The notes under the pieces: generated by a model | Database searches by the model: none | Told to the model about the DNA's origin: nothing | Seen by the model: only the letters and a program-made list of their open reading frames with translations | Part shown: positions 1 through 64,000 of the stretch, piece after piece | How positions within the stretch are numbered: the stretch's first letter is position 1 | Layout of the letters: each line of letters begins with the position of its first letter | From: a virus | Reading direction: 5' to 3' (one strand) | DNA: 64,000 bases | Virus record (IMG/VR): IMGVR_UViG_3300022562_001969 | Location: 22,115-86,114 of that record | Made by a program: the position numbers and the translations under genes

Positions 1-2
1 AG

Positions 3-128
3 AGCGCGCCGGGCGAGCAGCCTCTGGGCCGGCCGGCCGGCGACCTGTGCCCGGAATGTGGCCAGGCGGCTTTTGTGCTTGAGGAGGGGTGTCAGAAATG
101 TTATGGTTGTGGGTTTAGTGAATGTTGA
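3..128 (+). CDS. nrdJ: Vitamin B12-dependent ribonucleotide reductase, C-terminal end (partial)
   Basis: Only the last 41 codons are inside the window, reading in frame 3 to a TGA at 126-128. The peptide has two closely spaced CxxC pairs followed by a C-terminal CGFSEC tail, with the phrase [17 protein letters not shown]. This zinc-ribbon-like tail is characteristic of class II adenosylcobalamin-dependent ribonucleotide reductase, which makes deoxyribonucleotides. Its terminal cysteines re-reduce the active site. The gene is too short here to judge more. The next gene starts 2 bp downstream, so the two are probably cotranscribed. Confidence 0.85.
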
Positions 129-129
129 A

Positions 130-612
130 ATGAAAATGATATTTATTAAACCGGACTTAGAAGCGATTACCTTGTGGGAGCCGTGGGCCACTCTGGTGGC
201 CTATGGATACAAACAATATGAAACGCGATCCTGGCAGACACAGCATCGAGGGCCATTGCTGATTCACGCCGCCAGGCGGCCGCCCATGGCAGCGGATTTA
301 TCGCCCGCTCCTATTCGCCAGGCATTGGATGAAATTGGTATCAAGGCTGAAACTGATTTCCATTTAGGTTGCGGGATAGCCATTGTGCAACTAACGGGAG
401 TTTATCGAACTGAAGCGATAGTAGATAGATTGACTGACCAGGATTTAGCTTTTGGTGATTTTGCACTTGATCGTTACACCTGGGTCTTAATCGCTCCCCA
501 ACGCTTAAAAGAACCATTGCCATTGCGTGACCAAGAGGGAATATGGTCAGTAAGCGATGATGTAGCAAGGCGACTGCGGGCTTTTGAATTAGCAGGTGTT
601 AAAAGTATATGA
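130..612 (+). CDS. ASCH-domain protein
   Basis: This is a 160-residue protein if started at the ATG at 130, just after the nrdJ stop; an ATG at 136 is an equal choice. Starts further upstream would overlap the nrdJ tail codons and are rejected. The N-terminal sequence ITLWEPWATLVAYGYKQYET followed by RSW and then LLIHAA is the typical start of the ASCH fold. In this family that segment forms the nucleic-acid-binding beta-barrel cleft. ASCH proteins bind RNA or modified nucleosides, and some act as N4-acetylcytidine amidohydrolases. Which applies here cannot be told. Close coupling to nrdJ hints at a link to nucleotide metabolism, but this is inference. Confidence 0.75.
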   Translation: MKMIFIKPDLEAITLWEPWATLVAYGYKQYETRSWQTQHRGPLLIHAARRPPMAADLSPAPIRQALDEIGIKAETDFHLGCGIAIVQLTGVYRTEAIVDRLTDQDLAFGDFALDRYTWVLIAPQRLKEPLPLRDQEGIWSVSDDVARRLRAFELAGVKSI

Positions 613-767
613 AGATCATAGTCAGAAGCAGAGCGGGCGGCTATTCTGGCCCGCTGCGTGGTTAAACGGCGGGGTGGCTTTGGCTTATTTCGTAGTTTCA
701 ATGTGCCCCCTAAAGGGCAACGGGATCGCAGAAAATTTATTCAGCAATCACAGGAGGATACAGGCGC

Positions 768-1724
768 GTGAGTTTTGAGATCAGGCGGAGATCGAAGCCG
801 GTGGGCGTTTTCTCGGACAACGGGACGTTGGGGCTGGATGTTTATTTGAGGCACATTGGCGGCCACGGTTATTTGAGCCGGGCCGGGGAATTGGCGCTAT
901 TTAACCAACTGGATGAGGCTTATCCGGAGCGGCTGGCCGCTAAACCGGGGGCCAGTTTCCCGGTCAACTGCCGGCCGATTGTCGCTGAAATCTCCGGCTA
1001 TTATTACAAATTGGTGGTGGCGGTGGCCAACGGCTACAAAGGGGGCCACACCCTCCCTTTCGCCGATCTCATCCAGGCCGGCAATGAGGGCCTGCTGCGG
1101 GCGATCTGGCGCTTTGATCAATCTCGCGGCCATCGCTTTTCCACCTACGCCACCTATTGGATCAGGCAGGCTGTTCTCCGGGCCATCCCGGAGCAGGGTC
1201 GCGCCATCCGGCTGCCGGTTTACCAATATAGCCGCTGGGTGCAGATCTGCCAATTGATAGATAATGGGGATCGGGATCAGGAGCCGGATTGGGCGGAAAT
1301 CGCCCGGAAAGTCAGCACCGCCGAGGCCCCGGTTACACCGGGGGGGGCGGTCCAGACCTTCCACCTGGGGCTGCGGTCGTTGACAGTCTCGCTGGATGAG
1401 CAATGGTACCCGGAGGAGGAGGAGACCGATAAATACGCGACAATTGCCGCCGAAACGCCGGGCGCGGAAGCGCTGATGGAAAAGATGGACGCCGCCGAAG
1501 TCATTAACCGGGCTTTAGATAAGCTGCCGGCCCGGCTGGCCAAAATCATCAGCCTCCGCTTTGGCCTGTCCGGGGACGCCCCGCTGATCCTGGAAGATAT
1601 TGCCAAAAAGTTTGGTCTGACCCGGGAGCGGGTCCGCCAACTGGAAAAGGAGGCGCTGGTGATGCTGCGCCAAAATGGCGACCTGGCCTGTTTGGTCGCG
1701 AAAAGTGAGACTGAAGATGGCTGA
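768..1724 (+). CDS. RNA polymerase sigma factor, sigma-70 family (short, RpoD-like)
   Basis: The protein has 318 residues and a GTG start at 768, supported by an aggagg box at about 750-755. Residues about 24-50 (LDVYLRHIGGHG) resemble region 1.2. Residues about 85-170 hold region 2, with DLIQAGNEGLLRAIWRFD and the FSTYATYWIRQAV helix that melts and recognises the -10 element. Residues about 245-305 hold region 4, with FGLTRERVRQLEKEAL binding the -35 element. It is shorter than a housekeeping sigma and lacks region 1.1, so it is probably an alternative group 2/3 factor. An acidic linker (about residues 210-230) lies between regions 3 and 4. Its regulon is unknown. Confidence 0.9.
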   Translation: MSFEIRRRSKPVGVFSDNGTLGLDVYLRHIGGHGYLSRAGELALFNQLDEAYPERLAAKPGASFPVNCRPIVAEISGYYYKLVVAVANGYKGGHTLPFADLIQAGNEGLLRAIWRFDQSRGHRFSTYATYWIRQAVLRAIPEQGRAIRLPVYQYSRWVQICQLIDNGDRDQEPDWAEIARKVSTAEAPVTPGGAVQTFHLGLRSLTVSLDEQWYPEEEETDKYATIAAETPGAEALMEKMDAAEVINRALDKLPARLAKIISLRFGLSGDAPLILEDIAKKFGLTRERVRQLEKEALVMLRQNGDLACLVAKSETEDG

Positions 1725-1742
1725 CGAAATCGGTTTCAATCG

Positions 1743-1779
1743 GTTTCAATCTCTCATTCGAGATAATCGGCCTTTGAAC
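1743..1779 (+). CRISPR. Orphan copy of the 37-bp CRISPR repeat A
   Basis: A full-length copy of the repeat used by the array at 3364-3984 (begins GTTTCAATCTCT, ends CGGCCTTTGAAC) lies alone, 18 bp after the sigma-factor stop. Its first 8 bases are preceded by a second copy of CGGTTTCAAT (1731-1740), a small tandem duplication. No second repeat lies within spacer distance on either side. Confidence 0.9.
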
Positions 1780-1922
1780 GCGGCGTAGGCCGGGGCCGGC
1801 GCTCGCAAGGGAATGACGCCCGGCCGCTCGGCCGCGCCAGGCGCTAACCCCAACCAGACCAGGAGGCCCAACAAGCCCAGCAGCCCCCATTTGATATATG
1901 ACAAAATATGGCTATAATTCAT
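1746..1922 (-). pseudogene. Secreted-protein gene truncated by the orphan CRISPR repeat
   Basis: An ATG at 1922 follows a gaggag ribosome-binding site 11 bases away. It opens a 58-codon frame whose first 47 residues look like a signal peptide: a short polar N-terminus, the hydrophobic core WGLLGLLGLLVWLGLA, then a proline-rich linker ending APAPAYA. The last ten residues (FKGRLSRMRD) and the stop codon are encoded by the CRISPR repeat itself. I infer that a longer secreted-protein gene lost its body when the repeat-bearing DNA arrived or was rearranged. It may still be expressed as a short peptide. Confidence 0.5.
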
Positions 1923-1973
1923 CTTAGTCTTTACTCCTCTCTTTATACGTCAGGAGTTTGGATAATGAGTGAA

Positions 1974-2009
1974 GCCCCCCGCCTATCAGTAAAGCGGGGG
2001 ACTTTTTTT
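1974..2009 (+). terminator. Rho-independent terminator
   Basis: A GC-rich stem (CCCCCGC paired with GCGGGGG across an 11-base loop) is followed by ACTTTTTTT on the plus strand. It lies downstream of the sigma-factor gene and separates it from the convergent toxin operon. Confidence 0.65.
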
Positions 2010-2032
2010 ATGATCTGATTGGTAACCCCCTA

Positions 2033-2317
2033 TTAAGGATTTCTGTATATATCGTGATGCCCAATTTTTCTGAAAACAAAGGTAATTTCGCCAGTTTCGT
2101 CGTCTTCTTCCCGGTGAAATGTAAAGACATACCCAAGTGTTATATGGCCTTCCCAGATATCAGAATGTCCCTTCATTGGCTTAATCCGTAATGAGGGATG
2201 ATAAGGATGGAAAGGCTGTTCTTTGAATAACTTAAAGCTTTTTTTTGCTTGGTCTCGAATGTCAGTCGGCAATTGCTCAAAACACTTGCGAAAATGCCGG
2301 GTTACACGATATTTCAT
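2033..2317 (-). CDS. RelE/ParE-superfamily toxin-like protein
   Basis: The 94-residue protein starts MKYRVTRHFRKCFEQLP, chosen because the preceding codons overlap the upstream gene and read as low-complexity. The layout is typical of RelE/ParE toxins: an N-terminal basic helix with FxxxLPxxIRxxAKKSFxLF, a central PSLRIKPMKGHSDIWEGHI strand, and a C-terminal FRKIGHHDIY. Such toxins cleave mRNA at the ribosome or poison gyrase. It is the last gene of a three-gene minus-strand operon, 10 bp behind the antitoxin-like gene, as expected for an antitoxin-first pair. Confidence 0.75.
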   Translation of the reverse strand: MKYRVTRHFRKCFEQLPTDIRDQAKKSFKLFKEQPFHPYHPSLRIKPMKGHSDIWEGHITLGYVFTFHREEDDETGEITFVFRKIGHHDIYRNP

Positions 2318-2327
2318 TATTGATAGG

Positions 2328-2651
2328 TTATAATGTCTCCAGGAAACCATCGAGCGAGTCAAAATCTTCGTACTGTCCGGTTTGTAAGTCGCGTTCAACT
2401 TCGCGTTCCCCGGCTTGCCATTCCGGTGTCCAGAACCAGGCCTGGGTTTGATCGGTTTCAACCGTTATCAAGCTGGAGGATGTATATATATTGGCGATCA
2501 ATTGGCCGGTCATTACATTATTTCGCACATCAAATATATAAAAACAGGCCGGCGGTTGTCCCCATTCTTCTTCGCCAGGATGACTATGAATAAAAATAGC
2601 GGCTGATCCTTCTTCACTTGAAGCCAGCGTTTTGGTGTTACTTTCAATCAT
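2328..2651 (-). CDS. Putative antitoxin of the RelE-like pair
   Basis: The start at 2651 is set by aggggaac just upstream and gives a 107-residue protein. The C-terminus (TPEWQAGEREVERDLQTG then YEDFDSLDGFL) is the tail seen in many RelE/ParE antitoxins and probably wraps the toxin. The N-terminal two thirds (IFIHSHPGEEEWGQPPACFY) match no DNA-binding domain that I recognise, which is unusual for an antitoxin. The start overlaps the upstream gene by 8 bp, so the genes are translationally coupled. The antitoxin assignment is an inference from the tail and the gene position. Confidence 0.6.
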   Translation of the reverse strand: MIESNTKTLASSEEGSAAIFIHSHPGEEEWGQPPACFYIFDVRNNVMTGQLIANIYTSSSLITVETDQTQAWFWTPEWQAGEREVERDLQTGQYEDFDSLDGFLETL

Positions 2652-3327
2652 GGTTGTTCCCCTGTATAAATGTTTTGACTTGATTTTCAATAAACCTGTC
2701 AACCTCGGTGATCCGGTCTGTTGGCTTAAATTCCCCTGTTTGTACCCACTTAAAAATAGCCTCGATAAAGAATTGTTTTGTATTCCCTAGATATGACTCT
2801 ATTTTGATCTCTATTTGCGGCGAACCATCATCAGTGTGGGGCATAACAAATCTAAGCCCCCCCCCCAGAATTGGCCTGCCAAATATGGATAATGACGCTT
2901 CAGGCTGTCTTAAGCGAGTGACCCATAATTCTTGAAATGCATGGTCACCTGAAGCTTGATAAAGATAACGAATAGATGCGTCACAAGATAAAATCTGACG
3001 CGATCCTGTCCAGGTAGACCGGAAAGCTTGAATAACCATATCGACGATTCTGGAAAATTCATCCGGTATATAGGTCGGATTAGGGTTAGCGATTATGAGT
3101 AACTGGCCGATAGGAGCATCAATATTGGCCCCAATTTTTATTTGAAGCGGCGGCGTCTTTTTGAGAATCAGTATCCCATTATCAGCTGTTAGCTCACCTC
3201 TATCATAATCAACGCCAGCGTTCAATATCGCTTGTTGAAAGGCGATCAATCGTTGTTTATTTATTTCAGGTGGGGGGGATAAAACATAATTAATTCCTAA
3301 ATGTAACAAAACCCCTTCATCATGCAT
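2644..3327 (-). CDS. Uncharacterised 227-residue protein, first gene of the toxin-antitoxin operon
   Basis: I do not recognise this family. The protein is soluble and mixed alpha/beta, with no membrane segment or signal. It reads as two parts: residues 1-110 with LHLGINYVLSPPPEIN, and residues 110-227 with a beta-rich section (PEASLSIFGRPILGGGLRFV) ending in helices. The ATG follows AAGGA directly. The gene starts 36 bp from the first repeat of CRISPR array A and overlaps the antitoxin-like gene by 8 bp. A third partner in the toxin-antitoxin unit is therefore likely. Confidence 0.6.
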   Translation of the reverse strand: MHDEGVLLHLGINYVLSPPPEINKQRLIAFQQAILNAGVDYDRGELTADNGILILKKTPPLQIKIGANIDAPIGQLLIIANPNPTYIPDEFSRIVDMVIQAFRSTWTGSRQILSCDASIRYLYQASGDHAFQELWVTRLRQPEASLSIFGRPILGGGLRFVMPHTDDGSPQIEIKIESYLGNTKQFFIEAIFKWVQTGEFKPTDRITEVDRFIENQVKTFIQGNNHD

Positions 3328-3363
3328 TCCTTAAACCCCTTTCTGTAAAAGTTTTGAAGATGA

Positions 3364-3984
3364 GTTTCAATCTCTCATTCGAGATAATCGGCCTTTGAAC
3401 CTGACGCAAAAAGCGGCGCAAAAAATGGCGCAGATTGAGTTTCAATCTCTCATTCGAGATAATCGGCCTTTGAACAGCATCTAACCACATCTAGCAATAG
3501 GCAAAAAAGAGGTTTCAATCTCTCATTCGAGATAATCGGCCTTTGAACATAAAAATAGTATACCATAAATTTGCCGAGTGTGCAGTTTCAATCTCTCATT
3601 CGAGATAATCGGCCTTTGAACTGATGTTAAGATTGTGGGGACGGTGGCCAGCTTGTTGTTTCAATCTCTCATTCGAGATAATCGGCCTTTGAACCAGATA
3701 ATGGCCAAGGTTGCCAAGTATTACGGTGTGTTTCAATCTCTCATTCGAGATAATCGGCCTTTGAACAGGACAAATGAGCGGAATTGTAGAGGTTGTAAAC
3801 GGGTTTCAATCTCTCATTCGAGATAATCGGCCTTTGAACAGTGACGATCCACTAGCAGGCGCAACTTTTTAAGGAGTTTCAATCTCTCATTCGAGATAAT
3901 CGGCCTTTGAACGCGGGCGCAATTGGATGAGGCCATCAATGAGGCGGGTTTCAATCTCTCATTCGAGATAATCGGCCTTTGAAC
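3364..3984 (+). CRISPR. CRISPR array A: nine identical 37-bp repeats, eight spacers
   Basis: Repeats start at 3364, 3439, 3512, 3585, 3658, 3730, 3803, 3876 and 3948. Each begins GTTTCAATCTCT and ends CGGCCTTTGAAC, and I see no mismatch between copies. Spacers are 35-38 bp. There are no cas genes in the window, so the type cannot be set; the GTTTCAAT start occurs in type I and III systems. The 36 bp on the left are too short for a leader before the toxin operon starts. The right end runs straight into heptad repeats. Uniform repeats suggest a recently active array. Confidence 0.95.
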
Positions 3985-4019
3985 AGCGGTCGTCCATCGT
4001 CTATCGTCGCCGGTCGTCG

Positions 4020-4472
4020 TCAGTTCCGCAGGCGCTTAATCCGGTCCATCTTGCGGGTCATGAGGCCGCTCAAGCGATAAATGGCCTTAACCACGATAGC
4101 CTGACGGCTGAGGCCGAGCAGCAGGCCGTCGTGATAGCTGGAAAGGTCGCCGATGTGGGAGGCGATGGCCGGGCTGTGGAAGCCGGGCCGGGGGTAGTCG
4201 TGGGCGAAGCGGTTGCGGATGTGGTTAATGATCGTCAGGTCGTCAAAGTCGGCCTGGTCTATCAGGCCGGTGCAGAGGGCCAGCCGGCGGCGGGTGACCG
4301 CCCGTTCCAGGAGGGCCGTTTTCTGGGTTTTGCTGCCCAGGAGGGCCACGTCCAGGAGTCGGTAGAGGACCTGGTCCAGGTGGGCCGCGCCGCGAATGGC
4401 GATCTCGGAATCGATGACGGTCTTGATTTGGGGATTGGTTTGGGGCTGTGCTAAAATAGATACAGCTTGCAT
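4020..4472 (-). CDS. MltR-like protein, copy 1
   Basis: The 150-residue protein starts at the ATG at 4472, preceded by the shared CACAGTAAGGAG leader. Upstream codons are rejected because they run through that leader. It is all-helical with the conserved block HIRNRFAHDYPRP, as in the mannitol-repressor MltR/DUF4145-like family (HxxRNxFAH). It is a paralogue of the protein at 58464-58943, sharing ALLGS.TQ, GLI and the RNRFAH block. The first residues (MQAVSILAQPQTNPQI) instead resemble those of the Tat protein at 15222. Its role is unknown. Heptad repeats abut its stop codon. Confidence 0.7.
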   Translation of the reverse strand: MQAVSILAQPQTNPQIKTVIDSEIAIRGAAHLDQVLYRLLDVALLGSKTQKTALLERAVTRRRLALCTGLIDQADFDDLTIINHIRNRFAHDYPRPGFHSPAIASHIGDLSSYHDGLLLGLSRQAIVVKAIYRLSGLMTRKMDRIKRLRN

Positions 4473-4494
4473 GGTAAGTTCACTCCTTACTGTG
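4473..4494 (-). promoter_or_regulatory. Shared leader motif CACAGTAAGGAG...TTACC before an ATG
   Basis: The bases between CACAGTAAGGAG and the ATG are almost the same at four genes in this window (here, 15615, 15800 and 58444). The motif includes the ribosome-binding site and can pair with itself (GTAAG with CTTAC), possibly hiding the start. Confidence 0.6.
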
Positions 4495-4554
4495 CTTGTT
4501 AGAGTTCCGTCGGTGGTATCAACACCGGCGGAATTCGTCATTTAATTGACCTTC

Positions 4555-4583
4555 ATTATAAATCTGTTTGGGGAAAAGGTCAA
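4555..4583 (-). promoter_or_regulatory. Sigma-70 promoter of MltR-like copy 1
   Basis: On the minus strand TTGACC and a perfect TATAAT are separated by exactly 17 bp, 83 bp before the start codon. The same promoter recurs before copy 2 at 58352-58380. Confidence 0.8.
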
Positions 4584-4595
4584 AAAGCGGGGGGG

Positions 4596-4613
4596 ATGTT
4601 CGCACGCGAACAT
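4596..4613. repeat. Dispersed GTTCGC-GCGAAC palindrome, copy 1
   Basis: ATGTTCGCACGCGAACAT is an almost perfect palindrome 13 bp upstream of the promoter -35 box. Further copies lie at 7722, 9316, 39130, 48431 and 58321. Confidence 0.8.
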
Positions 4614-4687
4614 TCGACGATAGACGTTGATAATTGACAATTGACAATTGACAATTGACAATGGTCGTCCATCGTCCATCGTCGTCT
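4614..4687. repeat. Heptad repeats, AT-type then GC-type
   Basis: Five tandem units of a 7-mer written TTGACAA run into units of the 7-mer CGTCCAT. The two heptad families are fused here. Both recur across the window, mostly between genes. Confidence 0.9.
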
Positions 4688-4704
4688 AATTGATTTCATG
4701 CGCG

Positions 4705-4733
4705 TTGACAGGCGGGCATAATATATGTATCAT
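4705..4733 (+). promoter_or_regulatory. Promoter and possible operator of the RHH gene
   Basis: TTGACA and TATCAT are 17 bp apart and the -10 box ends only 7 bp before the ATG at 4741, so the mRNA may be leaderless. Two ATATGTA direct repeats (4723-4729 and 4732-4738) overlap the -10 box and would suit autorepression by the encoded ribbon-helix-helix protein. Confidence 0.55.
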
Positions 4734-4740
4734 ATGTAAT

Positions 4741-4911
4741 ATGACGACAGAACGCGAACCGGAAAAAATGAAACCGTATCCTGTAAATTTTCCGCCCAGC
4801 CTATGGCTGGCTGCCCGCCGTAAAGCGGGGGTGCGTTCGCTGGCCGGGATTATCCGGCGGCTGATAATAATGTGGTTAAGGGAGGAGGTTGTTCTGATGG
4901 ATGATGAATAG
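4741..4911 (+). CDS. Small ribbon-helix-helix-like DNA-binding protein
   Basis: The 56-residue protein MTTEREPEKMKPYPVNFPPS has a short strand (KPYPVNFP) followed by two helices (SLWLAARRKAG and LAGIIRRLIIMWLREE). This is the size and order of a CopG/Arc-type ribbon-helix-helix repressor. The start is chosen at 4741 because upstream codons lie inside the promoter. It is the first gene of a plus-strand cluster to 7547 and may regulate it. The family call rests on pattern only. Confidence 0.55.
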   Translation: MTTEREPEKMKPYPVNFPPSLWLAARRKAGVRSLAGIIRRLIIMWLREEVVLMDDE

Positions 4912-4956
4912 ATAATAGATAATTGTCAATTGTCAATTATCAATTGTCAATTATAA
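4909..4956. repeat. AT-type heptad repeats
   Basis: Tandem AATTGTC / AATTATC 7-mers follow the RHH gene; the array starts within its stop codon. A separate GC-rich inverted repeat (GGGCCATCCGG paired with CCGGTGGCCC, 4961-4988) follows but has no T-tract. Confidence 0.85.
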
Positions 4957-5091
4957 ACAGAGGGCCATCCGGGTGCAACCGGTGGCCCCGCTTACATACT
5001 ATATCAGGGGCACAGCATGCAAGGTACTTTTTATTTTACCAACGATAAAAAAAATAGACAAATGCCGCCGCCCCCTTTCAATTTTTTGTTA

Positions 5092-5120
5092 GTTTTCCCC
5101 ACAGGCGTGGGGGTGAACCG
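5092..5120 (-). CRISPR. Orphan 29-bp type I-E-like CRISPR repeat in a 5' untranslated region
   Basis: The minus strand reads CGGTTCACCCCCACGCCTGT then GGGGAAAAC, the same repeat as at 15080, 16928 and 16982 apart from one or two bases. Its last bases touch the ggaggag ribosome-binding site of the gene at 5130. There is no partner repeat nearby. The hairpin of such a repeat would form right at the ribosome-binding site. Confidence 0.8.
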
Positions 5121-5129
5121 GGAGGAGCT

Positions 5130-5882
5130 ATGGCAAAGCGTAGGGTTAAGTGCCCGCAGTGCGGGTATAGACACATCATCAACATTCCCAGTCGGAAAGC
5201 GATGACGGTGGGCGTGCGAGCCAAACGGATCACGGCCAACCAGTTTGAATACACCCTAAACGGTCCCGCCGAAATCTCGGATGACGCCAGATTTAGCACG
5301 GTGGCTGACGACCTGGTCCTGTCCGGCGCGTTTGGCGGCGCGTTGGGAGCCGTGGCGGGGGGCGCGGTGGCTGTCTTCGCGCCGGAGTACGCCCTGCACG
5401 GGGCCGGCGTGGGCATGAGCGCCGGGGTAGCCCTGGCCTGGGGCTGGTTGTGCGCGGAACATAACCAACGGCTGAAACGGGTGTTGCCCTGGTTCGTTGA
5501 GCAGCGGCAAAACTGGAAACGGCCCGAGCTGGGGGACGATGGCGAGATCAGGCTGACGGTAGATCATCTCCATCGGGACAGCTACAGCGAGCAAGGCCGC
5601 TCCATCGCCCTCCTGGGGACCCTACCGGTCGATGTGGAGCGCTTCCGGGCCTGGGCGCAAGGGGCCATCCGGGGCGATAGCCTGGCCATCAAACACTGGA
5701 CGGGAGCCGAACGGCCTTTCAGCCGGGATGAGTATGATCGCCTGCTGCTCAAAATGAGGGCGGCCAATATAGTGACCAATCTGCCGGGGAAGGGCAATAC
5801 CCTGACCAATCCCGGCAAGCACGCTCTGAAACGTATCCTGGCCGAGACCCCCTCCCCTACCCCGGCTGAGGAGCGTGCGTGA
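5130..5882 (+). CDS. Zinc-knuckle membrane protein of unknown function
   Basis: The 250-residue protein has a strong ggaggag site 4-10 bp upstream. The N-terminus carries one CPQCGYRH knuckle (residues 8-15). Residues about 62-105 are glycine- and alanine-rich (GAFGGALGAVAGGAVAVF and GAGVGMSAGVALAWGWL) and look like two glycine-zipper membrane helices. The C-terminal 140 residues are soluble, with SRDEYDRLLLKMRAANIV and a basic end resembling a winged helix (residues about 195-240). A cytosolic C-terminal DNA- or RNA-binding part tethered to the membrane is plausible. I do not recognise a named family. Confidence 0.65.
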   Translation: MAKRRVKCPQCGYRHIINIPSRKAMTVGVRAKRITANQFEYTLNGPAEISDDARFSTVADDLVLSGAFGGALGAVAGGAVAVFAPEYALHGAGVGMSAGVALAWGWLCAEHNQRLKRVLPWFVEQRQNWKRPELGDDGEIRLTVDHLHRDSYSEQGRSIALLGTLPVDVERFRAWAQGAIRGDSLAIKHWTGAERPFSRDEYDRLLLKMRAANIVTNLPGKGNTLTNPGKHALKRILAETPSPTPAEERA

Positions 5883-6088
5883 TGCCAAAAAGCCCGGAAA
5901 ATGCACGCACGCACGTGCCCGCCCGCTCCAGATGGGGCTATAGCGTCTCCTATTGGCCCAGCAAAAGCGAATTCAGGATTGTTAACTATGGCCAGGGGGA
6001 GCTGATCAAGTCGTTGCTGTTTTGGTGGCGTTTGCGCCGCCATCCCTCATTTAAGAATGTACGATGGTCGTTAATCACTGATTGGTAA
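5882..6088 (+). CDS. Small protein of unknown function
   Basis: The 68-residue frame starts at an ATG that overlaps the previous stop by one base, so translation is coupled. The peptide is basic and aromatic (RWGYSVSYWPSKSEFRIVNYGQG, then LLFWWRLRRHPSFKN). No motif is recognised. Its place inside a tight operon argues that it is real. Confidence 0.5.
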   Translation: MPKSPENARTHVPARSRWGYSVSYWPSKSEFRIVNYGQGELIKSLLFWWRLRRHPSFKNVRWSLITDW

Positions 6089-6094
6089 GGTGCT

Positions 6095-6910
6095 ATGACA
6101 AAACCAGACAATAAACAGAAACCTTTCATCATCCGCTATAGAGAATTTTGGACCAATGTCCAGGCGATGATCTTCTACCCCTTCCAGAATATCGGCCCTT
6201 TCATTGTGGCCGCTATGCCGGCGCTCTTCACCGGCCATAGCGTCTACACCTGGTACGCGGAAACCAGCGCCGCCTGGCTGGCCATGCTCATTAGCTGCGT
6301 GGTGGCTATTGCCATGGAGGCGATCAATATCAACGTGGTCCATACATCCCTCGATCTTTTTGAGCAAAAACAAAATGGCAAGGGTTGGCTGATGGCCCTT
6401 TTCTCCCTCATTGTAATGGCCCTGGTTTCGACCGTTATCGGCTTCAGTGAAGGGGACCTATCCCCCTTGATCAAGGGGTTGGCCGTCTCCAGCCCCTGGC
6501 TCACCGGCATTGTCTACCTGGCGGTCGGGATGGCGCAGGGCATCCACCAGGAGAAACAGCAAGCCGATTTGGACAGAAACGAGCGGCGTCAATCCGAGGC
6601 GGAACAACGTGAGTTCGAGCGACAATTGAAGCTAAAAGAGATAGACAAAAATCACGAATTACGATTAGCCAAAATTGAAGCGGCTAAAAGTGTTCAATCG
6701 AGTGTCAAGCCAACTGTTCAATCGAGTGTCAAGGGGTTGACACCTGAAGATGTCAAAAACGCTGTTTCCCAATCGGAAAAGCCGGTTAACATTACACAAT
6801 TGGCTAAAGATTTACAAGTAAGCCGGACAACACTTTACACTAAACTGAACGGTCTGGTAGATAGTGGGGAAATGATTAAAAATGGGAACGGTTACGAGGT
6901 AATCAAATAA
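6095..6910 (+). CDS. Membrane protein with coiled coil and C-terminal winged-helix domain
   Basis: The 271-residue protein has four predicted membrane helices (about 33-52, 58-82, 98-120, 128-150). A charged coiled coil follows (about 152-200, QEKKQQADLDRNERRQSEAE), then a repeated VQSSVKPT linker. The C-terminal HTH (about 228-268) reads NITQLAKDLQVSRTTLYTKL and has the look of a DNA-binding winged helix. The arrangement suggests a membrane-anchored DNA-binding or scaffold protein. It starts 6 bp after the previous gene. No named family is claimed. Confidence 0.65.
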   Translation: MTKPDNKQKPFIIRYREFWTNVQAMIFYPFQNIGPFIVAAMPALFTGHSVYTWYAETSAAWLAMLISCVVAIAMEAININVVHTSLDLFEQKQNGKGWLMALFSLIVMALVSTVIGFSEGDLSPLIKGLAVSSPWLTGIVYLAVGMAQGIHQEKQQADLDRNERRQSEAEQREFERQLKLKEIDKNHELRLAKIEAAKSVQSSVKPTVQSSVKGLTPEDVKNAVSQSEKPVNITQLAKDLQVSRTTLYTKLNGLVDSGEMIKNGNGYEVIK

Positions 6911-6924
6911 TTTATGAAGACCGC

Positions 6925-7059
6925 TTGGTCAAACGCTGTTTATGGTGCAATGGTTTAGGTTATGATACCTACCTGGGCCACACTTGCGATATGTGTAACG
7001 GCAAAGGTGGAAAATGGGAACGGGTGAGGGTACTAGTAGGTGAGGAAGTAATAGAATGA
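6925..7059 (+). CDS. Mini zinc-finger protein (DnaJ-type CxxC motifs)
   Basis: A 44-codon frame encodes CLWCNGLGYD and, after ten residues, CDMCNGKGGKW. These are two CxxCxGxG-type knuckles like one zinc site of the DnaJ cysteine-rich domain. Its TGA overlaps the ATG of the next gene (ATGA at 7056-7059), which supports it as real. The start is uncertain: TTG at 6925 is the best in-frame choice and no strong ribosome-binding site is visible. Such mini-proteins may be RNA- or protein-binding accessories. Confidence 0.5.
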   Translation: MVKRCLWCNGLGYDTYLGHTCDMCNGKGGKWERVRVLVGEEVIE

Positions 7060-7547
7060 GAAAAATAATGCTCTTGGCATTAACTTTAATTATCTTGACA
7101 GGCTGCAATAGTAGCGTCAAAAACGCTAAAGCCGAAGCCATACGTCACCAGACTGACCGCGCAGACGATTGGCACATTGCCAGATTAGAGGAATCCGAGG
7201 CTTTAATGCCAGTCAGAATTATGGTCAAGGAAGTGCTTTGGTATACCGGTATGGTTAGCGGTATCCTTCTCCTTTTAGGTAGCGGCCTGGCCGGTGGCTG
7301 GTGGATGGTAGGCACATCAGTCAACAGGGTGAAATTTCACCGGGTCAGTCTGGATGTCCAGACAAGGCAGTATCCACTGTTGGTTTATGGCAACGGCCGG
7401 CGGGTCTTCAACCCGAATACCGGCGAACGGCTATTGTTGGCCGAAAACAGTGAAGCGTCTTTGACCCGGATCGAGGCCAGTACAAAGGTACAACTGGCGG
7501 GGATGCTACCGGATCGGATGATAATAGATGATCCTCATCATCACTAA
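7056..7547 (+). CDS. Lipoprotein with one extra membrane segment
   Basis: The 163-residue protein begins with a type II signal peptide ending in LTGC (cysteine at residue 17). A second hydrophobic segment (about 63-86, YTGMVSGILLLLGSGLAGGWW) follows a charged stretch. The C-terminal 75 residues are soluble and end in PHHH. After the TAA the same frame stays open for 39 codons (to 7665), reading like protein (PVIERQIIMVVGPGQS, then RGEMWRQLSASYDD). The stop may therefore be a recent nonsense mutation that shortened the protein. Confidence 0.6.
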   Translation: MRKIMLLALTLIILTGCNSSVKNAKAEAIRHQTDRADDWHIARLEESEALMPVRIMVKEVLWYTGMVSGILLLLGSGLAGGWWMVGTSVNRVKFHRVSLDVQTRQYPLLVYGNGRRVFNPNTGERLLLAENSEASLTRIEASTKVQLAGMLPDRMIIDDPHHH

Positions 7548-7646
7548 CCCCACCAGGCGCAGCCGGTCATCGAGCGGCAGATTATCATGGTGGTGGGGCC
7601 GGGTCAGTCGCGGGGGGAGATGTGGCGGCAGTTAAGCGCGAGCTAT

Positions 7647-7738
7647 GACGATAGACGACGGTAGACGATAGACGATAGACGGCCGGTGACCGTTTAGCTA
7701 TCGTCCATCGTCCATCGTCGAATGTTCGCGTGCGAACA
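7647..7738. repeat. Heptad repeats and palindrome copy 2
   Basis: GC-type heptads run first in one orientation (ACGATAG units, 7647-7680) and then in the other (CGTCCAT units, 7698-7720), forming a large inverted repeat. The palindrome ATGTTCGCGTGCGAACA follows at 7722-7738. The 7548-8011 interval otherwise holds only the readthrough frame of the lipoprotein and one doubtful minus-strand frame. Confidence 0.85.
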
Positions 7739-7750
7739 CTTACCTTAGAT

Positions 7751-7960
7751 CTACTCTTCGCCGGTGGCGTAACCCAGTATCTGACCTATCGGCCGCCCGG
7801 TGACAATCTCCAGCAAAGTGTCAGTGTCATCCGGACCAACCTCATCAAATCGCCTCGCCAAATGCGATACAACCTGAAATACGGCTTCCTGGACGGCCAG
7901 GGCCTCGGCCGGGTCTATCTGGTCGGCCGGAGTGTTACCAGCACTCGGGCGGCCTGCCAA
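7751..7960 (-). CDS. Doubtful small protein downstream of the second toxin-antitoxin operon
   Basis: A 69-codon frame opens with TTG at 7960 behind AAGGAT. The peptide is acidic and helical (DPAEALAVQEAVFQVVSHLA, ending GQILGYATGEE) and looks more protein-like than its opposite strand. It could be the fourth gene of the operon to its right or a gene remnant. Confidence 0.3.
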   Translation of the reverse strand: MAGRPSAGNTPADQIDPAEALAVQEAVFQVVSHLARRFDEVGPDDTDTLLEIVTGRPIGQILGYATGEE

Positions 7961-8011
7961 TCAAATCCTTACCAGGTGGACGCGGATGAGGGGAGTTTTA
8001 TGGTTAGTGAG

Positions 8012-8419
8012 TCAAGGTTGTGAGGTAGGGTCTTGAGGACCTTGGATGATCATTTGTTCACCGCTCTCTGCTTCGGCCAGAGCGCGAAGCAACCGTTCCT
8101 GGAAACGCCGGCTATCTTCCTGGTCTACATCCGACTTTTTGAACATTTTTATATAAAACGCCTTGTAGGAACATTGCCAATGGCTACCAACATAATAAAC
8201 CCGGTGACGGCCAATTCTGATTTTGCGAACATTTTCCAAACCTGGCGGCATCCGCTTCAGCTTTTTATCGGAGGCGTCTAACGACCCCCTCCGCTCAGAG
8301 TTGGCCTCGTCGGCAAAACCAAAGAGCCTTTTTTCGATCATTGTCTTATCTCTGCTATTGGCGCGTTGAAGCTGGTCCAGTTGTTTATCGACCGTCTTAT
8401 TTATCGAGATCGAGCACAC
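8012..8419 (-). CDS. RelE-like toxin of a second three-gene operon
   Basis: The 135-residue protein has an N-terminal helix (SISINKTVDKQLDQLQRAN) and a toxin-like core, LENVRKIRIGRHRVYYVGSH followed by YKAFYIKMFKKSD. The core resembles the RelE/HigB fold with basic residues on the central strands. It ends in a helical tail of about 35 residues. Its start overlaps the upstream gene by 23 bp. It is the last gene of the unit 9225-8012, the same order as the operon at 2033-3327. Confidence 0.6.
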   Translation of the reverse strand: MCSISINKTVDKQLDQLQRANSRDKTMIEKRLFGFADEANSERRGSLDASDKKLKRMPPGLENVRKIRIGRHRVYYVGSHWQCSYKAFYIKMFKKSDVDQEDSRRFQERLLRALAEAESGEQMIIQGPQDPTSQP

Positions 8420-8903
8420 GATACGTCTCCTGATCTTTAAAGGCTTTTTCTAATTGGATCAGTAAGGTATCATCCCGGATCAGGCGCTCATCTTCTAACG
8501 CATCAAGATCGATCCCCCGGATATTGAATTGAGCCATCTTCCGCAAGAAAGAAATGGCGCTATTGATCTGGGCGAAGGATAGATTAGGGAATTCTCCCTG
8601 TAATTCGTCATAATCTATAAGGCCGTCCAGGGCCTCCACAAATTCGTAGAGGGAGACTGATTGCCCGTCGTTCCCGACCAATACCGGGAGAAATCCAAGG
8701 TCTGGGTTCAGGTGAATATAGCCGCCGGTGGCTTTATTCCACGCCTCAAAAGAACTAAGGACGCTTGTACGGGTAGTTAGTTTCAGGCTGTCCCTTAGAA
8801 ACCGCTCAATCAGGTAATTTGTTTGGCCGGAGGGGCCACTATCCTGAACAATAAAAACAAGTCTGTTCTCAGCCTCGGTTGTTTTGACAATAGGATCATT
8901 CAT
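8397..8903 (-). CDS. Putative antitoxin with a DUF433-like helical region
   Basis: The 168-residue protein has a middle part (LYEFVEALDGLIDYDELQGE then FPNLSFAQINSAISFL) that resembles the HTH-like repeat of DUF433 antitoxins, in which a motif of this kind precedes a toxin-binding tail. The N-terminal 60 residues are not recognised. It overlaps the upstream gene by 8 bp and the toxin-like gene by 23 bp, indicating coupled translation. The antitoxin role is inferred from order and fold pattern. Confidence 0.5.
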   Translation of the reverse strand: MNDPIVKTTEAENRLVFIVQDSGPSGQTNYLIERFLRDSLKLTTRTSVLSSFEAWNKATGGYIHLNPDLGFLPVLVGNDGQSVSLYEFVEALDGLIDYDELQGEFPNLSFAQINSAISFLRKMAQFNIRGIDLDALEDERLIRDDTLLIQLEKAFKDQETYRVLDLDK

Positions 8904-9225
8904 CAGCTGTTTGTCCTTCCAAAGCTTTACGCGCTTCAGGCGTTAATCGATTTTCCGGATTAGCCTCAATCTCTCCAAATAGTTGCTCATAGGCATTGAG
9001 GCTATTTGTTAAAGCATCGGCAACACGTTTGGCATGGGGGACGCTCAGATAAATTTTCGCCACGCCAACCGCCCCATCAGATTCTACATTCTTCTTTAAG
9101 CCAAAGTGCAAGACAATTTCTTCGGCGGTCACTTTTATTTCCATCAGGTCCGAGTAACACACCTTTTGATCAGGCGCATCAAGGATTTTTTCTTTCCTTT
9201 TCGCCACTTTGTCATCATCGGCCAT
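8896..9225 (-). CDS. DUF3467-like protein
   Basis: The 109-residue protein starts MADDDKVAKRKEK at 9225, with ggagg upstream. The core (YSDLMEIKVTAEEIVLHFG, then KIYLSVPHAKRVADALTNSL and YEQLFGEI) matches the pattern of DUF3467 proteins: a beta strand, an aromatic-rich strand, then SPxHAKR and a helix ending in FGxI. The function of this family is not established. It leads the second toxin-antitoxin-like operon. Confidence 0.65.
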   Translation of the reverse strand: MADDDKVAKRKEKILDAPDQKVCYSDLMEIKVTAEEIVLHFGLKKNVESDGAVGVAKIYLSVPHAKRVADALTNSLNAYEQLFGEIEANPENRLTPEARKALEGQTADE

Positions 9226-9265
9226 TATGGTCCTCCAAACTGGACTGTATTTTGTTCTGTTTATA

Positions 9266-9295
9266 ACTATACTATAGCCGATCATTATCTGGCAA
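9266..9295 (-). promoter_or_regulatory. Possible promoter of the DUF3467 operon
   Basis: TTGCCA and TATAGT are 18 bp apart on the minus strand, 41 bp before the start codon. The -10 box sits in a short TATAGTATAG repeat. Confidence 0.4.
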
Positions 9296-9315
9296 AAACG
9301 ATAAATCTTTCGTCG

Positions 9316-9429
9316 AATGTTCGCACGCGAACATTGACGATGGACGATTGACGACCGCTGTCTTTTAGTTGTGGCTGGTTTGGTGTCGGGTGGCTCTTTG
9401 GCAGTTTGGACGATGGACGATGGACGACC
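9316..9429. repeat. Palindrome copy 3 and GC-type heptads
   Basis: AATGTTCGCACGCGAACATT (9316-9335) is followed by GACGATGGACGATTGACGAC units and, after 60 bp, a second heptad cluster (9408-9429) that reaches the end of the methyltransferase gene. Confidence 0.85.
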
Positions 9430-9435
9430 GCCGGT

Positions 9436-11085
9436 TTATATCTCCAACCGCCCTTGTGTTGGCCCTGCTCTTTCTTCTCTTTGGGCTTGTTTGAAGGTTC
9501 CATAGGCGGGCGGCATTTGTACACTTGCCCCCCCTAACAACGCCTCAATGGTAAGTATCTGAATTTTAGGGTATTTTTGGCCCCAGGCTACAGCCTCATA
9601 AAAACCGGCTGACACCGCCTCCTGGATCATCGGCTGCGTTGGTTCTTCCAGGGTGATAAAAACGCCGATAGCCGCCTTTTCCCGTTCAACCGTCCCAACC
9701 AGATCACGAATATCCCGGCTTGACACCTTGCCGCTCTTGACTTGCGCTAAAACCCGCTTAGGTTTGCCTTTTGCCGTATCAATAAAGGTGATAACCCCAT
9801 CGATCCCTTTATCCGCTCCTTTTTTGCCCTTTTTACTGCCCTGGGTCGCTTTGCCCGGTCTGGCCCTAACTAACGACAAGGCCCACCATTCAAACTGAAA
9901 GCGGTCTTGTTCTGCCAGAAAACGAGCAGAGCCTATTGTTTCAGGCTCGCCCTTGACTTCAAACGTTGTGTCCGGAAAGGCTTCTTGTAGACGATATTTT
10001 TGCAAGGCAATAGATAAATGGGTGATGTCAATACCTATCCACTTTCGGCCTAGTTTTTCAGCGGCTACTATCGCAGTACCACAACCGCAAAATGGATCAA
10101 GGACTACATCACCAGGGTTGCTACTGGCTGAAATGATACGTTCTAGTAAAGGTAAAGGTTTTTGTGTAGGATAACCCAGACGTTCAGCATCAGAACTTTG
10201 CAAAGGATTTATATCAGCCCAAATGTTTGTAATAATTGTTCCTTTTTGTTCGTTCAAAAAACGTTTAAGCGCAGGACGTTTACTAAAATCATAGGAACCA
10301 TCTTTGTGACGTGGATAATAAATGCGCCCTTCATCGTGTAACTTTTGCATGGTTTCAGGTTTATAACGCCAACCTTTAGCAGGATACGGAAAGCCTAGCC
10401 ATTCGTACATCATATTGGGTCTAGGATTTGGACTTGTCATATTATCCAAACGATATAAACCGCGTCCATTATTATCATCAAATCGGTAATTTTTTTGGAT
10501 ATATTCCAAATCATATGGTCCATATTGAACAATAAACAGGTTTTTTTTGGAACGTTTATAAAAAAGAATTATGTCAGCAATATCAGCAAATTTCGTCTTT
10601 GCGTCACTATGGGCTGACTGTCGTTTCCAAATAATTTCATTGCCAAAGTTCTCAGCCCCAAAAATAGTATCAAGGATGACCTTCAAATAATGGCTTGCTG
10701 TTGGGTCACAATGCAGATATAAGCTACCAGTAGGGTTCAATACCCGATGAAGTTCAACCAATCGACTAGCCATCATAACCAAATAAGCCATCATTTGGTT
10801 AGCGCCAATAAAATCACGCATGGCCCCAATCATCTTACTTATATGATCTGGTGATTCTGTTATCAATTCGTGATAGGTTTCCTCAGCGGCCGCGTTCCAG
10901 TGCCAAGTATCATCAAAAGCCGTTATCTGCGCCTGGCTATCTTGCCCACTTTCATCTTTGAATAAGACATTATAGCTGCGCTTTGAGTTAAAGGGGGGGT
11001 CAAGATAGACTAAATCAATACTTTCATCTGCTATGTAATCACGTAGAATTTGAAGGTTATCGCCATAATAAAGGGTATTTTTCAT
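9436..11085 (-). CDS. DNA methyltransferase fused to a Mrr-like nuclease domain
   Basis: The start MKNTLYYGDNLQ at 11085 is preceded by aggtgg and gives 549 residues; the longer upstream frame runs through heptads. LDPPFNSKRSYN (residues 28-39) is motif IV, and LDPFCGCGTA (about 329-338) is motif I. The IV-before-I order marks a beta-class N6-adenine/N4-cytosine enzyme. Residues about 423-515 add GIDGVITF, AQVKSGKVSSRDI and IGVFITLEEPT. This matches Mrr-type PD-(D/E)XK nucleases with D429, Q448 and K450. One chain may thus modify and cut DNA, or read modification. It faces the STAND gene divergently. Confidence 0.85.
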   Translation of the reverse strand: MKNTLYYGDNLQILRDYIADESIDLVYLDPPFNSKRSYNVLFKDESGQDSQAQITAFDDTWHWNAAAEETYHELITESPDHISKMIGAMRDFIGANQMMAYLVMMASRLVELHRVLNPTGSLYLHCDPTASHYLKVILDTIFGAENFGNEIIWKRQSAHSDAKTKFADIADIILFYKRSKKNLFIVQYGPYDLEYIQKNYRFDDNNGRGLYRLDNMTSPNPRPNMMYEWLGFPYPAKGWRYKPETMQKLHDEGRIYYPRHKDGSYDFSKRPALKRFLNEQKGTIITNIWADINPLQSSDAERLGYPTQKPLPLLERIISASSNPGDVVLDPFCGCGTAIVAAEKLGRKWIGIDITHLSIALQKYRLQEAFPDTTFEVKGEPETIGSARFLAEQDRFQFEWWALSLVRARPGKATQGSKKGKKGADKGIDGVITFIDTAKGKPKRVLAQVKSGKVSSRDIRDLVGTVEREKAAIGVFITLEEPTQPMIQEAVSAGFYEAVAWGQKYPKIQILTIEALLGGASVQMPPAYGTFKQAQREERAGPTQGRLEI

Positions 11086-11198
11086 TGGTTGACCACCTGA
11101 CCAGGCCAGGCTATAACAAATGGCAAGTGAACGGTTCACCATCATGCCCGTGGAGAATACCCTGATTTTATCCGAGTTTGGGATGACAGGCAAAAAAG

Positions 11199-11229
11199 AC
11201 GGTCGTCCATCGTCCATCGCCCATCGTCG
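11199..11229. repeat. GC-type heptads
   Basis: Three CGTCCATCG-type units lie between the methyltransferase start and the promoter at 11278. Confidence 0.8.
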
Positions 11230-11277
11230 GTTACTTGTTTTCAGGCCAAAAGGGTATATAATTGATTTAGCGACATT

Positions 11278-11306
11278 TTGGCTTGATAGTCTGATCAAGA
11301 TATAAT
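11278..11306 (+). promoter_or_regulatory. Promoter in front of the structured leader RNA
   Basis: TTGGCT and a perfect TATAAT are 17 bp apart. The predicted start (about 11312-11314) falls exactly at the base of the RNA structure at 11310-11381. Confidence 0.6.
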
Positions 11307-11309
11307 AGT

Positions 11310-11381
11310 AAAAGAAGCTCCAACCTCTGACAGGCTATCTGTCCAAAGTGTCGCAACTTGAGAGGTCTGGGGCTTCTTTTT
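11310..11381 (+). ncRNA. Candidate self-terminating structured RNA upstream of the STAND ATPase
   Basis: The closing stem pairs 11310-11322 with 11368-11380 (13 bp, one G-U), extended by ACCTCT with AGAGGT. Inside, GACAG pairs with CTGTC, and CAAAGT with ACTTG, giving a three-way junction. The 3' arm ends in CTTTTT, like a terminator. With a promoter just upstream this is either a roughly 70-nt small RNA or an attenuator controlling the gene at 11462. It matches no RNA family known to me. Confidence 0.55.
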
Positions 11382-11461
11382 GGTGCTTCAGGATTTTCCG
11401 TGGGAACCACTATATCGCCATACAAGAAAAGTAAGCCAACTTTCAAAGATAGGTTCGCAAG

Positions 11462-13513
11462 ATGACTGAAAGCCGCCAACCTGGTAGGAATTTTAGGGAT
11501 GAATTACTTAAGATTTTGTCAGGGATGACCGCTTTGGATGACCCTGACAACCGATATCGGCTATTGGACAAGTTGCCACTAGAGGCAGTAGCAACCATAC
11601 GACGCAATTCTGCTAAGGGGACCGACCTATACAATATCGTTCAGGCTGCCGAAGGATGGGGACAATTGACCTCTGGAGAGTGGGCCTTGGTCGTTATCGC
11701 CCAAAACGCCCTATCTCTAGTTAAAGGAACCCACCCCGGTCGTCAGCTAGAGGCTCTTTTAGCTGAAAGGGTTATTCATCAGGCCAAGCCAGGCCGGCAG
11801 ATCCCCCTTGATCTGCCAGCGCGAGAGGAGAATTTTATAGACCGTAAGGACGAACTGGTATCTCTACTCACCGAATTACAACCAGGACGAGTAGTCACTT
11901 TGACTGGGCCGGGGGGCATGGGCAAGACTGCCCTGGCCGCGGAAGCCGTTGGCCAACTGGTGGTTGATCATAAGCCCCCTGAGCGTTTCCCGGATGGCAT
12001 CTTCTTTCATAGCTTTTACAACCAACCCCAAGCCGGTTTAGCCCTGGAAAGTCTGGCCCTGGCCTTTGGCGAGGAAGCCAGGCCAACGGCCCAGGTAGCG
12101 GCACAACGGGCGTTGAGCGGCCGGCAGGCCTTATTGGTGTTGGATGGCGCTGAAGATGCGGATGACTTGGCGGCCGTGTTAGCGGTGCGCGGGGGGTGTG
12201 GGGTTTTAATAACCAGCCGTAATCGGGGCGATGCGCCGGCCGTGTTGCAAGACCTGGCGCCCCTCAAACAGCAAGACGCCCTGGACTTATTACAACGCTG
12301 GGCTGAAGCGCAGCTTGATGACCAGGCGGCGGCCATTGCCATCTGCGAACTGGTGGGGAGGCTGCCGCTGGCGGTGCGTCTGGTAGGGCGGTATCTGCGT
12401 GAGACCGGGGAGACGGCCAGCGAGTATCTAGCCTGGTTACAAGAAACCCCGTTAGAGGCCCTGAACCAGGGGCGGCGACGCGAAGAAAGTATACCTGTCT
12501 TACTTGAGCGCAGTCTAAAGCAGGTCAGTGAGGCGGCGCGGCAAGTGTTGGCGGTGGCCGGCCGGCTGGCGCTGGCCCCGCTGCAACAAGAGGTGATGGG
12601 GGCCGCTTTGGCAGCCGAAGCGCGTGAGGTGAGACAGTGGTTAGGAGAATTGGTGCGCTATGGCTTGCTGAGCCGGGACAAAGGGCGTTATGCCATCAGT
12701 CACGCCCTCATTCACACCTACGCCAGTGAGCGGCTCAATGTGGCGGAGGAGATGGTCGAGCGGTTGGTGGCTTTCTATGTCGCTTTGGCTGAACACTTTA
12801 GCCAGCAAGGATTGGCAGGCTACCAGGCGCTTGATGGGGAGCGGCCTCACCTGCTGCGCTTGATTGCAGGCTGCGCGAAAGGAGATGATTGGCTGGGGGT
12901 TCGCAAGCTGGTCTGGGCCATTGATGGTTATTTGTCAATTCAGGGTCACGCCAGCGAACGACAAACTGCCCTAGCGACAGGGCTAACAGCCGCCCAACAA
13001 CTGGGCGACCGCCAAGATGAAGGGGCATTTTTAGGCAGCCTGGGGACCGCCTACTACGACCAGGGGGAGCTGGACAAAGCCATCGCCCATTCTCAGCAAG
13101 CCCTGGTCATCCACCGCGAGATTGGCTACCGCCAGGGGGAGGCTGCTGTTTTAGGCTACCTGGGAACCGCCTACAGCATCCAGGGGGAGCTGGCCAAAGG
13201 CATCGACCATTATCAGCAAGCCCTGGTCATCCACCGCGAGATTGGCTACCGCCAGGGGGAGGCTTATAATTTAGGCATCCTGGGTCTCGCCTACCGCGCC
13301 CAGGGGGAGAGGGCCAAAGCCAGAGAATACTTAGCCCAGGCGCTCACTATTTTTGAGGCGATCAAATCGCCCCAGGCAGACGCAATTCGTGAACAGTTGA
13401 CTATGCTGACTATGTTAGGCCGCCTCCATATACTCTTAGCAATGTGTCAGGCCATCTACGAGAAAGGATTGATGAGGCAGCTTTTGCCGCTTTTCAAAAG
13501 GCTTATTCACTAA
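11462..13513 (+). CDS. STAND NTPase: effector-associated domain, NB-ARC, TPR
   Basis: The 683-residue protein begins with a helical 90-residue domain (ALDDPDNRYRLLDKLPLEAV, then TDLYNIVQAAEGWGQL) resembling bacterial effector-associated domains. The NB-ARC module has Walker A TGPGGMGKT (148-156), Walker B ALLVLDGAED (223-232), sensor-like GVLITSRNR (247-255) and the GRLPLA motif (299-304). A winged-helix part ends near residue 450. TPR-like repeats (about 510-640, GTAYYDQGELDKAIAHSQQA and two copies) form the sensor end. Such proteins detect invasion and recruit effectors through death-like adaptor domains. The effector partner is not fused here. Confidence 0.85.
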   Translation: MTESRQPGRNFRDELLKILSGMTALDDPDNRYRLLDKLPLEAVATIRRNSAKGTDLYNIVQAAEGWGQLTSGEWALVVIAQNALSLVKGTHPGRQLEALLAERVIHQAKPGRQIPLDLPAREENFIDRKDELVSLLTELQPGRVVTLTGPGGMGKTALAAEAVGQLVVDHKPPERFPDGIFFHSFYNQPQAGLALESLALAFGEEARPTAQVAAQRALSGRQALLVLDGAEDADDLAAVLAVRGGCGVLITSRNRGDAPAVLQDLAPLKQQDALDLLQRWAEAQLDDQAAAIAICELVGRLPLAVRLVGRYLRETGETASEYLAWLQETPLEALNQGRRREESIPVLLERSLKQVSEAARQVLAVAGRLALAPLQQEVMGAALAAEAREVRQWLGELVRYGLLSRDKGRYAISHALIHTYASERLNVAEEMVERLVAFYVALAEHFSQQGLAGYQALDGERPHLLRLIAGCAKGDDWLGVRKLVWAIDGYLSIQGHASERQTALATGLTAAQQLGDRQDEGAFLGSLGTAYYDQGELDKAIAHSQQALVIHREIGYRQGEAAVLGYLGTAYSIQGELAKGIDHYQQALVIHREIGYRQGEAYNLGILGLAYRAQGERAKAREYLAQALTIFEAIKSPQADAIREQLTMLTMLGRLHILLAMCQAIYEKGLMRQLLPLFKRLIH

Positions 13514-13800
13514 AGACAATGCGTGAGGCAGCAACTCAGTTTCCGGCAATGACTGAGGAGACGTTTCGGGACGCTGTAAAGGCGTTCATAGATGAGCAAG
13601 TGCCAAAGAACTATATATTTTCGTTTAAGCAACGATTGATGTGGTTAGGTCAACTTCTTGATGAGTGGCCAGATGAACCAGTCTCAGGATCGTTAAAAAA
13701 GGAAACTTCCGCTGTGAGATCTATAATCAAGCCAAAATCGCTTAAAGAGCGGAAGAAGATTAAAGCGCAAAGGAAGTGGTGGCAGTTTTGGAAGAAATGA
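13444..13800 (+). CDS. Uncharacterised protein overlapping the STAND gene end
   Basis: The 118-residue frame starts with GTG at 13444 and overlaps the STAND gene by 70 bp in another frame. An internal ATG near 13519 would start after the overlap. The protein is helical and very basic at its end (KSLKERKKIKAQRKWWQFWKK). The last 25 residues of the STAND protein fit poorly with its TPR register, so a frameshift that split one longer gene is possible. It could instead be the missing effector partner. No domain is recognised. Confidence 0.45.
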   Translation: MSGHLRERIDEAAFAAFQKAYSLKTMREAATQFPAMTEETFRDAVKAFIDEQVPKNYIFSFKQRLMWLGQLLDEWPDEPVSGSLKKETSAVRSIIKPKSLKERKKIKAQRKWWQFWKK

Positions 13801-13817
13801 GGTTGATTTTTAGCTTT

Positions 13818-14012
13818 GGACGATGGACGACCGGCGGCGACTTAAGACTGCGGCCGCCCATCGTCCATCGTCCATCGTCGCCAAGGCGAAGCGACCACCG
13901 ACGACACAACACCGCCGCCCATCGTCCATCGTCCATCGTCGCCAAGGCGAAGCGACCACCGACGACACAACACCGCCGCCCGCCGTCCATCGTCTATCGT
14001 CCATCGTCCGTC
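13818..14012. repeat. Inverted GC-type heptads with a 61-bp tandem duplication
   Basis: GACGATGGACGA units (13818-13830) face CATCGTCCATCGTC units from 13859 on. A 61-bp block containing heptads plus GCCAAGGCGAAGCGACCACC is present twice in tandem (about 13856-13916 and 13917-13977). The last units encode the DDGR tail of the integrase. Confidence 0.85.
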
Positions 14013-14935
14013 GTCAGCCCCCGGTACGCCCGGGCCCGGGCCTCATCCCGGCCGCGCAGATAGACCGAAGTCGTGGCGATGTCCGCATGGCCCAATTGGT
14101 CGCGCACCTTGTCCAGGGAGACGCCGGCTTCGAGGGCCAGCAAAGCCGAGGTGTGGCGCAGGGCGTGAAAGTAAGCCCGGGGCAAGCCGGCCGCCCTGGC
14201 CCGGCGCTTGAACAGTTGGCTCACCCCGGAGGCGGTCAGGCCGGGCCCCGGGCGGCCCCAGCGCCAGGCCGGGAAGACATGAGCGGGCCGGTGGCCACCC
14301 TCGGCCAGATAACGTTGCCAGGCCCACAAATCCCCTTTGACCGCCAAATTAAAATAGACCACCCGCCCCCGGCGCGTCTTGGCCGTCTCCGCCGCCACCT
14401 CGGCGGCCAGCTCGGCCAGGCGCAGTTGCTCCCAGCGCAGGGCGGCCACTTCCCCGGCCCGGCAGCCGGTGACCAGGGCAAAATGGACCAGGGCCAGGTC
14501 GCGCAGCTCACGCCCCTCGCCGGCGGCGGCCGCCCGGCGCAACTGGGCCAGCAGGCGCTCCACTTCGGCCCGGCTGAGGGCCACCGGCGGCAGGTGGGGC
14601 CGGGGCGGCAAGAGGCGCAATTGGGCAATTTGCCGGGTCGGGTTGCGGTTGGCCTCAATGATCTCTAATTGTTCCAAAAAGTTGAAAAATGCGCGCAGGT
14701 GGGTATAATAGGTGCGCACCGTCACCTCTCCACCGGCGGTGGAGTCTATCCAGCCCATTACCTGACCGGCCGTGACCGGCCAGGCCGGGCCGATGTAGTC
14801 GGCGAAGCGGCTTAAGATATTGGTGTAGTTCTGTAGCGTCTTCGGCCGCCACGAACGTCTCTTGAGAGTGATAAAACCTTTAATGTGCCCTCCCAGAATG
14901 GTATCCGGGAGGGACACAGAAGGCGGCGTAGCCAT
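13994..14935 (-). CDS. Tyrosine recombinase/integrase
   Basis: The 313-residue protein has an N-terminal SAM-like core-binding domain (residues about 15-100, KGFITLKRRSWRPKTLQNY). Its catalytic domain holds R159 in VTGCRAGEVAALRW, H257xxR260 in YFHALRHTSALL, H283 in LGHADIATTS and the nucleophile Y292 in TTSVYLRG. All active-site residues are present, so it is probably active. The final residues TTDDGR are coded by heptad repeats. It lies at the left side of the prophage and is the likely integrase of that or a nearby element. The att sites were not identified. Confidence 0.9.
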   Translation of the reverse strand: MATPPSVSLPDTILGGHIKGFITLKRRSWRPKTLQNYTNILSRFADYIGPAWPVTAGQVMGWIDSTAGGEVTVRTYYTHLRAFFNFLEQLEIIEANRNPTRQIAQLRLLPPRPHLPPVALSRAEVERLLAQLRRAAAAGEGRELRDLALVHFALVTGCRAGEVAALRWEQLRLAELAAEVAAETAKTRRGRVVYFNLAVKGDLWAWQRYLAEGGHRPAHVFPAWRWGRPGPGLTASGVSQLFKRRARAAGLPRAYFHALRHTSALLALEAGVSLDKVRDQLGHADIATTSVYLRGRDEARARAYRGLTTDDGR

Positions 14936-14958
14936 ACGATTGGAGGCTCCGGAGAGAC

Positions 14959-15039
14959 TTCGGAGTCAAAACCTTTAGGTTTTTCTTCGGAGTCGAAACC
15001 TTTAGGTTTTTCTTCGGAGTCAAAACCTTTAGGTTTTTC
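14959..15039. repeat. Three tandem 27-bp repeats beside the integrase start
   Basis: Units at 14959, 14986 and 15013 begin TTCGGAGTC and end AGGTTTTTC, each with an inner AACCTTTAGGTT near-palindrome. A partial fourth copy lies at 15065-15080. Their site next to the integrase start suits accessory-factor or recombinase binding. TTTGAGCC 8-mers follow at 15148-15172. Confidence 0.85.
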
Positions 15040-15079
15040 AAGCCTGAAGGCTTGGACTCCTCTATTCCGGAGTCGAAAC

Positions 15080-15108
15080 CGGTTCACCCCCACGTCTGTG
15101 GGGAATAC
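15080..15108 (+). CRISPR. Orphan type I-E-like CRISPR repeat
   Basis: A single 29-bp copy starts CGGTTCACCCCCACG and ends GGGGAATAC, with one T in place of the usual C. No partner repeat is within spacer distance. It sits in the repeat-rich interval between integrase and Tat-signal gene. Confidence 0.75.
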
Positions 15109-15169
15109 GGGCTCCGGTTAATGCCCAAACCTAAAGGCTTGGACTCCTTTGAGCCTTTGAGCCTTTGAG

Positions 15170-15212
15170 CCTAAAATAAAAACCTGACCGGTTTTTGAAA
15201 CCAGTCAGGTTT
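15170..15212 (-). terminator. Terminator of the Tat-signal gene
   Basis: AACCTGAC-GGTTT pairs with AAACC-GTCAGGTT across a TTG loop, followed on the minus strand by TTTTTATTTT, 10 bp after the stop codon. Confidence 0.8.
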
Positions 15213-15221
15213 GTTACCTCG

Positions 15222-15614
15222 CTACGCCGCCGTGCGTTGCTGGTATTCCACCAGCATCTCGACCGGATCGCGGCCGGCCACGCGGCCCAGGGCCTCTTCC
15301 CAGTCGCCGCTGTGGAGGATGGCGTTGAGGGATTCGACGGCCTGCACCAGGGCCACCTCAAGGTCCAGCAGGGCGACGATGTCCACCGCCCCACTCGCCT
15401 CTCTGGTAGGGTTGGCGGCGAAGTCAGTCAGGGCCGCAATGGCCTCGACCAGTCTCGCCAGCCCGGGCAACTCAGCGCCGGGGGCTACTTCTGCTTCCGG
15501 CGCCAGCTCGCCCAACGCCAGGCTGGCCGCCAGCAGACCGGTTGCCGCCAGAAATCCGCGACGGTCTATTTGGTTGTTGGTTTGGGGGTGTGCTAAAATA
15601 CGTTCAGTTCTCAT
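15222..15614 (-). CDS. Small Tat-signal protein of unknown function
   Basis: The 130-residue protein has a clear twin-arginine signal, IDRRGFLAATGLLAASLALG (residues 16-35), so it is probably exported folded. The mature part is helical and acidic (LPGLARLVEAIAALTDFA, then IVALLDLEVALVQAVESLNA). The N-terminal RILAHPQTNNQI in front of the signal resembles the start of the MltR-like protein at 4020. Its start overlaps the upstream gene (ATGA) and has the CACAGTAAG leader. No enzyme family is recognised. Confidence 0.65.
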   Translation of the reverse strand: MRTERILAHPQTNNQIDRRGFLAATGLLAASLALGELAPEAEVAPGAELPGLARLVEAIAALTDFAANPTREASGAVDIVALLDLEVALVQAVESLNAILHSGDWEEALGRVAGRDPVEMLVEYQQRTAA

Positions 15615-15799
15615 GGTAAGCTCCTCTTACTGTGTGAATTAGGGCCGGTTTGATGTTTCAGCATCAGGCCGGCTCGTTCGTTTAAAGTTGACCACATTAT
15701 ATGCCCAAACTCAGCATTAGTCAAATCCGGCTCAGGATTTATTTTTTTACGACGCTTGCGGCTGGCCGCCGGGCGACGTATACTAATAGTAGCTCTCAT
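15611..15799 (-). CDS. Short basic protein upstream of the Tat-signal gene
   Basis: The 62-residue frame has its own leader of the shared type (CTCACAGTAAGGAG) and ends in an ATGA overlap with the Tat gene. The N-terminus is strongly basic (RRPAASRKRRKK). Its last residues are coded by the next gene's leader, so it may be a leader or regulatory peptide instead of a stable protein. Confidence 0.45.
   Translation of the reverse strand: MRATISIRRPAASRKRRKKINPEPDLTNAEFGHIMWSTLNERAGLMLKHQTGPNSHSKRSLP
15615..15634 (-). promoter_or_regulatory. Shared leader motif, Tat-signal gene
   Basis: CACAGTAAGAGGAGCTTACC directly precedes the ATG. It matches the leaders at 4473, 15800 and 58444. Confidence 0.6.
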
Positions 15800-15816
15800 G
15801 GTATCTCCTTACTGTG
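15800..15816 (-). promoter_or_regulatory. Shared leader motif, short basic protein
   Basis: CACAGTAAGGAGATACC directly precedes the ATG at 15799. A TTCGCCTCG / CGAGGCGAA hairpin lies just upstream (15827-15856). Confidence 0.55.
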
Positions 15817-15867
15817 AGAGTATGGTTTCGCCTCGTTTTTTAGCCCGCGAGGCGAAGCCTGTTTTTT

Positions 15868-16172
15868 TGGACGATAGACGATGGACGATGGACGGCGGGC
15901 GGCGGTTTGACGGGCGGCGGTCGTCCATCGTCGGTCGTCGCTTCGCCTTGACGACGATAGACGATGGACGGCGGTTTGACGGTCGTCGGTCGTCCATCGT
16001 CGGTCGTCACTTTGCCTTGGCGACGCTAGACGATAGACGATAGACCGCGGTTTGACGGTCGTCTATCGTCCATCGTCGGTCGTCACTTCGCCTTGGCGAC
16101 GCTAGACGATAGACGATGGATGGCTGTATGGCATCGTCGGTCGTCGGTCGTCGGTCGTCGTTCCGCCAGGCG
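15868..16172. repeat. Large degenerate tandem and inverted heptad block
   Basis: A unit of about 75 bp (GACGATAGACGATGGAC, then GGCGGTTTGACGG, then TCGTCCATCGTCGGTCGTC, then CTTCGCCTTGGCGACG) is repeated about three and a half times. Each unit folds back on itself because heptads occur in both orientations. I see no gene in 15800-16381. The rest is a T-rich stretch ending in TTTATTTG units next to array B. Confidence 0.85.
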
Positions 16173-16381
16173 TCAACTTGTTTGGATAGCATACCTCTAC
16201 GTAGGTCTCCCGTTAGGTTTCCGTTTTGCCGGTTTGGTAAAACGGCCTTGCTGGGGGGGGATTATCGTATCATAGGTGGGGGGGATCTGTCAAGCGGTTT
16301 TAAGCTTCGCGACGATGGACGATAGACGACCGGCGACTAACGACGACCGTCTCTTTTGTTTATTTGTTTATTTGTTTATTT

Positions 16382-16740
16382 ATTTCAATCCACGCCCCCC
16401 GTGAGGGGAGCGACTTCGGTGAAGGAAAAAATTCCTTAACCGATGGGGTTTCAATCCACGCCCCCCGCGAGGGGAGCGACATAAAAACAGGCTTCGCTTT
16501 GCGGGCTATTTCAATCCACGCCCCCCGCGAGGGGAGCGACTTGGCCGGTCAAGGTGATCCGCCAACCGGTTGCGGTTTCAATCCACGCCCCCCGCGAGGG
16601 GAGCGACTTGCTGAAACGTTCGTGGTAGACTGTTTCAGTTTGTTTCAATCCACGCCCCCCACAAGGGGAGCGACGCGACCAGCTCATCACTATCCAATTC
16701 AAAAAGCGTTTCAATCCACGCCCCCCACAAGGGGAGCGAC
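16382..16740 (-). CRISPR. CRISPR array B: six 33-bp type I-C-like repeats, five spacers
   Basis: Repeats start at 16382, 16448, 16508, 16575, 16642 and 16708. On the minus strand they read GTCGCTCCCC...GTGGATTGAAAC, the pattern of type I-C repeats, so the leader should lie to the right. That flank (16741-16800) is AT-rich and holds the palindrome ATCTGGGTATACCCAGAT (16747-16764). Spacers are 33, 27, 34, 34 and 33 bp. The two leader-side repeats have CACAAGGGG in place of CGCGAGGGG. The last repeats end GATTGAAAT. No cas genes are nearby. Confidence 0.95.
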
Positions 16741-16927
16741 GGCAACATCTGGGTATACCCAGATTATACATAATATATATTGTGGCGCCTTTTTTGTCAA
16801 TCGGACAACCGGCTCAATATTGCTCGCTAAATGTTCTTTTTTGGGGTGGTTAAGGTACAAAATAGGCGCGAACCCTCCGGGCAATGGCTGGGCGCTTGGG
16901 GTTCGCAAACCCAGATTAAAGGATGAT

Positions 16928-17010
16928 CGGTTCACCCCCACGCCTGTGGGGAATACTCGTCCATCGTCCATCGTCGCGAAGCGGTTCACCCCCCCGCCTG
17001 TGGGGAATAC
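16928..17010 (+). CRISPR. Two type I-E-like repeats around a heptad 'spacer'
   Basis: Copies of the 29-bp repeat lie at 16928-16956 and 16982-17010. The 25 bp between them are mostly CGTCCATCG heptads, shorter than the usual 32-bp type I-E spacer. This could be a decayed array end or repeat-mediated rearrangement. Confidence 0.75.
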
Positions 17011-17051
17011 GCTCCAAAACGTTATAAAGTTTTAATGTTACAACCGTTCGC

Positions 17052-17143
17052 TAGCTTAGAACACGGATATGGGGAGGGTAACGGATTTTCGACCTGGCTA
17101 TAAGTAATCCGTTACCTTCTGCCAATCCGCTGTTCTCAAGCTA
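17052..17143. other. Long imperfect inverted repeat
   Basis: A perfect 11-bp core (GGTAACGGATT 17077-17087 with AATCCGTTACC 17106-17116) is extended outward by GGAT/ATCC, GAACA/TGTTC and TAGCTT/AAGCTA pairs. It spans 92 bp with an 18-base loop. It lies at the left border of the phage genes. It could be a structured RNA, a miniature mobile element or a recombination site. Confidence 0.6.
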
Positions 17144-17171
17144 ACCGTGCAATAGCAGCAACGCCCAAACG

Positions 17172-17300
17172 GTCGTCCATCGTCCATCGTCAGCCGTCTA
17201 TCGTCCACCGTCCATCGTCACCCCCGGGCAGCCTTCGACAAGCTCAGGCTGCTGCGGTCGTCCATCGTCGGTCGTCCATCGTCGGTCGTCCATCGTCGCC
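17172..17300. repeat. GC-type heptads split by a CTTCGACAAGCTCAGG element
   Basis: CGTCCATCG units flank CCTTCGACAAGCTCAGGCTG (17229-17248), a separate near-palindromic element. Both are read as the C-terminal codons of the gene at 17198. Confidence 0.8.
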
Positions 17301-17503
17301 CCCCGGGCGGCCAGCGCCGTATTAAGCGCCTTGAGTTCCGCCTCAAGATCACCTATTTTTTTTTGCAAAGCGGTTTCGTTGGCGGCCATCTTGGCCAACC
17401 GCTTCTCCAGGGTAATATTCAGGAGAAGCGCCTGGCTTAATAGTGAGCCCCAGCGTTGGCCGAGGGTATCGACCAGCTCCAAAATTTGCTGTTCGGTCAT
17501 CAT
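17198..17503 (-). CDS. Small coiled-coil phage protein, tail extended by repeats
   Basis: Residues 1-68 form a natural coiled coil (EQQILELVDTLGQRWGSLLS, then QKKIGDLEAELKALNTALA). Residues about 70-101 (TMDDRRWTTDDGR and PELVEGCPG) are translated heptad repeats, so the original stop codon has probably been lost. It is the last phage gene of the late operon and overlaps the preceding one by 4 bp. Function unknown; small coiled-coil proteins at this place can be lysis accessories or fibre chaperones. Confidence 0.55.
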   Translation of the reverse strand: MMTEQQILELVDTLGQRWGSLLSQALLLNITLEKRLAKMAANETALQKKIGDLEAELKALNTALAARGATMDDRRWTTDDGRPQQPELVEGCPGVTMDGGR

Positions 17504-17766
17504 GGTCTCTCGAACAGGAATTGGTCAATGTTCGTACCGTGGCCGCCCGCTAACCAGATATTCAGTAGGTCATTGATTGATGAATATGCGTTGTCATACT
17601 GCGTTTTATTAACCGCTCGCCCGTCAAAATCCCCGCTGACCAATGCAATATAATTATTATGAGTATGCCTGCTATACAATCCTTCTAAGTCGGTCAAAAT
17701 CTTTCTAAATTCTTGTAATTTCTGACCGGTTTCTTCGATGTGACTGTTAAACGTATTTATTGCCAT
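17500..17766 (-). CDS. Small phage protein of unknown function
   Basis: The 88-residue protein (INTFNSHIEETGQKLQEFRK, ending IDQFLFERP) is helical in its first half and soluble. It lies 4 bp after the tail-fibre gene and overlaps the last gene by an ATGA. Position suggests a fibre-associated or lysis role, but there is no motif. Confidence 0.5.
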   Translation of the reverse strand: MAINTFNSHIEETGQKLQEFRKILTDLEGLYSRHTHNNYIALVSGDFDGRAVNKTQYDNAYSSINDLLNIWLAGGHGTNIDQFLFERP

Positions 17767-17770
17767 ATTA

Positions 17771-19453
17771 TTATCCTAAAATTCCCGCTGTCTGAAAATC
17801 GTTAATGAGTGTTCCCAGCACGTCGGCTATTTCGGCCAATGTCGTACTATCCGCGTCGAATGACCTGTCCGTGGTGACATTGGTCGGCGTGTAGGTTTGC
17901 AAGCCGCCGTCTTTGGCAATGATAACCGTATTGCCGGAGCTAAAAACTACTTTTTGCTGAGTGGTTCCCCCCCCATCATCCTCAGCGTATAGACGAGTGG
18001 TGTTTGCCCCGCCTGCGCCCGGCGCAGTCATCTCTGTAAATTCAATATCTCCCGCCCCCAGGTCGATTTTGGCTGATGGTGAGGCTACGCCAACGCCAAT
18101 ATTAGCGGCGGCGGTAATGACCAACCTGTTACCACTGCCCCCTACCGTAAACCGCATCTCATCAGCCGAGTGGTTGTAGACAAACTGACCAACATTGGCG
18201 CTACTGGCGTCGCCAAAATCTATAATGGAGTTTGCCGCCGCGCCCCCTATCAGGGTTAGGCGGACATTGTCTGTAGTATTGACGTTGTTTTGGACAAAAA
18301 TCCCGTTACCCGTTGGGATGGAGGGCAACGAGCCGGCTCCGCCAGTAACGTGCAATTTGTATTGCGGGCTGCTTTCACTGATGCCGACATTGCCACCCGG
18401 CAACACCCGTAATCTTTCGACATTGCCGCCGCTATTATTGGGACTGGTTTTAATGAAAAATGACATCGGCACGGTATTGGCGGCCACACTGCCCTCTATC
18501 TCGGCCCCAAACTGGGCGGCCAGATTATAATCGGTGCCGTCGTGGGCCTCAAAATTGAACAGCCCTACAGTGTCTCCAGCCTGAACTGCCGCCCCCCCGG
18601 CTCTGGCTCGCAAAAATGCGGCCTGGCTGCCACGCCCGGCCGTATCCGATTGTCGCGACAACACGATAGCGCGGACGTTGGCCACGTCCGCATCCTGCAC
18701 GGACAGTTGCGCCTGAGTGACCGTACCTTGAAACGTATATTGCGTATCGGCCGACCTGATACTAACAGCCTCATTAGTCACATCGACATTAAACACCGGC
18801 GCGCCGCCATCAGCGTCCAATACCTGGAAAAAGTCCGTACTATCAGTCGTTGGTTGTAGCTTTATCTGGCCGGTAGAGGTAGGTTTAATGGTTAAGTCGT
18901 GGCTGGCGTCTACCGCCAGCGTGGCGTAGACCGAATTATCCGTATGGGTGAGCCGTAGTTGCGGGCCGGCGTTATTGAGGATGTCCACCTGATTGCGAGG
19001 CGTGGCCACGCCAACGCCGAAAAAGCCGTCACTGCCCCGCAAAAACATATCGCCATTGAAATTGATGTCCACATCCCCTGAGCCGGGGCCAAGGGTAATC
19101 AAATCCTGGGTGGTCTCTGTCAATTTCAGCATCGACAGGCCGCCAGCGGTAAACTCTATCTCATCGTCAGCGAAACAAATTTTGGTGTCCGGGTCGCCAG
19201 TGTGAATGATGCAATCGGCCAGGGTCAGATTACCCACCCCACTCAGATCGCCGGTGATAATCAGGTTTCCGGCCAGGGTGACATCGCCGTTATTGTCAAC
19301 GCTCACAGCCGGATCAACCGTCCCATCCGGCGAGACCATGACGCTATGAGGCGGCGCTTCCAGAGTTTTCAATTGGTTCAGATCGGTAATTAGCCGGATC
19401 ATCCCCTGATTGCTTTGCTGGCCAATCACCTCGTTGAAATTTGGATCAGGCAT
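17771..19453 (-). CDS. Tail fibre protein with repeated beta-structured segments
   Basis: The 560-residue protein carries segments typical of long phage fibres: DGTVDPAVSVDNNGDVTLAG, then NLTLADCIIHTGDPDTKICF, FFGVGVATPRNQVDI, NVGISESSPQYKLHVTGG and NIGVGVASPSAKIDLGAG. The recurring G.GV..P..K/Q form is common upstream of trimeric fibre tips and S74-type chaperone domains. No S74 chaperone is visible, as the C-terminus is short (AEIADVLGTLINDFQTAGIL). It sits after the baseplate genes, so receptor binding is the likely role. Confidence 0.75.
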   Translation of the reverse strand: MPDPNFNEVIGQQSNQGMIRLITDLNQLKTLEAPPHSVMVSPDGTVDPAVSVDNNGDVTLAGNLIITGDLSGVGNLTLADCIIHTGDPDTKICFADDEIEFTAGGLSMLKLTETTQDLITLGPGSGDVDINFNGDMFLRGSDGFFGVGVATPRNQVDILNNAGPQLRLTHTDNSVYATLAVDASHDLTIKPTSTGQIKLQPTTDSTDFFQVLDADGGAPVFNVDVTNEAVSIRSADTQYTFQGTVTQAQLSVQDADVANVRAIVLSRQSDTAGRGSQAAFLRARAGGAAVQAGDTVGLFNFEAHDGTDYNLAAQFGAEIEGSVAANTVPMSFFIKTSPNNSGGNVERLRVLPGGNVGISESSPQYKLHVTGGAGSLPSIPTGNGIFVQNNVNTTDNVRLTLIGGAAANSIIDFGDASSANVGQFVYNHSADEMRFTVGGSGNRLVITAAANIGVGVASPSAKIDLGAGDIEFTEMTAPGAGGANTTRLYAEDDGGGTTQQKVVFSSGNTVIIAKDGGLQTYTPTNVTTDRSFDADSTTLAEIADVLGTLINDFQTAGILG

Positions 19454-20613
19454 TATATATCCTCAAACTCCATCCGGATTTCATCCACCTCCTCGCCATC
19501 CGGGTTGACGCTGGTGGAGATGCTGCGCAATTGTTTGTTCACCCGCACCCCGGAGCGATTGGACTGCGCAGTCACAAAATCGGCCAGAAAATAATCCCGG
19601 TATAACACCTGCGCCCCCCGGCGCGGGTTGAAGTTGAATTGCTCTTTGGAGACCAGCTCCTTCAGCTTGGCCTTGGCCGACCCTACCAGGTCGGCCGCCG
19701 TGTCACTCTGCACCGAGTTGACCACGCTCTCACGCTGGGCGATACCCGACACCGCCAGGCTGTCCGTGTCGGTGGCCACCTCTACCCGGCGATCAGAGCC
19801 ATAGCCCTGCCCCAGGGCGACCACCACATTGGCTTCGTTGTAGCGGCTGCGGCTGAGGCGCTCCGACTGAATGTTGCCCAATTGCGCGCTGAAAATGAGA
19901 GGGGCGTTGCCGGCGGCGTTTAGACCACCGCTGCCAATGTGCAGCCCCTCGGTGGTCCGGTCAATGCCCAATTGACCGACCTCAAATTGAAACTGAAACC
20001 CACCCAGATAAGTCACCCGGAAATCGACCTTGTCGGTGATGGCGGCGTTATTCTCGCGGGTGAAATCGCTAATCTCGCGGATGGTGGCCATTAAATTCTT
20101 TCTGGCCTTGGAGCCGGACCAGGTTCCCCCCAGGATCGGATCCGCCGCCAGAGTGACCAAATTCTGGGCCGGATAGTCGCGGCTGGCCGTCCCACCGGCC
20201 CCCACGTTTTCATACACGTATGAGAGCATGACGCTGGAAGCGGCCCCGCTTTTGTTGGCCTGGGCGCTGTCGGTCGGATATAAAATCCAGGTTTTTTCTA
20301 ATAGCTCCTCCATCGCCGGGCCGTAGGAAGTGTAAATCTGCTGGCCGTTTGGCGAGAGTGAATCGCTAAAAGTTTTGTGGATACCGTTGAAGATGTTGAG
20401 CCAGTCAATGCCAAAGGTGTTATCCTGAAACCAAATCCGGACAATGGAGTCGTCCTGAATTTCGCCAATGCGACTATCAAACCCGGATAAGGTGAGCTGG
20501 TATTCCCCCTTGGCCGAGATACGTTGGGTGAAAGAGAGCGAGCGGAAATCCTCAAAAATGGCCACAGTGGAGCCGGCCGAGTTTTCAATATCCACCCGAT
20601 AAAGAACCGGCAT
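19453..20613 (-). CDS. Tail/baseplate protein, Gp37-like (Tal-type)
   Basis: The 386-residue protein begins YRVDIENSAGSTVAIFEDFR with a low-gap beta-rich N-terminus. Later it has GPAMEELLEKTWILYP, RKNLMATIREISDFTREN and ARGAQVLYRDYFLADFV-like strands (RRGAQVLYRDYFLADFV). This is the look of siphophage ReqiPepy6-Gp37-like or tail-associated hub proteins. Four-base or single-base overlaps link it to both neighbours. It likely closes the tail tip; enzyme activity is not apparent. Confidence 0.65.
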   Translation of the reverse strand: MPVLYRVDIENSAGSTVAIFEDFRSLSFTQRISAKGEYQLTLSGFDSRIGEIQDDSIVRIWFQDNTFGIDWLNIFNGIHKTFSDSLSPNGQQIYTSYGPAMEELLEKTWILYPTDSAQANKSGAASSVMLSYVYENVGAGGTASRDYPAQNLVTLAADPILGGTWSGSKARKNLMATIREISDFTRENNAAITDKVDFRVTYLGGFQFQFEVGQLGIDRTTEGLHIGSGGLNAAGNAPLIFSAQLGNIQSERLSRSRYNEANVVVALGQGYGSDRRVEVATDTDSLAVSGIAQRESVVNSVQSDTAADLVGSAKAKLKELVSKEQFNFNPRRGAQVLYRDYFLADFVTAQSNRSGVRVNKQLRSISTSVNPDGEEVDEIRMEFEDI

Positions 20614-21611
20614 TAGATCAGCCCCATCAATGTTATACTCGACCCATCGGCGAAATTCCCGGCCGCCACTGCAATATCAATTCGAGTAATAGCGCCTGTG
20701 TTCCGCCACCAGGCCGCCCCCTGGGTAATTTCAAAAGCGGCGCCGTCCCCGAAGAAAGTATTTTTGGAAAGGGCGTTTTTATACCCGGTGGTTAATCTGT
20801 AAAACGGTATCAGAATTTCAAAGCTGTCATAATAATCAGTGGTCCCATTGGCCGCAGTTGTTTTCATATTGCCAATGGACGTGTCGGCTGCCGCATCGGT
20901 CTCGCTCAGTGTGCCGGCTGAGTTAGCTGTGTGCGCAATCCAGTCGTAATTAGCCCCCCCGTCACTGTTGAAGGTCATTTGTAGAGCGACAGATGCAGCC
21001 GCAGTGGTGCCTCTGATACGACCTTTCAACAACAGGTGGGAGAAAAGAGGGGCAATACTTGAAAAAGTGGCCGTGGCGGAGCCACCGGCGCTGGTAAATA
21101 CGCCCAGTTTGACCGCCGTCCCTGAAGGGGTGGCCAACACCCGGGCGTCCGAAATGGAAGAGAAATTACCAGCCCCATCCAGGACGACATCTACAATGGG
21201 CACTTCCCAGGTGGCGGCGGTCTGGGTCAAAACAGCCTTAGAGCTGACTGCGCCGCCTATCCGGGCCAGCCTGACTGTCTGAGAGGCCGCCACACGCTGC
21301 AAAACAATGATATCGGTGGCGTTGATGTTGCCGGGGCTGGCGTTAATATCAAAATCGACATTGGCGTCATTGGTATAAACCCAACCCTCGACAATGCCCA
21401 CCCCGCTGGCGATACGGACGGTGGAACCGGCTGGGTTCGTCGGTTCTAACAGACCAGAGTAAGGGGATTGGGTCCAGTAGATCACCCCGGCCGTGTCAGG
21501 GGTGATATTGCTTAAAAATTTGTTTGTGTCCTCCACAATAGCCAGGCTGTAAGAGGAGGCGCCCCCGTCTCCGGCGACTGTGCAACTCCATGGAAATGAA
21601 AATTCTGTCAT
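20613..21611 (-). CDS. Baseplate appendage protein, tandem paralogue 2
   Basis: The start MTEFSFPWSCTVAGDGG at 21611 is fixed by homology to the upstream copy and overlaps its stop by one base. The 332-residue protein is beta-rich. It shares TVRIASGVGIVEGWVYTNDA and TDIIVLQR, and QTAATWEVP, with the gene at 21611-22585, while the C-terminal 150 residues diverge. N-terminal conservation with tip divergence fits a virion-anchored part and a variable receptor-facing part. Confidence 0.65.
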   Translation of the reverse strand: MTEFSFPWSCTVAGDGGASSYSLAIVEDTNKFLSNITPDTAGVIYWTQSPYSGLLEPTNPAGSTVRIASGVGIVEGWVYTNDANVDFDINASPGNINATDIIVLQRVAASQTVRLARIGGAVSSKAVLTQTAATWEVPIVDVVLDGAGNFSSISDARVLATPSGTAVKLGVFTSAGGSATATFSSIAPLFSHLLLKGRIRGTTAAASVALQMTFNSDGGANYDWIAHTANSAGTLSETDAAADTSIGNMKTTAANGTTDYYDSFEILIPFYRLTTGYKNALSKNTFFGDGAAFEITQGAAWWRNTGAITRIDIAVAAGNFADGSSITLMGLI

Positions 21612-22585
21612 TATACTACTCCATATAGCGTCATCGCAGTGCCGGCTCCGCCACCAGCCGCCACAACTACTCTTAAGGAATTTATGGGAGAGGCGGAACG
21701 AAAAAACCAGCATCCACTCCGGCTAATCTTGAAATCTGCCACACTCTGGAAAAATGCGCTGCGGGTCAGAAAACTTTTGGCGGGGGCATTGGTAGCGTAG
21801 TCAGGCATAAGGATTTCAAAAACGCTAAAATAGTTGGCCGTGCTGTTGGTCTCAACCGCTGTATAACTGGCGCCTCCCCCCGTGCCGTTCGTCTCGGACT
21901 GAGTACCGCTTGCGTCGGCCGAATGAATTATTTGAGAGCCAATCGGTACACTGGTGTTAACTTGCAGGCTGATGAATGAGGAAACAGTGGCGTTGCCACG
22001 CCCAATCAGTTTTAATGCAGAGAAAACGGGGGGGATATTATCGAACCGGTTATCCAGCGTGTCGAATATTTCCGCTATTTTTATTATTGTCCCGGACGAT
22101 ACGGCCAAAGCTCTGACATCGGTTATTGAGACTAACTTCCCCGTTCCATCCAGGGACAATTCCACCAGGGGCACTTCCCAGGTGGCGGCGGTTTGGGTCA
22201 GCGTGGCTTTGGCGTTTGCTTCCCCCCGCAGTCGCACTAATCGCACGGTCTGATTAATCAAAGAGCGGCGTAAAACAATGATATCAGTGGCGCTGGCGTT
22301 GCCGGGGTTGCCGTTAATATCAAAATCGACATTGGCGTCATTGGTATACAGCCACCCCTCTACAAAGCCCACCCCACTGGCGATACGGACGGTATTGACA
22401 CCATCTGGCAAACTCGGTCCTAATAAATTTTCGTAGGGTGATGTTGTCCAATAAACGACCCCATTTTCGGTGGGATTGAAATTACACAACAAGCGATTGG
22501 TCGCGGTCACCATACTCAAGCTGAGCGAATTCGGGCCACCGTCGCCGGTGGCCGTACAACTCCAGGGAAAGGAAAATTGGGTCAT
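21611..22585 (-). CDS. Baseplate appendage protein, tandem paralogue 1
   Basis: The 324-residue protein starts MTQFSFPWSCTATGDGG. It has the same N-terminal module as its downstream copy, including the VNTVRIASGVGFVEGWLYTN region and TDIIVLRR. It ends GAGTAMTLYGVV, like SSITLMGLI in the copy. The pair clearly arose by tandem duplication. It lies next to the distal tail protein, so a host-binding appendage is likely. Confidence 0.65.
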   Translation of the reverse strand: MTQFSFPWSCTATGDGGPNSLSLSMVTATNRLLCNFNPTENGVVYWTTSPYENLLGPSLPDGVNTVRIASGVGFVEGWLYTNDANVDFDINGNPGNASATDIIVLRRSLINQTVRLVRLRGEANAKATLTQTAATWEVPLVELSLDGTGKLVSITDVRALAVSSGTIIKIAEIFDTLDNRFDNIPPVFSALKLIGRGNATVSSFISLQVNTSVPIGSQIIHSADASGTQSETNGTGGGASYTAVETNSTANYFSVFEILMPDYATNAPAKSFLTRSAFFQSVADFKISRSGCWFFRSASPINSLRVVVAAGGGAGTAMTLYGVV

Positions 22586-22594
22586 CGGTCTACC

Positions 22595-23536
22595 TCAACA
22601 GGGCGCAAAGGCCGAAATATGGCGCACATAATAGGTAAAGGTCACCTGCGAGACGCCCTCCTCTACCGCCGCGCCCACGACGGTGATGGAGTTGTCGCCG
22701 CTGGCGGTCAAATCCCCCACGGTGGCCAGGGCAAAGGTCGCCAGGTCGGAATCGCTGGAAACTGTGCCAATCAGGTTAACCCCCAGGTCGTTGAGGACGG
22801 TGACCGTATTGGGCAGGATGGTGATGGTCACCGTCTCGCCACTGGCCACAATGTAATCCAGTTGAATACTCTGGCCGGTGGTGTTGTTGATGATTTCCGG
22901 CGAGGTCATGGGGCCGGTAATGACGATGGTGATCTGATCACCTTCCCAGGTGCCCGGGTAATTGATGGTCGTGGTGGTGGCGATATAGTCATTGGCCAGG
23001 CAGGTGTCCAGACAGGTGTCCAGACAGGCCCCGGTGATGGTTGAGGTAAACGTTTCGGTCAGGGCCGTGGGCAGCCGCCAAATGGGGTCCTCGCAAAAAA
23101 AGCGCACCGATTCGCGCAAATCGGCCGTGGACAGGCTGCTCTCCCCATCCCAATTGCCGGCCGGCCCTTCCAGGATTCTGGCCCCGATCTCAATCTCGAC
23201 ATTATCGGGCCGGATAAAGAGCAATGTCCCGGCGGCGACCACACTGGACCGGTTGGGCCGTAAGGCGTTAATCATCTCGGCCTCATTGCACCAAAAATCA
23301 TCCCGCAGGCAACCCCGCTCGTAGAGTTGCAGATTGATAATCCGGGCGTCCAGCCGGAAATCGCGCACCGTGACCCCGTTCTGGAAGGGCCCGCGATCTT
23401 GCAGATAGGTAATCGGCGGCATCCCGGCCGCTTGCCAGGACATCAGCGCCCGCCGGCCGCCAAAAAGGGGATATTGCACCCCGTCCGGCGTGATATAGTA
23501 GGCGAATTCAATTAGCTGATAATTTCGATTAAACAT
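22595..23536 (-). CDS. Distal tail protein (Dit-like)
   Basis: The 313-residue protein has an N-terminal beta domain (YQLIEFAYYITPDGVQYPLF) with VTVRDFRLDARIINLQLYER and RPNRSSVVAAGTLLF, as in siphophage Dit proteins. These form the hexameric ring between tail tube and baseplate. The C-terminal 130 residues are beta-rich, with a duplicated CLDTCLDTCL and a Dit-like galectin-fold pattern. Its position directly after the tape measure is the canonical one. Confidence 0.75.
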   Translation of the reverse strand: MFNRNYQLIEFAYYITPDGVQYPLFGGRRALMSWQAAGMPPITYLQDRGPFQNGVTVRDFRLDARIINLQLYERGCLRDDFWCNEAEMINALRPNRSSVVAAGTLLFIRPDNVEIEIGARILEGPAGNWDGESSLSTADLRESVRFFCEDPIWRLPTALTETFTSTITGACLDTCLDTCLANDYIATTTTINYPGTWEGDQITIVITGPMTSPEIINNTTGQSIQLDYIVASGETVTITILPNTVTVLNDLGVNLIGTVSSDSDLATFALATVGDLTASGDNSITVVGAAVEEGVSQVTFTYYVRHISAFAPC

Positions 23537-23542
23537 AGCCTT

Positions 23543-26500
23543 TTATGGCGCGCTGGCCAAAATATAGGATAACTGGGATTGATCCGCAATCGGCGTCCCG
23601 CTATTATTGGTATAGTTAACCGTGGTGTTATTGGTGGTGTTATTTTGCGAGAGCGCGCTGTTAGTGATTTGCTGGGCCGACGCCGGTTGCTCATAAACGC
23701 CCGCCTCCACCTGGGCCACAATCTGGTCAAAGGTCAGGCCGCTCGAAAAGGCGGTCGAGGGCACAATCCGGGCCAACTCGCGCACCTGATCCAATATCTG
23801 GCTGAAGGTCATCCCGCTATCCAGCCCGCCCAGGCTTAAAAATCGTTGTTCAGCGACTTTTTGCATATCGCCCGCGGATAAAGGCGGCGGCGGCGCGGGG
23901 GGTGGGGGCGGTGGCGGCGGTGGGGGGGGCGGTGGCGGGGGCGGCAAGGCCGGGGTGGACCGCTGAGACATCATCTGGATGAACCTATCCCATTCGCTCA
24001 TCTCCGGGCCCTGCACATCCAACTTTATCGGAGGCGGCGAGGTGATCACCAAATCCTTATTGATCTGGGAGACCGTATTTTTGAGCGCCCCTCGTTGGCT
24101 CTCAATGCCCCCGACCAGGCCGGTCATGATATCGGTGCCGATGCCGGCAAAGACGGTACTGGGCGATCTGATGCCCAGTACGGCTTTAGCCTGGCTAATG
24201 GCCCGGCTGACCACATCGCCCAGGGCGTTTACGATCTGGGAGGCGTTGGTCACAATGCCCGATAATAGCCCCTGCATCAGGCTGGCCGCAACGGTCACGA
24301 ATTGAGGGACGCTGCTTTGTAGCAGGCCAATGGCCTCCCGGACCAGGGTGGCAATGCCCACCAAGAAATTAGCTACAAACCGTTTCCCGGCCTCGATGAT
24401 GGCCGTAAACATATCCGGGATGATCGAGCCGCCGATCAGGGCGTCGGACAGAGAGGTGAAGTAGTCAATGACGCCGGTGACCAGGCCGCTAATCAGGGAG
24501 TAGATAGTTTGCACGAAGCCGGTCACCAGACCGACGACGCCACTGATTAAGCCCCCGACGATATTTTTTAGCCCCTGGCCCATCTGCGTCCAGGCCGCCT
24601 GCACCTGCTCGCTATTGCCTTGGAATAGGCCGACAACCAACTGCACAAAGCCGGTTATAAATTGCACGACGCCGGTCAAGGCGGTAGTGATCCCGGTGGC
24701 CACCTTTATGAAGGTGTCAATCAGGGGGCCAATGGCCTGCGAGATACCGGTCACCATCCCCACCGCCACCCCGACCGCAGCCAACATTGCCGCCCCGATG
24801 ACCGTCAAGACAACGGTGATGGCCGGCTGTAACGCCTGCCACAATTGGCCCAGTTGAGCCAGGAGTGGCCCAAAACGGCCCAGGGCGGCTGAGGCGTTTT
24901 CAACGAAAGTGGCGATAACCGGCCCAATTAAAGAGATAGCCACCCCAATGACAGTGGAGATCAGAGACCATGCGGTGGCGATGACGCGCTGAACATTTTC
25001 CCAGGTGTCCCGGATTGTCTGGCGAATACCCTCGCTATTTTTCTCCAAAAAGGCCAGCATATTGGCCAGCCCATCCCGGATGGCGACCACTATCCGGCCC
25101 AGGCTGAGGAAGATCGTATCCGAGATATTGCTCATAGAATTACTGGCGTCGCGGTCACTTTTTCCCCAGAATGTGCGCCAGATACCGCCAATCGTCTCCA
25201 ACGCTCCACTAAAAATTTCCTGAATAATCGGGAAGGCAGCCCCTAAAATATCCTGCACCAGGCCAAACGCCTCTTTTACCACCCCCCCATATTCCGCCCA
25301 GAATGAGGCCCAGAAGATTTTTAAGGCGTCAAATGTTTCGGTTATGAAGCCACTGATAAAGCTGATGGCCGTCTGGGTCTTTTCCTGGATGCCGCCCCAA
25401 TTGTTGCTCCAGACCACCCCCAGGGCCACCACCGCGCCGGCCACCAGGCCAATCGGCGAGAGCAACAGCCCAATCGCGCTCACCAGGGCTGTAATGCCAA
25501 GGTAAATAGCGCCGCCGGCCAAAATGCCCCCGATAGCGATCAAAACCCCCTTGAGCGCCTCCGCATGGTCAGAGACAAAGTCGCCAATCGTCATCCCCAG
25601 GTTGATAACGCCGGCGGCAAAGTTTTTGATCCGGGTTAACTCCGGCCCTTCTACCCCAAAGGCGGCCAGCCCGGCGATAAAGGAATCTAGTAGCCCTTGT
25701 CCCCCTAGCAAACTGCCGATGAAGGTAGTCAGACCCTCGCCGGCCCGTTTGAAGAAATCTACAAATGGCTCCGCGTTATTGGCCACAAAATCAGTGATAG
25801 CCCGGACAACGGCCGTCAGAGCGGGCAGCAAGGCCGTCCCCAGTTGGAGCTGGATGTCCTCAACCACCCCGCCCAAAATGTCCATTGCCCCGGCGAAGTT
25901 GTCAACCCGGGTCGCCGCCGCTTCCTGGGCCTGTCCAGAGGCGTTGACCGTGGTGGAAAGGGCCTCAAATTCAGAGCGAGTCAGGCCGGCCAGGGCCAGC
26001 ACTGTCCGGGCAGCGTCCGCTCCCCCCAGGGCGGTGGCGGTCTGAGCTTGCTGGGCCTCTGTCATCCCACTAAAGGCCCCGTGTAATTGGTCCACCACCT
26101 CGGCCATTGACCGCATTTGGCCAGATTCGTCGAAAAGGGTGATACCCAATTCGTCCAATGTCTCCTGCAGCTTGTCGGTCGGAGCGGCCAATCGTTGCAA
26201 AAAAGTCTTGAAACTGGTGCCGGCGTCGGCCCCGCTACTGAATGAAGAGGCTGAAGCGGCCAGGACGGTATTCAGGTCGCCAAAGCTGACCCCCATCCCG
26301 GCGGCGATCCCCCCGGCGTTGGCCAGAGCCAACCCGTAGTCATTAATATCGAATTTAGAGGCCGTGGTCACCCCGGTGATGCCATCAATGGCGGTTGACA
26401 TATCGTTGGCTTCAATGTGAAACAGGGCCATCGCGTCGGTGGCAATATCGGCCGCTCTGGAAAAATCGGCTCCGGTCGCGTTCGACAGAGCCACGGTAGC

Positions 26501-26950
26501 CCGGGCCGCGCCGGAGACAATATCCTCTACCTGTAAACCGTTTTTCGCCAGCATCTCAATAGCCTGGGCCGCCTCCAATGAAGAAACCTTCAGATTGGGA
26601 TCCATCCCCAGGTCAGACACCAGCTTCTTTAGCTGGCTCATCTCATCATCGCTGGCCCCCAGGACGGCGTTAACGCCATCCATCTGGACTTCCAGATCGG
26701 CGGCCATTGAGACGCTATTGGAGAGGAAACCGCCGGCAGCCTGAGTGACCGAGGTGAAACCCCTGGCCAGGAGAGACAGGCCCCCCGTGGCCAGGTTGCC
26801 CAGGACCGTACCGAAGGCGACCGAGCCGGCCCCGGCCCCTTTGACGGTCTTTTCAAACCCATCAACGGAGCCGGAGGCTTTATTCATCCCTTGGATAAAG
26901 CCGCCCTCGTTCTCCAGTATCAACCTTGCCCCAACCGGTTTTAAGGCCAT
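23543..26950 (-). CDS. Tail tape measure protein
   Basis: At 1135 residues this is the longest gene, placed after the tail chaperones as expected. Residues 1-330 have a TP901-type start with FEKTVKGAGAGSVAFGTVLG and a coiled coil. Multiple hydrophobic stretches lie at about 460-500 and 690-900. A run of at least 15 prolines broken by one alanine (about residues 1000-1025) precedes the last helical part. It sets tail length and helps DNA entry. By the usual 1.5 angstrom per residue rule, the tail would be about 170 nm long. Confidence 0.9.
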   Translation of the reverse strand: MALKPVGARLILENEGGFIQGMNKASGSVDGFEKTVKGAGAGSVAFGTVLGNLATGGLSLLARGFTSVTQAAGGFLSNSVSMAADLEVQMDGVNAVLGASDDEMSQLKKLVSDLGMDPNLKVSSLEAAQAIEMLAKNGLQVEDIVSGAARATVALSNATGADFSRAADIATDAMALFHIEANDMSTAIDGITGVTTASKFDINDYGLALANAGGIAAGMGVSFGDLNTVLAASASSFSSGADAGTSFKTFLQRLAAPTDKLQETLDELGITLFDESGQMRSMAEVVDQLHGAFSGMTEAQQAQTATALGGADAARTVLALAGLTRSEFEALSTTVNASGQAQEAAATRVDNFAGAMDILGGVVEDIQLQLGTALLPALTAVVRAITDFVANNAEPFVDFFKRAGEGLTTFIGSLLGGQGLLDSFIAGLAAFGVEGPELTRIKNFAAGVINLGMTIGDFVSDHAEALKGVLIAIGGILAGGAIYLGITALVSAIGLLLSPIGLVAGAVVALGVVWSNNWGGIQEKTQTAISFISGFITETFDALKIFWASFWAEYGGVVKEAFGLVQDILGAAFPIIQEIFSGALETIGGIWRTFWGKSDRDASNSMSNISDTIFLSLGRIVVAIRDGLANMLAFLEKNSEGIRQTIRDTWENVQRVIATAWSLISTVIGVAISLIGPVIATFVENASAALGRFGPLLAQLGQLWQALQPAITVVLTVIGAAMLAAVGVAVGMVTGISQAIGPLIDTFIKVATGITTALTGVVQFITGFVQLVVGLFQGNSEQVQAAWTQMGQGLKNIVGGLISGVVGLVTGFVQTIYSLISGLVTGVIDYFTSLSDALIGGSIIPDMFTAIIEAGKRFVANFLVGIATLVREAIGLLQSSVPQFVTVAASLMQGLLSGIVTNASQIVNALGDVVSRAISQAKAVLGIRSPSTVFAGIGTDIMTGLVGGIESQRGALKNTVSQINKDLVITSPPPIKLDVQGPEMSEWDRFIQMMSQRSTPALPPPPPPPPPPPPPPPPAPPPPLSAGDMQKVAEQRFLSLGGLDSGMTFSQILDQVRELARIVPSTAFSSGLTFDQIVAQVEAGVYEQPASAQQITNSALSQNNTTNNTTVNYTNNSGTPIADQSQLSYILASAP

Positions 26951-26960
26951 TTAAACAGCG

Positions 26961-27236
26961 TCATCTCCTGCCACGGCGTGGCGGCCGGGGGCGGGGGGGC
27001 TGGGCGCGTTTTCTGGGGCGATTGGCGTGGGCCACCACGGCCTCAATTTGTTGTTTGGTTTCAAAATGGGCGATCAATTTTTCTTGATAATCCACCGGTT
27101 TTTGTCTGAACTCCTCATAACTCAGCTGGTCGGCGTGGGCGGCCTCAATCCAATTCATCTCCACGCCATGGATCGTAATGCCGGAACGGGGCGCAACGCA
27201 GCGCCAGATGTCGCGGCCCTTATATCTAACGTCGAA
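26961..27236 (-). CDS. Tail assembly chaperone, T extension reached by frameshift
   Basis: In the +1 frame relative to the upstream gene the reading stays open from the slip site (27232-27240) to 26961. It encodes DVRYKGRDIWRCVAPRSGIT and then GVEMNWIEAAHADQLSYEEF. Its WIEA..A..LSYEEF and EKLIAHFETKQQIEAV blocks are like the T domain of lambda gpGT and its relatives. A GTG at 27164 could start the second half alone, but it has no ribosome-binding site. The C-terminus is arginine- and proline-rich. The tape measure starts 10 bp after it. Confidence 0.65.
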   Translation of the reverse strand, partial: FDVRYKGRDIWRCVAPRSGITIHGVEMNWIEAAHADQLSYEEFRQKPVDYQEKLIAHFETKQQIEAVVAHANRPRKRAQPPRPRPPRRGRR

Positions 27237-27702
27237 AGTTTTGCTTGGCCGCCTCGACGCCCTCCCGGCTCGGGTCCTTTAAGCCGGACACCGCGTTGAG
27301 AATATCCCGTAAATCCTGGTCGTTCCCGATTGCGATTTCGGTCAACCAGACCAATTGGTCCGATTCGGGCAACTGCTCGTCCGAAAGAATTTCGCGCAAT
27401 TCCGCCACCTCTTTTTTCTGGGCCTCAGTCAATTTTTGTTTGGCGGCCAGGCGCTTAATCATGCGATCTGTCACCTCAAGCTGGAGCAAATTCTCCCAGA
27501 CTTTGATCGACTCAATGTAATCCGGGTCGGCGTGATTTCGTTCGACGACCCGTTTGCCCAGCAGCTCCACCTCAACCAGCGGCGGCTTCGGCTGGGGGAT
27601 TTCCCGCCGCACCTTTAAGCCCAGGCTCACCTGGGAAATTGGGAAAATCTGGATCGTTTCACCGGTGCTTTCGCACAGATACGGTGTTAGTTTGACAGTC
27701 AT
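27226..27702 (-). CDS. Tail assembly chaperone, G part
   Basis: The 158-residue protein is beta-rich at its N-terminus (VKLTPYLCESTGETIQIFPI) and helical at the C-terminus (VTDRMIKRLAAKQKLTEAQK, then EVAELREILSDEQLP). It sits between the tail tube and tape measure genes, the position of gpG-type chaperones that coat the tape measure. Near its end the codons AAC TTT CGA could allow Phe-tRNA to slip +1 from TTT to TTC, giving the G-T fusion. A -2 slip would reach the same frame. Confidence 0.65.
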   Translation of the reverse strand: MTVKLTPYLCESTGETIQIFPISQVSLGLKVRREIPQPKPPLVEVELLGKRVVERNHADPDYIESIKVWENLLQLEVTDRMIKRLAAKQKLTEAQKKEVAELREILSDEQLPESDQLVWLTEIAIGNDQDLRDILNAVSGLKDPSREGVEAAKQNFRR

Positions 27703-27732
27703 TTACAGGTCCCTCCTGTGTGATAAAAAAAA

Positions 27733-27768
27733 ATGTCAATTATCAATTGTCAATTATCAATTACTAAT
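27733..27768. repeat. AT-type heptads between tail tube and chaperone genes
   Basis: AATTATC / AATTGTC 7-mers fill the gap and reach the stop codon of the tail-tube gene. Confidence 0.85.
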
Positions 27769-29327
27769 TAGCCGCGCACCGGGGCCGCCCCGATCAGGAT
27801 GATGCCATCTGTACCGTTGCCGGCCAGGCCGCCAAAGACCAGGTTGTTGGCCGCCACGGCCTGGTTACTGACCACCGGATAGGCTAACCGGTTTACCCGG
27901 TCCAGCGTGGGGAAGGTGTTGACCGAAATGTCGGCTTCCCAGGTGCGGCCGCCGTTAATGGTGGCGTAGAAAATCGCGGCTGGGCCACTGGTGGCGGCCA
28001 CAATATAGCCGACTTCGTCGGTGGCAAAAACGATGTCCTGTACCGTAGCCGGCGCGCCGGCGGTAGCGGCCGGCAAGGTGGTCTCATTCCAGGCCGTTTC
28101 CCCCCGGTTGTTGGTCCAGTAAACATCACCCTCACTATCCCCTACCCACCAACGAAACTCATCAATCACTTCCAGGGCGTCCAGGCTGAAAGCGGCCGGG
28201 GCGTTACTGGCCACGGCAAAGGTGCTACCCCGATTGAGCGAGTAAATAATGGCCGCCCCATCGCCTACCGCCACCACCGTATTTTCATAGCCATCAATCC
28301 GGTTAAGATTATCTGTGGCAGTGTTGGCCGGGTCCAGAACGTCTACTCCGCTGGTGATCACTTCCGATTTGTAGATGTAGCCGCCATCACCGCAGAAATA
28401 AATCTCACGCGGGTTAGAGACCCAGATGTCATTGGGGGCGTTGCCGCTGACGAAACCAGTGGTGACCTTGCTCCAGGTTCCGGGAATACCGGTGATACTA
28501 TTCAGGGTAGAGATAAAGTAGCCGCCGGTAGCCCCATCGTTGAAGACGACAATGAGCCGCTGGCCCACCACATCAATCGCCTTGGGGATATCGTTGCTGG
28601 TCGCTCCATTGATGGCCGCCACCGTCCAGGTCAGGCCACCGTCCAGGCTATAAGCCACGCTTGGCCCCACGCCGGGAGAGGCGACGGTATTGTTCAGGAC
28701 GGCGTATACCAACTTTGTGCCATTGTCATTAGGCCCACAGGCCCCACAACGGACCTTGGAGCCATAAACGACATCAATCACTTCGCTGGCGACCTCGGCG
28801 GCGGCTTTTTCACCGACGCTCATGCCGGCGACCACATATACCCCCGACTGGGCGGTGTAATCCTGGTCATCCTGGACCATTGAGTCGCCGTCGAAAGCGC
28901 TGCCGCCCGCAGTGGTAGAGGTTGATTTGGCGTTCGAGTAGATTTTGACGTAATCGGCCGCGTTGCGGGTGAAGACGCCGGGGTCTTTACATTTCCCGGT
29001 GACCTCGTAATAGTCAACCACGCAGTCGCGCAGGTCATACAATTGGCGAGGAATGGCCCCATGATGTTGCAGGAAATTGACGGTAAAGGTGTCAAAATCC
29101 GGGGCTGAAACTTCTGTCCCCACCCGGCGAAACTTTTTAAACTCGCTGGGGTCGCCCACGTTGATTGGGCTAATATCGCCATCGGGCAAGGTCCCGCTTT
29201 CAATGACCATGTACTGGCCATCAACGCCGGCGTAAAAAATGGGATTGTCGGCCCCGGGGCCTTGCGGTTGGTAAAAATACCGCTTATGTTGTTGGGTTAC
29301 GATCTGATCTGCTGTTGGCAGTGGCAT
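27768..29327 (-). CDS. Major tail tube protein fused to a BNR-type beta-propeller
   Basis: Of 519 residues, about the first 190 (MPLPTADQIVTQQHKRYFYQ, with FTVNFLQHHGAIPRQLYDLR and CVVDYYEVTGKCKDPG) resemble a tail tube protein, matching its place before the tail chaperones. The remaining part carries Asp-box motifs of the S-x-D-x-G-x-T-W type: YSLDGGLTW, YSLNRGSTF, WTNNRGETAW and TINGGRTWEAD. These mark a sialidase/YCF48-like propeller. The propeller would decorate the tail surface in each ring, perhaps binding glycans. Tube proteins usually have 150-250 residues. Confidence 0.7.
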   Translation of the reverse strand: MPLPTADQIVTQQHKRYFYQPQGPGADNPIFYAGVDGQYMVIESGTLPDGDISPINVGDPSEFKKFRRVGTEVSAPDFDTFTVNFLQHHGAIPRQLYDLRDCVVDYYEVTGKCKDPGVFTRNAADYVKIYSNAKSTSTTAGGSAFDGDSMVQDDQDYTAQSGVYVVAGMSVGEKAAAEVASEVIDVVYGSKVRCGACGPNDNGTKLVYAVLNNTVASPGVGPSVAYSLDGGLTWTVAAINGATSNDIPKAIDVVGQRLIVVFNDGATGGYFISTLNSITGIPGTWSKVTTGFVSGNAPNDIWVSNPREIYFCGDGGYIYKSEVITSGVDVLDPANTATDNLNRIDGYENTVVAVGDGAAIIYSLNRGSTFAVASNAPAAFSLDALEVIDEFRWWVGDSEGDVYWTNNRGETAWNETTLPAATAGAPATVQDIVFATDEVGYIVAATSGPAAIFYATINGGRTWEADISVNTFPTLDRVNRLAYPVVSNQAVAANNLVFGGLAGNGTDGIILIGAAPVRG

Positions 29328-29346
29328 AATATGCTCCTTTAAGAAA

Positions 29347-30696
29347 TTAAACTGATACCCCGCGAGACATCACGAGGTTTTTAACCTGTTTCCAGGCGTA
29401 AATATGACCGGAGAGCGTGCCAAATGGATTATTCAGATCCTCCGGGCTAACACTGTAACGCTCATCATTGGTCCCCCCCACTCTGGCCCGGTCAAACTGC
29501 CACCGCCATAGCCGTTGGTTGGCGTTGTCGCAGCCACAAATCCGGTAGGGGGCTAATTCGGCCATCGCCAGCCGGGCCACAATATGGCGCCACGAGCCGC
29601 CATAGCGGACCGAGCTATTGATTTCGCTTTCGTCCGCTCCGGCCAGATAGCGGATAGTCACCCGGTCTGGCTGGCGGCAAACAGACCAATTGACGGCCAC
29701 ATAGCGCTCATTGGTCGCGTCCCAGACAGCCTCGCCGACCGCAATCTCACCCAGGCGGTTGTCCCGGATGACCGCCCTGGCCAGGGCATAAGCCTGCGCG
29801 GCCGGATCGTTGGCGTAAGGATCAAATTCGGCCGATCCGGCGCAGGAGAGGCACGGGCAACAATTGTAAGGGGGGTCGGTTTCCCAGATTAGCATGGCCT
29901 GGGCCGTCTGAGGCGTGATCCCATTCGGGTCGGTATATACGCGCTGCACCGACAACTGGGTGACAAAATTAGCGGCGTCCGTGGGGTCAAGTTGTTGCGG
30001 ATTCCAGGTCTGATACAAAACCGGCTTGACCAATAACCAACGCCGCCCGGTAATGGTGGCCACTGTGCCGGATACGGTCACCTGCACCGGCTCGATCTGC
30101 CAGCGGGGGCTGATCGGATCGCCAAAGCGGTCGGCTGAAATGAAATAGACCGCTATTTCAGCCGGGTCTGTGCCGGCGGTAACGGCGGCGGTGACGGTAA
30201 ACGTGTCATCCAGGCCGCCGTTAAAAATTTCCGAGTAGGTCACCGGGTTGTCGCCCAGGTCTTCGAACGCCGCTGTGCCAATAGCGCGAATAAATCCCTC
30301 CCCGGCGTCAATCGCCAGATAGCGGCCGGTGGCGTCGGCCGGGCTGCCGAATTCCATACGCCGGTCATAAGGCCGGGGATATTGGAAGGTTTTCTCCACG
30401 TACTGGGGAGCTACCCGAAAATTGAGATATTCAAATAACCGTTGCTGGGCCGTTTCAATACTTTCCCGGATTTGTTCGCGCCCGGCCACGTCCGCATTTT
30501 GCCAGGCGTGTTCATAAACCAGGCCGTTGCAGGCGCTATCTATCTCCAGCCCGGCGATACTGTTGGTAGCCATTTGCCAAAAATGCCAGGGATGATAGCC
30601 CAAAATTTGCCGCCACGCTTCCAGGGAAAGCCCCAAAGCGCCACTGGCGGTGGATAACGTTGACGTTGTGACCGGCGTGCCGATGATACCACCCAT
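29347..30696 (-). CDS. Virion protein, possible head-tail connector
   Basis: The 449-residue protein has an N-terminal helical part (LGLSLEAWRQILGYHPWHFW and REQIRESIETAQQRLFEYLN) like head-tail adaptors. A beta-rich insertion follows (residues about 160-280), then a cysteine cluster NCCPCLSCAG (about 287-296). The C-terminal part has RHIVARLAMAELAPYRICGC. It is placed just before the tail tube gene, where connectors are found. The connector role is an inference; no single motif proves it. Confidence 0.45.
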   Translation of the reverse strand: MGGIIGTPVTTSTLSTASGALGLSLEAWRQILGYHPWHFWQMATNSIAGLEIDSACNGLVYEHAWQNADVAGREQIRESIETAQQRLFEYLNFRVAPQYVEKTFQYPRPYDRRMEFGSPADATGRYLAIDAGEGFIRAIGTAAFEDLGDNPVTYSEIFNGGLDDTFTVTAAVTAGTDPAEIAVYFISADRFGDPISPRWQIEPVQVTVSGTVATITGRRWLLVKPVLYQTWNPQQLDPTDAANFVTQLSVQRVYTDPNGITPQTAQAMLIWETDPPYNCCPCLSCAGSAEFDPYANDPAAQAYALARAVIRDNRLGEIAVGEAVWDATNERYVAVNWSVCRQPDRVTIRYLAGADESEINSSVRYGGSWRHIVARLAMAELAPYRICGCDNANQRLWRWQFDRARVGGTNDERYSVSPEDLNNPFGTLSGHIYAWKQVKNLVMSRGVSV

Positions 30697-31235
30697 TAGC
30701 TGACCACCTCCGTGTCAGGGTTCGGAAAGGTGTAGCCCGCTTTCTGAACCCAGATGAAATAAGTGCCCGGATCAAGGAACGGCTTTTCGTTGTTTGTGGC
30801 GTCGCGGGCCACGCCAAAGGTGTCTGTAACCCCCCGCCAGACGACATTAGCGCCGGCGTTATCGGTGGCGATGGAGACATTAGCCCCCTCAATCGGGTTA
30901 CCGCTTCCCGCTTCGGTGACCGTATAGGTGTAGTCAACCCCGGCCACATTTCGGGCTTTGACCACATATTCCAGATTTTGCTGGATGGCCCCGGTCCCGG
31001 TTACCCGGATTGATACCGGGCCAACCGTGTCCGCTTCGGCCGCTGTGCTGAGATAGGTGTACCAGCCGTCACTCATCTCGGCTTTGGTTCCTCCGCTGGC
31101 GGCAAACGCGCCGCCGTTTTTGGCGATTTCCAGGGTAAAGCCCGCTCCCAGGCCGCTCACCTCGTTGCCGCTGGCGTCCACCATGACAAAGGTAATCCTA
31201 TTCTGTTGGCTTTGCTCCCACATAAAGCCGGGCAT
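30696..31235 (-). CDS. Virion protein with an Ig-like/CarboxypepD-reg domain
   Basis: The 179-residue protein has two beta domains. Residues 12-90 (RITFVMVDASGNEVSGLGAG, then LEIAKNGGAFAASGG) and residues 98-179, with the phrase IEGANVSIATDNAG and later DPGTYFIWVQKAGYTF, like carboxypeptidase-regulatory or Ig-like folds. Such domains sit on phage capsid or tail surfaces and bind carbohydrate weakly. It overlaps the connector-like gene by one base. Confidence 0.6.
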   Translation of the reverse strand: MPGFMWEQSQQNRITFVMVDASGNEVSGLGAGFTLEIAKNGGAFAASGGTKAEMSDGWYTYLSTAAEADTVGPVSIRVTGTGAIQQNLEYVVKARNVAGVDYTYTVTEAGSGNPIEGANVSIATDNAGANVVWRGVTDTFGVARDATNNEKPFLDPGTYFIWVQKAGYTFPNPDTEVVS

Positions 31236-31240
31236 TACCC

Positions 31241-31501
31241 TTATCCTCCCACCTTATCCCTGGTTTTTATCGTATCCTGCACGCGGACGCCCAGCGTTTT
31301 GGGGTGCCCCTCTGGCGTCAGTTCGACCGGCGCTTCTTGCTTTTGGGGTTGCGGTAATCTGGCAAAAAGATCAACCACATCCTGCCTGAATTTGAGAAAA
31401 CAAAGCAGGGCCTCGATTGCCTTATCCGCGTCCTCTACCGGCGTCTCAAATTTAGCCGCTATCTCCCGGGCGAATTGTTGCCGGGCCGGGGTATTAATCA
31501 C
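31241..31501 (-). CDS. Small phage protein of unknown function
   Basis: A GTG at 31501 overlaps the upstream stop (GTGA) and gives 86 residues; codons further upstream belong to the glycosyltransferase gene. The protein is helical at first (RQQFAREIAAKFETPVEDAD, KAIEALLCFLKFRQDVVDLF) with a basic proline-rich tail. The pattern suggests a small tail-completion or assembly factor. No family is recognised. Confidence 0.45.
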   Translation of the reverse strand: MINTPARQQFAREIAAKFETPVEDADKAIEALLCFLKFRQDVVDLFARLPQPQKQEAPVELTPEGHPKTLGVRVQDTIKTRDKVGG

Positions 31502-32337
31502 GGGAACACCTCCCCATCGGGGTTGATATGTTGGCAAAATATGGCGGTGTCCACCAGGAACGGGTACGTCATTTCCTGATAGGCGTCCCAGCCGGCTTTT
31601 TTGAAATAGCCCTCTTTCATCACCCGGTTGCACCAATTCAGGTCGGAAGTGCCCCCGAAAATACTCATATTTTGCGGTTCTTCCGGGTCGTACCAGATAT
31701 CGCGGGGGCTTTCGAAGACGCGCCGGGTTTGTTGGCCGCCTACCTGATATGGGTCGCTATCGGCCCACATCTCACGCAGAATGCCCATATGGATTAGCAA
31801 GATGCCCGTGGGCACGCCATCGGCCCAGACCTTATCTCCCAGCTCGAAATCGGTATAAACCGAATTGCCGCGCCCCCGAAAAACGAGCGGGTACGATGGC
31901 CGCCCGCGACAAAAATAAAGCCCGCTGACGACCGGCGTCTCTTCCTTGAGCATATATTCATTAAATCTGATAAAAGCGTCGGGGGGCATAATGACATCAT
32001 GCTCAATTAGTAATAGCCACTCCATCTCTTTTTCGATGGCGTATTTGACAATCAGGTTTTGGGCGTCGGCCACCTGGTAGCGGAGGGGCATATAGGCGCT
32101 AATGAATTGGTTCATATACAAATAAGACCAATTCATCGGAATGACCTGGCCGTAGCGGGCCCCCACCCATTCGATTCTGACCAGGCCGGTGACGGGGGTG
32201 CCGATCATAACCCGGTTAATATAGGAGTTGCCATTTTCATCAATGATGGTCCGGTATTGACGCACCGGGCTATTCGTATTTCGTTTCGGAAATAGCCTCT
32301 CCGGCGTTTCCGTTTTCGTCTGCGTTCCGTTTAACAA
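31498..32337 (-). CDS. GT-A-fold glycosyltransferase-like protein
   Basis: A TTG at 32337 with AGGTGA close upstream gives 279 residues. YAIEKEMEWLLLIEHDVIMP (residues about 97-116) carries an E-H-D metal-binding motif in the place of the DxD of GT-A enzymes. Later PVVSGLYFCRGRPSYPLVFR and WADGVPTGILLIHMGIL fit the acceptor-side region. It probably transfers a sugar onto a virion protein or host glycan. It overlaps the methyltransferase upstream by 68 bp in a different frame. Confidence 0.7.
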   Translation of the reverse strand: MLNGTQTKTETPERLFPKRNTNSPVRQYRTIIDENGNSYINRVMIGTPVTGLVRIEWVGARYGQVIPMNWSYLYMNQFISAYMPLRYQVADAQNLIVKYAIEKEMEWLLLIEHDVIMPPDAFIRFNEYMLKEETPVVSGLYFCRGRPSYPLVFRGRGNSVYTDFELGDKVWADGVPTGILLIHMGILREMWADSDPYQVGGQQTRRVFESPRDIWYDPEEPQNMSIFGGTSDLNWCNRVMKEGYFKKAGWDAYQEMTYPFLVDTAIFCQHINPDGEVFP

Positions 32338-32938
32338 GGATCACCTCAATATTTGCGTCCGGAGACCAGTTCAAAAACTTGATCTCCCAGGGCTTAGGCC
32401 GGTAAATGTTATAAAGGAGGCCGTTAGTTCGATTTTCGTATGGATCAAAATAGGCCCAGGTGGTTTCATTGATTTCGTTGATGTGGGTTGGGTCCTGCAA
32501 AAAACCGTTTGAGCGGCCGTGCGGGCAACAAATGGCGAATTTCGCGCCAGGTTTCAAAATTCGCCACACCTCATTCATAAACCGGATAAAAGTGGGGACC
32601 GGCTCGATATCCCCGATGTAGGCGGCAATTTCGCTCTGGCTGATCAGTTCCCGATCCAGGAGCAACCGGATCAACCCCAACAGGCGTGGGTCAGGCAGAA
32701 AGGGGGGAATATGCTCCACCAGGTGGCTGGAGATAGCGTTGATTACGCTTTCGTCGGGTAGCGGCCAGGGGAATTTTTGAATATCCCAAACAATATCCAC
32801 GCCGGGCAGTGGCCGGATGTCCAGCCCGACAAACCCTGCTTGCTTGTTGCCCCCACACCCGATGTCGAGCATAATGCCTGTCTGCTTTTGCAGGACCGTG
32901 GTTACGGCCTCATCATTAGCCGGTAAAGTCAATGTCAT
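32270..32938 (-). CDS. SAM-dependent methyltransferase (class I)
   Basis: The 222-residue protein has motif I MLDIGCGGNKQAGFVGLDIR (residues 23-42), then the acidic strand VDIVWDIQ and the helix with SHLVEHIPPF. FMNEVWRILKPGAKFAICCP is the post-II/III region of sugar-type methyltransferases. Its place between glycosyltransferase genes suggests that it O-methylates a sugar, but the substrate is unknown. Confidence 0.75.
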   Translation of the reverse strand: MTLTLPANDEAVTTVLQKQTGIMLDIGCGGNKQAGFVGLDIRPLPGVDIVWDIQKFPWPLPDESVINAISSHLVEHIPPFLPDPRLLGLIRLLLDRELISQSEIAAYIGDIEPVPTFIRFMNEVWRILKPGAKFAICCPHGRSNGFLQDPTHINEINETTWAYFDPYENRTNGLLYNIYRPKPWEIKFLNWSPDANIEVILVKRNADENGNAGEAISETKYE

Positions 32939-33401
32939 AAGTCACGTTTACATTTTGGTTGGTGTTCACCTGCGAACTGGCGTAGGTGTTACCGGCGAAA
33001 ATCGTGCCGGTATCGGTATTGGATTGCTGGAAGAGCCCCACATTGGAAATGTTGGCCGTATTGGTCACAAACGATTGGGTGCTATCAAACGTGGCGGTGA
33101 CTCGCAGGCGGCTGCTGGCCGAGGTGGCCAGAGTGGCCGCCGCCCGGCTATTAGCGCCGTGGGTCAATTCCCCCGGTAGCCCGGTCGCGGTATCGTTGAC
33201 GGTTGTGCCGGTGCCCAGGGCGACGTGGGAGACCCGCAGGCTGCCGGCGCCGCCACTCATCAATTGCAAGATGTAGCGGTCCATCCCCTCGTTGGTGACG
33301 TTATTGGGCACATAGCCCGAATCGCCCACGATTTCGCCATCCTGCGTGATCTGGATGCGGTAAAACCCTTTAATCTTGGCTCTATCTTGTTGTCTCATCA
33401 C
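32916..33401 (-). CDS. Phage structural protein, beta-rich
   Basis: The 161-residue protein starts MMRQQDRAKIKGFYRIQITQ and contains NNVTNEGMDRYILQLMSGG, LRVSHVALGTGTT and VGLFQQSNTDTGTIFAGN. This pattern (GMDR...HVALGTGT...RA) is common among small tail-fibre or tail-appendage proteins of siphophages. It overlaps the methyltransferase by 23 bp. Confidence 0.65.
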   Translation of the reverse strand: MMRQQDRAKIKGFYRIQITQDGEIVGDSGYVPNNVTNEGMDRYILQLMSGGAGSLRVSHVALGTGTTVNDTATGLPGELTHGANSRAAATLATSASSRLRVTATFDSTQSFVTNTANISNVGLFQQSNTDTGTIFAGNTYASSQVNTNQNVNVTYDIDFTG

Positions 33402-33417
33402 ATAACTCCTTTAAGAC

Positions 33418-35088
33418 CTACATATTCTTAAACATTCCCCGGAACATTCCTTTGAAAACGACCTCCCGCAAAAATGCGGCTACAATCAAAAGGGTGACCG
33501 TATCGCTAACGCCAATAGTCTCCGCCGCCTGGATGAATAGTTCCGGTAAAAGCGCTGTGGTTGCCTCGCTGATTGCTACTGTTTCCGAGGCGTTAATAAA
33601 GCTGGTCAATTGGGCAGCCATCAGTTCAGTCATGGTGATCGTCTCGCCTGCCGCTATATTCAGGCTGAATAGGACCTGCGCACTTTCGGCCAGGGTGATG
33701 GCCTCAGCCACAACCACAAAACTGGTCAAGAGCAGACCGGCCGTCTCGCTTAGACTGATGCCGTCTGAAACCAGGATTTGTAACGCCCCCACGGCCTGAA
33801 TGAGAACCGAGATGATTTCCGAAATGGTGATAGTTTCCGAAACGGTGATGAAGTTGGTTAAGAGCAACTTGATCGTTTCATTGATGGTCACTGTCTCGGA
33901 GGCGTTTACCATGCTGGTCAAGAGGAGGGTGATTGTTTCACTCAGGCTGATCCCATCCGAAACACTAATAAAACTGGATAAGAGTAGCTTGACCGCTTCG
34001 CCAATGGTGACGCTATCAGCCACGGCAATCAGATTGATTAAGGCCACATTGACCGCTTCCACTATGCTGATCGGATCGCTAACCTGAATAAAACTGGTCA
34101 GCAGCAACGCGGCGGCTTCGTTAACCGTGATAGTCTCGGAAACATTAACGAAACTGGTCAGGAGTAGTTTGACCGTCTCGCCAATGGTGACGCTATCAGA
34201 AACCATCAACTGCAAAACGCCTTCAATCTGGACAATGACGCTAACCGCCTCGCCAAGACTGATACTATCAGCCGCCCGGATAAAACTGGTCAGGAGTAGT
34301 TTGACTGTCTCGCCAATGGTGACACCATCCGAGACGCTAATCAGATGCGCCAGGGTCAAGGCGACTGTTTCCGGGATGGTTACGCCATCAGAAACCTGGA
34401 TCAAATGAATCAGGGCCAAATTGACCGCTTCAGTTATAGCAATCGGGTCGCTGACCTGAATGAAACCGACCAGCGCCATGCTAACCGTTTCGCTTAAGCT
34501 GATCGTTTCGCTGGCCTGAATGAAACCGGTTAAAAGCGCCTTAACCGTCTCACCTACGGTTACACTATCCGAGACGCTAATCAGATTGATCAGGGTCACG
34601 GCTACCGCTTCGCTGATCGTTACACTGTCCGAGACGTTGACGAAACTGGTCAAAAGCAGCTTAATCGGCGTCGAAATCGTCAGGCTTTCCGAAACGCTAA
34701 TAAAACTCGTCAACAGGGGGCTGGCCGTTTCGTTTAAGCTGATCCCATCGGAAACATTAATGAAACTGGTCAAAAGTAGTTTGACCGCTTCACTGACAAT
34801 CACACTCTCAGTAACCGTCACCATGTGCGTCAAGATCATATTGACCGCTTCAGCCACCGTAATGGTGTCCGAAACACCAACGAAATTGACGACCAGCAAT
34901 TTAACGGCTTCCGAAATCGTCACCCCTTCAGAAGCGCTGATAGCCAGCGGATTAGCTGCTGCATACTCATAAAAATATTCCCGGTCTGTAAGCCACCGGT
35001 CAAAATCGCCACTGCTACCGGCCAGCGGTTTTAATACCTGGAAGGAAGTCTGAGCCGTGATCCAGGTGTTAAAAATGGTTGAGGTCAT
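33418..35088 (-). CDS. Protein made of about 22 repeats of a 20-residue unit
   Basis: Of 556 residues, about 50-530 are repeats of the form VSDSVTIGETVKLLLTSFIN. Each has an acidic S-D/E start, T-I-x-E at positions 6-9, a hydrophobic block LLLT, and F-I at the end. Two units have a four-residue insertion. The N-terminal 48 residues may anchor it and the C-terminus is basic and amphipathic (VVFKGMFRGMFKNM). Alternating hydrophobic residues fit a beta-solenoid or a fibrous appendage. I recognise no named family. It lies between virion genes, so it is probably structural. Confidence 0.6.
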   Translation of the reverse strand: MTSTIFNTWITAQTSFQVLKPLAGSSGDFDRWLTDREYFYEYAAANPLAISASEGVTISEAVKLLVVNFVGVSDTITVAEAVNMILTHMVTVTESVIVSEAVKLLLTSFINVSDGISLNETASPLLTSFISVSESLTISTPIKLLLTSFVNVSDSVTISEAVAVTLINLISVSDSVTVGETVKALLTGFIQASETISLSETVSMALVGFIQVSDPIAITEAVNLALIHLIQVSDGVTIPETVALTLAHLISVSDGVTIGETVKLLLTSFIRAADSISLGEAVSVIVQIEGVLQLMVSDSVTIGETVKLLLTSFVNVSETITVNEAAALLLTSFIQVSDPISIVEAVNVALINLIAVADSVTIGEAVKLLLSSFISVSDGISLSETITLLLTSMVNASETVTINETIKLLLTNFITVSETITISEIISVLIQAVGALQILVSDGISLSETAGLLLTSFVVVAEAITLAESAQVLFSLNIAAGETITMTELMAAQLTSFINASETVAISEATTALLPELFIQAAETIGVSDTVTLLIVAAFLREVVFKGMFRGMFKNM

Positions 35089-35172
35089 TTAGCGCCGCTC
35101 CCTCTTCAAATAGCCCGACTTGGGAGGAAAATCGGAGGCTTTGGGTCGTTTGATATAAACGCGCCAGGGCAT
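35089..35172 (-). CDS. 27-residue basic mini-protein
   Basis: ATG at 35172 overlaps the upstream stop by one base (TGATG). The stop codon ends directly before the next start at 35088. The peptide begins MPWRVYIKRPKASDF, ends YLKRERR, and fills the gap between two genes perfectly, which is the main reason to believe it. Function unknown. Confidence 0.5.
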   Translation of the reverse strand: MPWRVYIKRPKASDFPPKSGYLKRERR

Positions 35173-36557
35173 CAGCTCACCTCCAGATCATCAAAATAGG
35201 TGGCGTAGCTACCGGAGGTGGCTGTATTGTTGCTGACCAGTTCCACAATGAAATAGTCAGGCGTGGCCGCCGGCGTAAACGTATCGCTCAATTGGTTCCA
35301 GGCGCCACTTGACCCGACATCGGTCGTCGTCCGATCCGCTTGCCCCGGCTGCTTGATAATCATCTGGGGATTTGTGCCGGCGTAATTGGCCTCGCGTCGC
35401 ACGTAGACGCTAACCGTGGTGCTGATCGCCGCGCCGGCTGGCACAATGAATTGGCGACGGTCGGCGTCAGGCATTTGGGCGGCCGCCGTGCCACTGCGCA
35501 CCGTAGTGGTCTCCCGTTGGAAATCATTAAATTGGGTCGTCCCCCACGATTTCTTGGCCGAGGTGGTAGGCCGCGCTATGCCGAAAATATCGTCTGTCGC
35601 TTCACCTGTCCCCGCAATAGCGGCGATGGGTGACCATTCAGAAAGGGCGCTAAAAAACCAGGGGACCAATCTGAATTCAGCCAACAAAATGGGCAACGCG
35701 AAAAGCGGCGGGTAGGTCTGGCTATTCGAGCCGGTGGCTGTGTTGGCGCGGTCGGTGCTGTTGTTGAAAAAGGTATTGTAATCTTCAACGATATCGCCGG
35801 TGACTGTCCCCACGAGCGCCGTGTTATCGGTATTGGTGAAAATCGAATTATTGACGCTGGTGAATTGGCCGGCCCCGGTGCCGGCGGTGACGGTCACATC
35901 TATCCCATTACTCCCGGAAGCGAAAAAGAGACAATTCTTAAAAAGGGTATCGCCGATTCGGTCAATCCTGGCTATAGCGGCGGCAGAGGAGATGAAAAGG
36001 CAGTTTTCAATCAAATGGTTGGTCCCGGTCACCACCGAGGTGTGAGTTAGCCGGATATGATTGCCTGAACAACCAATGAAAACACATCGCCGGCAGGTGA
36101 AGTCACTTTGGCTCGCGCCGTCAACCCGGATGCTGGTGGCGGTGGCGCTGAAGGCGCAATCTTCTACGATCCAGTTGGTGCCATTGGTATTGTTAATGGC
36201 CGAGACCGAGGGCAGATCAAAATGAAACCCCCGGAAAGTGCGGTAGTCGAACGAGGTGCCGCTGATACAATTAGAGCGGGTGGTGGTTTGATCATCGTCT
36301 GATCCGGTTATCCTGACCACGCCCCCCACGCCATCGGTGTTAACCCCGCTGACATCGGCGATGTAAGTGATCGGGGAACCCGAAGAGCCGGAAACGTCAA
36401 CCGTCAACGTTTCCCGGTAGACGCCCGGCCCCACATATACCGTGTCGCCGGCGGTGACCGCAATATCTTCTACGCCGTTGAGTGTTAACTTTCTATTAGC
36501 CCAGCTAGTCCCCGAATTGCCGTTATTGCCTCCGGGTCCCACGAAGTAATCGGTCAC
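35172..36557 (-). CDS. Right-handed beta-helix tailspike-like protein
   Basis: GTG at 36557 overlaps the upstream stop. Residues 1-300 have the look of a pectate-lyase-type helix: DYFVGPGGNNGNSGTSWANR with VEDIAVTAGDTVYVGPGVYR. Rungs such as NWIVEDCAFSATATSIRVDG, FTCRRCVFIGCSGNHIRLTH and LFKNCLFFASGSNGIDVTV follow. Residues about 320-461 form a jelly-roll-like module ending GSYATYFDDLEVS, typical of carbohydrate-binding. It may bind or degrade host surface polysaccharide. Confidence 0.75.
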   Translation of the reverse strand: MTDYFVGPGGNNGNSGTSWANRKLTLNGVEDIAVTAGDTVYVGPGVYRETLTVDVSGSSGSPITYIADVSGVNTDGVGGVVRITGSDDDQTTTRSNCISGTSFDYRTFRGFHFDLPSVSAINNTNGTNWIVEDCAFSATATSIRVDGASQSDFTCRRCVFIGCSGNHIRLTHTSVVTGTNHLIENCLFISSAAAIARIDRIGDTLFKNCLFFASGSNGIDVTVTAGTGAGQFTSVNNSIFTNTDNTALVGTVTGDIVEDYNTFFNNSTDRANTATGSNSQTYPPLFALPILLAEFRLVPWFFSALSEWSPIAAIAGTGEATDDIFGIARPTTSAKKSWGTTQFNDFQRETTTVRSGTAAAQMPDADRRQFIVPAGAAISTTVSVYVRREANYAGTNPQMIIKQPGQADRTTTDVGSSGAWNQLSDTFTPAATPDYFIVELVSNNTATSGSYATYFDDLEVS

Positions 36558-36805
36558 GGACTATCCACTCCTGCGATTTCACGTAAAGCGGCCAACATCA
36601 GCTCGGTCAGATGTTGTTTAAGCCATTGGTTACTGATGGCCGGGTTGCCCAAAATGTTGGGGAACAAAATTGTCTGGCTGACGCTGCCGGGGGTACCATC
36701 ATTTTTAATCCACTCGATGAATAGATCGACTGAGTATTGATCAACCAGTACCTGGGCGCCGGTGGCCTGATAATTTTCTATGGTTACGTTGACATTGCGG
36801 GCCAT
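36554..36805 (-). CDS. Small phage protein of unknown function
   Basis: The 83-residue protein (NVNVTIENYQATGAQVLVDQ, then HLTELMLAALREIAGVDSP) is beta-rich with a C-terminal helix. It overlaps both neighbours by one to four bases. No motif is recognised; position suggests a virion or assembly role. Confidence 0.5.
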   Translation of the reverse strand: MARNVNVTIENYQATGAQVLVDQYSVDLFIEWIKNDGTPGSVSQTILFPNILGNPAISNQWLKQHLTELMLAALREIAGVDSP

Positions 36806-37095
36806 TATTTCTCCATCCCATAATCAATTAAGCGTCGCGCCCCTTCGGCCACGGCCAACCATTCTCGCAGCCGGGGCGGGGCAATGATAAAAACCAGCGC
36901 CAGCCAAAATGAAATGCAGTAAGGGCAGCTAAACCCCCGATAAATCCAGTGATCGGGGGGGTAATGGTCATAGATATAATTTCTAAGGCGGCCAAAAATA
37001 TCGGCCGGTCCATCCTCGGTCAAAATCATCCAGGTTAGCCGGTAAGCCGCCAGGACCGCCAAACAGAGGTCAAGCCCGCGTTGCATTACGTACAT
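36805..37095 (-). CDS. DUF1360-like small membrane protein
   Basis: The 96-residue protein has a hydrophobic N-terminus (LCLAVLAAYRLTWMIL), a soluble loop and FSCPYCISFWLALVFIIAPP. The order YRLTxxI...C-PYC-xxFW matches the DUF1360 family of small membrane proteins, which also occur in phages and spores. Its start lies inside the end of the upstream gene (26-bp overlap). Its role in the phage is unknown. Confidence 0.6.
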   Translation of the reverse strand: MYVMQRGLDLCLAVLAAYRLTWMILTEDGPADIFGRLRNYIYDHYPPDHWIYRGFSCPYCISFWLALVFIIAPPRLREWLAVAEGARRLIDYGMEK

Positions 37096-40024
37096 CTCGC
37101 ACCGTAATCAACCCATCTTTCCCGGTGCCGGTGATGGTGTGCAGATCAATCCCCGCTTCCGTCGCCCGTTCAATGGCGGTCGGGGTGGCGTTAATCGTCC
37201 CATTGGTTTGGCCAATCTCTTCCGGCGGACTGGTGGCCACCGCCTCTTGACTGATAGCCTGATAATTGATGGCCACCGGCGGCGGTAAATTTGAGCTATT
37301 CGTCGCCGTTTGGGGCGTCTCCTCTACCCTCCACTCCCCGGTCGATTTTAACCGCTCAACGTCCGCCGGATCGGCGTCGATGTAGCGACCCACGGCGTTA
37401 TTGCCGCCGCGATAGGTTCGAGTTAATTTCACGCCGCCCACCCGGACATAATCTTTCGAGCCGGGGCGGCTGCCAACAAACTTCATTCTGGTCATGCTGT
37501 TCGTCTCCTGATTAGTTTCTTCTTCCAGCGCAGCCGCAGCCATCTGTCCCCAGATAGTCGCTTTTTTCGCCTTCAGCAATACATTCGCGCCATTACCACG
37601 GCATCCACAACTCATGATCTCATTCGCTCCTGTGTAATAGGCTTGATAGCGTTTTTTTAGGATTGGTAAAAGCTCTTTCATCTGCGAGGCGGCCCGGTCG
37701 CGCCGTTGACCGCTATAGTTGCGATAGACAAACGTTTCTACCGGCAACAAAACGCCACACACGCCATTAATGGCGCATTTAAGGGCAAAGTCCCAATCTT
37801 CCCAGCCGGGCAACGCCTCATCAAAGCCCCCCACCCCGATGGCGTCCTGCCGCCACATCAGCACATTCATGGCGTGCTGTCCGTGCCAATCGGTCTGGAC
37901 GTATGGCTTCAGGCGCTCGTGTTTCATCTTCCCCTGCGGGCTGACAGAGATGTAGTTGCTATAGATGTAGCGGCTCGCGCCGTGTTTGATGAACGCCTGC
38001 AAACTGTCGTGTAGAGCGTTTGAGAGTAGCCAGTCATCGCCATCCAAAAAATAAACCAACTCCCCCTTGGCGGCTTGCAGCCCCAGGTTACGGGCGTGAC
38101 CCGCCCCACGCGGGGCATTCTCTGTTTCCAGGATGGTGGCCCACTGGTGACCCGGCAGAGGTAACGGTCGCCCGGTGTCGTTAATAACGATGGCTTCCCA
38201 GTTGGTGACTGCTTGAGCGTGCAGGCTGTCCAGGGCGTCAAGGACATATTCACTATGCCCCGGGCCGACCGGGATGATAACGCTAATTAACGGGTCTTGT
38301 TGGTGGTCAATATTCCAACTTTTTATATCGGAGGGCGGCTTGGCCTGCGCTCCAAAGGGTACTAAGAGGGGCGGCGGCGTGAGCCGTTTGGCCATCGCTC
38401 GCGTGCCCTCATGATAATTCGAGGCCAGCCGCCAGCCATACCAGGCGCACCAGTCGCCATCACCATCCGCATATTTTTGGCGCTCTGTACTCCCTTTTGA
38501 ATCCGGGCGCAAGCGGTAAAAGATAGTGGGTTGATCAGTGACCTTTTTAGCCCGGAAGCCGAATGAGGTCAGCCGGCACCAGAGCGAGGCGTCTTCTGCT
38601 CGCCAATCACGCCGGCGATAGCCGCCTGAATTTTCAAGCGCTTCCCGGCGCATCAGAGCGCAATAAAAGGGCTGGTTGATGTGGGCCATTTGCGCCAGCC
38701 AGTTGAATTCATTGGCCTGGCTGATCTCGCTATGGAATGATTGGCCATCCTCACTCATCATCAGTAGATTGCCATAGGCGATGTGAATTGAGGGGTCTTT
38801 ATCCAGGGCCTCCATTAAGGGCAATAATCCGGCCGGCGTCAGCATATCATCCGCGTCCAGCGGGAAAACATACTCGCCGCTGCTAAACGAAAAGCCGAAA
38901 TTTCTGGCCCCGGAGAGACCCAGGTTATGCTCCGGCTCCCGGTAAATAAACCGCTCGTCCCTGGCGCAAAAGAGTCTGGCCACGCTGCGGGTGTCATCGC
39001 TTGATTTGTCATCAACGATAACACATTCCCAATTATCAAATGGCAGCCCCAGCACGCTGCTGAGACAGGCTTCCAGATAACGGCCCAGGTTGTAGCAGGT
39101 AACAATGATGGACACCTTGGGGCGGGGGGTGTTCGCGCGCGAACATTGTTCATGGAAAATATTCGCGTACTGTTCGATTTTATTGAGCCAGCCCCAGCGT
39201 TCGCGGACATCGGCCAGACAGTTGGCGCTCAGGCGATCCCTTTCAACCCAGGCGGTGTTGACCGCCTCGATCAGGGCGTCATAATCTTCAAACGGGACCA
39301 GGTAGCCGGTCTGGCCGGGGATGATAATCTCGGAGTTGCCCCCAAAATCCCAGCCGACCACGGGCACGCCACAGGCCATCGCCTCCAAGGTGCCAATGCC
39401 AAACGTCTCCCGGGCGGTTGATAGATATAGCCCGGCTTCCTGGATGTAGGGTTTCATCTGCTGGTAAGGCTGCGGGCCGATCACCTTGATATTGCCGGCT
39501 GTGCGCGGGCCAATCGTGGAGACAAAGGTTTGTTTGGGGAGTCGTTGGGCCAGATTGATCATCTGATTGACATTAGAAACGACATCCGAGCGGGCTTTAT
39601 TCCACAGGATATAGCCGCCATTATTACCGGGCGCCCATTCGTCCGGATCGACGCCATGATGGATGGGCCTGACCGGCCGGTAAATGCCCCGCCGCAACGC
39701 CCTCGCGACCCAATGAGAAGGGGCGGTCACTATTTTCGCCCGAACCATATTTTCGATGACCATCTGATTGGCCAGATAACAATCAGGCGGCCAATCGTAA
39801 TTGGACCAATAGAGGCCGTGACAGGAAGCGACCAGGGGCTTATGGGGCGGGTAATCAACCAGGTCGCCGGCGTGGCAATTGATAACATCGGCCTCGTCTG
39901 GCTTATCAACCACTTCTACCTCGAAAATAGGCAGGTATTTGCGCTGGGCTTCAATTACCCGGCGGATGCCGCCATCAGCCCGATCCGGGTTTTTTAATTG
40001 GGGAGAGATGTATACTTTGGTCAT
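37070..40024 (-). CDS. Three-module glycosyltransferase with a virion-type tail
   Basis: The 984-residue protein starts with a GT4 (glycosyltransferase group 1) module, whose ETFGIGTLEAMACGVPVVGW (residues about 205-224) is the donor E-x7-E site. GT2 module one (about 305-560) has VSIIVTCYNLGRYLEACLSS and FPLDADDML. GT2 module two (about 590-800) has ISVIIPVGPGHSEYVLDALD and YFLDGDDWLL. The C-terminus adds DYVRVGGVKLTRTYRGG, as in phage head-decoration proteins. It ends AIERATEAGIDLHTITGTGK then ITVRDV, like the E3-binding domain of dehydrogenase E2 proteins. It may assemble a short glycan and attach it to the virion. Confidence 0.75.
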   Translation of the reverse strand: MTKVYISPQLKNPDRADGGIRRVIEAQRKYLPIFEVEVVDKPDEADVINCHAGDLVDYPPHKPLVASCHGLYWSNYDWPPDCYLANQMVIENMVRAKIVTAPSHWVARALRRGIYRPVRPIHHGVDPDEWAPGNNGGYILWNKARSDVVSNVNQMINLAQRLPKQTFVSTIGPRTAGNIKVIGPQPYQQMKPYIQEAGLYLSTARETFGIGTLEAMACGVPVVGWDFGGNSEIIIPGQTGYLVPFEDYDALIEAVNTAWVERDRLSANCLADVRERWGWLNKIEQYANIFHEQCSRANTPRPKVSIIVTCYNLGRYLEACLSSVLGLPFDNWECVIVDDKSSDDTRSVARLFCARDERFIYREPEHNLGLSGARNFGFSFSSGEYVFPLDADDMLTPAGLLPLMEALDKDPSIHIAYGNLLMMSEDGQSFHSEISQANEFNWLAQMAHINQPFYCALMRREALENSGGYRRRDWRAEDASLWCRLTSFGFRAKKVTDQPTIFYRLRPDSKGSTERQKYADGDGDWCAWYGWRLASNYHEGTRAMAKRLTPPPLLVPFGAQAKPPSDIKSWNIDHQQDPLISVIIPVGPGHSEYVLDALDSLHAQAVTNWEAIVINDTGRPLPLPGHQWATILETENAPRGAGHARNLGLQAAKGELVYFLDGDDWLLSNALHDSLQAFIKHGASRYIYSNYISVSPQGKMKHERLKPYVQTDWHGQHAMNVLMWRQDAIGVGGFDEALPGWEDWDFALKCAINGVCGVLLPVETFVYRNYSGQRRDRAASQMKELLPILKKRYQAYYTGANEIMSCGCRGNGANVLLKAKKATIWGQMAAAALEEETNQETNSMTRMKFVGSRPGSKDYVRVGGVKLTRTYRGGNNAVGRYIDADPADVERLKSTGEWRVEETPQTATNSSNLPPPVAINYQAISQEAVATSPPEEIGQTNGTINATPTAIERATEAGIDLHTITGTGKDGLITVRDVRNATRA
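39130..39145. repeat. Palindrome copy 4 inside the glycosyltransferase gene
   Basis: TGTTCGCGCGCGAACA is a perfect palindrome lying in coding sequence, in the linker between the GT4 and first GT2 modules. Confidence 0.85.
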
Positions 40025-40025
40025 T

Positions 40026-41264
40026 TTACACCGCCACCAGGTTGTAGTCCCAGGAAGCCGTTATATTCGTGTCTGTATCTGACACGCTAATCACCGCCAG
40101 CCTGATATTAGTTAAGGCGTCAAACACAAGCCCACTTTCCGGCTTGTTTAGGGGGCTGCTGGTAGTAATCTCGAAATTTCGCTTGGTTATCCAGGAGCCG
40201 CCACTGATTCGCGACTGTAATTCAATGTTGGCGCTTCCAGGCAGGCCATTGGCCCGGGCGCAGTAGACGAAAAGTTGTTTGATCTGGTATTTCATCCCGG
40301 CAGGAACGGTATCTGTCGCTTGCTGCGTTTGCCCTTTGCCGGGGGGAATGTAGGCCAGAACGGTAGATAAGTCATTGGGGACGCCACCGGTGTGGGCGTT
40401 TTGGGTATTGAGATAGACGTGCCCCACATTTATATTTTCATTGCTAACGACCAACCGGTTGCTATCCAGTCCTGTTACCCCCAGGCTGACCGCCGTCTGA
40501 CCATTAAGGTTGACTGTTATTGTCTGCCGGTTCCCGTCGCTATCCAGATAATACACATCCACATCCACATCGGTGTCGCTGCCGCTACTGGAGGATAGAT
40601 AAAGCGATTGGGCGCTGGTCGGAAAGGTTTTTCTGTCAACCCGATTAGCCAGGTTATCATCGGCCAATCGCCATGCGTCCACGGTATTGTCCGCCGCGTC
40701 CAGAAATTTCACTCCACCGAATTTCTCATCTTCCAAGATACCACCAATGCGTCCCAGCGCCAGGTCTACTGACGTAGGCACCGAGCGCACAATGATAGCG
40801 TCCGCGTCTGCGGCAATGCTCAGATTCAGGGGGGCGTTCCCTTGCCGAAACATTCCCCAAAATGTACTCAGGGAGAAACTTCCCTGAGCTACGGAACCAT
40901 TGAGAAATCGCACCCGGGTGGGGCGTGGCAGTTTAACCGCCGTGTGGAATTCCGGTGTGTTCGCCGCCACCGAAAAACCATTTGTCGGGAAGGCTCGCCA
41001 GGAGCCTCCCTCATCTTGAAACTCAAAAAACAGCGTGCCATCCTGGTCGGCCACGCAAAAAACGCCAATATCAGGATAGCCATTCTCTTCACCCTCGCCG
41101 GTAAATTCACCATCAGATCCCAAAATAGTCGTACTGCTATTAGCCGTAGATTTGATACCGGTTTGGCCAATCTGGGACAAGTCCAGCGAAACGGGCACTG
41201 ATATATCGGCGGCGGCTGAGGCGATATGAATAGGCGTGGCGGCAGCCCCTATTAGTTTTGCCAT
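40026..41264 (-). CDS. Beta-rich virion protein
   Basis: The 412-residue protein is almost all beta-structure and starts MAKLIGAAATPIHIASAAAD. It contains FFEFQDEGGSWRAFPTNGFS, VDVYYLDSDGNRQTITVNLN and MKYQIKQLFVYCARANGLPG. It resembles capsid- or tail-decorating proteins and lies between glycosyltransferases and a downstream one, one base apart. A surface protein that receives the sugars is plausible but unproven. Confidence 0.5.
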   Translation of the reverse strand: MAKLIGAAATPIHIASAAADISVPVSLDLSQIGQTGIKSTANSSTTILGSDGEFTGEGEENGYPDIGVFCVADQDGTLFFEFQDEGGSWRAFPTNGFSVAANTPEFHTAVKLPRPTRVRFLNGSVAQGSFSLSTFWGMFRQGNAPLNLSIAADADAIIVRSVPTSVDLALGRIGGILEDEKFGGVKFLDAADNTVDAWRLADDNLANRVDRKTFPTSAQSLYLSSSSGSDTDVDVDVYYLDSDGNRQTITVNLNGQTAVSLGVTGLDSNRLVVSNENINVGHVYLNTQNAHTGGVPNDLSTVLAYIPPGKGQTQQATDTVPAGMKYQIKQLFVYCARANGLPGSANIELQSRISGGSWITKRNFEITTSSPLNKPESGLVFDALTNIRLAVISVSDTDTNITASWDYNLVAV

Positions 41265-41893
41265 CAGTAGCTCCTCTCCGCGCCAATATGGCCGAATAGG
41301 CCCCAGGTGCCTATATCAATCGGAATCAGGATGTCAGGACCTTTTCTTTGCTGCACCCGGGTGTCATAAGCCACCTCGGTGTCGCCCGGTTTTAGGCCGG
41401 TCGGGTAATCGCCATAGGCCTGGTGAAAGCGGTTGTGACGCAGGGAGGGGTTACCGGAGAAATAATAAGCCGGCCCTTTTTGTAGTTTGAGATAGACCTG
41501 CGCGCCGTCGCCAACGATTTGGCCCTGCAACCCGACCGGGATGCGACCCAGCCGGATCATACCCACGTCAGACTGGTTAATGAGCGCCTGCTCATAATGG
41601 CTGGGATTAAAGGGGCGATCTAATACCCAATCATCCTCCAGCCACATGGTCACCGGGTCGTGTTTGGCTGATTCCCGCCAGGCGATATTGGCCAGCGCCC
41701 CGTACCCGATGCGAGACGAATAAAGGCTGATCATATCAAAACCGATTTCTGTTTCCAGCGCCTTGAGGTGATCAATCGGGCTACCATCGTCAACCACCAG
41801 CCAACGGGCCGGATAATCCAGCCGCTCCTTAATGGCCCGGATGGTGGCCAGAGCGTAAGCGGTGCGAGCGTAGGTTTGCAGGATGATGATCAT
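41264..41893 (-). CDS. Small GT2-family glycosyltransferase
   Basis: The start MIIILQTYARTAYALATIRA at 41893 gives 209 residues; upstream codons belong to the neighbouring dehydratase gene. ARWLVVDDGSPIDHLKAL is the nucleotide-binding strand, and MWLEDDWVL (residues about 88-96) is the DxD-type metal site of GT-A enzymes. It starts in a 4-bp overlap with the PseB-like gene. Glycan transfer onto a surface or virion protein is likely. Confidence 0.75.
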   Translation of the reverse strand: MIIILQTYARTAYALATIRAIKERLDYPARWLVVDDGSPIDHLKALETEIGFDMISLYSSRIGYGALANIAWRESAKHDPVTMWLEDDWVLDRPFNPSHYEQALINQSDVGMIRLGRIPVGLQGQIVGDGAQVYLKLQKGPAYYFSGNPSLRHNRFHQAYGDYPTGLKPGDTEVAYDTRVQQRKGPDILIPIDIGTWGLFGHIGAERSY

Positions 41894-42795
41894 TGCTCCA
41901 CCTCTGCCAGCAGTGAACTGAATTCCGCCGCAGTTAGCCGGGGCGCTTCCAGGGAGGTGTAGGAGTGGCCGATTTCGCCCTGCCGGCCCCGATGAATGAT
42001 AAAACAATGGTTGTATTCAGTAGCCGCTTCATCCGGTGATAGCAGCCATTCGTGCAACCGTTCCATCGAACGCAGGCCAATCTCGGTGATAGGGGGATCT
42101 TCATCGCCGCCGGTTACCAGGCGAATCATATCCAATAGCGGCAAAGCCTTGACCTTTGGGATCAGGATGGACCCATTGTCGCTGTTAAAAGCCCGCATTA
42201 CCACCTCAACGGCCTGGGCCGGTGACATCCAAAAACGGGTCATCCGCCGATCGGTCACGGTGAGCGGATAGCCCTGCGCGTGTTGTTGCCGCCAGAGGGG
42301 GATGACCGACCCCCGGCTCTCCAAAACGTTGCCATAACGGACCAGTTTGAATTGGCAGCCACTGTCCAACGTCTGGCTCTGGAAAATTCGTTCCATCATT
42401 AGCTTGCTGGCCCCGTAGACAGTGACCGGCTGGCAGGCTTTGTCCGTACTGATGCCGATGCACTGTTCCACGCCATACATCGCGCAGGCCCGGGCTACAT
42501 ATTCAGAGCCGATTACATTGACCTCATGGCACATGCCCGGTTGGGCTTCACATTCAGGGATACGTTTCATCGCCGCCGCATGAATGACGATGTCGTGCCC
42601 GGCTACCGTGGCCGCGATCAGATCCCGGTCGCGCACATCTCCCAGGACGTAACGGCACTGGGGATATTGCTGGCGCATCCGGGCTTGCAGTGATTCTGAC
42701 CGGCTAAAAATAGTGAGCTGGTAGGACTCATACAGCCGTTTGACCAAAGCTTGGCCCAGGGTGCCGGAGCCGCCGGTAATTAGTATCTTTTTCAT
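41890..42795 (-). CDS. PseB/FlaA1-type nucleotide-sugar 4,6-dehydratase
   Basis: The 301-residue enzyme begins KKILITGGSGTLGQALVKRL, an extended short-chain dehydrogenase Rossmann motif. HAAAMKRIPECEAQP with HEVNVIGSEYVARA is the PseB/CapD hallmark. STDKACQPVTVYGASKLMME supplies the YxxxK catalytic pair. Such enzymes oxidise UDP-GlcNAc at C4 and remove water from C6 to make deoxysugars. It overlaps neighbours by 4 bp on both sides in the sugar-modification block. Confidence 0.8.
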   Translation of the reverse strand: MKKILITGGSGTLGQALVKRLYESYQLTIFSRSESLQARMRQQYPQCRYVLGDVRDRDLIAATVAGHDIVIHAAAMKRIPECEAQPGMCHEVNVIGSEYVARACAMYGVEQCIGISTDKACQPVTVYGASKLMMERIFQSQTLDSGCQFKLVRYGNVLESRGSVIPLWRQQHAQGYPLTVTDRRMTRFWMSPAQAVEVVMRAFNSDNGSILIPKVKALPLLDMIRLVTGGDEDPPITEIGLRSMERLHEWLLSPDEAATEYNHCFIIHRGRQGEIGHSYTSLEAPRLTAAEFSSLLAEVEQ

Positions 42796-43388
42796 GCGGA
42801 CGGCTCTCCTCTGACAAAGACCTGTAAATTGGCCGGCAGATGGTGCATCGGGCCGGTTGTCATTGTCCACAAGGCGGCCAATCTGATGGTCGCGTCACTA
42901 TGATAGGTCATCCCCAGTTCACTAAATTTTTCTCGCCATTTGAAGGGAGGCGTCAGGTTGACGTGATTGTCACCTTGTTGCCCGGGCAACGCGGCGGTGA
43001 AAATCAGCCAGCCGCCGTTATCAATGATATGATCGACGATGGACCGGCAAAAAATGTCCGCCGCCGCTTCGGGTAAATGTTCGGCCACCTCGATAGAGGT
43101 GACCAATTGAAACTTCCGCTCCAACTTCAAGGGGCGACGCAAGTCGTGAATGATGTCGGGGGGGGTGGCGATTACATCGACCCCGACCGCATCCACGCCG
43201 CAAGCGCGGGCCAGGCGGACCATTGCCCCGGAGCCGCAACCGAAGTCGATATAAGTTTCCGGTCGCCCCAGTAACGCCCAGATGGTTAGTAGCGCCCGCC
43301 GGTTCCAAAGGTCGAACTCGGTCAAGGCCTGGCGGCGCGTGGCCGCGCTCTGCGCGTCTGGCTCATAATAATCTTTGACTTTATTCAC
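42792..43388 (-). CDS. SAM-dependent methyltransferase (class I), second copy type
   Basis: GTG at 43388 with ggagacag upstream gives 198 residues. YIDFGCGSGAMVRLARACGV (residues about 47-66) is motif I, followed by DAVGVDVIATPP and the FQLVTSIEVAEHLPE helix. It could methylate a nucleotide-sugar or glycan. It is the first gene after the capsid gene and its ribosome-binding site lies in one arm of an inverted repeat (43397-43408). Confidence 0.75.
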   Translation of the reverse strand: MNKVKDYYEPDAQSAATRRQALTEFDLWNRRALLTIWALLGRPETYIDFGCGSGAMVRLARACGVDAVGVDVIATPPDIIHDLRRPLKLERKFQLVTSIEVAEHLPEAAADIFCRSIVDHIIDNGGWLIFTAALPGQQGDNHVNLTPPFKWREKFSELGMTYHSDATIRLAALWTMTTGPMHHLPANLQVFVRGEPSA

Positions 43389-43396
43389 AATCCTGT

Positions 43397-43486
43397 CTCC
43401 TGTGTGGTTTATCAAATGATTAATCCCCCCTTTGGTCGAACTGTGTAGGGGGGACGGGAGCCACCCCGTCCCCCACCACACAGGAG
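43397..43486 (-). promoter_or_regulatory. Nested inverted repeats sequestering a ribosome-binding site
   Basis: A perfect 12-bp inverted repeat (43475-43486 with 43397-43408) encloses a GC-rich hairpin (43449-43473). On the transcript the 3' arm ACCACACAGGAG contains the ribosome-binding site of the methyltransferase. It lies between the capsid stop (43504) and the next start (43388), with a TAACCAT/ATGGTTA palindrome at 43492-43507. Confidence 0.65.
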
Positions 43487-43503
43487 GGATCTAACCATAA
43501 TGG

Positions 43504-45024
43504 TTAGCTAACGGGCGGGAAATAGCTGGGCCCGAAACCGATATAGTCAGTCCGGCCGCCGTCAACAAAGTAGGCGGCGTCAGTGAACGGCTCACGCTCG
43601 TGGATCAGCGGCTGGTAGGCCACGTTTTGCAACCGGGCCGCCAGATACGGCGTCTCCAACATCAGGCGCGGTTGCACCCAGCCCGCGATTTGGATACACA
43701 TATTTTGCGGGAAATACCGATGGAAGAGATACCGGCCATTCACCGTAGTTTCGTAGACGCCGGGAGGGGCCAGGAGGCGAGCGCCCTGCATCGGGCCGTT
43801 TGGCCGGTCGAAATTGGCGTACTCCATATAGGTGGCCAAATTCCCGTCTTCGGAAATCGGGGCGTTATTGCCGCCGCCGCGCACGGTGAAGGGCACAAAA
43901 TAGATGTCGCTGGAAAACACGCCCGGTGTCACTTCAGTTTCAGTGGGACAGTCGTCAATGATGACCGGCACCCGTTGCCCGTCAATGAGCAGATATTGGC
44001 CGGTCCGGCTCAGTTGGTCGCCCCGCATTTCGTCAGTCATTCTGTTCAGCTCTTCCCGGCTGGAATTAGCCCGATTGGTGCTTTGGCCACCGGAGATCAG
44101 GTCGCAGCGATATGTCTGATACCCGCAAGGCCAGACAGCGGTCAGTTCGTAGAAGAGCCCCCAGCGCATCGCCAGGCGGATATCGGCCGGCGCCAGCCCG
44201 GCCCGGCCGGCGATATATTGCAGGTTGCGGTAGATGTAGGTGATCTCGACGACAATGTCTTCCGCGCTCTGGGCATTGATCGAGATATTGCCGTTGTTGA
44301 AATCGCGCACAATACTGTCGGCCGCCGGACAGGCTTGGCCGGTGACTGCGTCCTGATAACCGGTGTTAATCAACAGGTCCAAACCGCGATAATATTCGCG
44401 GCCACTGGCGCCGGTCACGCCGCTATTGTTGGCCGGATCGCCGGTGTAGACATCACAGGCGAAATCGCGGAGCATGGCCACAGCCAGCTCGAACATCAGC
44501 TTGCCAAATTCGGTATTGATTAATTGGGCGAAATCGCTGGAGCCAGGGGTAACCGGGGCGGGCACATCGGCCGCCGAGAAGGGGTCTCCCACCAGCATCA
44601 TATCAGTGAATTCCCCCCGGTTGGTCACCAAACCAAACCGGTCCAGCCGTATCTCGCGTGACTTCCGGCCGCCCCAGCCAAACGTCCGCACTTGGGTGCA
44701 GATTTTGGACGCGCCGGCCACGGGGGGATCATCGCAGCGAGTCGCCGGTTCGTCGCCGGTGGTGGCGGTTACCCCGGTGAAAATGCCGGTCAAGGGATCG
44801 GTCTCGTTGGAGTTGCGGGCCGGCAGATGGGCCATTAAGCCCAGGCCGGGCAAGATCATGGCGTTGGCCAGGCCGGGCCGTAACCCCAGCGGGCTCAACA
44901 GCCCGCCAGGACCGTGCGCGTAAATGTTGGAGGGAGTGCCTGACGGTCCTTTGTAAGTCATCCCTCCGGCCAGTTTTAAGGCCAGTTGTTCGGCCAGACG
45001 GGCGTAATCAATTTGCGTAATCAT
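43504..45024 (-). CDS. Major capsid protein (HK97-fold candidate)
   Basis: The 506-residue protein has an N-terminal segment YAHGPGGLLSPLGLRPGLA (35-53) that recurs in the protease and may be a processing site. Later parts fit a capsid fold: GWGGRKSREIRLDRFGLVTN, FGKLMFELAVAMLRDFACDV, QSAEDIVVEITYIYRNLQYI, PADIRLAMRWGLFYELTAVW and a long C-terminal domain. The position just after the protease/scaffold gene is the usual one. It is longer than most HK97 proteins and may carry an insertion domain. Confidence 0.75.
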   Translation of the reverse strand: MITQIDYARLAEQLALKLAGGMTYKGPSGTPSNIYAHGPGGLLSPLGLRPGLANAMILPGLGLMAHLPARNSNETDPLTGIFTGVTATTGDEPATRCDDPPVAGASKICTQVRTFGWGGRKSREIRLDRFGLVTNRGEFTDMMLVGDPFSAADVPAPVTPGSSDFAQLINTEFGKLMFELAVAMLRDFACDVYTGDPANNSGVTGASGREYYRGLDLLINTGYQDAVTGQACPAADSIVRDFNNGNISINAQSAEDIVVEITYIYRNLQYIAGRAGLAPADIRLAMRWGLFYELTAVWPCGYQTYRCDLISGGQSTNRANSSREELNRMTDEMRGDQLSRTGQYLLIDGQRVPVIIDDCPTETEVTPGVFSSDIYFVPFTVRGGGNNAPISEDGNLATYMEYANFDRPNGPMQGARLLAPPGVYETTVNGRYLFHRYFPQNMCIQIAGWVQPRLMLETPYLAARLQNVAYQPLIHEREPFTDAAYFVDGGRTDYIGFGPSYFPPVS

Positions 45025-45069
45025 AGTGTTCTTTACTCCTTAAAATCTGATTAGATCACAGAAATTTGT

Positions 45070-47424
45070 TTATTTATTTAGCCCATCGGTCGGCGCGACT
45101 CCCCAATAGGGGTGGCTGGGCAGGCTCTTGGCAAATGCGTTAGCCGCCTGAGCAAATGGCGCTACTTCAGGCCGGGCGGACTTGACCGCTTCGACAATCG
45201 CGGTTTCCGGGTCGGTGGTTTCGGTCTCTTTGGTGTCCGTAATGGTCGGCGCTTGTTGGCTGGCCCGGTAGCCGTTTTGGCTGGCCCTGGGTTGGGTTCC
45301 TTCTAAGGACCGCAGCCGCTGGTCCAAAGTTTCAGTTGATTGGCGGGCGTTTTTTTGGCTGGCCTCAATCATCCCGGTCAGGGCGGCGATAGCCTGGTCG
45401 TGCTTTTCCAGCATGCCCATAATGCGCTTGAGCAATTCGGCCACATCCCCTTCCTCGACCATCGTCTGGCCTTCCTCGGCCAGTGCCTCTCCCTCGGCCA
45501 TCATCGCCTCTCCTTCACCAGCCGCTTTTTCAGTCGCGCCTTTCTGGGCGACGGGTGGTGAGGACGCGGGAGGGGTGGTTGCCGTTAGTGATTTGATGGC
45601 TTGATCGTGCGCTTCCATCATGGTCATCATCCGCTCCAATAGCGCTCTGCTCTCGCTGCCGGTCTGGGCGGCCTTTGTGGCTTCGGCCTCGGCTTCAGCC
45701 TGAGCGGCTTCGTGTTCCTTCAGTAACAGGGAATATTCCAACAGTTCGTCGCCGGTCATATTCTCTAAATCGCGTTGGCTTTTGTACACAAAGCCGGCCT
45801 GTTGGGCGCTTTTATCGGTGGCGCTAATGTCCCCCAACAGTTTGGCCGCCTCTGCCGGACCAACCAGGTTGATAAATTCCTTAATTTTATCGGTGTTCAT
45901 AACAGTCTCCTTTACCGTAAATAACGAGGTAAAAATATTTGCCGCTTTTTCTACGGGTAATAAACTTCGTTCAAAGATCGAAATAATATTGAATGTCCCA
46001 TCTGGCCCCGGTTCGTAAGCCGGATGTTTAAACCCAATCGAGCCCCCCAGTTTGGCCGCTTTTTGAGCGGCAATTTCTCCCACCCGCTCGTTAATAAAAT
46101 TGCCTGATTCCACGAGCATCCGCCCGTAAACCATCCCGAAATCGGTCTGGCCGATTTTGATCGGCGTATGCCACCACAAAAGAGGCCCGTGTTCTCCGCT
46201 GGCGTCCAGTTGGGCCACCGCCTGCTTCAGCGCCTGGGTGGAGACGATTTCACCGTCTCGATCCCGGTAGGCGGACGACGAAACCATCACCCATCTGTAC
46301 CGGCCGTTACTGTCCTTAAAAACGATCAAGCCGGGCCTTAATGACTTGGCGGCCAGCAAACTGTCCAGATCGTTTTTCGGGATGATCAGCGCCCTGGCCA
46401 GGGCCAATAAGAGCCGGTCGCTCGGGGTCGTTATTTCGCCCCGTTCGATTTGGCCCAGGGCGCTGGGGGAACAACCCACCACGTTGGCCAGCCGGGGCAA
46501 TGACCAGCCTTTGGCCTGTCGTCGTTGGCGCAGATAGTTCCCCAGGGGGCTGCCGGGCCCGGTCGCTTTTTTCTTTTTGCCCAGGCCGGCGACGCTGAAT
46601 AGACCACCGGGGCCGTGAGCATAGCCGCCCCCATCAACCCCGCTAGTTCCTTTTTCATCCACTTGCCAGGCGGCCGGCAGTTTTTCCATGAAGCTCGGCC
46701 CTTTGCGCCTGGCAATTCGGGTCAGGCGACGTTGGAAATCCTCAAAGGTAAACCCGCTATCCCTGACCGCCGAGGCCCGGCCCCAGGCTCTGACCGCCGC
46801 TTCTACATCCGCCGGCTGGCGGATGGGAAAGGAGCGCGTTTCCGGGAAAACGAAGTCGCTGTTAGCCAGCTCATCCCGGACAGCGCTTGATATTTCCCGT
46901 TTCAGACGAGTATTGTTATTCATAGGCGTCTCTTTTCCGGTTTTCAGACCGAGGCGTTTTCTGGCCGCCGCAACCCATTCGTCCCGGGCGGCCAGGCGGC
47001 TCTTATTGGCGGCGGCTAAACTGGCCAACCGTTCCCGCGAGGCGGCGATATCGGGCAGCCATTGGTCGCAGGTATATTCCGGGTCATAGGTGAAATCGAA
47101 CTTTTGACAGTGGTTGGTTGGGTTGGCCCCAAAACGACAGTCACCACAAATCTGGGTGGAGGCCGGCCCGGCCGGCCGGTAGTTGGCCTGGTCGATAGCC
47201 GTCTCGTCACTGGCTCGCAGGGTTTCCTTGACAATGGCGCTGCGGCAGATAGCGATGGCGGCGCTTTTATCGCGCCCGGTGGCCATCACCGCCGTCACGC
47301 AACGGTCGATTTTCTTTTCCTGTTCGCTCCCGGCCGGGATGCCCGGATACGGCATTAAAAGGCCTCCTTGCGCCAGCGCCATGCGCTCCCAATGATGGCG
47401 TTTAAATCGTGGCGCGGTCGCCAA
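45070..47424 (-). CDS. Prohead protease-scaffold polyprotein with an embedded XRE-type HTH
   Basis: The 784-residue protein has several parts. Residues 1-80 hold CVTAVMATGRDKSAAIAICR. Residues 93-121 have a Cys4 knuckle (CGDC...C...C). YAHGPGGLFSVAGL is at 268-281. An HTH of the XRE type (294-347) contains LRQRRQAKGWSLPRLANVVG and CSPSALGQIERGE. A protease domain (375-500) follows, with AYRDRDGEIVS, H419 in LLWWHT and S462 in GGSIGFK as likely catalytic residues, as in S78-type enzymes. A coiled, acidic scaffold tail (505-784) ends the chain. DNA-binding HTHs are not usual in such proteases. Confidence 0.75.
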   Translation of the reverse strand: MATAPRFKRHHWERMALAQGGLLMPYPGIPAGSEQEKKIDRCVTAVMATGRDKSAAIAICRSAIVKETLRASDETAIDQANYRPAGPASTQICGDCRFGANPTNHCQKFDFTYDPEYTCDQWLPDIAASRERLASLAAANKSRLAARDEWVAAARKRLGLKTGKETPMNNNTRLKREISSAVRDELANSDFVFPETRSFPIRQPADVEAAVRAWGRASAVRDSGFTFEDFQRRLTRIARRKGPSFMEKLPAAWQVDEKGTSGVDGGGYAHGPGGLFSVAGLGKKKKATGPGSPLGNYLRQRRQAKGWSLPRLANVVGCSPSALGQIERGEITTPSDRLLLALARALIIPKNDLDSLLAAKSLRPGLIVFKDSNGRYRWVMVSSSAYRDRDGEIVSTQALKQAVAQLDASGEHGPLLWWHTPIKIGQTDFGMVYGRMLVESGNFINERVGEIAAQKAAKLGGSIGFKHPAYEPGPDGTFNIISIFERSLLPVEKAANIFTSLFTVKETVMNTDKIKEFINLVGPAEAAKLLGDISATDKSAQQAGFVYKSQRDLENMTGDELLEYSLLLKEHEAAQAEAEAEATKAAQTGSESRALLERMMTMMEAHDQAIKSLTATTPPASSPPVAQKGATEKAAGEGEAMMAEGEALAEEGQTMVEEGDVAELLKRIMGMLEKHDQAIAALTGMIEASQKNARQSTETLDQRLRSLEGTQPRASQNGYRASQQAPTITDTKETETTDPETAIVEAVKSARPEVAPFAQAANAFAKSLPSHPYWGVAPTDGLNK

Positions 47425-48326
47425 CTCAGCCAGCGCCGGGTTATTTCGTAATCAGCCACCAGCCGGTCAGGATCGCCGGGGCGACGCGCCCCTACCCGGC
47501 AGGGAATATGCCGGCCGGTCACGCTACTGGCGGCGGCAATAATCTCCCGGACGCTATAGCCCTGTCCACTGCCCAAATTAAAAACCGGGGATAATGGCTT
47601 TTTATCACGTAGGACGTTCAACGCCAGCAAATGGGCTTCGGCCAGGTCGCTGACGTGAATGTAGTCGCGAATACAGGTTCCATCCGGGGTGGCGTAATTG
47701 TCGCCGTAGATGATTAGCTCCGGCCGCCGGCCCAGGGCCACATCCAATACCAGGGGCAGCAGGTGGGTTTCCTGAGCCCGGTTCTCGCCTCGCTGGCTGG
47801 TGGCGCCGGCGGCGTTGAAATAGCGCAGGCTAACGCTGGGTAACCCTTTGTGTTGGCGCAGCCAGCGCAGCATACGCTCGATATAATATTTGCTTTCGCC
47901 GTAAGGGGAGCCGGGGTCAATCCGGTCAGTAATGGTGATCGGTTTTTCCTGGGGGGCGTAGACATTAGCGCTGGAAGAGAAAATGAAGGGGAGCCGTTTT
48001 TCCTGGGCAAATTCAAGCAGGCTGGCCGCCATCATGACATTTTCCCGGAGATAGGCCAACGGTTGCCGGGCCGCCTCGCAGATCAGCGTCCGCGAGGCCA
48101 GGTGAATGATGGCTTCGACTTCGTGGGGATCAATGAAATGTTGTAGCGCTTCCTTAGCGCCGGTCGCAGCCAGGTCTATTTTGATGAATGTAGCCTGCGG
48201 GTTGATGGCGTTGAGATTGCCGGTAGAGAGGTTGTCCACGACGATCACTGTTTCGCCCGTCTCTACCAACCGGTCCACGATCACGCTACCTATATAGCCG
48301 GCTCCGCCGGTCACCAAAATGGTCAT
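47355..48326 (-). CDS. galE: UDP-glucose 4-epimerase
   Basis: The 323-residue enzyme starts MTILVTGGAGYIGSVIVDRL at 48326. It has the NAD-binding GxxGxxG, IHLASRTLICEAARQPL, SSSANVYAP and the catalytic SPYGESKYYIERML (YxxxK). SLRYFNAAGA and the RDYIHVSDLAEAHLLAL motif complete the GalE signature. It interconverts UDP-glucose and UDP-galactose and supplies sugars for the phage glycosyltransferases. There is no clear ribosome-binding site. A terminator-like hairpin ends 12 bp upstream of the start. The gene overlaps the protease gene by 70 bp. Confidence 0.9.
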   Translation of the reverse strand: MTILVTGGAGYIGSVIVDRLVETGETVIVVDNLSTGNLNAINPQATFIKIDLAATGAKEALQHFIDPHEVEAIIHLASRTLICEAARQPLAYLRENVMMAASLLEFAQEKRLPFIFSSSANVYAPQEKPITITDRIDPGSPYGESKYYIERMLRWLRQHKGLPSVSLRYFNAAGATSQRGENRAQETHLLPLVLDVALGRRPELIIYGDNYATPDGTCIRDYIHVSDLAEAHLLALNVLRDKKPLSPVFNLGSGQGYSVREIIAAASSVTGRHIPCRVGARRPGDPDRLVADYEITRRWLSWRPRHDLNAIIGSAWRWRKEAF

Positions 48327-48337
48327 AAATTTAAAAC

Positions 48338-48379
48338 CAAAAAAGCGGCCTGCCATCTCATTGGATGACAAGCCGCTTT
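48338..48379 (-). terminator. Terminator-like hairpin immediately upstream of galE
   Basis: AAAGCGGCTTGTCATCC pairs with GGCAGGCCGCTTT-type bases and is followed on the minus strand by TTTTTTGG, ending 12 bp before the galE start. It could end transcription from upstream or act as an attenuator. Confidence 0.6.
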
Positions 48380-48430
48380 GGGCTATTCTCGTATTTATTT
48401 AGGCGGGTGGGTCGGTTCACCACCCTGAGC

Positions 48431-48454
48431 CGGATGTTCGCGCGCGAACATCCG
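48431..48454. repeat. Palindrome copy 5 (24 bp, perfect)
   Basis: CGGATGTTCGCG followed by CGCGAACATCCG is a perfect 24-bp palindrome in the gap upstream of galE. The gap 48327-48649 otherwise holds one doubtful short frame and AT heptads. Confidence 0.9.
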
Positions 48455-48533
48455 ATCTATATTATGATAAAATCATAACAGGATTTCACATTCGAGTCAA
48501 ATGTAGCGAGTTAAAAAACGGTTTCCCGCATAT

Positions 48534-48623
48534 TCATCCTCTGGCGAATTCACTGATCACCCCCGGCGTAGCGGTGTCAAAACCGACTACATCTAGCATT
48601 CCCGGATCAGCCGGATCAGCCAC
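48534..48623 (-). CDS. Doubtful 29-residue peptide or gene tail
   Basis: From a GTG at 48623 the frame reads VADPADPGMLDVVGFDTATP then GVISEFARG and a stop. It looks like natural protein, and may be a short gene or the tail of the preceding one cut off by the AT heptads at 48626-48650. Confidence 0.3.
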   Translation of the reverse strand: MADPADPGMLDVVGFDTATPGVISEFARG

Positions 48624-48625
48624 GG

Positions 48626-48654
48626 TTGTCAATTATCAATTGTCAATTACTAAA
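48626..48654. repeat. AT-type heptads
   Basis: GTCAATTATCAATTGTCAAT units lie between the small gene at 48650 and the doubtful frame at 48534. Confidence 0.8.
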
Positions 48655-48880
48655 CTTCCCCCCCGCTCCCCGGTCCCTCCCCCTCCAACAGGCGGGCGAA
48701 AATGTCTTTTGGATATAGCTTCACCACCTGCAGCTCTTCCCGGCCCACGCAATTCCCATGCGCGTCAAAATAGGCGACCAGGGTCACCTTTTTGCAAGCG
48801 CCGCCCCCTACGGCCGCTTGCAGCGCGTTCACTAAATGCCAGATGCTATTTTGCCGTGATGGTAATTTTGCGATGGCCAT
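48650..48880 (-). CDS. Small phage protein of unknown function
   Basis: The 76-residue protein (MAIAKLPSRQNSIWHLVNAL, then VTLVAYFDAHGNCVGREELQ) is a mixed alpha/beta fold with a glycine-rich end. It lies 10 bp after the gp10-like gene. No family is recognised. Confidence 0.5.
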   Translation of the reverse strand: MAIAKLPSRQNSIWHLVNALQAAVGGGACKKVTLVAYFDAHGNCVGREELQVVKLYPKDIFARLLEGEGPGSGGEV

Positions 48881-48890
48881 TGATTATTGC

Positions 48891-49370
48891 TCACCCCAAT
48901 TCGGCCAGGATAGCCCGGTCAATAATGCCCGGCAGCAGGGCGTTCCATTTGTCGGCGATCAACTGGTCGAATTTCCGGGCTTTGGTCCCCGGATGTTGCA
49001 CGCCCAACGAATAGACAGTGGGACCGTATTTCCCCCCGGCCTGCGAGCCAATGGTCCCGACGACCGTCTTGGCTCTGTAGTTAGCCTGGAAGACCAGGCG
49101 CGAGGCTACCCGGGGTAAAATAGGATGGGGGCGGGTGCCGTCATTGACAAATGTATACCGGTCATCAGTGATAAAAATCTCGGCCTCGGCGTCGCCTATC
49201 AGTTTGATTTGTACCTCTGGCCGCTTATTCCAGGTCTGGGTAGTGGTGTCAAAATCAACCTTAATATCTTTTGCCCTGGCGGTGCGCACGTTTGAGAGCA
49301 TGCGCCGGAAGGACGCCTCGTTAAATAGTCCGCCCGGTATCTGGATCGCCTCTATCCCAATCTTAGTCAT
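48891..49370 (-). CDS. HK97 gp10-like tail completion/neck protein
   Basis: The 159-residue protein (MTKIGIEAIQIPGGLFNEAS, NDGTRPHPILPRVASRLVF, YSLGVQHPGTKARKFDQLI) carries the PHPI...H-PGTKA-x-KF signature of HK97-gp10-like neck proteins. These join tail to head. In most siphophages this gene follows the capsid; here it precedes the protease. Its start overlaps the upstream frame by 8 bp. Confidence 0.75.
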   Translation of the reverse strand: MTKIGIEAIQIPGGLFNEASFRRMLSNVRTARAKDIKVDFDTTTQTWNKRPEVQIKLIGDAEAEIFITDDRYTFVNDGTRPHPILPRVASRLVFQANYRAKTVVGTIGSQAGGKYGPTVYSLGVQHPGTKARKFDQLIADKWNALLPGIIDRAILAELG

Positions 49371-49548
49371 TATCCTGTGTTCCTATCCGGGAGGGGATGC
49401 CGCCCCGGTTTCTGTGAGTATGCCAATAAGCCGCCCAGCGCTGCCGTTGGCGGCCACAGACACGCACACAAATACAGTCCCGCCGGCAAATATGCGCCGT
49501 GCCACTGACAAACTGGAGCGTGTTTCCGATTTTTGACTGTTTGCTCAT
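49363..49548 (-). CDS. Small cysteine-rich phage protein
   Basis: The 61-residue protein starts MSKQSKIGNTLQFVSGTAHI and has CRRDCICVRVC followed by a basic tail. Four cysteines in twelve residues suggest a metal site. Its stop overlaps the ATG of the next gene by 8 bp. It has no strong ribosome-binding site and AT heptads lie just upstream. Confidence 0.4.
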   Translation of the reverse strand: MSKQSKIGNTLQFVSGTAHICRRDCICVRVCGRQRQRWAAYWHTHRNRGGIPSRIGTQDND

Positions 49549-49555
49549 CTTTAGT

Positions 49556-49589
49556 CATTGACAATTGACAATTGATAATTGACAATTCC
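49556..49589. repeat. AT-type heptads
   Basis: TTGACAATTGACAATTGATA units lie between two head genes. Confidence 0.85.
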
Positions 49590-50165
49590 TTATAGTAATG
49601 CGCCGCCCCGGATTCTGACCGGATACCATTGCGCGCCCCGCTCGATGCAGGTCTGGCAACTATCCCGGGCGTGGCGTTCCCAATAGGCGTCATAGTCTCC
49701 CTGTTCGGCGTCCAGGGTTTCCACTCGCCAGCCACATAGACAATTCGACAAACATTGCGTTCCCTCGGCCGGCATGGCCGGCAAGGGCAACACCCGGCCC
49801 ACCTGGCGAATGATATCGCCGTGCCAATAGGCCGCCTTGATGGCGCTGCCGTACATCCGGGCCCGGGCGGCGTAACCTTCTAGCCAATCCGTCCCCCGGA
49901 TGTCGGCGGCGAAATTTTCCAGGAAGGCCAGTTGGATCGCGACCAGGCGTTGGACAGTCGCGCTCAACTCGGCCAAATCGGCCCCGTCTGCGCCTACCTC
50001 GGCCGCCTCCTGGTGGAATTTATCAATGATACCCGTCATTTCCCGTTGCCACTCGTCCGGCGTCAGTAACTCCAACGAGATCAGGGTGGAAACGTTGTCA
50101 ATCTGGGCAATTGCCCGCTCAATCACCGCTCGCAGATCGGCCGGCAAGGCGCTTAAATCAAGCAT
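49590..50165 (-). CDS. Phage head morphogenesis/minor capsid protein
   Basis: The start MLDLSALPADLRAVIERAIA at 50165 gives 191 residues. The C-terminal half has ARMYGSAIKAAYWHGDIIRQ, CLCGWRVETLDAEQ and SCQTCIERGAQWYPVRIRG. This arrangement of a CGW..., CQTC and W-x-P motif is found at the end of SPP1-gp7/Mu-F-like minor capsid proteins, where cysteines may bind zinc. Its start overlaps the upstream gene by 8 bp. Confidence 0.7.
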   Translation of the reverse strand: MLDLSALPADLRAVIERAIAQIDNVSTLISLELLTPDEWQREMTGIIDKFHQEAAEVGADGADLAELSATVQRLVAIQLAFLENFAADIRGTDWLEGYAARARMYGSAIKAAYWHGDIIRQVGRVLPLPAMPAEGTQCLSNCLCGWRVETLDAEQGDYDAYWERHARDSCQTCIERGAQWYPVRIRGGALL

Positions 50166-50856
50166 TTTTAACCGCCTTCTGGCGTTGGTGGTCATTATAT
50201 CCTCTCAAATCGCTGGCGTTGGTCAAATGAAAATAATCGTCACAGGCCACTACCGATACCGTGGTCCCGTCCGCGATCATGGCGTTAATGGCCGACTGGA
50301 TCTCTAATTCCCCCCGGGCTGATTTTTCCACCCCGGCCAGATAGTCAAAGATGAAAGGGGGGAGTTTGTAGAGCATGAGACTGGTCATTGATGAGGTGGG
50401 GTAGGCGGGTTTTTCGGCGATCCCCGCAATTTTGCGCCCCTGATAACTGATAGTACTCTGGTGGCGGCCTGGCCACCGTTCCCGCTTACCGCTCAAAACA
50501 ATTTGGGCCGGGCACGCCATCACCGCCCGGATGTGGTCAGCCGGGAAGAGGCTGTCACAGCCCAATAGCAAGAAGGGGCTGGCCATCCCCCCCACCTGGG
50601 CCAGGGCGTCCGCCGTCCCCAGGGGAGTTTCCTGGACGGCCGCCTGCACCCTCGCGCCGCTGGGGGCGTAAATATGAGCGGCCAATGAATAGCCGTTGGT
50701 GACGGCAATAATATCGCTGACGCCTGCCTGAAGCAGGCTGTCCACGACGCGCCAGAAGATAGGCCGCCCCGCCACCATAACCATCGCCTTGGGGCGATCA
50801 TCGGTTAAGGGGGCCAGACGGCTCCCCCGGCCGGCGGCTAATATAATTGCTTGCAT
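50158..50856 (-). CDS. Sugar nucleotidyltransferase (HddC/RmlA-like)
   Basis: The 232-residue protein starts MQAIILAAGRGSRLAPLTDD and continues RPKAMVMVAGRPIFWRVVDS, the NTP-transferase signature. FLLLGCDSLFPADH (residues about 94-107) is the metal-binding D site. It overlaps the GHMP kinase upstream by 19 bp. Paired with that kinase, it probably makes NDP-heptose or a related sugar nucleotide. The exact substrate is inferred from the neighbour. Confidence 0.8.
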   Translation of the reverse strand: MQAIILAAGRGSRLAPLTDDRPKAMVMVAGRPIFWRVVDSLLQAGVSDIIAVTNGYSLAAHIYAPSGARVQAAVQETPLGTADALAQVGGMASPFLLLGCDSLFPADHIRAVMACPAQIVLSGKRERWPGRHQSTISYQGRKIAGIAEKPAYPTSSMTSLMLYKLPPFIFDYLAGVEKSARGELEIQSAINAMIADGTTVSVVACDDYFHLTNASDLRGYNDHQRQKAVKNA

Positions 50857-51845
50857 ACGCTACCCTCCATTTCAAAGCGGAAAGGCAATTCCGGCCCATA
50901 GGGCCGCATCGCCTCAGCCACGGCCGGATAGGTTTCCCCCGGACAGTATAGGAGGAGATAGCCGCCGCCACCGGCCCCGCAGACCTTTCCCCCGGTCGCT
51001 CCGGCGGCCAGCCCGGCTTCATACATCTCATCAATCACGGGGTTCGTAATCCGGTCGGCCAATGTCCGCTTGAGCCGCCACGATTCATTGAGGAGCGGCC
51101 CCAGCTCATCAAACCGCCGCCGGATCAAGCAATCCATAGCCCGTTCCGCCAGTGCCTTCAACGTCCCCAGGGCGACCAGGTTGGCGCCGTTGCGTTGCGC
51201 CTGGCGCTGTAGTAAGCGCTGGCTATCCCGTCTGGCCCCGGCGATGGCGAATAGTTTCAGCTTGTCTTGCCAGCGCCCAACCGGGCAGCCAAAGTCGTAC
51301 AGCAGTGAGCGCACCGTAATTTCGTCGCGCTCAAAGCTGATCAGATTGAGACCGCCATAGGCGACCGCGATCTGGTCCTGGCGGCCGGGCGTTTTTTGCA
51401 GGATGTCCACCTCAATTTGAGCCGCCAGCCGTTGCAGTTCAAATGACAGCCGCCCCGGTTCTGTCTGCCAGTCCTGTACTACGCCGGCGTAATGAGCCAG
51501 GGCGTGCAACGCGCCCACGGTGACGGCGCTGGATGAGGCCAGGCCGGAGCCGTGGCCGGGCACGTCGGCCAGGGTGATAATTTCGACGCCCTGGGTTACG
51601 CCCAGCAGCTTTAACGCCTCCCGGATCAGGTCGTGTTGTAGTTCGTCCGGGCTGGTGACATTTTCTGTCTGGGTATAGCTCACCCGGATGGTCCGGTCGT
51701 GGCGTTCCTTGACCATCACGTAGACATATTTGTCAATTGAGGCGCTCAGGCAGCGGCCGCCGTGATCGTTGTAGTACGAGGGGAAGTCGGTCCCGCCCCC
51801 CAGCAGGCTGACCCGCAGGGGGGTGCGTGATAAATACATCCTCAT
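50838..51845 (-). CDS. Heptose-7-phosphate kinase-like GHMP kinase
   Basis: The 335-residue enzyme starts MRMYLSRTPLRVSLLGGGTD; upstream codons include AT heptads. SRTPLRVSLLGGGTDFPSYY is the start typical of D-glycero-D-manno-heptose 7-phosphate kinases (HddA). VPGHGSGLASSSAVTVG (residues about 95-111) is the GHMP ATP loop, GRQDQIAVAYGGLN follows, and GGKVCGAGGGGYLLLY closes the active site. It phosphorylates heptose 7-phosphate at C1 for NDP-heptose. The phage genes gmhA and gmhB are not seen here. Confidence 0.8.
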   Translation of the reverse strand: MRMYLSRTPLRVSLLGGGTDFPSYYNDHGGRCLSASIDKYVYVMVKERHDRTIRVSYTQTENVTSPDELQHDLIREALKLLGVTQGVEIITLADVPGHGSGLASSSAVTVGALHALAHYAGVVQDWQTEPGRLSFELQRLAAQIEVDILQKTPGRQDQIAVAYGGLNLISFERDEITVRSLLYDFGCPVGRWQDKLKLFAIAGARRDSQRLLQRQAQRNGANLVALGTLKALAERAMDCLIRRRFDELGPLLNESWRLKRTLADRITNPVIDEMYEAGLAAGATGGKVCGAGGGGYLLLYCPGETYPAVAEAMRPYGPELPFRFEMEGSVCKQLY

Positions 51846-51855
51846 CAGTTCTCCA

Positions 51856-51897
51856 GGTAAATTGTCAATTATCAATTGTCAATTATCAATTACTAAT
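51856..51897. repeat. AT-type heptads
   Basis: AATTGTCAATTATCAATTG units lie just before the heptose-kinase start. Confidence 0.85.
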
Positions 51898-52044
51898 ATC
51901 CAATTACCACAAGTTATAAAATCCTTATTCCTAAGCTCTTTCTCAATTGCCCTTCCCCCTGAGCGACCGGGCCACCAATCGGCGACCCGGCCGCCCGAAG
52001 AAAGGAGGATCGAGCGCCCCGCCCGGGCTGACAGGCGAGGCGAG

Positions 52045-52116
52045 TAGCGGGAGGCGGACTCGAACCGCCACTCTCCAGGGTATGAACCTGGCGCCTTTCC
52101 TTTTGGCTATCCCGCA
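52045..52116 (-). tRNA. tRNA-Met(CAU)-like
   Basis: The minus strand folds into a cloverleaf: acceptor GCGGGA/TCCCGC (6 bp) with a T-T mismatch at pair 1-72, D arm GCC...GGC with GG in the loop, and anticodon stem CCAGG/CCTGG with loop TTCATAC (anticodon CAT). The T arm is GGCGG-TTCGAGT-CCGCC. CCA is not encoded. The D arm and T1 recall tRNA-Gln, and the first-pair mismatch recalls initiator tRNA, but the three GC pairs of initiators are missing. It lies between portal and heptose-kinase genes. Confidence 0.85.
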
Positions 52117-52149
52117 ATAAAGACCGGCTGCCCGGTCGGCCTATCCGCT

Positions 52150-53628
52150 TCAATTGGTCTCTGCCTTACGCGCTAAAAATTGGCCGATGTCGGCCAGCAA
52201 GGTTTCCATTTCAGGCGAGCGACTGCCGGTTCCCGTCGCCTCCCCCGGCGCTTCCGGGCCGGCCGCGGCCGCTTCCAGCTCATCCGGCGGCATACTTTCC
52301 GCCAGTAATTTGTCATCATCGCGAACCACATCCCCCCCGGTCTCATCATGCTCAAGGAATTCGCGGGGCAGATCGCCCTGGTCTACCGCCAGGTTGCGGG
52401 CCTGCTCCGGGGTGATCTCGCCACTCTCAATTTGGGTTTGGCGCGTTTCGGCCCGGGTCTTCTGAATCCCGGCCTCAGTTTCTTGCTCTTCGGGGCTCGG
52501 ATCGGAGAAGGTGAAGAGAACGTTGGCGCTCAGGGCCAGTTCGTTCAGGGCGTGGCCGAATTGGGCCATCCAGGCCGATAAACCGCGCCCCCTTTGCTTA
52601 CGCGCCAGGACCACGCTCTGATTGCCGGTCGAGCCCAATCCTTGCCGCCCGACCAGAGCCGGATTCAGGTCCTGGGGATCGAGGCCAATGGCGTTGGCGT
52701 AATTCAGGTCGGCCCGCTCGCGCTCCTGAGTGGCGTCAAACCCGTCCGGCAATTCCGCCAGGGGGATGGTTACCAGGTTCAGGGGCACGTCCCCAAGCAC
52801 CGGCTGAATGGTTGCGCCCATAAAGGAACTGACCCCGCGCCGGTCGGCGTCCAGTTGGCTCCCCTGAATGGCGTCGCGGATTGATTTGCTGGTTGCGCCC
52901 CCCAAAAAATAGATTGCCTGGGGCCGCCGCCCCGAAACCTTTTCGTAGACATAGCTCTCAATGGCCGCCATTAAGGCGATTTTCTTGTAAGCGCGTTCAG
53001 CGGCCCCCATTGAAATACCCAGTTCCCCCTCGGTCGGGTCGGGCATATCAATGATGGGAATTACCTGGTGCCAACTAAGCCGCCGCACACCATCGCCGCC
53101 CTGGTAGTTGACCGGATATTGAGGGTCGCCCGTCAGCCGGCAGCGTAGCGGGTTCAGATGGTGGATGTTGATCACCTTGGAGCCGTTGGCCGGAGAGGCC
53201 CGTTCGATCTCAATGAAGGCCCGCCCCAGGGCCAGATAGGCCCCCAGGTGCATCGACAGGAACGGGACCCAGCCAAAGATGCCCATCCCGGCCCCGGCGT
53301 TCAACAGCCAGCTTTGCGTCCATTTGATCACCATTGGCCTGTTTCCTTCCAAGGCCCAGTTGAGAGAGGCCATTTTGGCGATGGCGATCCCAATGGCGTT
53401 GGCCCATTGGCCCTCATGGCGCGGCGCGGATAACAACAGCCGGTCCCGGCCGGTGTTGTAGCCATACAGGTCGTTATAGTCGGGCAATTCGGGGGGAAGC
53501 GCGCCGTGGCTGTAATAGGGGATGATAAATTGCACATAGCCCCCCCCGCTATCATCCTTTTTGACGCTATATTCAAGTTGTCTTTTTTGATCCAAATTGT
53601 CTTCAACGACCAACTTTGTGTTTGGCAT
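52150..53628 (-). CDS. Phage portal protein
   Basis: The 492-residue protein lies next to terminase. Its pattern NAIGIAIAKMASLNWALEGN, LGRAFIEIERASPANG, IHHLNPLRCRLTGD, VIPIIDMPDP and GISMGAAERAYKKIALMAAI is the portal stem and clip arrangement of HK97/SPP1-type portals. The dodecamer forms the DNA gate of the capsid. The C-terminal 90 residues are acidic and disordered. Its start overlaps the next small gene by 26 bp. Confidence 0.85.
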   Translation of the reverse strand: MPNTKLVVEDNLDQKRQLEYSVKKDDSGGGYVQFIIPYYSHGALPPELPDYNDLYGYNTGRDRLLLSAPRHEGQWANAIGIAIAKMASLNWALEGNRPMVIKWTQSWLLNAGAGMGIFGWVPFLSMHLGAYLALGRAFIEIERASPANGSKVINIHHLNPLRCRLTGDPQYPVNYQGGDGVRRLSWHQVIPIIDMPDPTEGELGISMGAAERAYKKIALMAAIESYVYEKVSGRRPQAIYFLGGATSKSIRDAIQGSQLDADRRGVSSFMGATIQPVLGDVPLNLVTIPLAELPDGFDATQERERADLNYANAIGLDPQDLNPALVGRQGLGSTGNQSVVLARKQRGRGLSAWMAQFGHALNELALSANVLFTFSDPSPEEQETEAGIQKTRAETRQTQIESGEITPEQARNLAVDQGDLPREFLEHDETGGDVVRDDDKLLAESMPPDELEAAAAGPEAPGEATGTGSRSPEMETLLADIGQFLARKAETN

Positions 53629-53863
53629 TTCGCTCCTCTTTTTCGGCCAGCAGATCTCTAATGAAAATGATCAGCTTGCCCAGGGCTTCTTTATTTTCGT
53701 CTGTGGCCCGTTTATGCTCTGCCGCCAGCATTTTGGCGATGATCACCAACTCAGCCGGCTTTTTCTGGCGCAGCGTGGCGACGGTGTAGGCCGGTTTGCC
53801 CGGCCGGATGGCCACCGGGCGCGGTTTCGGTTTTAATAAGCGCGGTTTGATTTTTCTTTTCAT
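53603..53863 (-). CDS. Small basic phage protein
   Basis: The 86-residue protein has a very basic N-terminus (MKRKIKPRLLKPKPRPVAIR) and a helical C-terminus (DENKEALGKLIIFIRDLLAE). It starts 4 bp after the TerL stop codon. Function unknown; a DNA-packaging accessory is possible. Confidence 0.5.
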   Translation of the reverse strand: MKRKIKPRLLKPKPRPVAIRPGKPAYTVATLRQKKPAELVIIAKMLAAEHKRATDENKEALGKLIIFIRDLLAEKEERNAKHKVGR

Positions 53864-53866
53864 TGC

Positions 53867-55198
53867 TTAATCATAAGCCTCATAGCGCAAACACCAGGCC
53901 AAATAACGGGCCTCATCCGGGCCGTGGTCAAATTGTTTCAGGGGGGTTTCGTTGGGGCCGTAGCTGTAGGCGCTCATCTCGGCCCGGAAATGGCGGCAGC
54001 GGGGATGGACCCGCAATCGCCGCCAACCGTTTTTGTCTGGCGCGATCCAACTGCGTAAATTTTTGATCCCCTCGTCCACCGCATGCGTCGCTTTGCGGCT
54101 GGCAATGCCGGCCCCCTGCAAGCGGCCCCGCAGTTGGGCGGCGCTGCTGTCAATGGCGGCGAATTCAGGCAGGGGATAGCCCAGGTCTACCACTTCATCA
54201 ATTTGCGCTTCTTCCAGCATCTTGACCGCGTAATGTTCGTCGAAGCGGCAGAGTTGGCCGTCCGGCCGCAATTGGTAGAGGCCAAAGACACGCGGGTGGG
54301 CGTCGGCGGCGTAGGTGTTGGTGGTCGGGTCAATACCATTACTGAAGCGCGATCCGGCGCTATAGCCATCGTCCACCCCCCAATAAACCGGCCCCCCACC
54401 GGCTATATAGTCGGCCGCCTCGGTCACGTTCCCCTCCGCGTCGCCATCCAGCCAGACTTCATAGATTAGTCCCTCCGCTTTGACCCACAGCCCCACGGCC
54501 AGCCGTTGCCTATCGACGCCGGTCAGCATTGCCAGTGTGTCCAGATAGTCGGCCGGATTGTATTTGTTATCGGCCGCCCCGGAATAGTAGACGTTGGCCT
54601 CGCCGTTCAGGATCAGCCGGGTATTGATCCAGTGCAGGGGGCTGTCCGGGTTGCAGGCCAGGATGATCTGCCGCCAATCGGCCGCCCGGCCGCGCATCCT
54701 GGCCAGGACGGCGTTAAAGTCGGCCTCGGTGAATTCGGTCGCCTCTTCCATAAAGGCGATATCGACCCCCCCCCGCCGGCCAATCGAGCGTAGCCGTTGC
54801 AGATGTTTGCTATTTTCCAGGCCGATATAGGCCACAATGGAGCCGTTGCCATATTCAAAGCGCGATTTGCTGGGGAAATGCCGCGCCCCGGTTAGAAAGC
54901 TCTGGGTCTGGTCCAGGGCTACCTCGTCCTCGAAAAAGAGGCTGGTGCCACTGGTCATTGAGTCTTTGACTTTTCTGATGAGCAAAGCAAAAGCGCCCGG
55001 ATATTTCAGACAATAGCCGTTGATTTTTTCCATGGCCAGATGGGATTTGCCGCCGCCGGCGCTGCCGGTCAGCAGCAGCAGCGGGCTTTTATCTCGCCAG
55101 GGGGCGACCTGCCAGGGTAATGGCTCAAACACCTTGATCGGTTTGGGGCGCCCGCTGACGACCCCGTTAAGAATTGTCTGTGTCGTCGTCCCAATCAT
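53867..55198 (-). CDS. terL: Terminase large subunit
   Basis: The 443-residue protein holds Walker A TGSAGGGKSHLAM (residues 44-56, K51) and Walker B VDIAFMEEATEF (about 145-156) for DNA translocation. The C-terminal RNase H-like nuclease has WGVDDGY (about 272-278), AAIDSSA (about 344-350) and HGPDEARYL (about 427-435) as acidic metal ligands. It cuts and packages phage DNA into the prohead through the portal. It overlaps TerS by 32 bp. Confidence 0.9.
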   Translation of the reverse strand: MIGTTTQTILNGVVSGRPKPIKVFEPLPWQVAPWRDKSPLLLLTGSAGGGKSHLAMEKINGYCLKYPGAFALLIRKVKDSMTSGTSLFFEDEVALDQTQSFLTGARHFPSKSRFEYGNGSIVAYIGLENSKHLQRLRSIGRRGGVDIAFMEEATEFTEADFNAVLARMRGRAADWRQIILACNPDSPLHWINTRLILNGEANVYYSGAADNKYNPADYLDTLAMLTGVDRQRLAVGLWVKAEGLIYEVWLDGDAEGNVTEAADYIAGGGPVYWGVDDGYSAGSRFSNGIDPTTNTYAADAHPRVFGLYQLRPDGQLCRFDEHYAVKMLEEAQIDEVVDLGYPLPEFAAIDSSAAQLRGRLQGAGIASRKATHAVDEGIKNLRSWIAPDKNGWRRLRVHPRCRHFRAEMSAYSYGPNETPLKQFDHGPDEARYLAWCLRYEAYD

Positions 55199-55784
55199 CC
55201 GGGTTAACCGTCGTGTATCCTTTCACATCCATACTTCCCTGCACATTCAGATTGTCGGTGAAGAGGCCGTGATGTTTGCCTAATAACTCCAGGGCTTTTT
55301 GGGCGTCGTGGAGTTCGATGATAACCCGCCCCGCCACTTTGCCATCCTTGCCTTGCTTATAATGGGCCGTGACCTTTTTGACCAGCGGTGAATTTTCCAT
55401 CCCGGCCAGATCGGCCGGCGTTAATACGTTGGCGAATTTGGCCATATCCGCCCGGGCCTGGTCCGATAGCCGGGCGAGAACTTCGCCGGGCGACATATGG
55501 CGTTCCCGGAAAGCCGCCAGGGCGATGGCGTCATCAAGCTCCTTTTGGCGGCCGATACGGGCCTGCCAGTGATGGTTATAACTCCACTTGGTTAAAGTGT
55601 TTATTTTCAAAGTGGGCGGCTTTTTTGCTAACCCCCCGCTTTCCGCCCGCTGACTGTATAGTTTACCTAATGATACCAATGACCGGCCCGGCCCCATCGT
55701 CCAATAGTCCACCAGAGCCGCGTGGGCCTTGGCGCTTTCATTGGCTATTCGATTAAGGGGCGCTTCCGGGTCAAAGTTGGTCAT
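55167..55784 (-). CDS. terS: Terminase small subunit (probable)
   Basis: The 205-residue protein lies just before terL. Residues 40-75 include SLGKLYSQRAESGG and INTLTKWSYNHHWQARIGRQ, a plausible DNA-binding HTH. The central coiled part (LDDAIALAAFRERHMSPGEV) and the C-terminal HDAQKALELLGKHHGLF fit TerS oligomerisation helices. It would recognise the packaging site. It overlaps the upstream ParB-methyltransferase gene by 14 bp. Confidence 0.75.
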   Translation of the reverse strand: MTNFDPEAPLNRIANESAKAHAALVDYWTMGPGRSLVSLGKLYSQRAESGGLAKKPPTLKINTLTKWSYNHHWQARIGRQKELDDAIALAAFRERHMSPGEVLARLSDQARADMAKFANVLTPADLAGMENSPLVKKVTAHYKQGKDGKVAGRVIIELHDAQKALELLGKHHGLFTDNLNVQGSMDVKGYTTVNPDDWDDDTDNS

Positions 55785-57009
55785 TGTTCTTTAGGGGTGA
55801 GCTGATTAGTTGCGGAGTTTCGCCGGTTAGATCGGACCAGCGCTGCAGGGTGACGGCCGCATAACCGGGGTCTATCTCGATGGCCCGGCATTGGCGGCCC
55901 AAGTTTTCACAGGCGATGAGAGTAGTGCCACTGCCGAGGAAGGGGTCATAGATAATTTCGTTGGTTTGGGTGGAGTTATTTATTAAAGAAGATATTAAAT
56001 CTAAGGGCTTTGTGGTTGGGTGCAAATCACTTTGAATAGGTTTATCAAACTCCAGTGTTGATGTTTGAAAACCCCCGTAAAATTTATGTGTTCCGTCTTG
56101 TCGCCAGCCGTATAATATAGGTTCGTGTTTGTATTGGTAATCACTCCTACCAAGAACGTGATTATTTTTAACCCATATTAATTCGTGTCTTACTTTCCAC
56201 CCTGCGTCGCCAATCATCATCATCATCATCATTTGGTCGCCACCTTGACAAGCAAACCAATAATATGAAGCGGTATCGTTGCTTGCCTCTAAAGCGTTCT
56301 TTGCCGCAAGATACCATAATGTTTTCATATCATCCATAGACTGATGATCGTTCTCAATGCGTTTTTGAATACGCTTGCCAAGGGCAACGCGGTTCAAAAA
56401 CGCATTTTTATCGGCATAGCTTACGCCATACGGGGGATCCGTTAAAAATAGACTCGCCCTATCTCCCCCCATCACCCTCTCCACCACCGCCCTATCCGTA
56501 CAATCCCCCACTATCAGCCGGTGGACGCCCAACTGCCACAATTGGCCCAACACTGTCCCCCATTCCTTTTGCAACTCAGTCGCCTTATCAATCGGTGGCG
56601 GCGTATCCTTTGGCGGCTCCGTCTTGAGCGCCCCCACGCTCCGCAAAAAATCCTCATCAAAGCCCGGAATATCTAGCGGCGCTTCTACCCGGCGCAGCGC
56701 TTCCACCAATTGGGCCTCATCTATCCCGGCCATATCAGGCAAGCGAATGTCGGCCAGCATAAACGAAACCGCTTTCGCCTCGTCCCAGTCCGAAACATCA
56801 ATCGCCCGCAATGTCTTGACGCCCGCCTGTTGGGCGCCCTTTCGTAGCCCATGCCCGGCCAGGATGTACCCCCGCCAGACGACAATATTTTTCACCTGCT
56901 CAAAGGTAATCAAACTCTGAGCCAGGCCCTTTATCTGGCTCTCCGGGTGCGTATGCGGGTTTTCAGGATGATCTAGCAGCTCATCGACATTAACCGTTAT
57001 CGCTTGCAC
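55771..57009 (-). CDS. ParB-domain DNA methyltransferase
   Basis: The 412-residue protein starts with a ParB-like nuclease domain (residues 1-110: VDELLDHPENPHTHPESQIK, GYILAGHGLRKGAQQAG). The methyltransferase has TDPPYGVSYADKNAFLN (motif IV, about 190-206) and IYDPFLGSGTTLIACENLG (motif I, about 364-382), a beta-class order for N6-adenine or N4-cytosine. A run of six methionines (GGDQMMMMMMIGD, about 264-269) comes from a CAT microsatellite. ParB-MTase fusions are common in phages and protect DNA from restriction. Confidence 0.85.
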   Translation of the reverse strand: MQAITVNVDELLDHPENPHTHPESQIKGLAQSLITFEQVKNIVVWRGYILAGHGLRKGAQQAGVKTLRAIDVSDWDEAKAVSFMLADIRLPDMAGIDEAQLVEALRRVEAPLDIPGFDEDFLRSVGALKTEPPKDTPPPIDKATELQKEWGTVLGQLWQLGVHRLIVGDCTDRAVVERVMGGDRASLFLTDPPYGVSYADKNAFLNRVALGKRIQKRIENDHQSMDDMKTLWYLAAKNALEASNDTASYYWFACQGGDQMMMMMMIGDAGWKVRHELIWVKNNHVLGRSDYQYKHEPILYGWRQDGTHKFYGGFQTSTLEFDKPIQSDLHPTTKPLDLISSLINNSTQTNEIIYDPFLGSGTTLIACENLGRQCRAIEIDPGYAAVTLQRWSDLTGETPQLISSPLKNNDQL

Positions 57010-57025
57010 TCAACCGTCCTCGTTT

Positions 57026-57073
57026 TGACAATTGACAATTGACAATTGACAATTAACAATTGACAATTGATCT
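57026..57073. repeat. AT-type heptads
   Basis: Seven TTGACAA-type units separate the ParB-methyltransferase from the next small gene. Confidence 0.9.
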
Positions 57074-57081
57074 CCAATCTC

Positions 57082-57294
57082 TCATTGATGACACCCCATC
57101 ACCCCTACCGGCGCATTAAGAATTTTGACCAACTCCTCGCCTTCGACCCGGTAAACCGCCCCGTTGACGATCCCCACCTTCACCTGACCATAGCTGGTCG
57201 ATACCCAGACCTCATCGGTGATAAATAGCTTGTCCGGGATGTCACTCAGCTTTAGGTGATGTTGGCCGGTGTTGTTTTTAATCTCGATTTTCAT
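57082..57294 (-). CDS. Small phage protein of unknown function
   Basis: The 70-residue protein (MKIEIKNNTGQHHLKLSDIP, then VKVGIVNGAVYRVEGEELVK) is a compact beta fold. It ends in a CHQ tail. It has heptads on both sides. No family is recognised. Confidence 0.5.
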   Translation of the reverse strand: MKIEIKNNTGQHHLKLSDIPDKLFITDEVWVSTSYGQVKVGIVNGAVYRVEGEELVKILNAPVGVMGCHQ

Positions 57295-57310
57295 CTTTCG
57301 TCATCAACTC

Positions 57311-57371
57311 GGATTGATAATTGATAATTAACAATTGACAATTGACAATTATTAACAATTGACAATTGACA
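57311..57371. repeat. AT-type heptads
   Basis: AATTGACAATTGACAATTAT units fill the gap between two small genes. Confidence 0.9.
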
Positions 57372-57378
57372 GATGTGG

Positions 57379-57618
57379 TCAAACATCGTCGTCCTCATCC
57401 CGCTTCTGGCCGTGCCCGTTCCCATTCCGGCCCAGCCAATTGAATAAATGCAGCGTCCACAATAACATCTTTTTCCAGACGGTCACATTGCTCCGATCCA
57501 GCCAACCGGCAAAGTGGTCAACCCAAATGTGCAGCCGGGACATAATATGAATGTCCGCCCCCACTATCGGTTTAATAATCATCCGTTTTATCGGTCGCCA
57601 TAGTTTTTTCAGCATCAC
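57379..57618 (-). CDS. Small basic protein with an amphipathic or membrane helix
   Basis: The 79-residue protein starts MMLKKLWRPIKRMIIKPIVG and has VWKKMLLWTLHLFNWLG near residues 47-63. The C-terminus is acidic (KRDEDDDV). It overlaps the upstream gene by 47 bp. It may be a small membrane or lysis-related protein; this is a guess from the amphipathic segment. Confidence 0.45.
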   Translation of the reverse strand: MMLKKLWRPIKRMIIKPIVGADIHIMSRLHIWVDHFAGWLDRSNVTVWKKMLLWTLHLFNWLGRNGNGHGQKRDEDDDV

Positions 57619-58144
57619 GCCCCCCGCTGGAGTTATTGGCCCTGATCTCCTTCAGGATAAAGGCCTGTATTTCCTTAACCTGGTGGATTACCTCTTTTAA
57701 CGCCGCCATCCGCTCAATGATCATATCGAGCTTGGTGCTAACGATCTCGCGAGCAAACGTGTTGGCGTCTTTTAGCTGTGTCTGCGTCTCGGCGGTCATC
57801 ATGGTTAATTGCTCCTCGGTGAAAGAGAGCGAGCTTAACTGACTCAACTGCTTCAGTTTAGTCAGGTTCATCTCCTCCATGCGGACGGCCTGATCGTGTT
57901 CCTGTTGGTCTTCCTTCAATTTGGCGTGATTTTTGAACGTGTCTTTAATGGTCTGGGGGATGATTGAAGCCAACTGAGATTGAAATAACTTGGCCAGGAT
58001 GACGGCCAGTAGCGAGTACTCCGGCCAATTTTCCTGCACGCGCGTCAAAATCTCGTCGATGGTATCCTCCGCCGTTGCGTCGGGGGCGGCGCTTGCCAGG
58101 ATCGCCCCCAACGCAACAAAAAAGCGCTTACAACCGGGGATCAA
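57572..58144 (-). CDS. Coiled-coil phage protein with a hydrophobic N-terminus
   Basis: The frame opens with TTG at 58144 inside a terminator-like hairpin, so the true start may be further in. Residues 10-75 hold a hydrophobic segment (CKRFFVALGAILASAAPDAT) that can be a signal, and WPEYSLLAVILAKLF. The rest (about 80-190) is a charged coiled coil (KLKEDQQEHDQAVRMEEMNL, MIIERMAALKEVIHQVKEIQ). Function unknown; a membrane-linked structural or lysis accessory is possible. Confidence 0.5.
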   Translation of the reverse strand: MIPGCKRFFVALGAILASAAPDATAEDTIDEILTRVQENWPEYSLLAVILAKLFQSQLASIIPQTIKDTFKNHAKLKEDQQEHDQAVRMEEMNLTKLKQLSQLSSLSFTEEQLTMMTAETQTQLKDANTFAREIVSTKLDMIIERMAALKEVIHQVKEIQAFILKEIRANNSSGGRDAEKTMATDKTDDY

Positions 58145-58166
58145 TCCGGTTTTGGCAAGCGCTTTT
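58116..58166 (-). terminator. Terminator-like hairpin over the first codons of the preceding gene
   Basis: AAAGCGCTT pairs with AAGCGCTTT and AACCGG with CCGGTT. On the minus strand GCGCTTTTTTG follows. Transcription from the right would stop here, so the phage operon may start further left or need antitermination. Confidence 0.55.
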
Positions 58167-58244
58167 ATTATTATTTGGATTATAGCACAGAAGTTCTACT
58201 AATTCAATAGGCTGGCTGATTTATCGGATAGACCGGCTGATTTC

Positions 58245-58316
58245 GACGATAGACGATAGACGATGGACGACCATTGACAATTGTCAATTATCAATTATCA
58301 ATTATCAACGTCTATC
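58245..58316. repeat. GC-type then AT-type heptads
   Basis: ACGATAGACGATGGACG units are followed by ATTGTCAATTATCAATT units and ACGTCTATCGTC. This mirrors 4614-4687, and the whole upstream region is shared with MltR-like copy 1. The gap 58145-58463 holds no other gene. Confidence 0.9.
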
Positions 58317-58320
58317 GTCC

Positions 58321-58340
58321 AATGTTCGCGCGCGAACATT
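58321..58340. repeat. Palindrome copy 6 (20 bp, perfect)
   Basis: AATGTTCGCGCGCGAACATT lies 11 bp upstream of the -35 box of the promoter, the same place as copy 1 relative to its promoter. Confidence 0.9.
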
Positions 58341-58351
58341 CCCCCCACTTC

Positions 58352-58380
58352 TTGACCTTTTCCCCAAACCGATTTATAAT
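58352..58380 (+). promoter_or_regulatory. Sigma-70 promoter of MltR-like copy 2
   Basis: TTGACC and TATAAT are 17 bp apart. The bases around it match those of copy 1 (4555-4583) closely. Confidence 0.85.
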
Positions 58381-58443
58381 GGAGGCCAACTAAAAAGCGT
58401 CGAGGCCTGGCAGTGTCGCAAGCACCACCAGACCTCTAACAAG

Positions 58444-58463
58444 CACAGTAAGGGAGACTTACC
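58444..58463 (+). promoter_or_regulatory. Shared leader motif, MltR-like copy 2
   Basis: CACAGTAAGGGAGACTTACC directly precedes the ATG at 58464. Confidence 0.6.
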
Positions 58464-58943
58464 ATGCAAGCTGACCATAATTGTAACACCCCCCTATCAT
58501 TTGACCAATTTATAAAGCAACTCATTATCAGTTGTCCCGATTCCGATTCCGAGATCGCCATCGGCGGCGCGGCGCTGCTGGATGAGCAGCTCTACCAACT
58601 CCTGGCGGCCAGCCTGCTGGGGAGCCAGACCCAGATCGACAGCCTGCTAAACCTGGCCGGCCGCCGCAAACAGTTGGCCTACTGCATCGGCCTGATCAGC
58701 CCGGCCGAATTTGAGGAGCTGGGCGCAATAGGCAAAATCCGCAATCGCTTCGCCCACGACTTCCCCCGGCCCACCTTCCAGAGTAACGCCATCCGCCACC
58801 TGGTCAGCCTGTTGGCCAACTATCACGCCGGGCTGGTGGACGGCCTCGACCGGCGCGACATTTATCTGGGCGCCGTCCGCCACATGAGCAACCGGTTGGC
58901 GGCTCGCCTGGAAAGGGTCCGTCGTATCCGGGGCGTCGGCTAA
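58464..58943 (+). CDS. MltR-like protein, copy 2
   Basis: The 159-residue all-helical protein has IGKIRNRFAHDFPRPTFQSN, matching the RNRFAH block of copy 1 at 4020-4472. They share SLLGS/ALLGS, GLI and GLVDGL-like segments. The promoter, palindrome and leader upstream are also duplicated, showing that a whole transcription unit was copied. The N-terminus differs from copy 1. It is the only plus-strand gene between 17 and 64 kb. MltR was first described as a mannitol repressor, but most homologues have no known target. Confidence 0.7.
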   Translation: MQADHNCNTPLSFDQFIKQLIISCPDSDSEIAIGGAALLDEQLYQLLAASLLGSQTQIDSLLNLAGRRKQLAYCIGLISPAEFEELGAIGKIRNRFAHDFPRPTFQSNAIRHLVSLLANYHAGLVDGLDRRDIYLGAVRHMSNRLAARLERVRRIRGVG

Positions 58944-58968
58944 AAAGCGGGCCGAGTCTGGATAAGGG

Positions 58969-59517
58969 CTAACGAGCGCTAACGTCGAAAATAGCATCAA
59001 ACAAATTCCCGGCTCTACGCAGAGCTCTTCGGTCAAAAATAGCCTCGCGCAGATCGGTCTGGTACAAATCAGCCCCCCCCAGCTGGGCCTCGCGCAAAAT
59101 AGCCCCACGCAGATCGGCTTTGCTTAGGTCAGCCTGATACAAATTAGCCTCGCGCAGATAGGCCTCGCGCAAATTAGCCCCACGCAGATCGGCTTTGCTT
59201 AGGTCGGCCTGATACAAATTAGCCTCGCGCAGATTGGCCCCACGCAGATCAGCGCCATGCAAGTCGGTCCTCCGCAGATCGACCCCCCGCAAGTCGGCCC
59301 CCCGCAAGTCGGCCCCACTCATCGACCACAGCGGGAGCAATCTTTTTCGAACCGCCCAGCCCAGCCACTGCCGCCACAGCGGATCAGCCAACAGCCACCC
59401 CTGAGCGGCCGCCGTCCACTCAACATCCGCTGTCGCCTCCCCCACGGCGGCGGCAAAGGCTGCCAACGCTTCCGGGCACGCGCCTACCGCTTCTAATTGT
59501 GATAAAGTGATAATCAT
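58969..59517 (-). CDS. Pentapeptide-repeat protein
   Basis: The 182-residue protein has a 65-residue helical N-terminus (LEAVGACPEALAAFAAAVGE, WRQWLGWAVRKRLLPLWSMS) and then about 19 pentapeptides, such as ADLRGADLRGVDLRRTDLHG and NLYQADLSKADLRG. The A(D/N)LxX units build a right-handed square beta-helix. Some such proteins mimic DNA to block gyrase or phage enzymes. It is convergent with the MltR-like gene. Its bases are repetitive because of the peptide repeat. Confidence 0.85.
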   Translation of the reverse strand: MIITLSQLEAVGACPEALAAFAAAVGEATADVEWTAAAQGWLLADPLWRQWLGWAVRKRLLPLWSMSGADLRGADLRGVDLRRTDLHGADLRGANLREANLYQADLSKADLRGANLREAYLREANLYQADLSKADLRGAILREAQLGGADLYQTDLREAIFDRRALRRAGNLFDAIFDVSAR

Positions 59518-59548
59518 TAAAATACCTCCTGTGCTTAAAAAATATCCG

Positions 59549-59583
59549 GTCGTCTATCGTCCATCGTCTATCGTCCATCGTCG
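59549..59583. repeat. GC-type heptads ending a gene
   Basis: CGTCTATCGTCCATCGTC units. One unit supplies the TAG stop and the last residues (DDGR) of the gene at 59568. Confidence 0.85.
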
Positions 59584-60068
59584 GCCACCCCAATTATTTT
59601 TGAGGCTAATTTTTGGGCATAGGCAAAGGGGATGACAATCCCATGCGTATTGTAGCCCTTGCTCTGACTTTTGCTTGTAGCTCGTTCAGGAAACTTAGTT
59701 TTCAATTCAGCGATCTTTTGGCGCAGATGTTCCGGTCTGAAAACTAATATCATTTTATTTAACAAGGCGGCGTACAAAATCCAATCGGCCTGGCAAGTAT
59801 ATACCCAGCCCGGAGTGCAGGGGCCATCAACTGAAACAGTCTCTAAAAAAATATTCCCGGTGTAATAGGTCTGTATCCCCGACTTGTACTCGACGAAATA
59901 AATATCCTCTCCTTTGCTGAATATTCTATCGCCCAGACACAACACCCTTTCTTGATATTTGGAGGTTTGAACGATATCGAATTCGTCGCCAAAAAAGTCG
60001 TCCAAAAAACGCTCGACATCTTTCCCATTTTTAAATTGGTCGCTTTGCACAAACCAATCATCGCCCAT
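59568..60068 (-). CDS. PD-(D/E)XK-like nuclease
   Basis: ATG at 60068 overlaps the upstream stop and gives 166 residues. The pattern FFGDEFDIVQTSKYQERVLC, then DIYFVEYKSGIQTYYTGNIF and GWVYTCQADWILYAAL, matches phage-type nucleases of this fold with D, E-x-K and a TGN...E strand. It may serve recombination or packaging. Its C-terminus DDGR comes from heptads. The E-Y-K motif carries the catalytic acid and lysine. Confidence 0.6.
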   Translation of the reverse strand: MGDDWFVQSDQFKNGKDVERFLDDFFGDEFDIVQTSKYQERVLCLGDRIFSKGEDIYFVEYKSGIQTYYTGNIFLETVSVDGPCTPGWVYTCQADWILYAALLNKMILVFRPEHLRQKIAELKTKFPERATSKSQSKGYNTHGIVIPFAYAQKLASKIIGVADDGR

Positions 60069-61182
60069 TTTTAGCCAGTTCCCCAAACATAATCCGTTCA
60101 GGTAGCAAGCGCCAACACAACCAGAAGACCGGAAACTGGGCGCTAGAGTTCCAGCCCTTGCGAGGCATTTTGAAATCGACCCTTTTATCTAACAGCATCA
60201 TTTCAAATCCATATTGCTGCAAAAGTTGTTGGGCCGTTTTTGTGCCCAACATTTCAACAGGGACCAAAAGGGCGAACGGTTTACCTAATTGGTAACATCT
60301 CTCCAGCCATTGAAATTTGATACTGAAGGGGGGATTGGTGATCAGGCAATGCCAGTGGACAGGTTCGTACTCGAAAAAGTTCTGGCCGGTTTGAATGTCA
60401 GAGGCAATAACTTGTTCCGATTCAAAACCGCCATCATATAGGGCCTCAACCAGACTAAGCTCGCCAGCCGCCGGTTCCCATATCGTCCAGCCCGGATCAA
60501 GGCGCGAAATAAGCGGGTCAAGCGCATAAGCAGGGGTTTGACAGCCGTCATACCCTTGAGGGGTGTATATATCAACCGGGCGGCTGGCCCGCTCATCTCG
60601 TTTGTAGTTATAGGCTCTCTCAGGCTGAGCCACTATTTTTTTTGCTTCCGGGATACTAATTTCACCAGATTTTACTTGCTCAAAAACCTGGGGGGCCTCG
60701 CGCTTGAGGCGCTTGGCGTCTGAAACGTAGCGGCCATTTGCGCCTACGGCGGCGGCGGCCTGGTCGCGGGCTTGACCCTTTTCGGTTAAGGAATTTTTTC
60801 CTTCACCGAAGACAGGTTCGCCATCTTTTGACTTCCCTTGTAACTGTGTGGCAACCTGTCTCTCTTTCGCCTCAGCCGCAAAAAACGGCTCGAGTTCTAC
60901 CGCCAGGGCCGCCTTTTGCCCGCTGGTCAAATGCCGTCTATGCAAATTAAGGGACACGACAAAGCTAACCAGACTGCCTTGCCCGTCCCAGGTTTTATAT
61001 CTTGGCGCAACCCCTACTTTTTGACAGGCGTTATACCGATTCCGCCCATCAATAATCTTCCCGTTGGGATGCAGCCAAATAGGTTCCAATAAGCCATTTT
61101 CTAAAATATCTTGACAAAAATCGTCAAATTCATCCCCTTGCAATAAAGGAAATAAATTCGCTACCTCGTGAAATTCTCTCAT
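60058..61182 (-). CDS. ParB-like protein with methyltransferase-type C-terminus
   Basis: The start MREFHEVANLFPLLQGDEFD at 61182 gives 374 residues; upstream codons are heptads. Residues 1-110 hold a ParB-like domain (LENGLLEPIWLHPNGKIIDG, RNRYNACQKVG). Residues 110-190 have AKERQVATQLQGKSKDGEP and GQARDQAAAAVGANGRYVSD, an HTH-like segment. The C-terminus has IWEPAAGELSLVEALYDGG (about 232-250) and CLITNPPFS (about 285-293), motifs of an N6-adenine-like methyltransferase. Positions 60782-60810 match a spacer of CRISPR array B. Confidence 0.75.
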   Translation of the reverse strand: MREFHEVANLFPLLQGDEFDDFCQDILENGLLEPIWLHPNGKIIDGRNRYNACQKVGVAPRYKTWDGQGSLVSFVVSLNLHRRHLTSGQKAALAVELEPFFAAEAKERQVATQLQGKSKDGEPVFGEGKNSLTEKGQARDQAAAAVGANGRYVSDAKRLKREAPQVFEQVKSGEISIPEAKKIVAQPERAYNYKRDERASRPVDIYTPQGYDGCQTPAYALDPLISRLDPGWTIWEPAAGELSLVEALYDGGFESEQVIASDIQTGQNFFEYEPVHWHCLITNPPFSIKFQWLERCYQLGKPFALLVPVEMLGTKTAQQLLQQYGFEMMLLDKRVDFKMPRKGWNSSAQFPVFWLCWRLLPERIMFGELAKNGR

Positions 61183-61190
61183 AATTACCT

Positions 61191-61240
61191 CGCCATCGTC
61201 CATCGTCCATCGTCCATCGTCCATCGTCGGCTGTCAATCG
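61191..61240. repeat. GC-type heptads
   Basis: CCATCGTCCATCGTCCATCG units lie between two minus-strand genes and code part of the end of one (TATDD). Confidence 0.85.
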
Positions 61241-62226
61241 TCCGTCGCCGTCCCCAGCCCCTCAACAAAAGCCCACGCCACCGCCGGCCGGATAGCGTAC
61301 CGCAGCCGGCTGTGCGCCCGGCGACAAACCGCCTCGAGCTGGCCCTGGTCGATCAGCTCATAGAGGCGCCGGGTGGTCAGGCCGGTGTGGCTGGCCACCT
61401 GGGCCACCGTAAAACAGCCGGGATGGGAGACGCTTTTCGGCCTGGTCAATGGATCACGCCGCCCCAATCGGCCCGCCCGGCGCAGCGCCCCGATCTGGGC
61501 TGTTAGCCGCTTTTGCCGGGCCTGATAGCGGGGAAACCGCTGCAGATAGTCGTTCAAGCGCCCCTCGCGCTTAACCCGCATATATTGGGCCACCGATTCG
61601 CGCTCCACCAGCCAGATCCCCTGTTTTGAGCCCAGGCAAGTGGGCAGCTTCCAGGCCCGGATCACCCCGGTTTGCAAATAGCGACTGAAGTGCGTCTCTG
61701 ACAGGCCGGTCAGGGCCATCCCCTCTTTTTTGCTGATCACCTCAGTCTGATCGAGGGCCTCCAAGATGCCCTCCTGATCGAGCAATCGCTCCCGATAATC
61801 GACCAGAAAGCGGGCCAACTCCGCCAGGCTAACATAGCGCTGTTTGCCCGCCCGGCGCGTCCGCAATAGCCCCAAATGGTAGGCCTCATCAAGGGTGTGG
61901 TGTTCGGCCAGCTCGCCCGCCAGCCGGGCCGCCTCATAAAGGCTGACCTCGCCGGCTTCCCCTTGATAGGCCCGGATGGCGAGCTGGCCGGCCCTGACAT
62001 TGACCGAGGCTTTAGTCCGTAACGCCTCCGTCACCCCGGTCTCCCGTCGTAACACCCGGCTGACCCGCTCAACCACCTCAGCCAGCGGCAGCCGGCCGTA
62101 CCACTGCCGCAACACCGCCTCCTGCGCCGGCGACCAGGCCCAGCGTTCCCGCGCCGCTCCCTCCGCCTCAAACTCGGCCAACAACGCAGCCAGATCAGTC
62201 GTCAGTCGTCCATCGTCCATCGTCAT
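61234..62226 (-). CDS. HTH protein downstream of parB
   Basis: The 330-residue protein overlaps the parB stop (ATGA). Its first residues MTMDDGRLTTDL are heptad-coded. Residues about 15-70 resemble a Myb-like helix set (WAWSPAQEAVLRQWYGRLPL). Residues about 150-210 hold ALTGLSETHFSRYLQTGVIR, and the C-terminal part has CFTVAQVASHTGLTTRRLYE with LIDQGQLEAV, a MerR-type HTH. Two or three DNA-binding modules suggest a replication or regulatory role beside ParB. Confidence 0.65.
   Translation of the reverse strand: MTMDDGRLTTDLAALLAEFEAEGAARERWAWSPAQEAVLRQWYGRLPLAEVVERVSRVLRRETGVTEALRTKASVNVRAGQLAIRAYQGEAGEVSLYEAARLAGELAEHHTLDEAYHLGLLRTRRAGKQRYVSLAELARFLVDYRERLLDQEGILEALDQTEVISKKEGMALTGLSETHFSRYLQTGVIRAWKLPTCLGSKQGIWLVERESVAQYMRVKREGRLNDYLQRFPRYQARQKRLTAQIGALRRAGRLGRRDPLTRPKSVSHPGCFTVAQVASHTGLTTRRLYELIDQGQLEAVCRRAHSRLRYAIRPAVAWAFVEGLGTATDD
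62198..62224. repeat. GC-type heptads inside gene start
   Basis: Units of the CGTCCAT type code the N-terminal MDDGR of the HTH protein at 61234-62226. Confidence 0.75.
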
Positions 62227-63077
62227 TTCCGCGCCACCACCTTCCGCACAATCGCCCGATTCTCAAAAGCCGAGTTAAAGGCCTCCTCAGCCAGCTCTAC
62301 ATCAAACGCGGCCAGGCTATCGGCGCAGCGCTCAAACAGGTCGCCATTTTGCTGGATGACACCCACCAGCAAGGAAAGTAATTTAGTCACCACCGTCGCC
62401 TCTGGTTTCTGCGGCGGCGCTTTGGCCGTCCCATTTCGATAGTGGCCATTTTGGCCCCCCTGCGCGGCCGCTATCTTATCCACCAGCCCCTCGATAGCTT
62501 TCGTTTTCTTCCCCTGCAACCGGGGCGCCAGCTGTTCCTGTATCCCGGCCGGCAACTTTTGCAAATAGCGGGCCGCATTAATAGCCATAGCCCCACTGGC
62601 CACCTGTGTTTGAATAGCCGGCGGCCAGGTCAGAAACTCCAGCCGGGCCCGCAGTCGTTCTTTATAGATCCCCAGCCGGCGGATAACCTCCGCCTCACTC
62701 AGGCCTCGATCCAGGAGAGCCTGATAATACTTGGCCTCCTCAATCGGGTTGAGATTCTGGCGCTGGATATTTTCCACCCCCATCAGGACCAGGCGTTCCG
62801 TTTCATCCCCTTCAATTTCGATCACCCGGCAGGGGAGCAACGGGGCCTCAGCCCCCAGGCTGGCCGCCGCCCGCCACCGGCACTCGCCCATCACAATCTC
62901 ATAAGGCGTCGCCCCCCCCGGCGTCGCCCGCACCGTCAGCGCCTGCAACACCCCATTGGCCTTAATCGAGGCCGCCAACCGCTCAATCTCCGCCTGATCA
63001 ATTCCCCCACTCCGCACCACCTGATTGAGGGGAGAGGGGCTTAAAGCCGAATAATGCAAATTGATTGTATCAGTCAT
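62223..63077 (-). CDS. parB: ParB/RepB/Spo0J-type partition protein
   Basis: The start MTDTINLHYSALSPSPLNQV at 63077 gives 284 residues. SIKANGVLQALTVRATPGG and VMGECRWRAAASLG are the ParB boxes (GECRWRA, residues about 65-72). ENIQRQNLNPIEEAKYYQAL contacts the CTP-binding region. The HTH is LSEAEVIRRLGIYKERLRAR. It could partition a plasmid-phage or load on prophage DNA. No parA is within view. It leads a minus-strand operon with the HTH and ParB-methyltransferase genes. Confidence 0.85.
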   Translation of the reverse strand: MTDTINLHYSALSPSPLNQVVRSGGIDQAEIERLAASIKANGVLQALTVRATPGGATPYEIVMGECRWRAAASLGAEAPLLPCRVIEIEGDETERLVLMGVENIQRQNLNPIEEAKYYQALLDRGLSEAEVIRRLGIYKERLRARLEFLTWPPAIQTQVASGAMAINAARYLQKLPAGIQEQLAPRLQGKKTKAIEGLVDKIAAAQGGQNGHYRNGTAKAPPQKPEATVVTKLLSLLVGVIQQNGDLFERCADSLAAFDVELAEEAFNSAFENRAIVRKVVARK

Positions 63078-63110
63078 ACAGTCTAACCCTCTTATTATCA
63101 AAAGACTTTT

Positions 63111-63395
63111 TCAATCGTCCATCGTCCATCGTCCATCGTCGTTCCCCCGGTCGGACAAACAGCCCCAGCCTACCCCCTCCGCCTGCCAGCCCAGGGTCTG
63201 CTTATTTTTTGCGGCTTCAGCCAGAGCGTCAAACTCCGGCGCTCTGGTCGCTCTGAAACCGGTGTAAGCCACCTTATAGCCACACTCCTGAGCGGCTATA
63301 GCCAAATCGCTGATAGCCTGGCCGCGTGTCTCGGCGGCTACAATTGTTCTATCGCCCTCTCCCCAGCTGGGGATAACCACACTAAAGGCTTTCAT
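63111..63395 (-). CDS. Small phage-type protein, heptad tail
   Basis: The 94-residue protein (MKAFSVVIPSWGEGDRTIVA, IAAQECGYKVAYTGFRATRA, PEFDALAEAAKNKQ) looks like a compact domain. The last ten residues (NDDGRWTMDD) are translated heptads. Family unknown. Confidence 0.55.
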   Translation of the reverse strand: MKAFSVVIPSWGEGDRTIVAAETRGQAISDLAIAAQECGYKVAYTGFRATRAPEFDALAEAAKNKQTLGWQAEGVGWGCLSDRGNDDGRWTMDD

Positions 63396-63421
63396 TGATT
63401 ACTCTCCTGGTCAAAAGGTTC

Positions 63422-63490
63422 TTCCCATCGTCCATCGTCTATCGTCCACCGTCTATCGTCCATCGTCTATCGTCAATCGTCCATCGTCGT
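63422..63490. repeat. GC-type heptads
   Basis: A run of CCATCGTCTATCGTCCACCG units separates the last two genes and codes the end of the one at 63473. Confidence 0.9.
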
Positions 63491-64000
63491 CCTTACCCCA
63501 AGCCCCTCAAACACCGCCAACTCCTGCCAATCACAATAGGGGCAGAAGACAATATCTTCCATCTCCCCCTCAATCACATCCCGGCCGGCAATTAGACCGG
63601 CCCGACCGCAATCCGGACATACTCGCTCAAGGTCGGCCGGGGCCGGGGCGTCCTCTCCACCCTCCGGCCGGTAATCCTCAGCCTTGAGCCGGCCTTCGAC
63701 CACCTGGCCGCCCGTAATCGCCTGGCTCTGGGCCACGCCCAGGCGCTGGTTGATCGTCGTCCGCATTATATCCAGATCGTGGCTAACCAAGAGCCGCTCC
63801 AGATAGACATCCAGCCAGGCGGCCATCTGGTAATTGATCGTCCGCGCCTGCGTCCCCAGGGCGACCAGGTCGGCGCAACTCAAAGCGGCCTCATCCGGGA
63901 CGGGTCGGACCAGCGGGGCCACCAATTGAGGCTCCTGCACGCTGGGCAGCGGCAGCCCGATGCAATCCCCCATTTTCGACAGGAGCGGGCTGGGGTTGAG
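63473..64000 (-). CDS. Zinc-ribbon protein, 5' end possibly outside the window
   Basis: From an ATG at 63973 the protein has 166 residues, but no stop occurs in frame up to the window edge, and the extra codons (LNPSPLLSK) look like protein. Near the end it has VCPDCGRAGLIAG and VFCPYCDW, two CxxC pairs forming a zinc ribbon. The N-terminal half is helical (INYQMAAWLDVYLERLLVSH). It ends in heptad-coded TTMDD. Function unknown. Confidence 0.55.
   Translation of the reverse strand, partial: LNPSPLLSKMGDCIGLPLPSVQEPQLVAPLVRPVPDEAALSCADLVALGTQARTINYQMAAWLDVYLERLLVSHDLDIMRTTINQRLGVAQSQAITGGQVVEGRLKAEDYRPEGGEDAPAPADLERVCPDCGRAGLIAGRDVIEGEMEDIVFCPYCDWQELAVFEGLGVRTTMDD

Follow-up and report, generated by a model that had tools for sequence, protein, structure and literature searches.

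A phage-borne CRISPR array lacking recognisable cas genes probably records relatives of its carrier

Array B, a CRISPR array on a phage replicon with no recognisable cas genes, is probably a virus-borne array that records relatives of the phage carrying it, and differences from its spacers in the PAM and seed of the carrier's own sites probably spare that phage. The array has a host-type repeat and leader. Its oldest spacer matches a gene of the carrier except at the PAM and seed, three of its spacers have matches clustered at that same locus, and the carrier has the conserved allele at the mismatched positions. The features are listed in Table 1.

Table 1. Array B and the places in the window that its spacers resemble.
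Feature	Position in window	Strand	Description
CRISPR array B	16382..16740	-	five spacers between six type I-C-like repeats of 33 nt; right-to-left transcription
Spacer B1, leader-distal (oldest)	16415..16447	-	spacer of the finding
Spacer B2, 27 nt	16481..16507	-	24/27 match at 15842-15868
Spacer B3	16541..16574	-	crRNA positions 2-16 match 58888-58902
Spacer B4	16608..16641	-	crRNA positions 2-15 match 59829-59842
Spacer B5, leader-proximal (newest)	16675..16707	-	no match found
Array B leader	16741..16870	-	contains ACCTTAAC and CCAGATGTTGCC, motifs also found in host type I-C leaders
B1 near-protospacer	60778..60810	+ (crRNA-identical strand)	30/33, flank ACC, inside ParB-like/methyltransferase gene
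Gene with B1 near-protospacer	60058..61182	-	374 aa, ParB-like N-terminal domain and DNA methyltransferase domain
B2 near-protospacer	15842..15868	+	24/27, intergenic hairpin 0.5 kb from array B
Gene with B3 match	58464..58943	+	159 aa, no Pfam family
Gene with B4 14-nt match	59568..60086	-	172 aa

The array lies on a phage replicon. The window (the whole stretch of 64,000 nucleotides that we analysed) consists of bases 22115-86114 of an IMG/VR record totalling 86,114 bases and makes up most of an 85,970-bp phage genome. This genome is circular or terminally redundant, because the first and last bases of the record are identical over 144 bp and a second IMG/VR contig, 3300015263_001423, bridges the end junction at 99.99% identity. 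The first-pass annotation of this DNA had set a host array against a resident prophage, a setting that does not fit an array located on the phage's own genome. Phage genes for terminase, tape measure, tail, integrase, and ParB are present. The carrier is a phage or phage-plasmid whose host probably belongs to the Anaerolineae (Chloroflexota), sharing of the array B repeat being the one pointer to this class. We found no Cas family in a PADLOC scan of 58 phage proteins and no Cas protein among the best 25 Pfam families listed for 64 phage proteins.

Several other features of the genome were apparent. It encodes a sigma-70-like factor (window 768-1724) and the large chain of ribonucleotide reductase (L004:2-2242), and a DNA methylase/Mrr-type protein (9436-11298) adjoins an NB-ARC/TPR protein (11462-13513) that also has an effector-associated domain; this pair (window 9436-13513) possibly represents phage-carried defence genes. 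One segment is duplicated inside the phage (L003:8632-9190 and window 15198-15760, 76% identical). The 7-base unit CGTCCAT occurs in many intergenic clusters (59550-59582, 61193-61228, 63425-63488, 13853-14015, 15870-16160, 17170-17300, and others); one is at the end of a second CRISPR array, array A, others flank array B, and the second contig ends in one.

The repeat and leader of array B are, by sequence comparison, of host type, as at an Anaerolineae type I-C locus. The exact repeat (in crRNA sense, GTCGCTCCCC..GGGGGGCGTGGATTGAAAC) was found in several Anaerolineae metagenome-assembled genomes (MAGs). In one of them the repeat's array is type I-C, because genes for Cas5d, Csd1, Cas7, Cas4, and Cas1 adjoin it, and the leader motifs there are also the same. 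The leader of array B, 130 bases on the high-coordinate side, contains ACCTTAAC and CCAGATGTTGC, both common to host leaders, and a promoter-like site (TTGACA-N17-TATATT, 16800-16772). Since the leader is at the high-coordinate end, B1 is leader-distal. Its earlier designation as the oldest spacer is therefore upheld by a leader recognised from host I-C motifs, and the type I-C character that had been ascribed to the array and spacer is supported by the match of repeat and leader to the Anaerolineae I-C locus. With five spacers, array B is above the strict definition of a 'mini' array (one or two) and shorter than the host arrays, which have 58-68 repeats.

The phage also contains repeats of other CRISPR types. 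Array A (window 3364-3984) has nine identical 37-nt repeats, GTTTCAATCTCTCATTCGAGATAATCGGCCTTTGAAC, and eight spacers, and is in both contigs; its repeat was in no genome searched, including 396 of the candidate host's class. A lone exact array-A repeat at 1743-1779, 1.6 kb before array A, is a candidate solitary repeat unit, and four I-E-like repeats lie outside the arrays, at 5092-5119 (minus strand), 15081-15108, 16929-16956, and 16983-17010. Solitary repeat units have been proposed to be RNA anti-CRISPRs, or Racr (Nature 2023, PMC10651486). The likeness to Racr is in the phage's solitary repeats (5092, 15081, 16929, 16983, and 1743), which belong to CRISPR types other than that of array B and are a feature separate from it; array B differs in having true spacers and a leader.

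Spacer B1 closely but imperfectly matched the carrier's ParB-like/methyltransferase gene. On the crRNA strand B1 reads CCCATCGGTTAAGGAATTTTTTCCTTCACCGAA, and the near-protospacer reads CTTTTCGGTTAAGGAATTTTTTCCTTCACCGAA on the plus strand. The two have 29 contiguous identities, with an E value of 7e-12 against the 86-kb replicon, and 30 of 33 positions agree without gaps. As controls, reversed B1 reached only 20/33, and 189 unrelated type I-C spacers were all at or below 71% identity. The 29-base identity that the first-pass annotation had reported is confirmed, as are its coordinates. That annotation had correctly placed the differing bases at the PAM end but had counted four; there are three, at crRNA positions 2, 3, and 4 (CCCA in the spacer and CTTT in the gene, the first C matching). 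It had also correctly read the PAM-side flank as ACC, which is not the TTC of type I-C. The gene product had no match in Pfam and matched PHROG 799 (2.8e-31) and the ParB-like PHROG 4715 (2.8e-14). It is a ParB-like N-terminal domain fused to a DNA methyltransferase domain, in line with the earlier description of the gene as ParB-like.

Based on these differences, the carrier's own B1 site should escape cleavage. The site is predicted not to be a valid target because the mismatches at positions 2-4 include +2 and +3 and because the flank is not TTC. In Pseudomonas aeruginosa, I-C escape mutants had changes at positions +2 and +3 (PMC7913775), which are two of the three mismatched positions of B1. 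Counting against the reading of array B as a weapon against relatives, the B1 crRNA is strongly self-complementary (-13.9 kcal/mol) and may be a poor guide.

Four of the five spacers resembled the carrier imperfectly, which suggests relatives of the carrier as their source; B5 matched nothing. B3 matched over 15 bases and stayed in frame with the gene in which the match lies (RNRLADHLDRP versus SNRLAARLERV). B4 matched over 14 bases, and an in-frame TAG led us to reject the idea that it is homologous, in frame, to gene 59568-60086. The repeat in front of B2 has T as its last base, and TTT flanks the B2 match in the carrier; a PAM-derived final repeat base has been proposed for I-C systems (PMC8482600). 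Protection of the carrier is less certain at the B2 site, with just three mismatches and the TTT flank.

The matches of B1, B3, and B4 all fell within 2 kb of one phage locus. Weighing against the favoured reading, B3 and B4 match over short stretches (at least 14 exact nucleotides), B4 is out of frame with its gene, and B5 has no match. A random 34-mer of related DNA would match 14 bases somewhere in the 2 kb to either side of the B1 site with a probability of approximately 0.001, and two of four spacers would do so by chance with a probability of approximately 6e-6, for an interval picked after the matches were seen. None of the 189 unrelated I-C spacers had such a match near the B1 site, and host type I-C spacers gave no match above chance to this phage.

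We weighed four other explanations, two of which concern the origin of the matched sequence and its placement in the assembly. The block matched by B1 is indeed an inverted repeat, as the first-pass annotation had pointed out; its arms pair at 11 of 12 positions around a 4-nt loop (-13.9 kcal/mol, z -5). The annotation had cautioned that spacer and gene copy might both stem from a dispersed palindromic element, making the match to the gene incidental, and the block of identity does start exactly at the palindrome edge and stop one base beyond it. This origin is very unlikely, however: allowing as many as three mismatches, we found no further copy in the 86-kb record, nor was there one in 396 genomes from the class of a candidate host, and a search of IMG/VR for the B1 27-mer returned this virus alone, in its second contig. 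Because there were no other copies and because the palindrome core, GGAAAAAATTCC, is at the homologous position in a distant Anaerolineae homolog (L054), the palindrome appears, as far as the genomes searched can tell, to belong to the gene itself and to be no mobile element. B1 and B4 were unusually self-complementary compared to 189 host spacers; hairpin folding as a shared trait of array B spacers was rejected, as B2, B3, and B5 do not fold unusually well. Misassembly of a host fragment into the phage contig would also account for array B. The second contig covers all but window 13820-48106, so the array B stretch is known from one assembly; array B sits between two clusters of short dispersed repeats, and it is at such a repeat that the second contig breaks. 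Against this, array A and the lone array-A repeat are in both contigs, so the phage carries CRISPR DNA; B2 matches phage DNA 0.5 kb away; and five spacers are few next to the 58-68 repeats of host arrays. We give misassembly very little credence.

The other two explanations depend on which copy of the B1 sequence changed. The carrier has GAAAAGGGTC on the PAM side where spacer B1 has GATGGG. The homolog L054 also has GAAAAGGGTC and another homolog, L053, has CAAAAGGGCA; the corresponding protein motif is EKGQARDQ in the carrier, EKGRARDQ in L054, QKGKSRDQ in L053, and EKGRS in Leptospira phage LE1. That the carrier-type allele is shared with distant homologs argues that it is the conserved state and that the change lies on the side of the spacer source, although the homologs compared are few and distant. 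This disfavours the first-pass reading, in which a host CRISPR array once targeted a resident (pro)phage that then escaped by PAM and seed change. Every difference is at the PAM and seed end, where I-C escaper mutations occur (PMC7913775), as that reading would have it, but it calls for several substitutions or an indel and not a single escape mutation, it makes the conserved sequence the derived one when GATGGG is the odd one, and it is at odds with the location of array B on the phage replicon. We consider it quite improbable. It is also unlikely that the carrier took B1 from its own ancestor and that only variants altered in the PAM and seed survived. A 29-nt stretch without a single difference points to a very close source, and the restriction of the differences to positions 2-4 and the PAM fits such self-acquisition and self-escape; again, the carrier allele and not that of the spacer is the conserved one, and the mismatches of B2 and B3 to the carrier are scattered, as they would be if these spacers came from a divergent source.

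We favour the interpretation that array B, with no recognisable cas genes, is a record of the carrier's relatives. Its host-type leader would drive transcription, and the host's type I-C effector would take up the resulting crRNAs and turn them on related phages that enter the same cell, giving superinfection exclusion. B1 would have been captured from the homologous ParB-like/methyltransferase gene of a relative, and the carrier copy, differing at positions 2-4 and in the PAM, would be left uncleaved. B3 and B4 would be later acquisitions from the same locus, no more than 2 kb away, the pattern expected of adaptation primed by the B1 target; their clustering near B1 suggests such adaptation on the relative. 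We regard it as possible, and hold it tentatively, that the phage array was extended by priming in this way, with B1, old and imperfect, leading to B3 and B4 from the same locus of the relative. If so, the phage would be keeping its record of sister phages up to date, with its own allele still protected.

We searched for the relative that array B would target. A perfect B1 protospacer with a TTC PAM, the check suggested by the first-pass annotation, would read ...ACCGATGGG-GAA in the ParB-like gene. None was found: searches of IMG/VR with a 27-nt core of B1 and a 25-nt core of B3 gave no perfect protospacer, and neither did the relatives compared or the 396 genomes of the class, which weighs against the favoured interpretation. 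Within IMG/VR, nothing close to the targeted locus turned up beyond this virus's own second contig. Homologs of the locus in plasmids, phages, and Anaerolineae were all distant, and a scan of genome contigs with the ParB-like domain found no close relative.

Virus-borne CRISPR arrays are already known, and array B probably adds one more. The use of such arrays between sister viruses has been demonstrated for viruses of archaea, and huge phages have been reported to have them too; a clear example from a bacterial phage of ordinary size, in which near-self spacers gather at a single locus, would make CRISPR conflict between phages, and the avoidance of self, testable in Chloroflexota. Array B also serves as a warning that a self-matching spacer beside phage genes need not signal host immunity and phage escape.

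The closest parallels are with viruses of Sulfolobales and with huge phages. The portogloboviruses SPV1 and SPV2 carry mini-CRISPR arrays against sister viruses (Medvedeva et al. 2019, PMC6858448), and their own orthologous loci are mutated, preventing self-targeting (PMC6858448). Like theirs, array B is on the virus and has a host-like repeat, a promoter-bearing leader, and no recognisable cas genes; the systems are also alike in own loci that are changed with respect to self-targeting, in some targets near the array, and in stand-alone repeats, which for SPV1 and SPV2 are in related elements. The spacers of SPV1 and SPV2 are related to sister viruses, whereas those of array B point to relatives that we infer, and for array B interference is likewise a prediction. 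The carrier of array B differs in being a tailed phage of bacteria, in its type I-C repeat, and in having five and eight spacers in its arrays and not one or two. Huge phages encode compact CRISPR arrays that lack genes for interference or adaptation and have a median of six repeats (Al-Shayeb et al. 2020, PMC7162821). Array B is similar in its repeat shared with the predicted host, its compactness (six repeats), and its spacers against other phages, which for array B would be the carrier's relatives. The genome that carries it is 86 kb, in contrast to over 200 kb for the huge phages, and unlike the arrays of huge phages, array B has several spacers on one locus that is homologous to the carrier's own.
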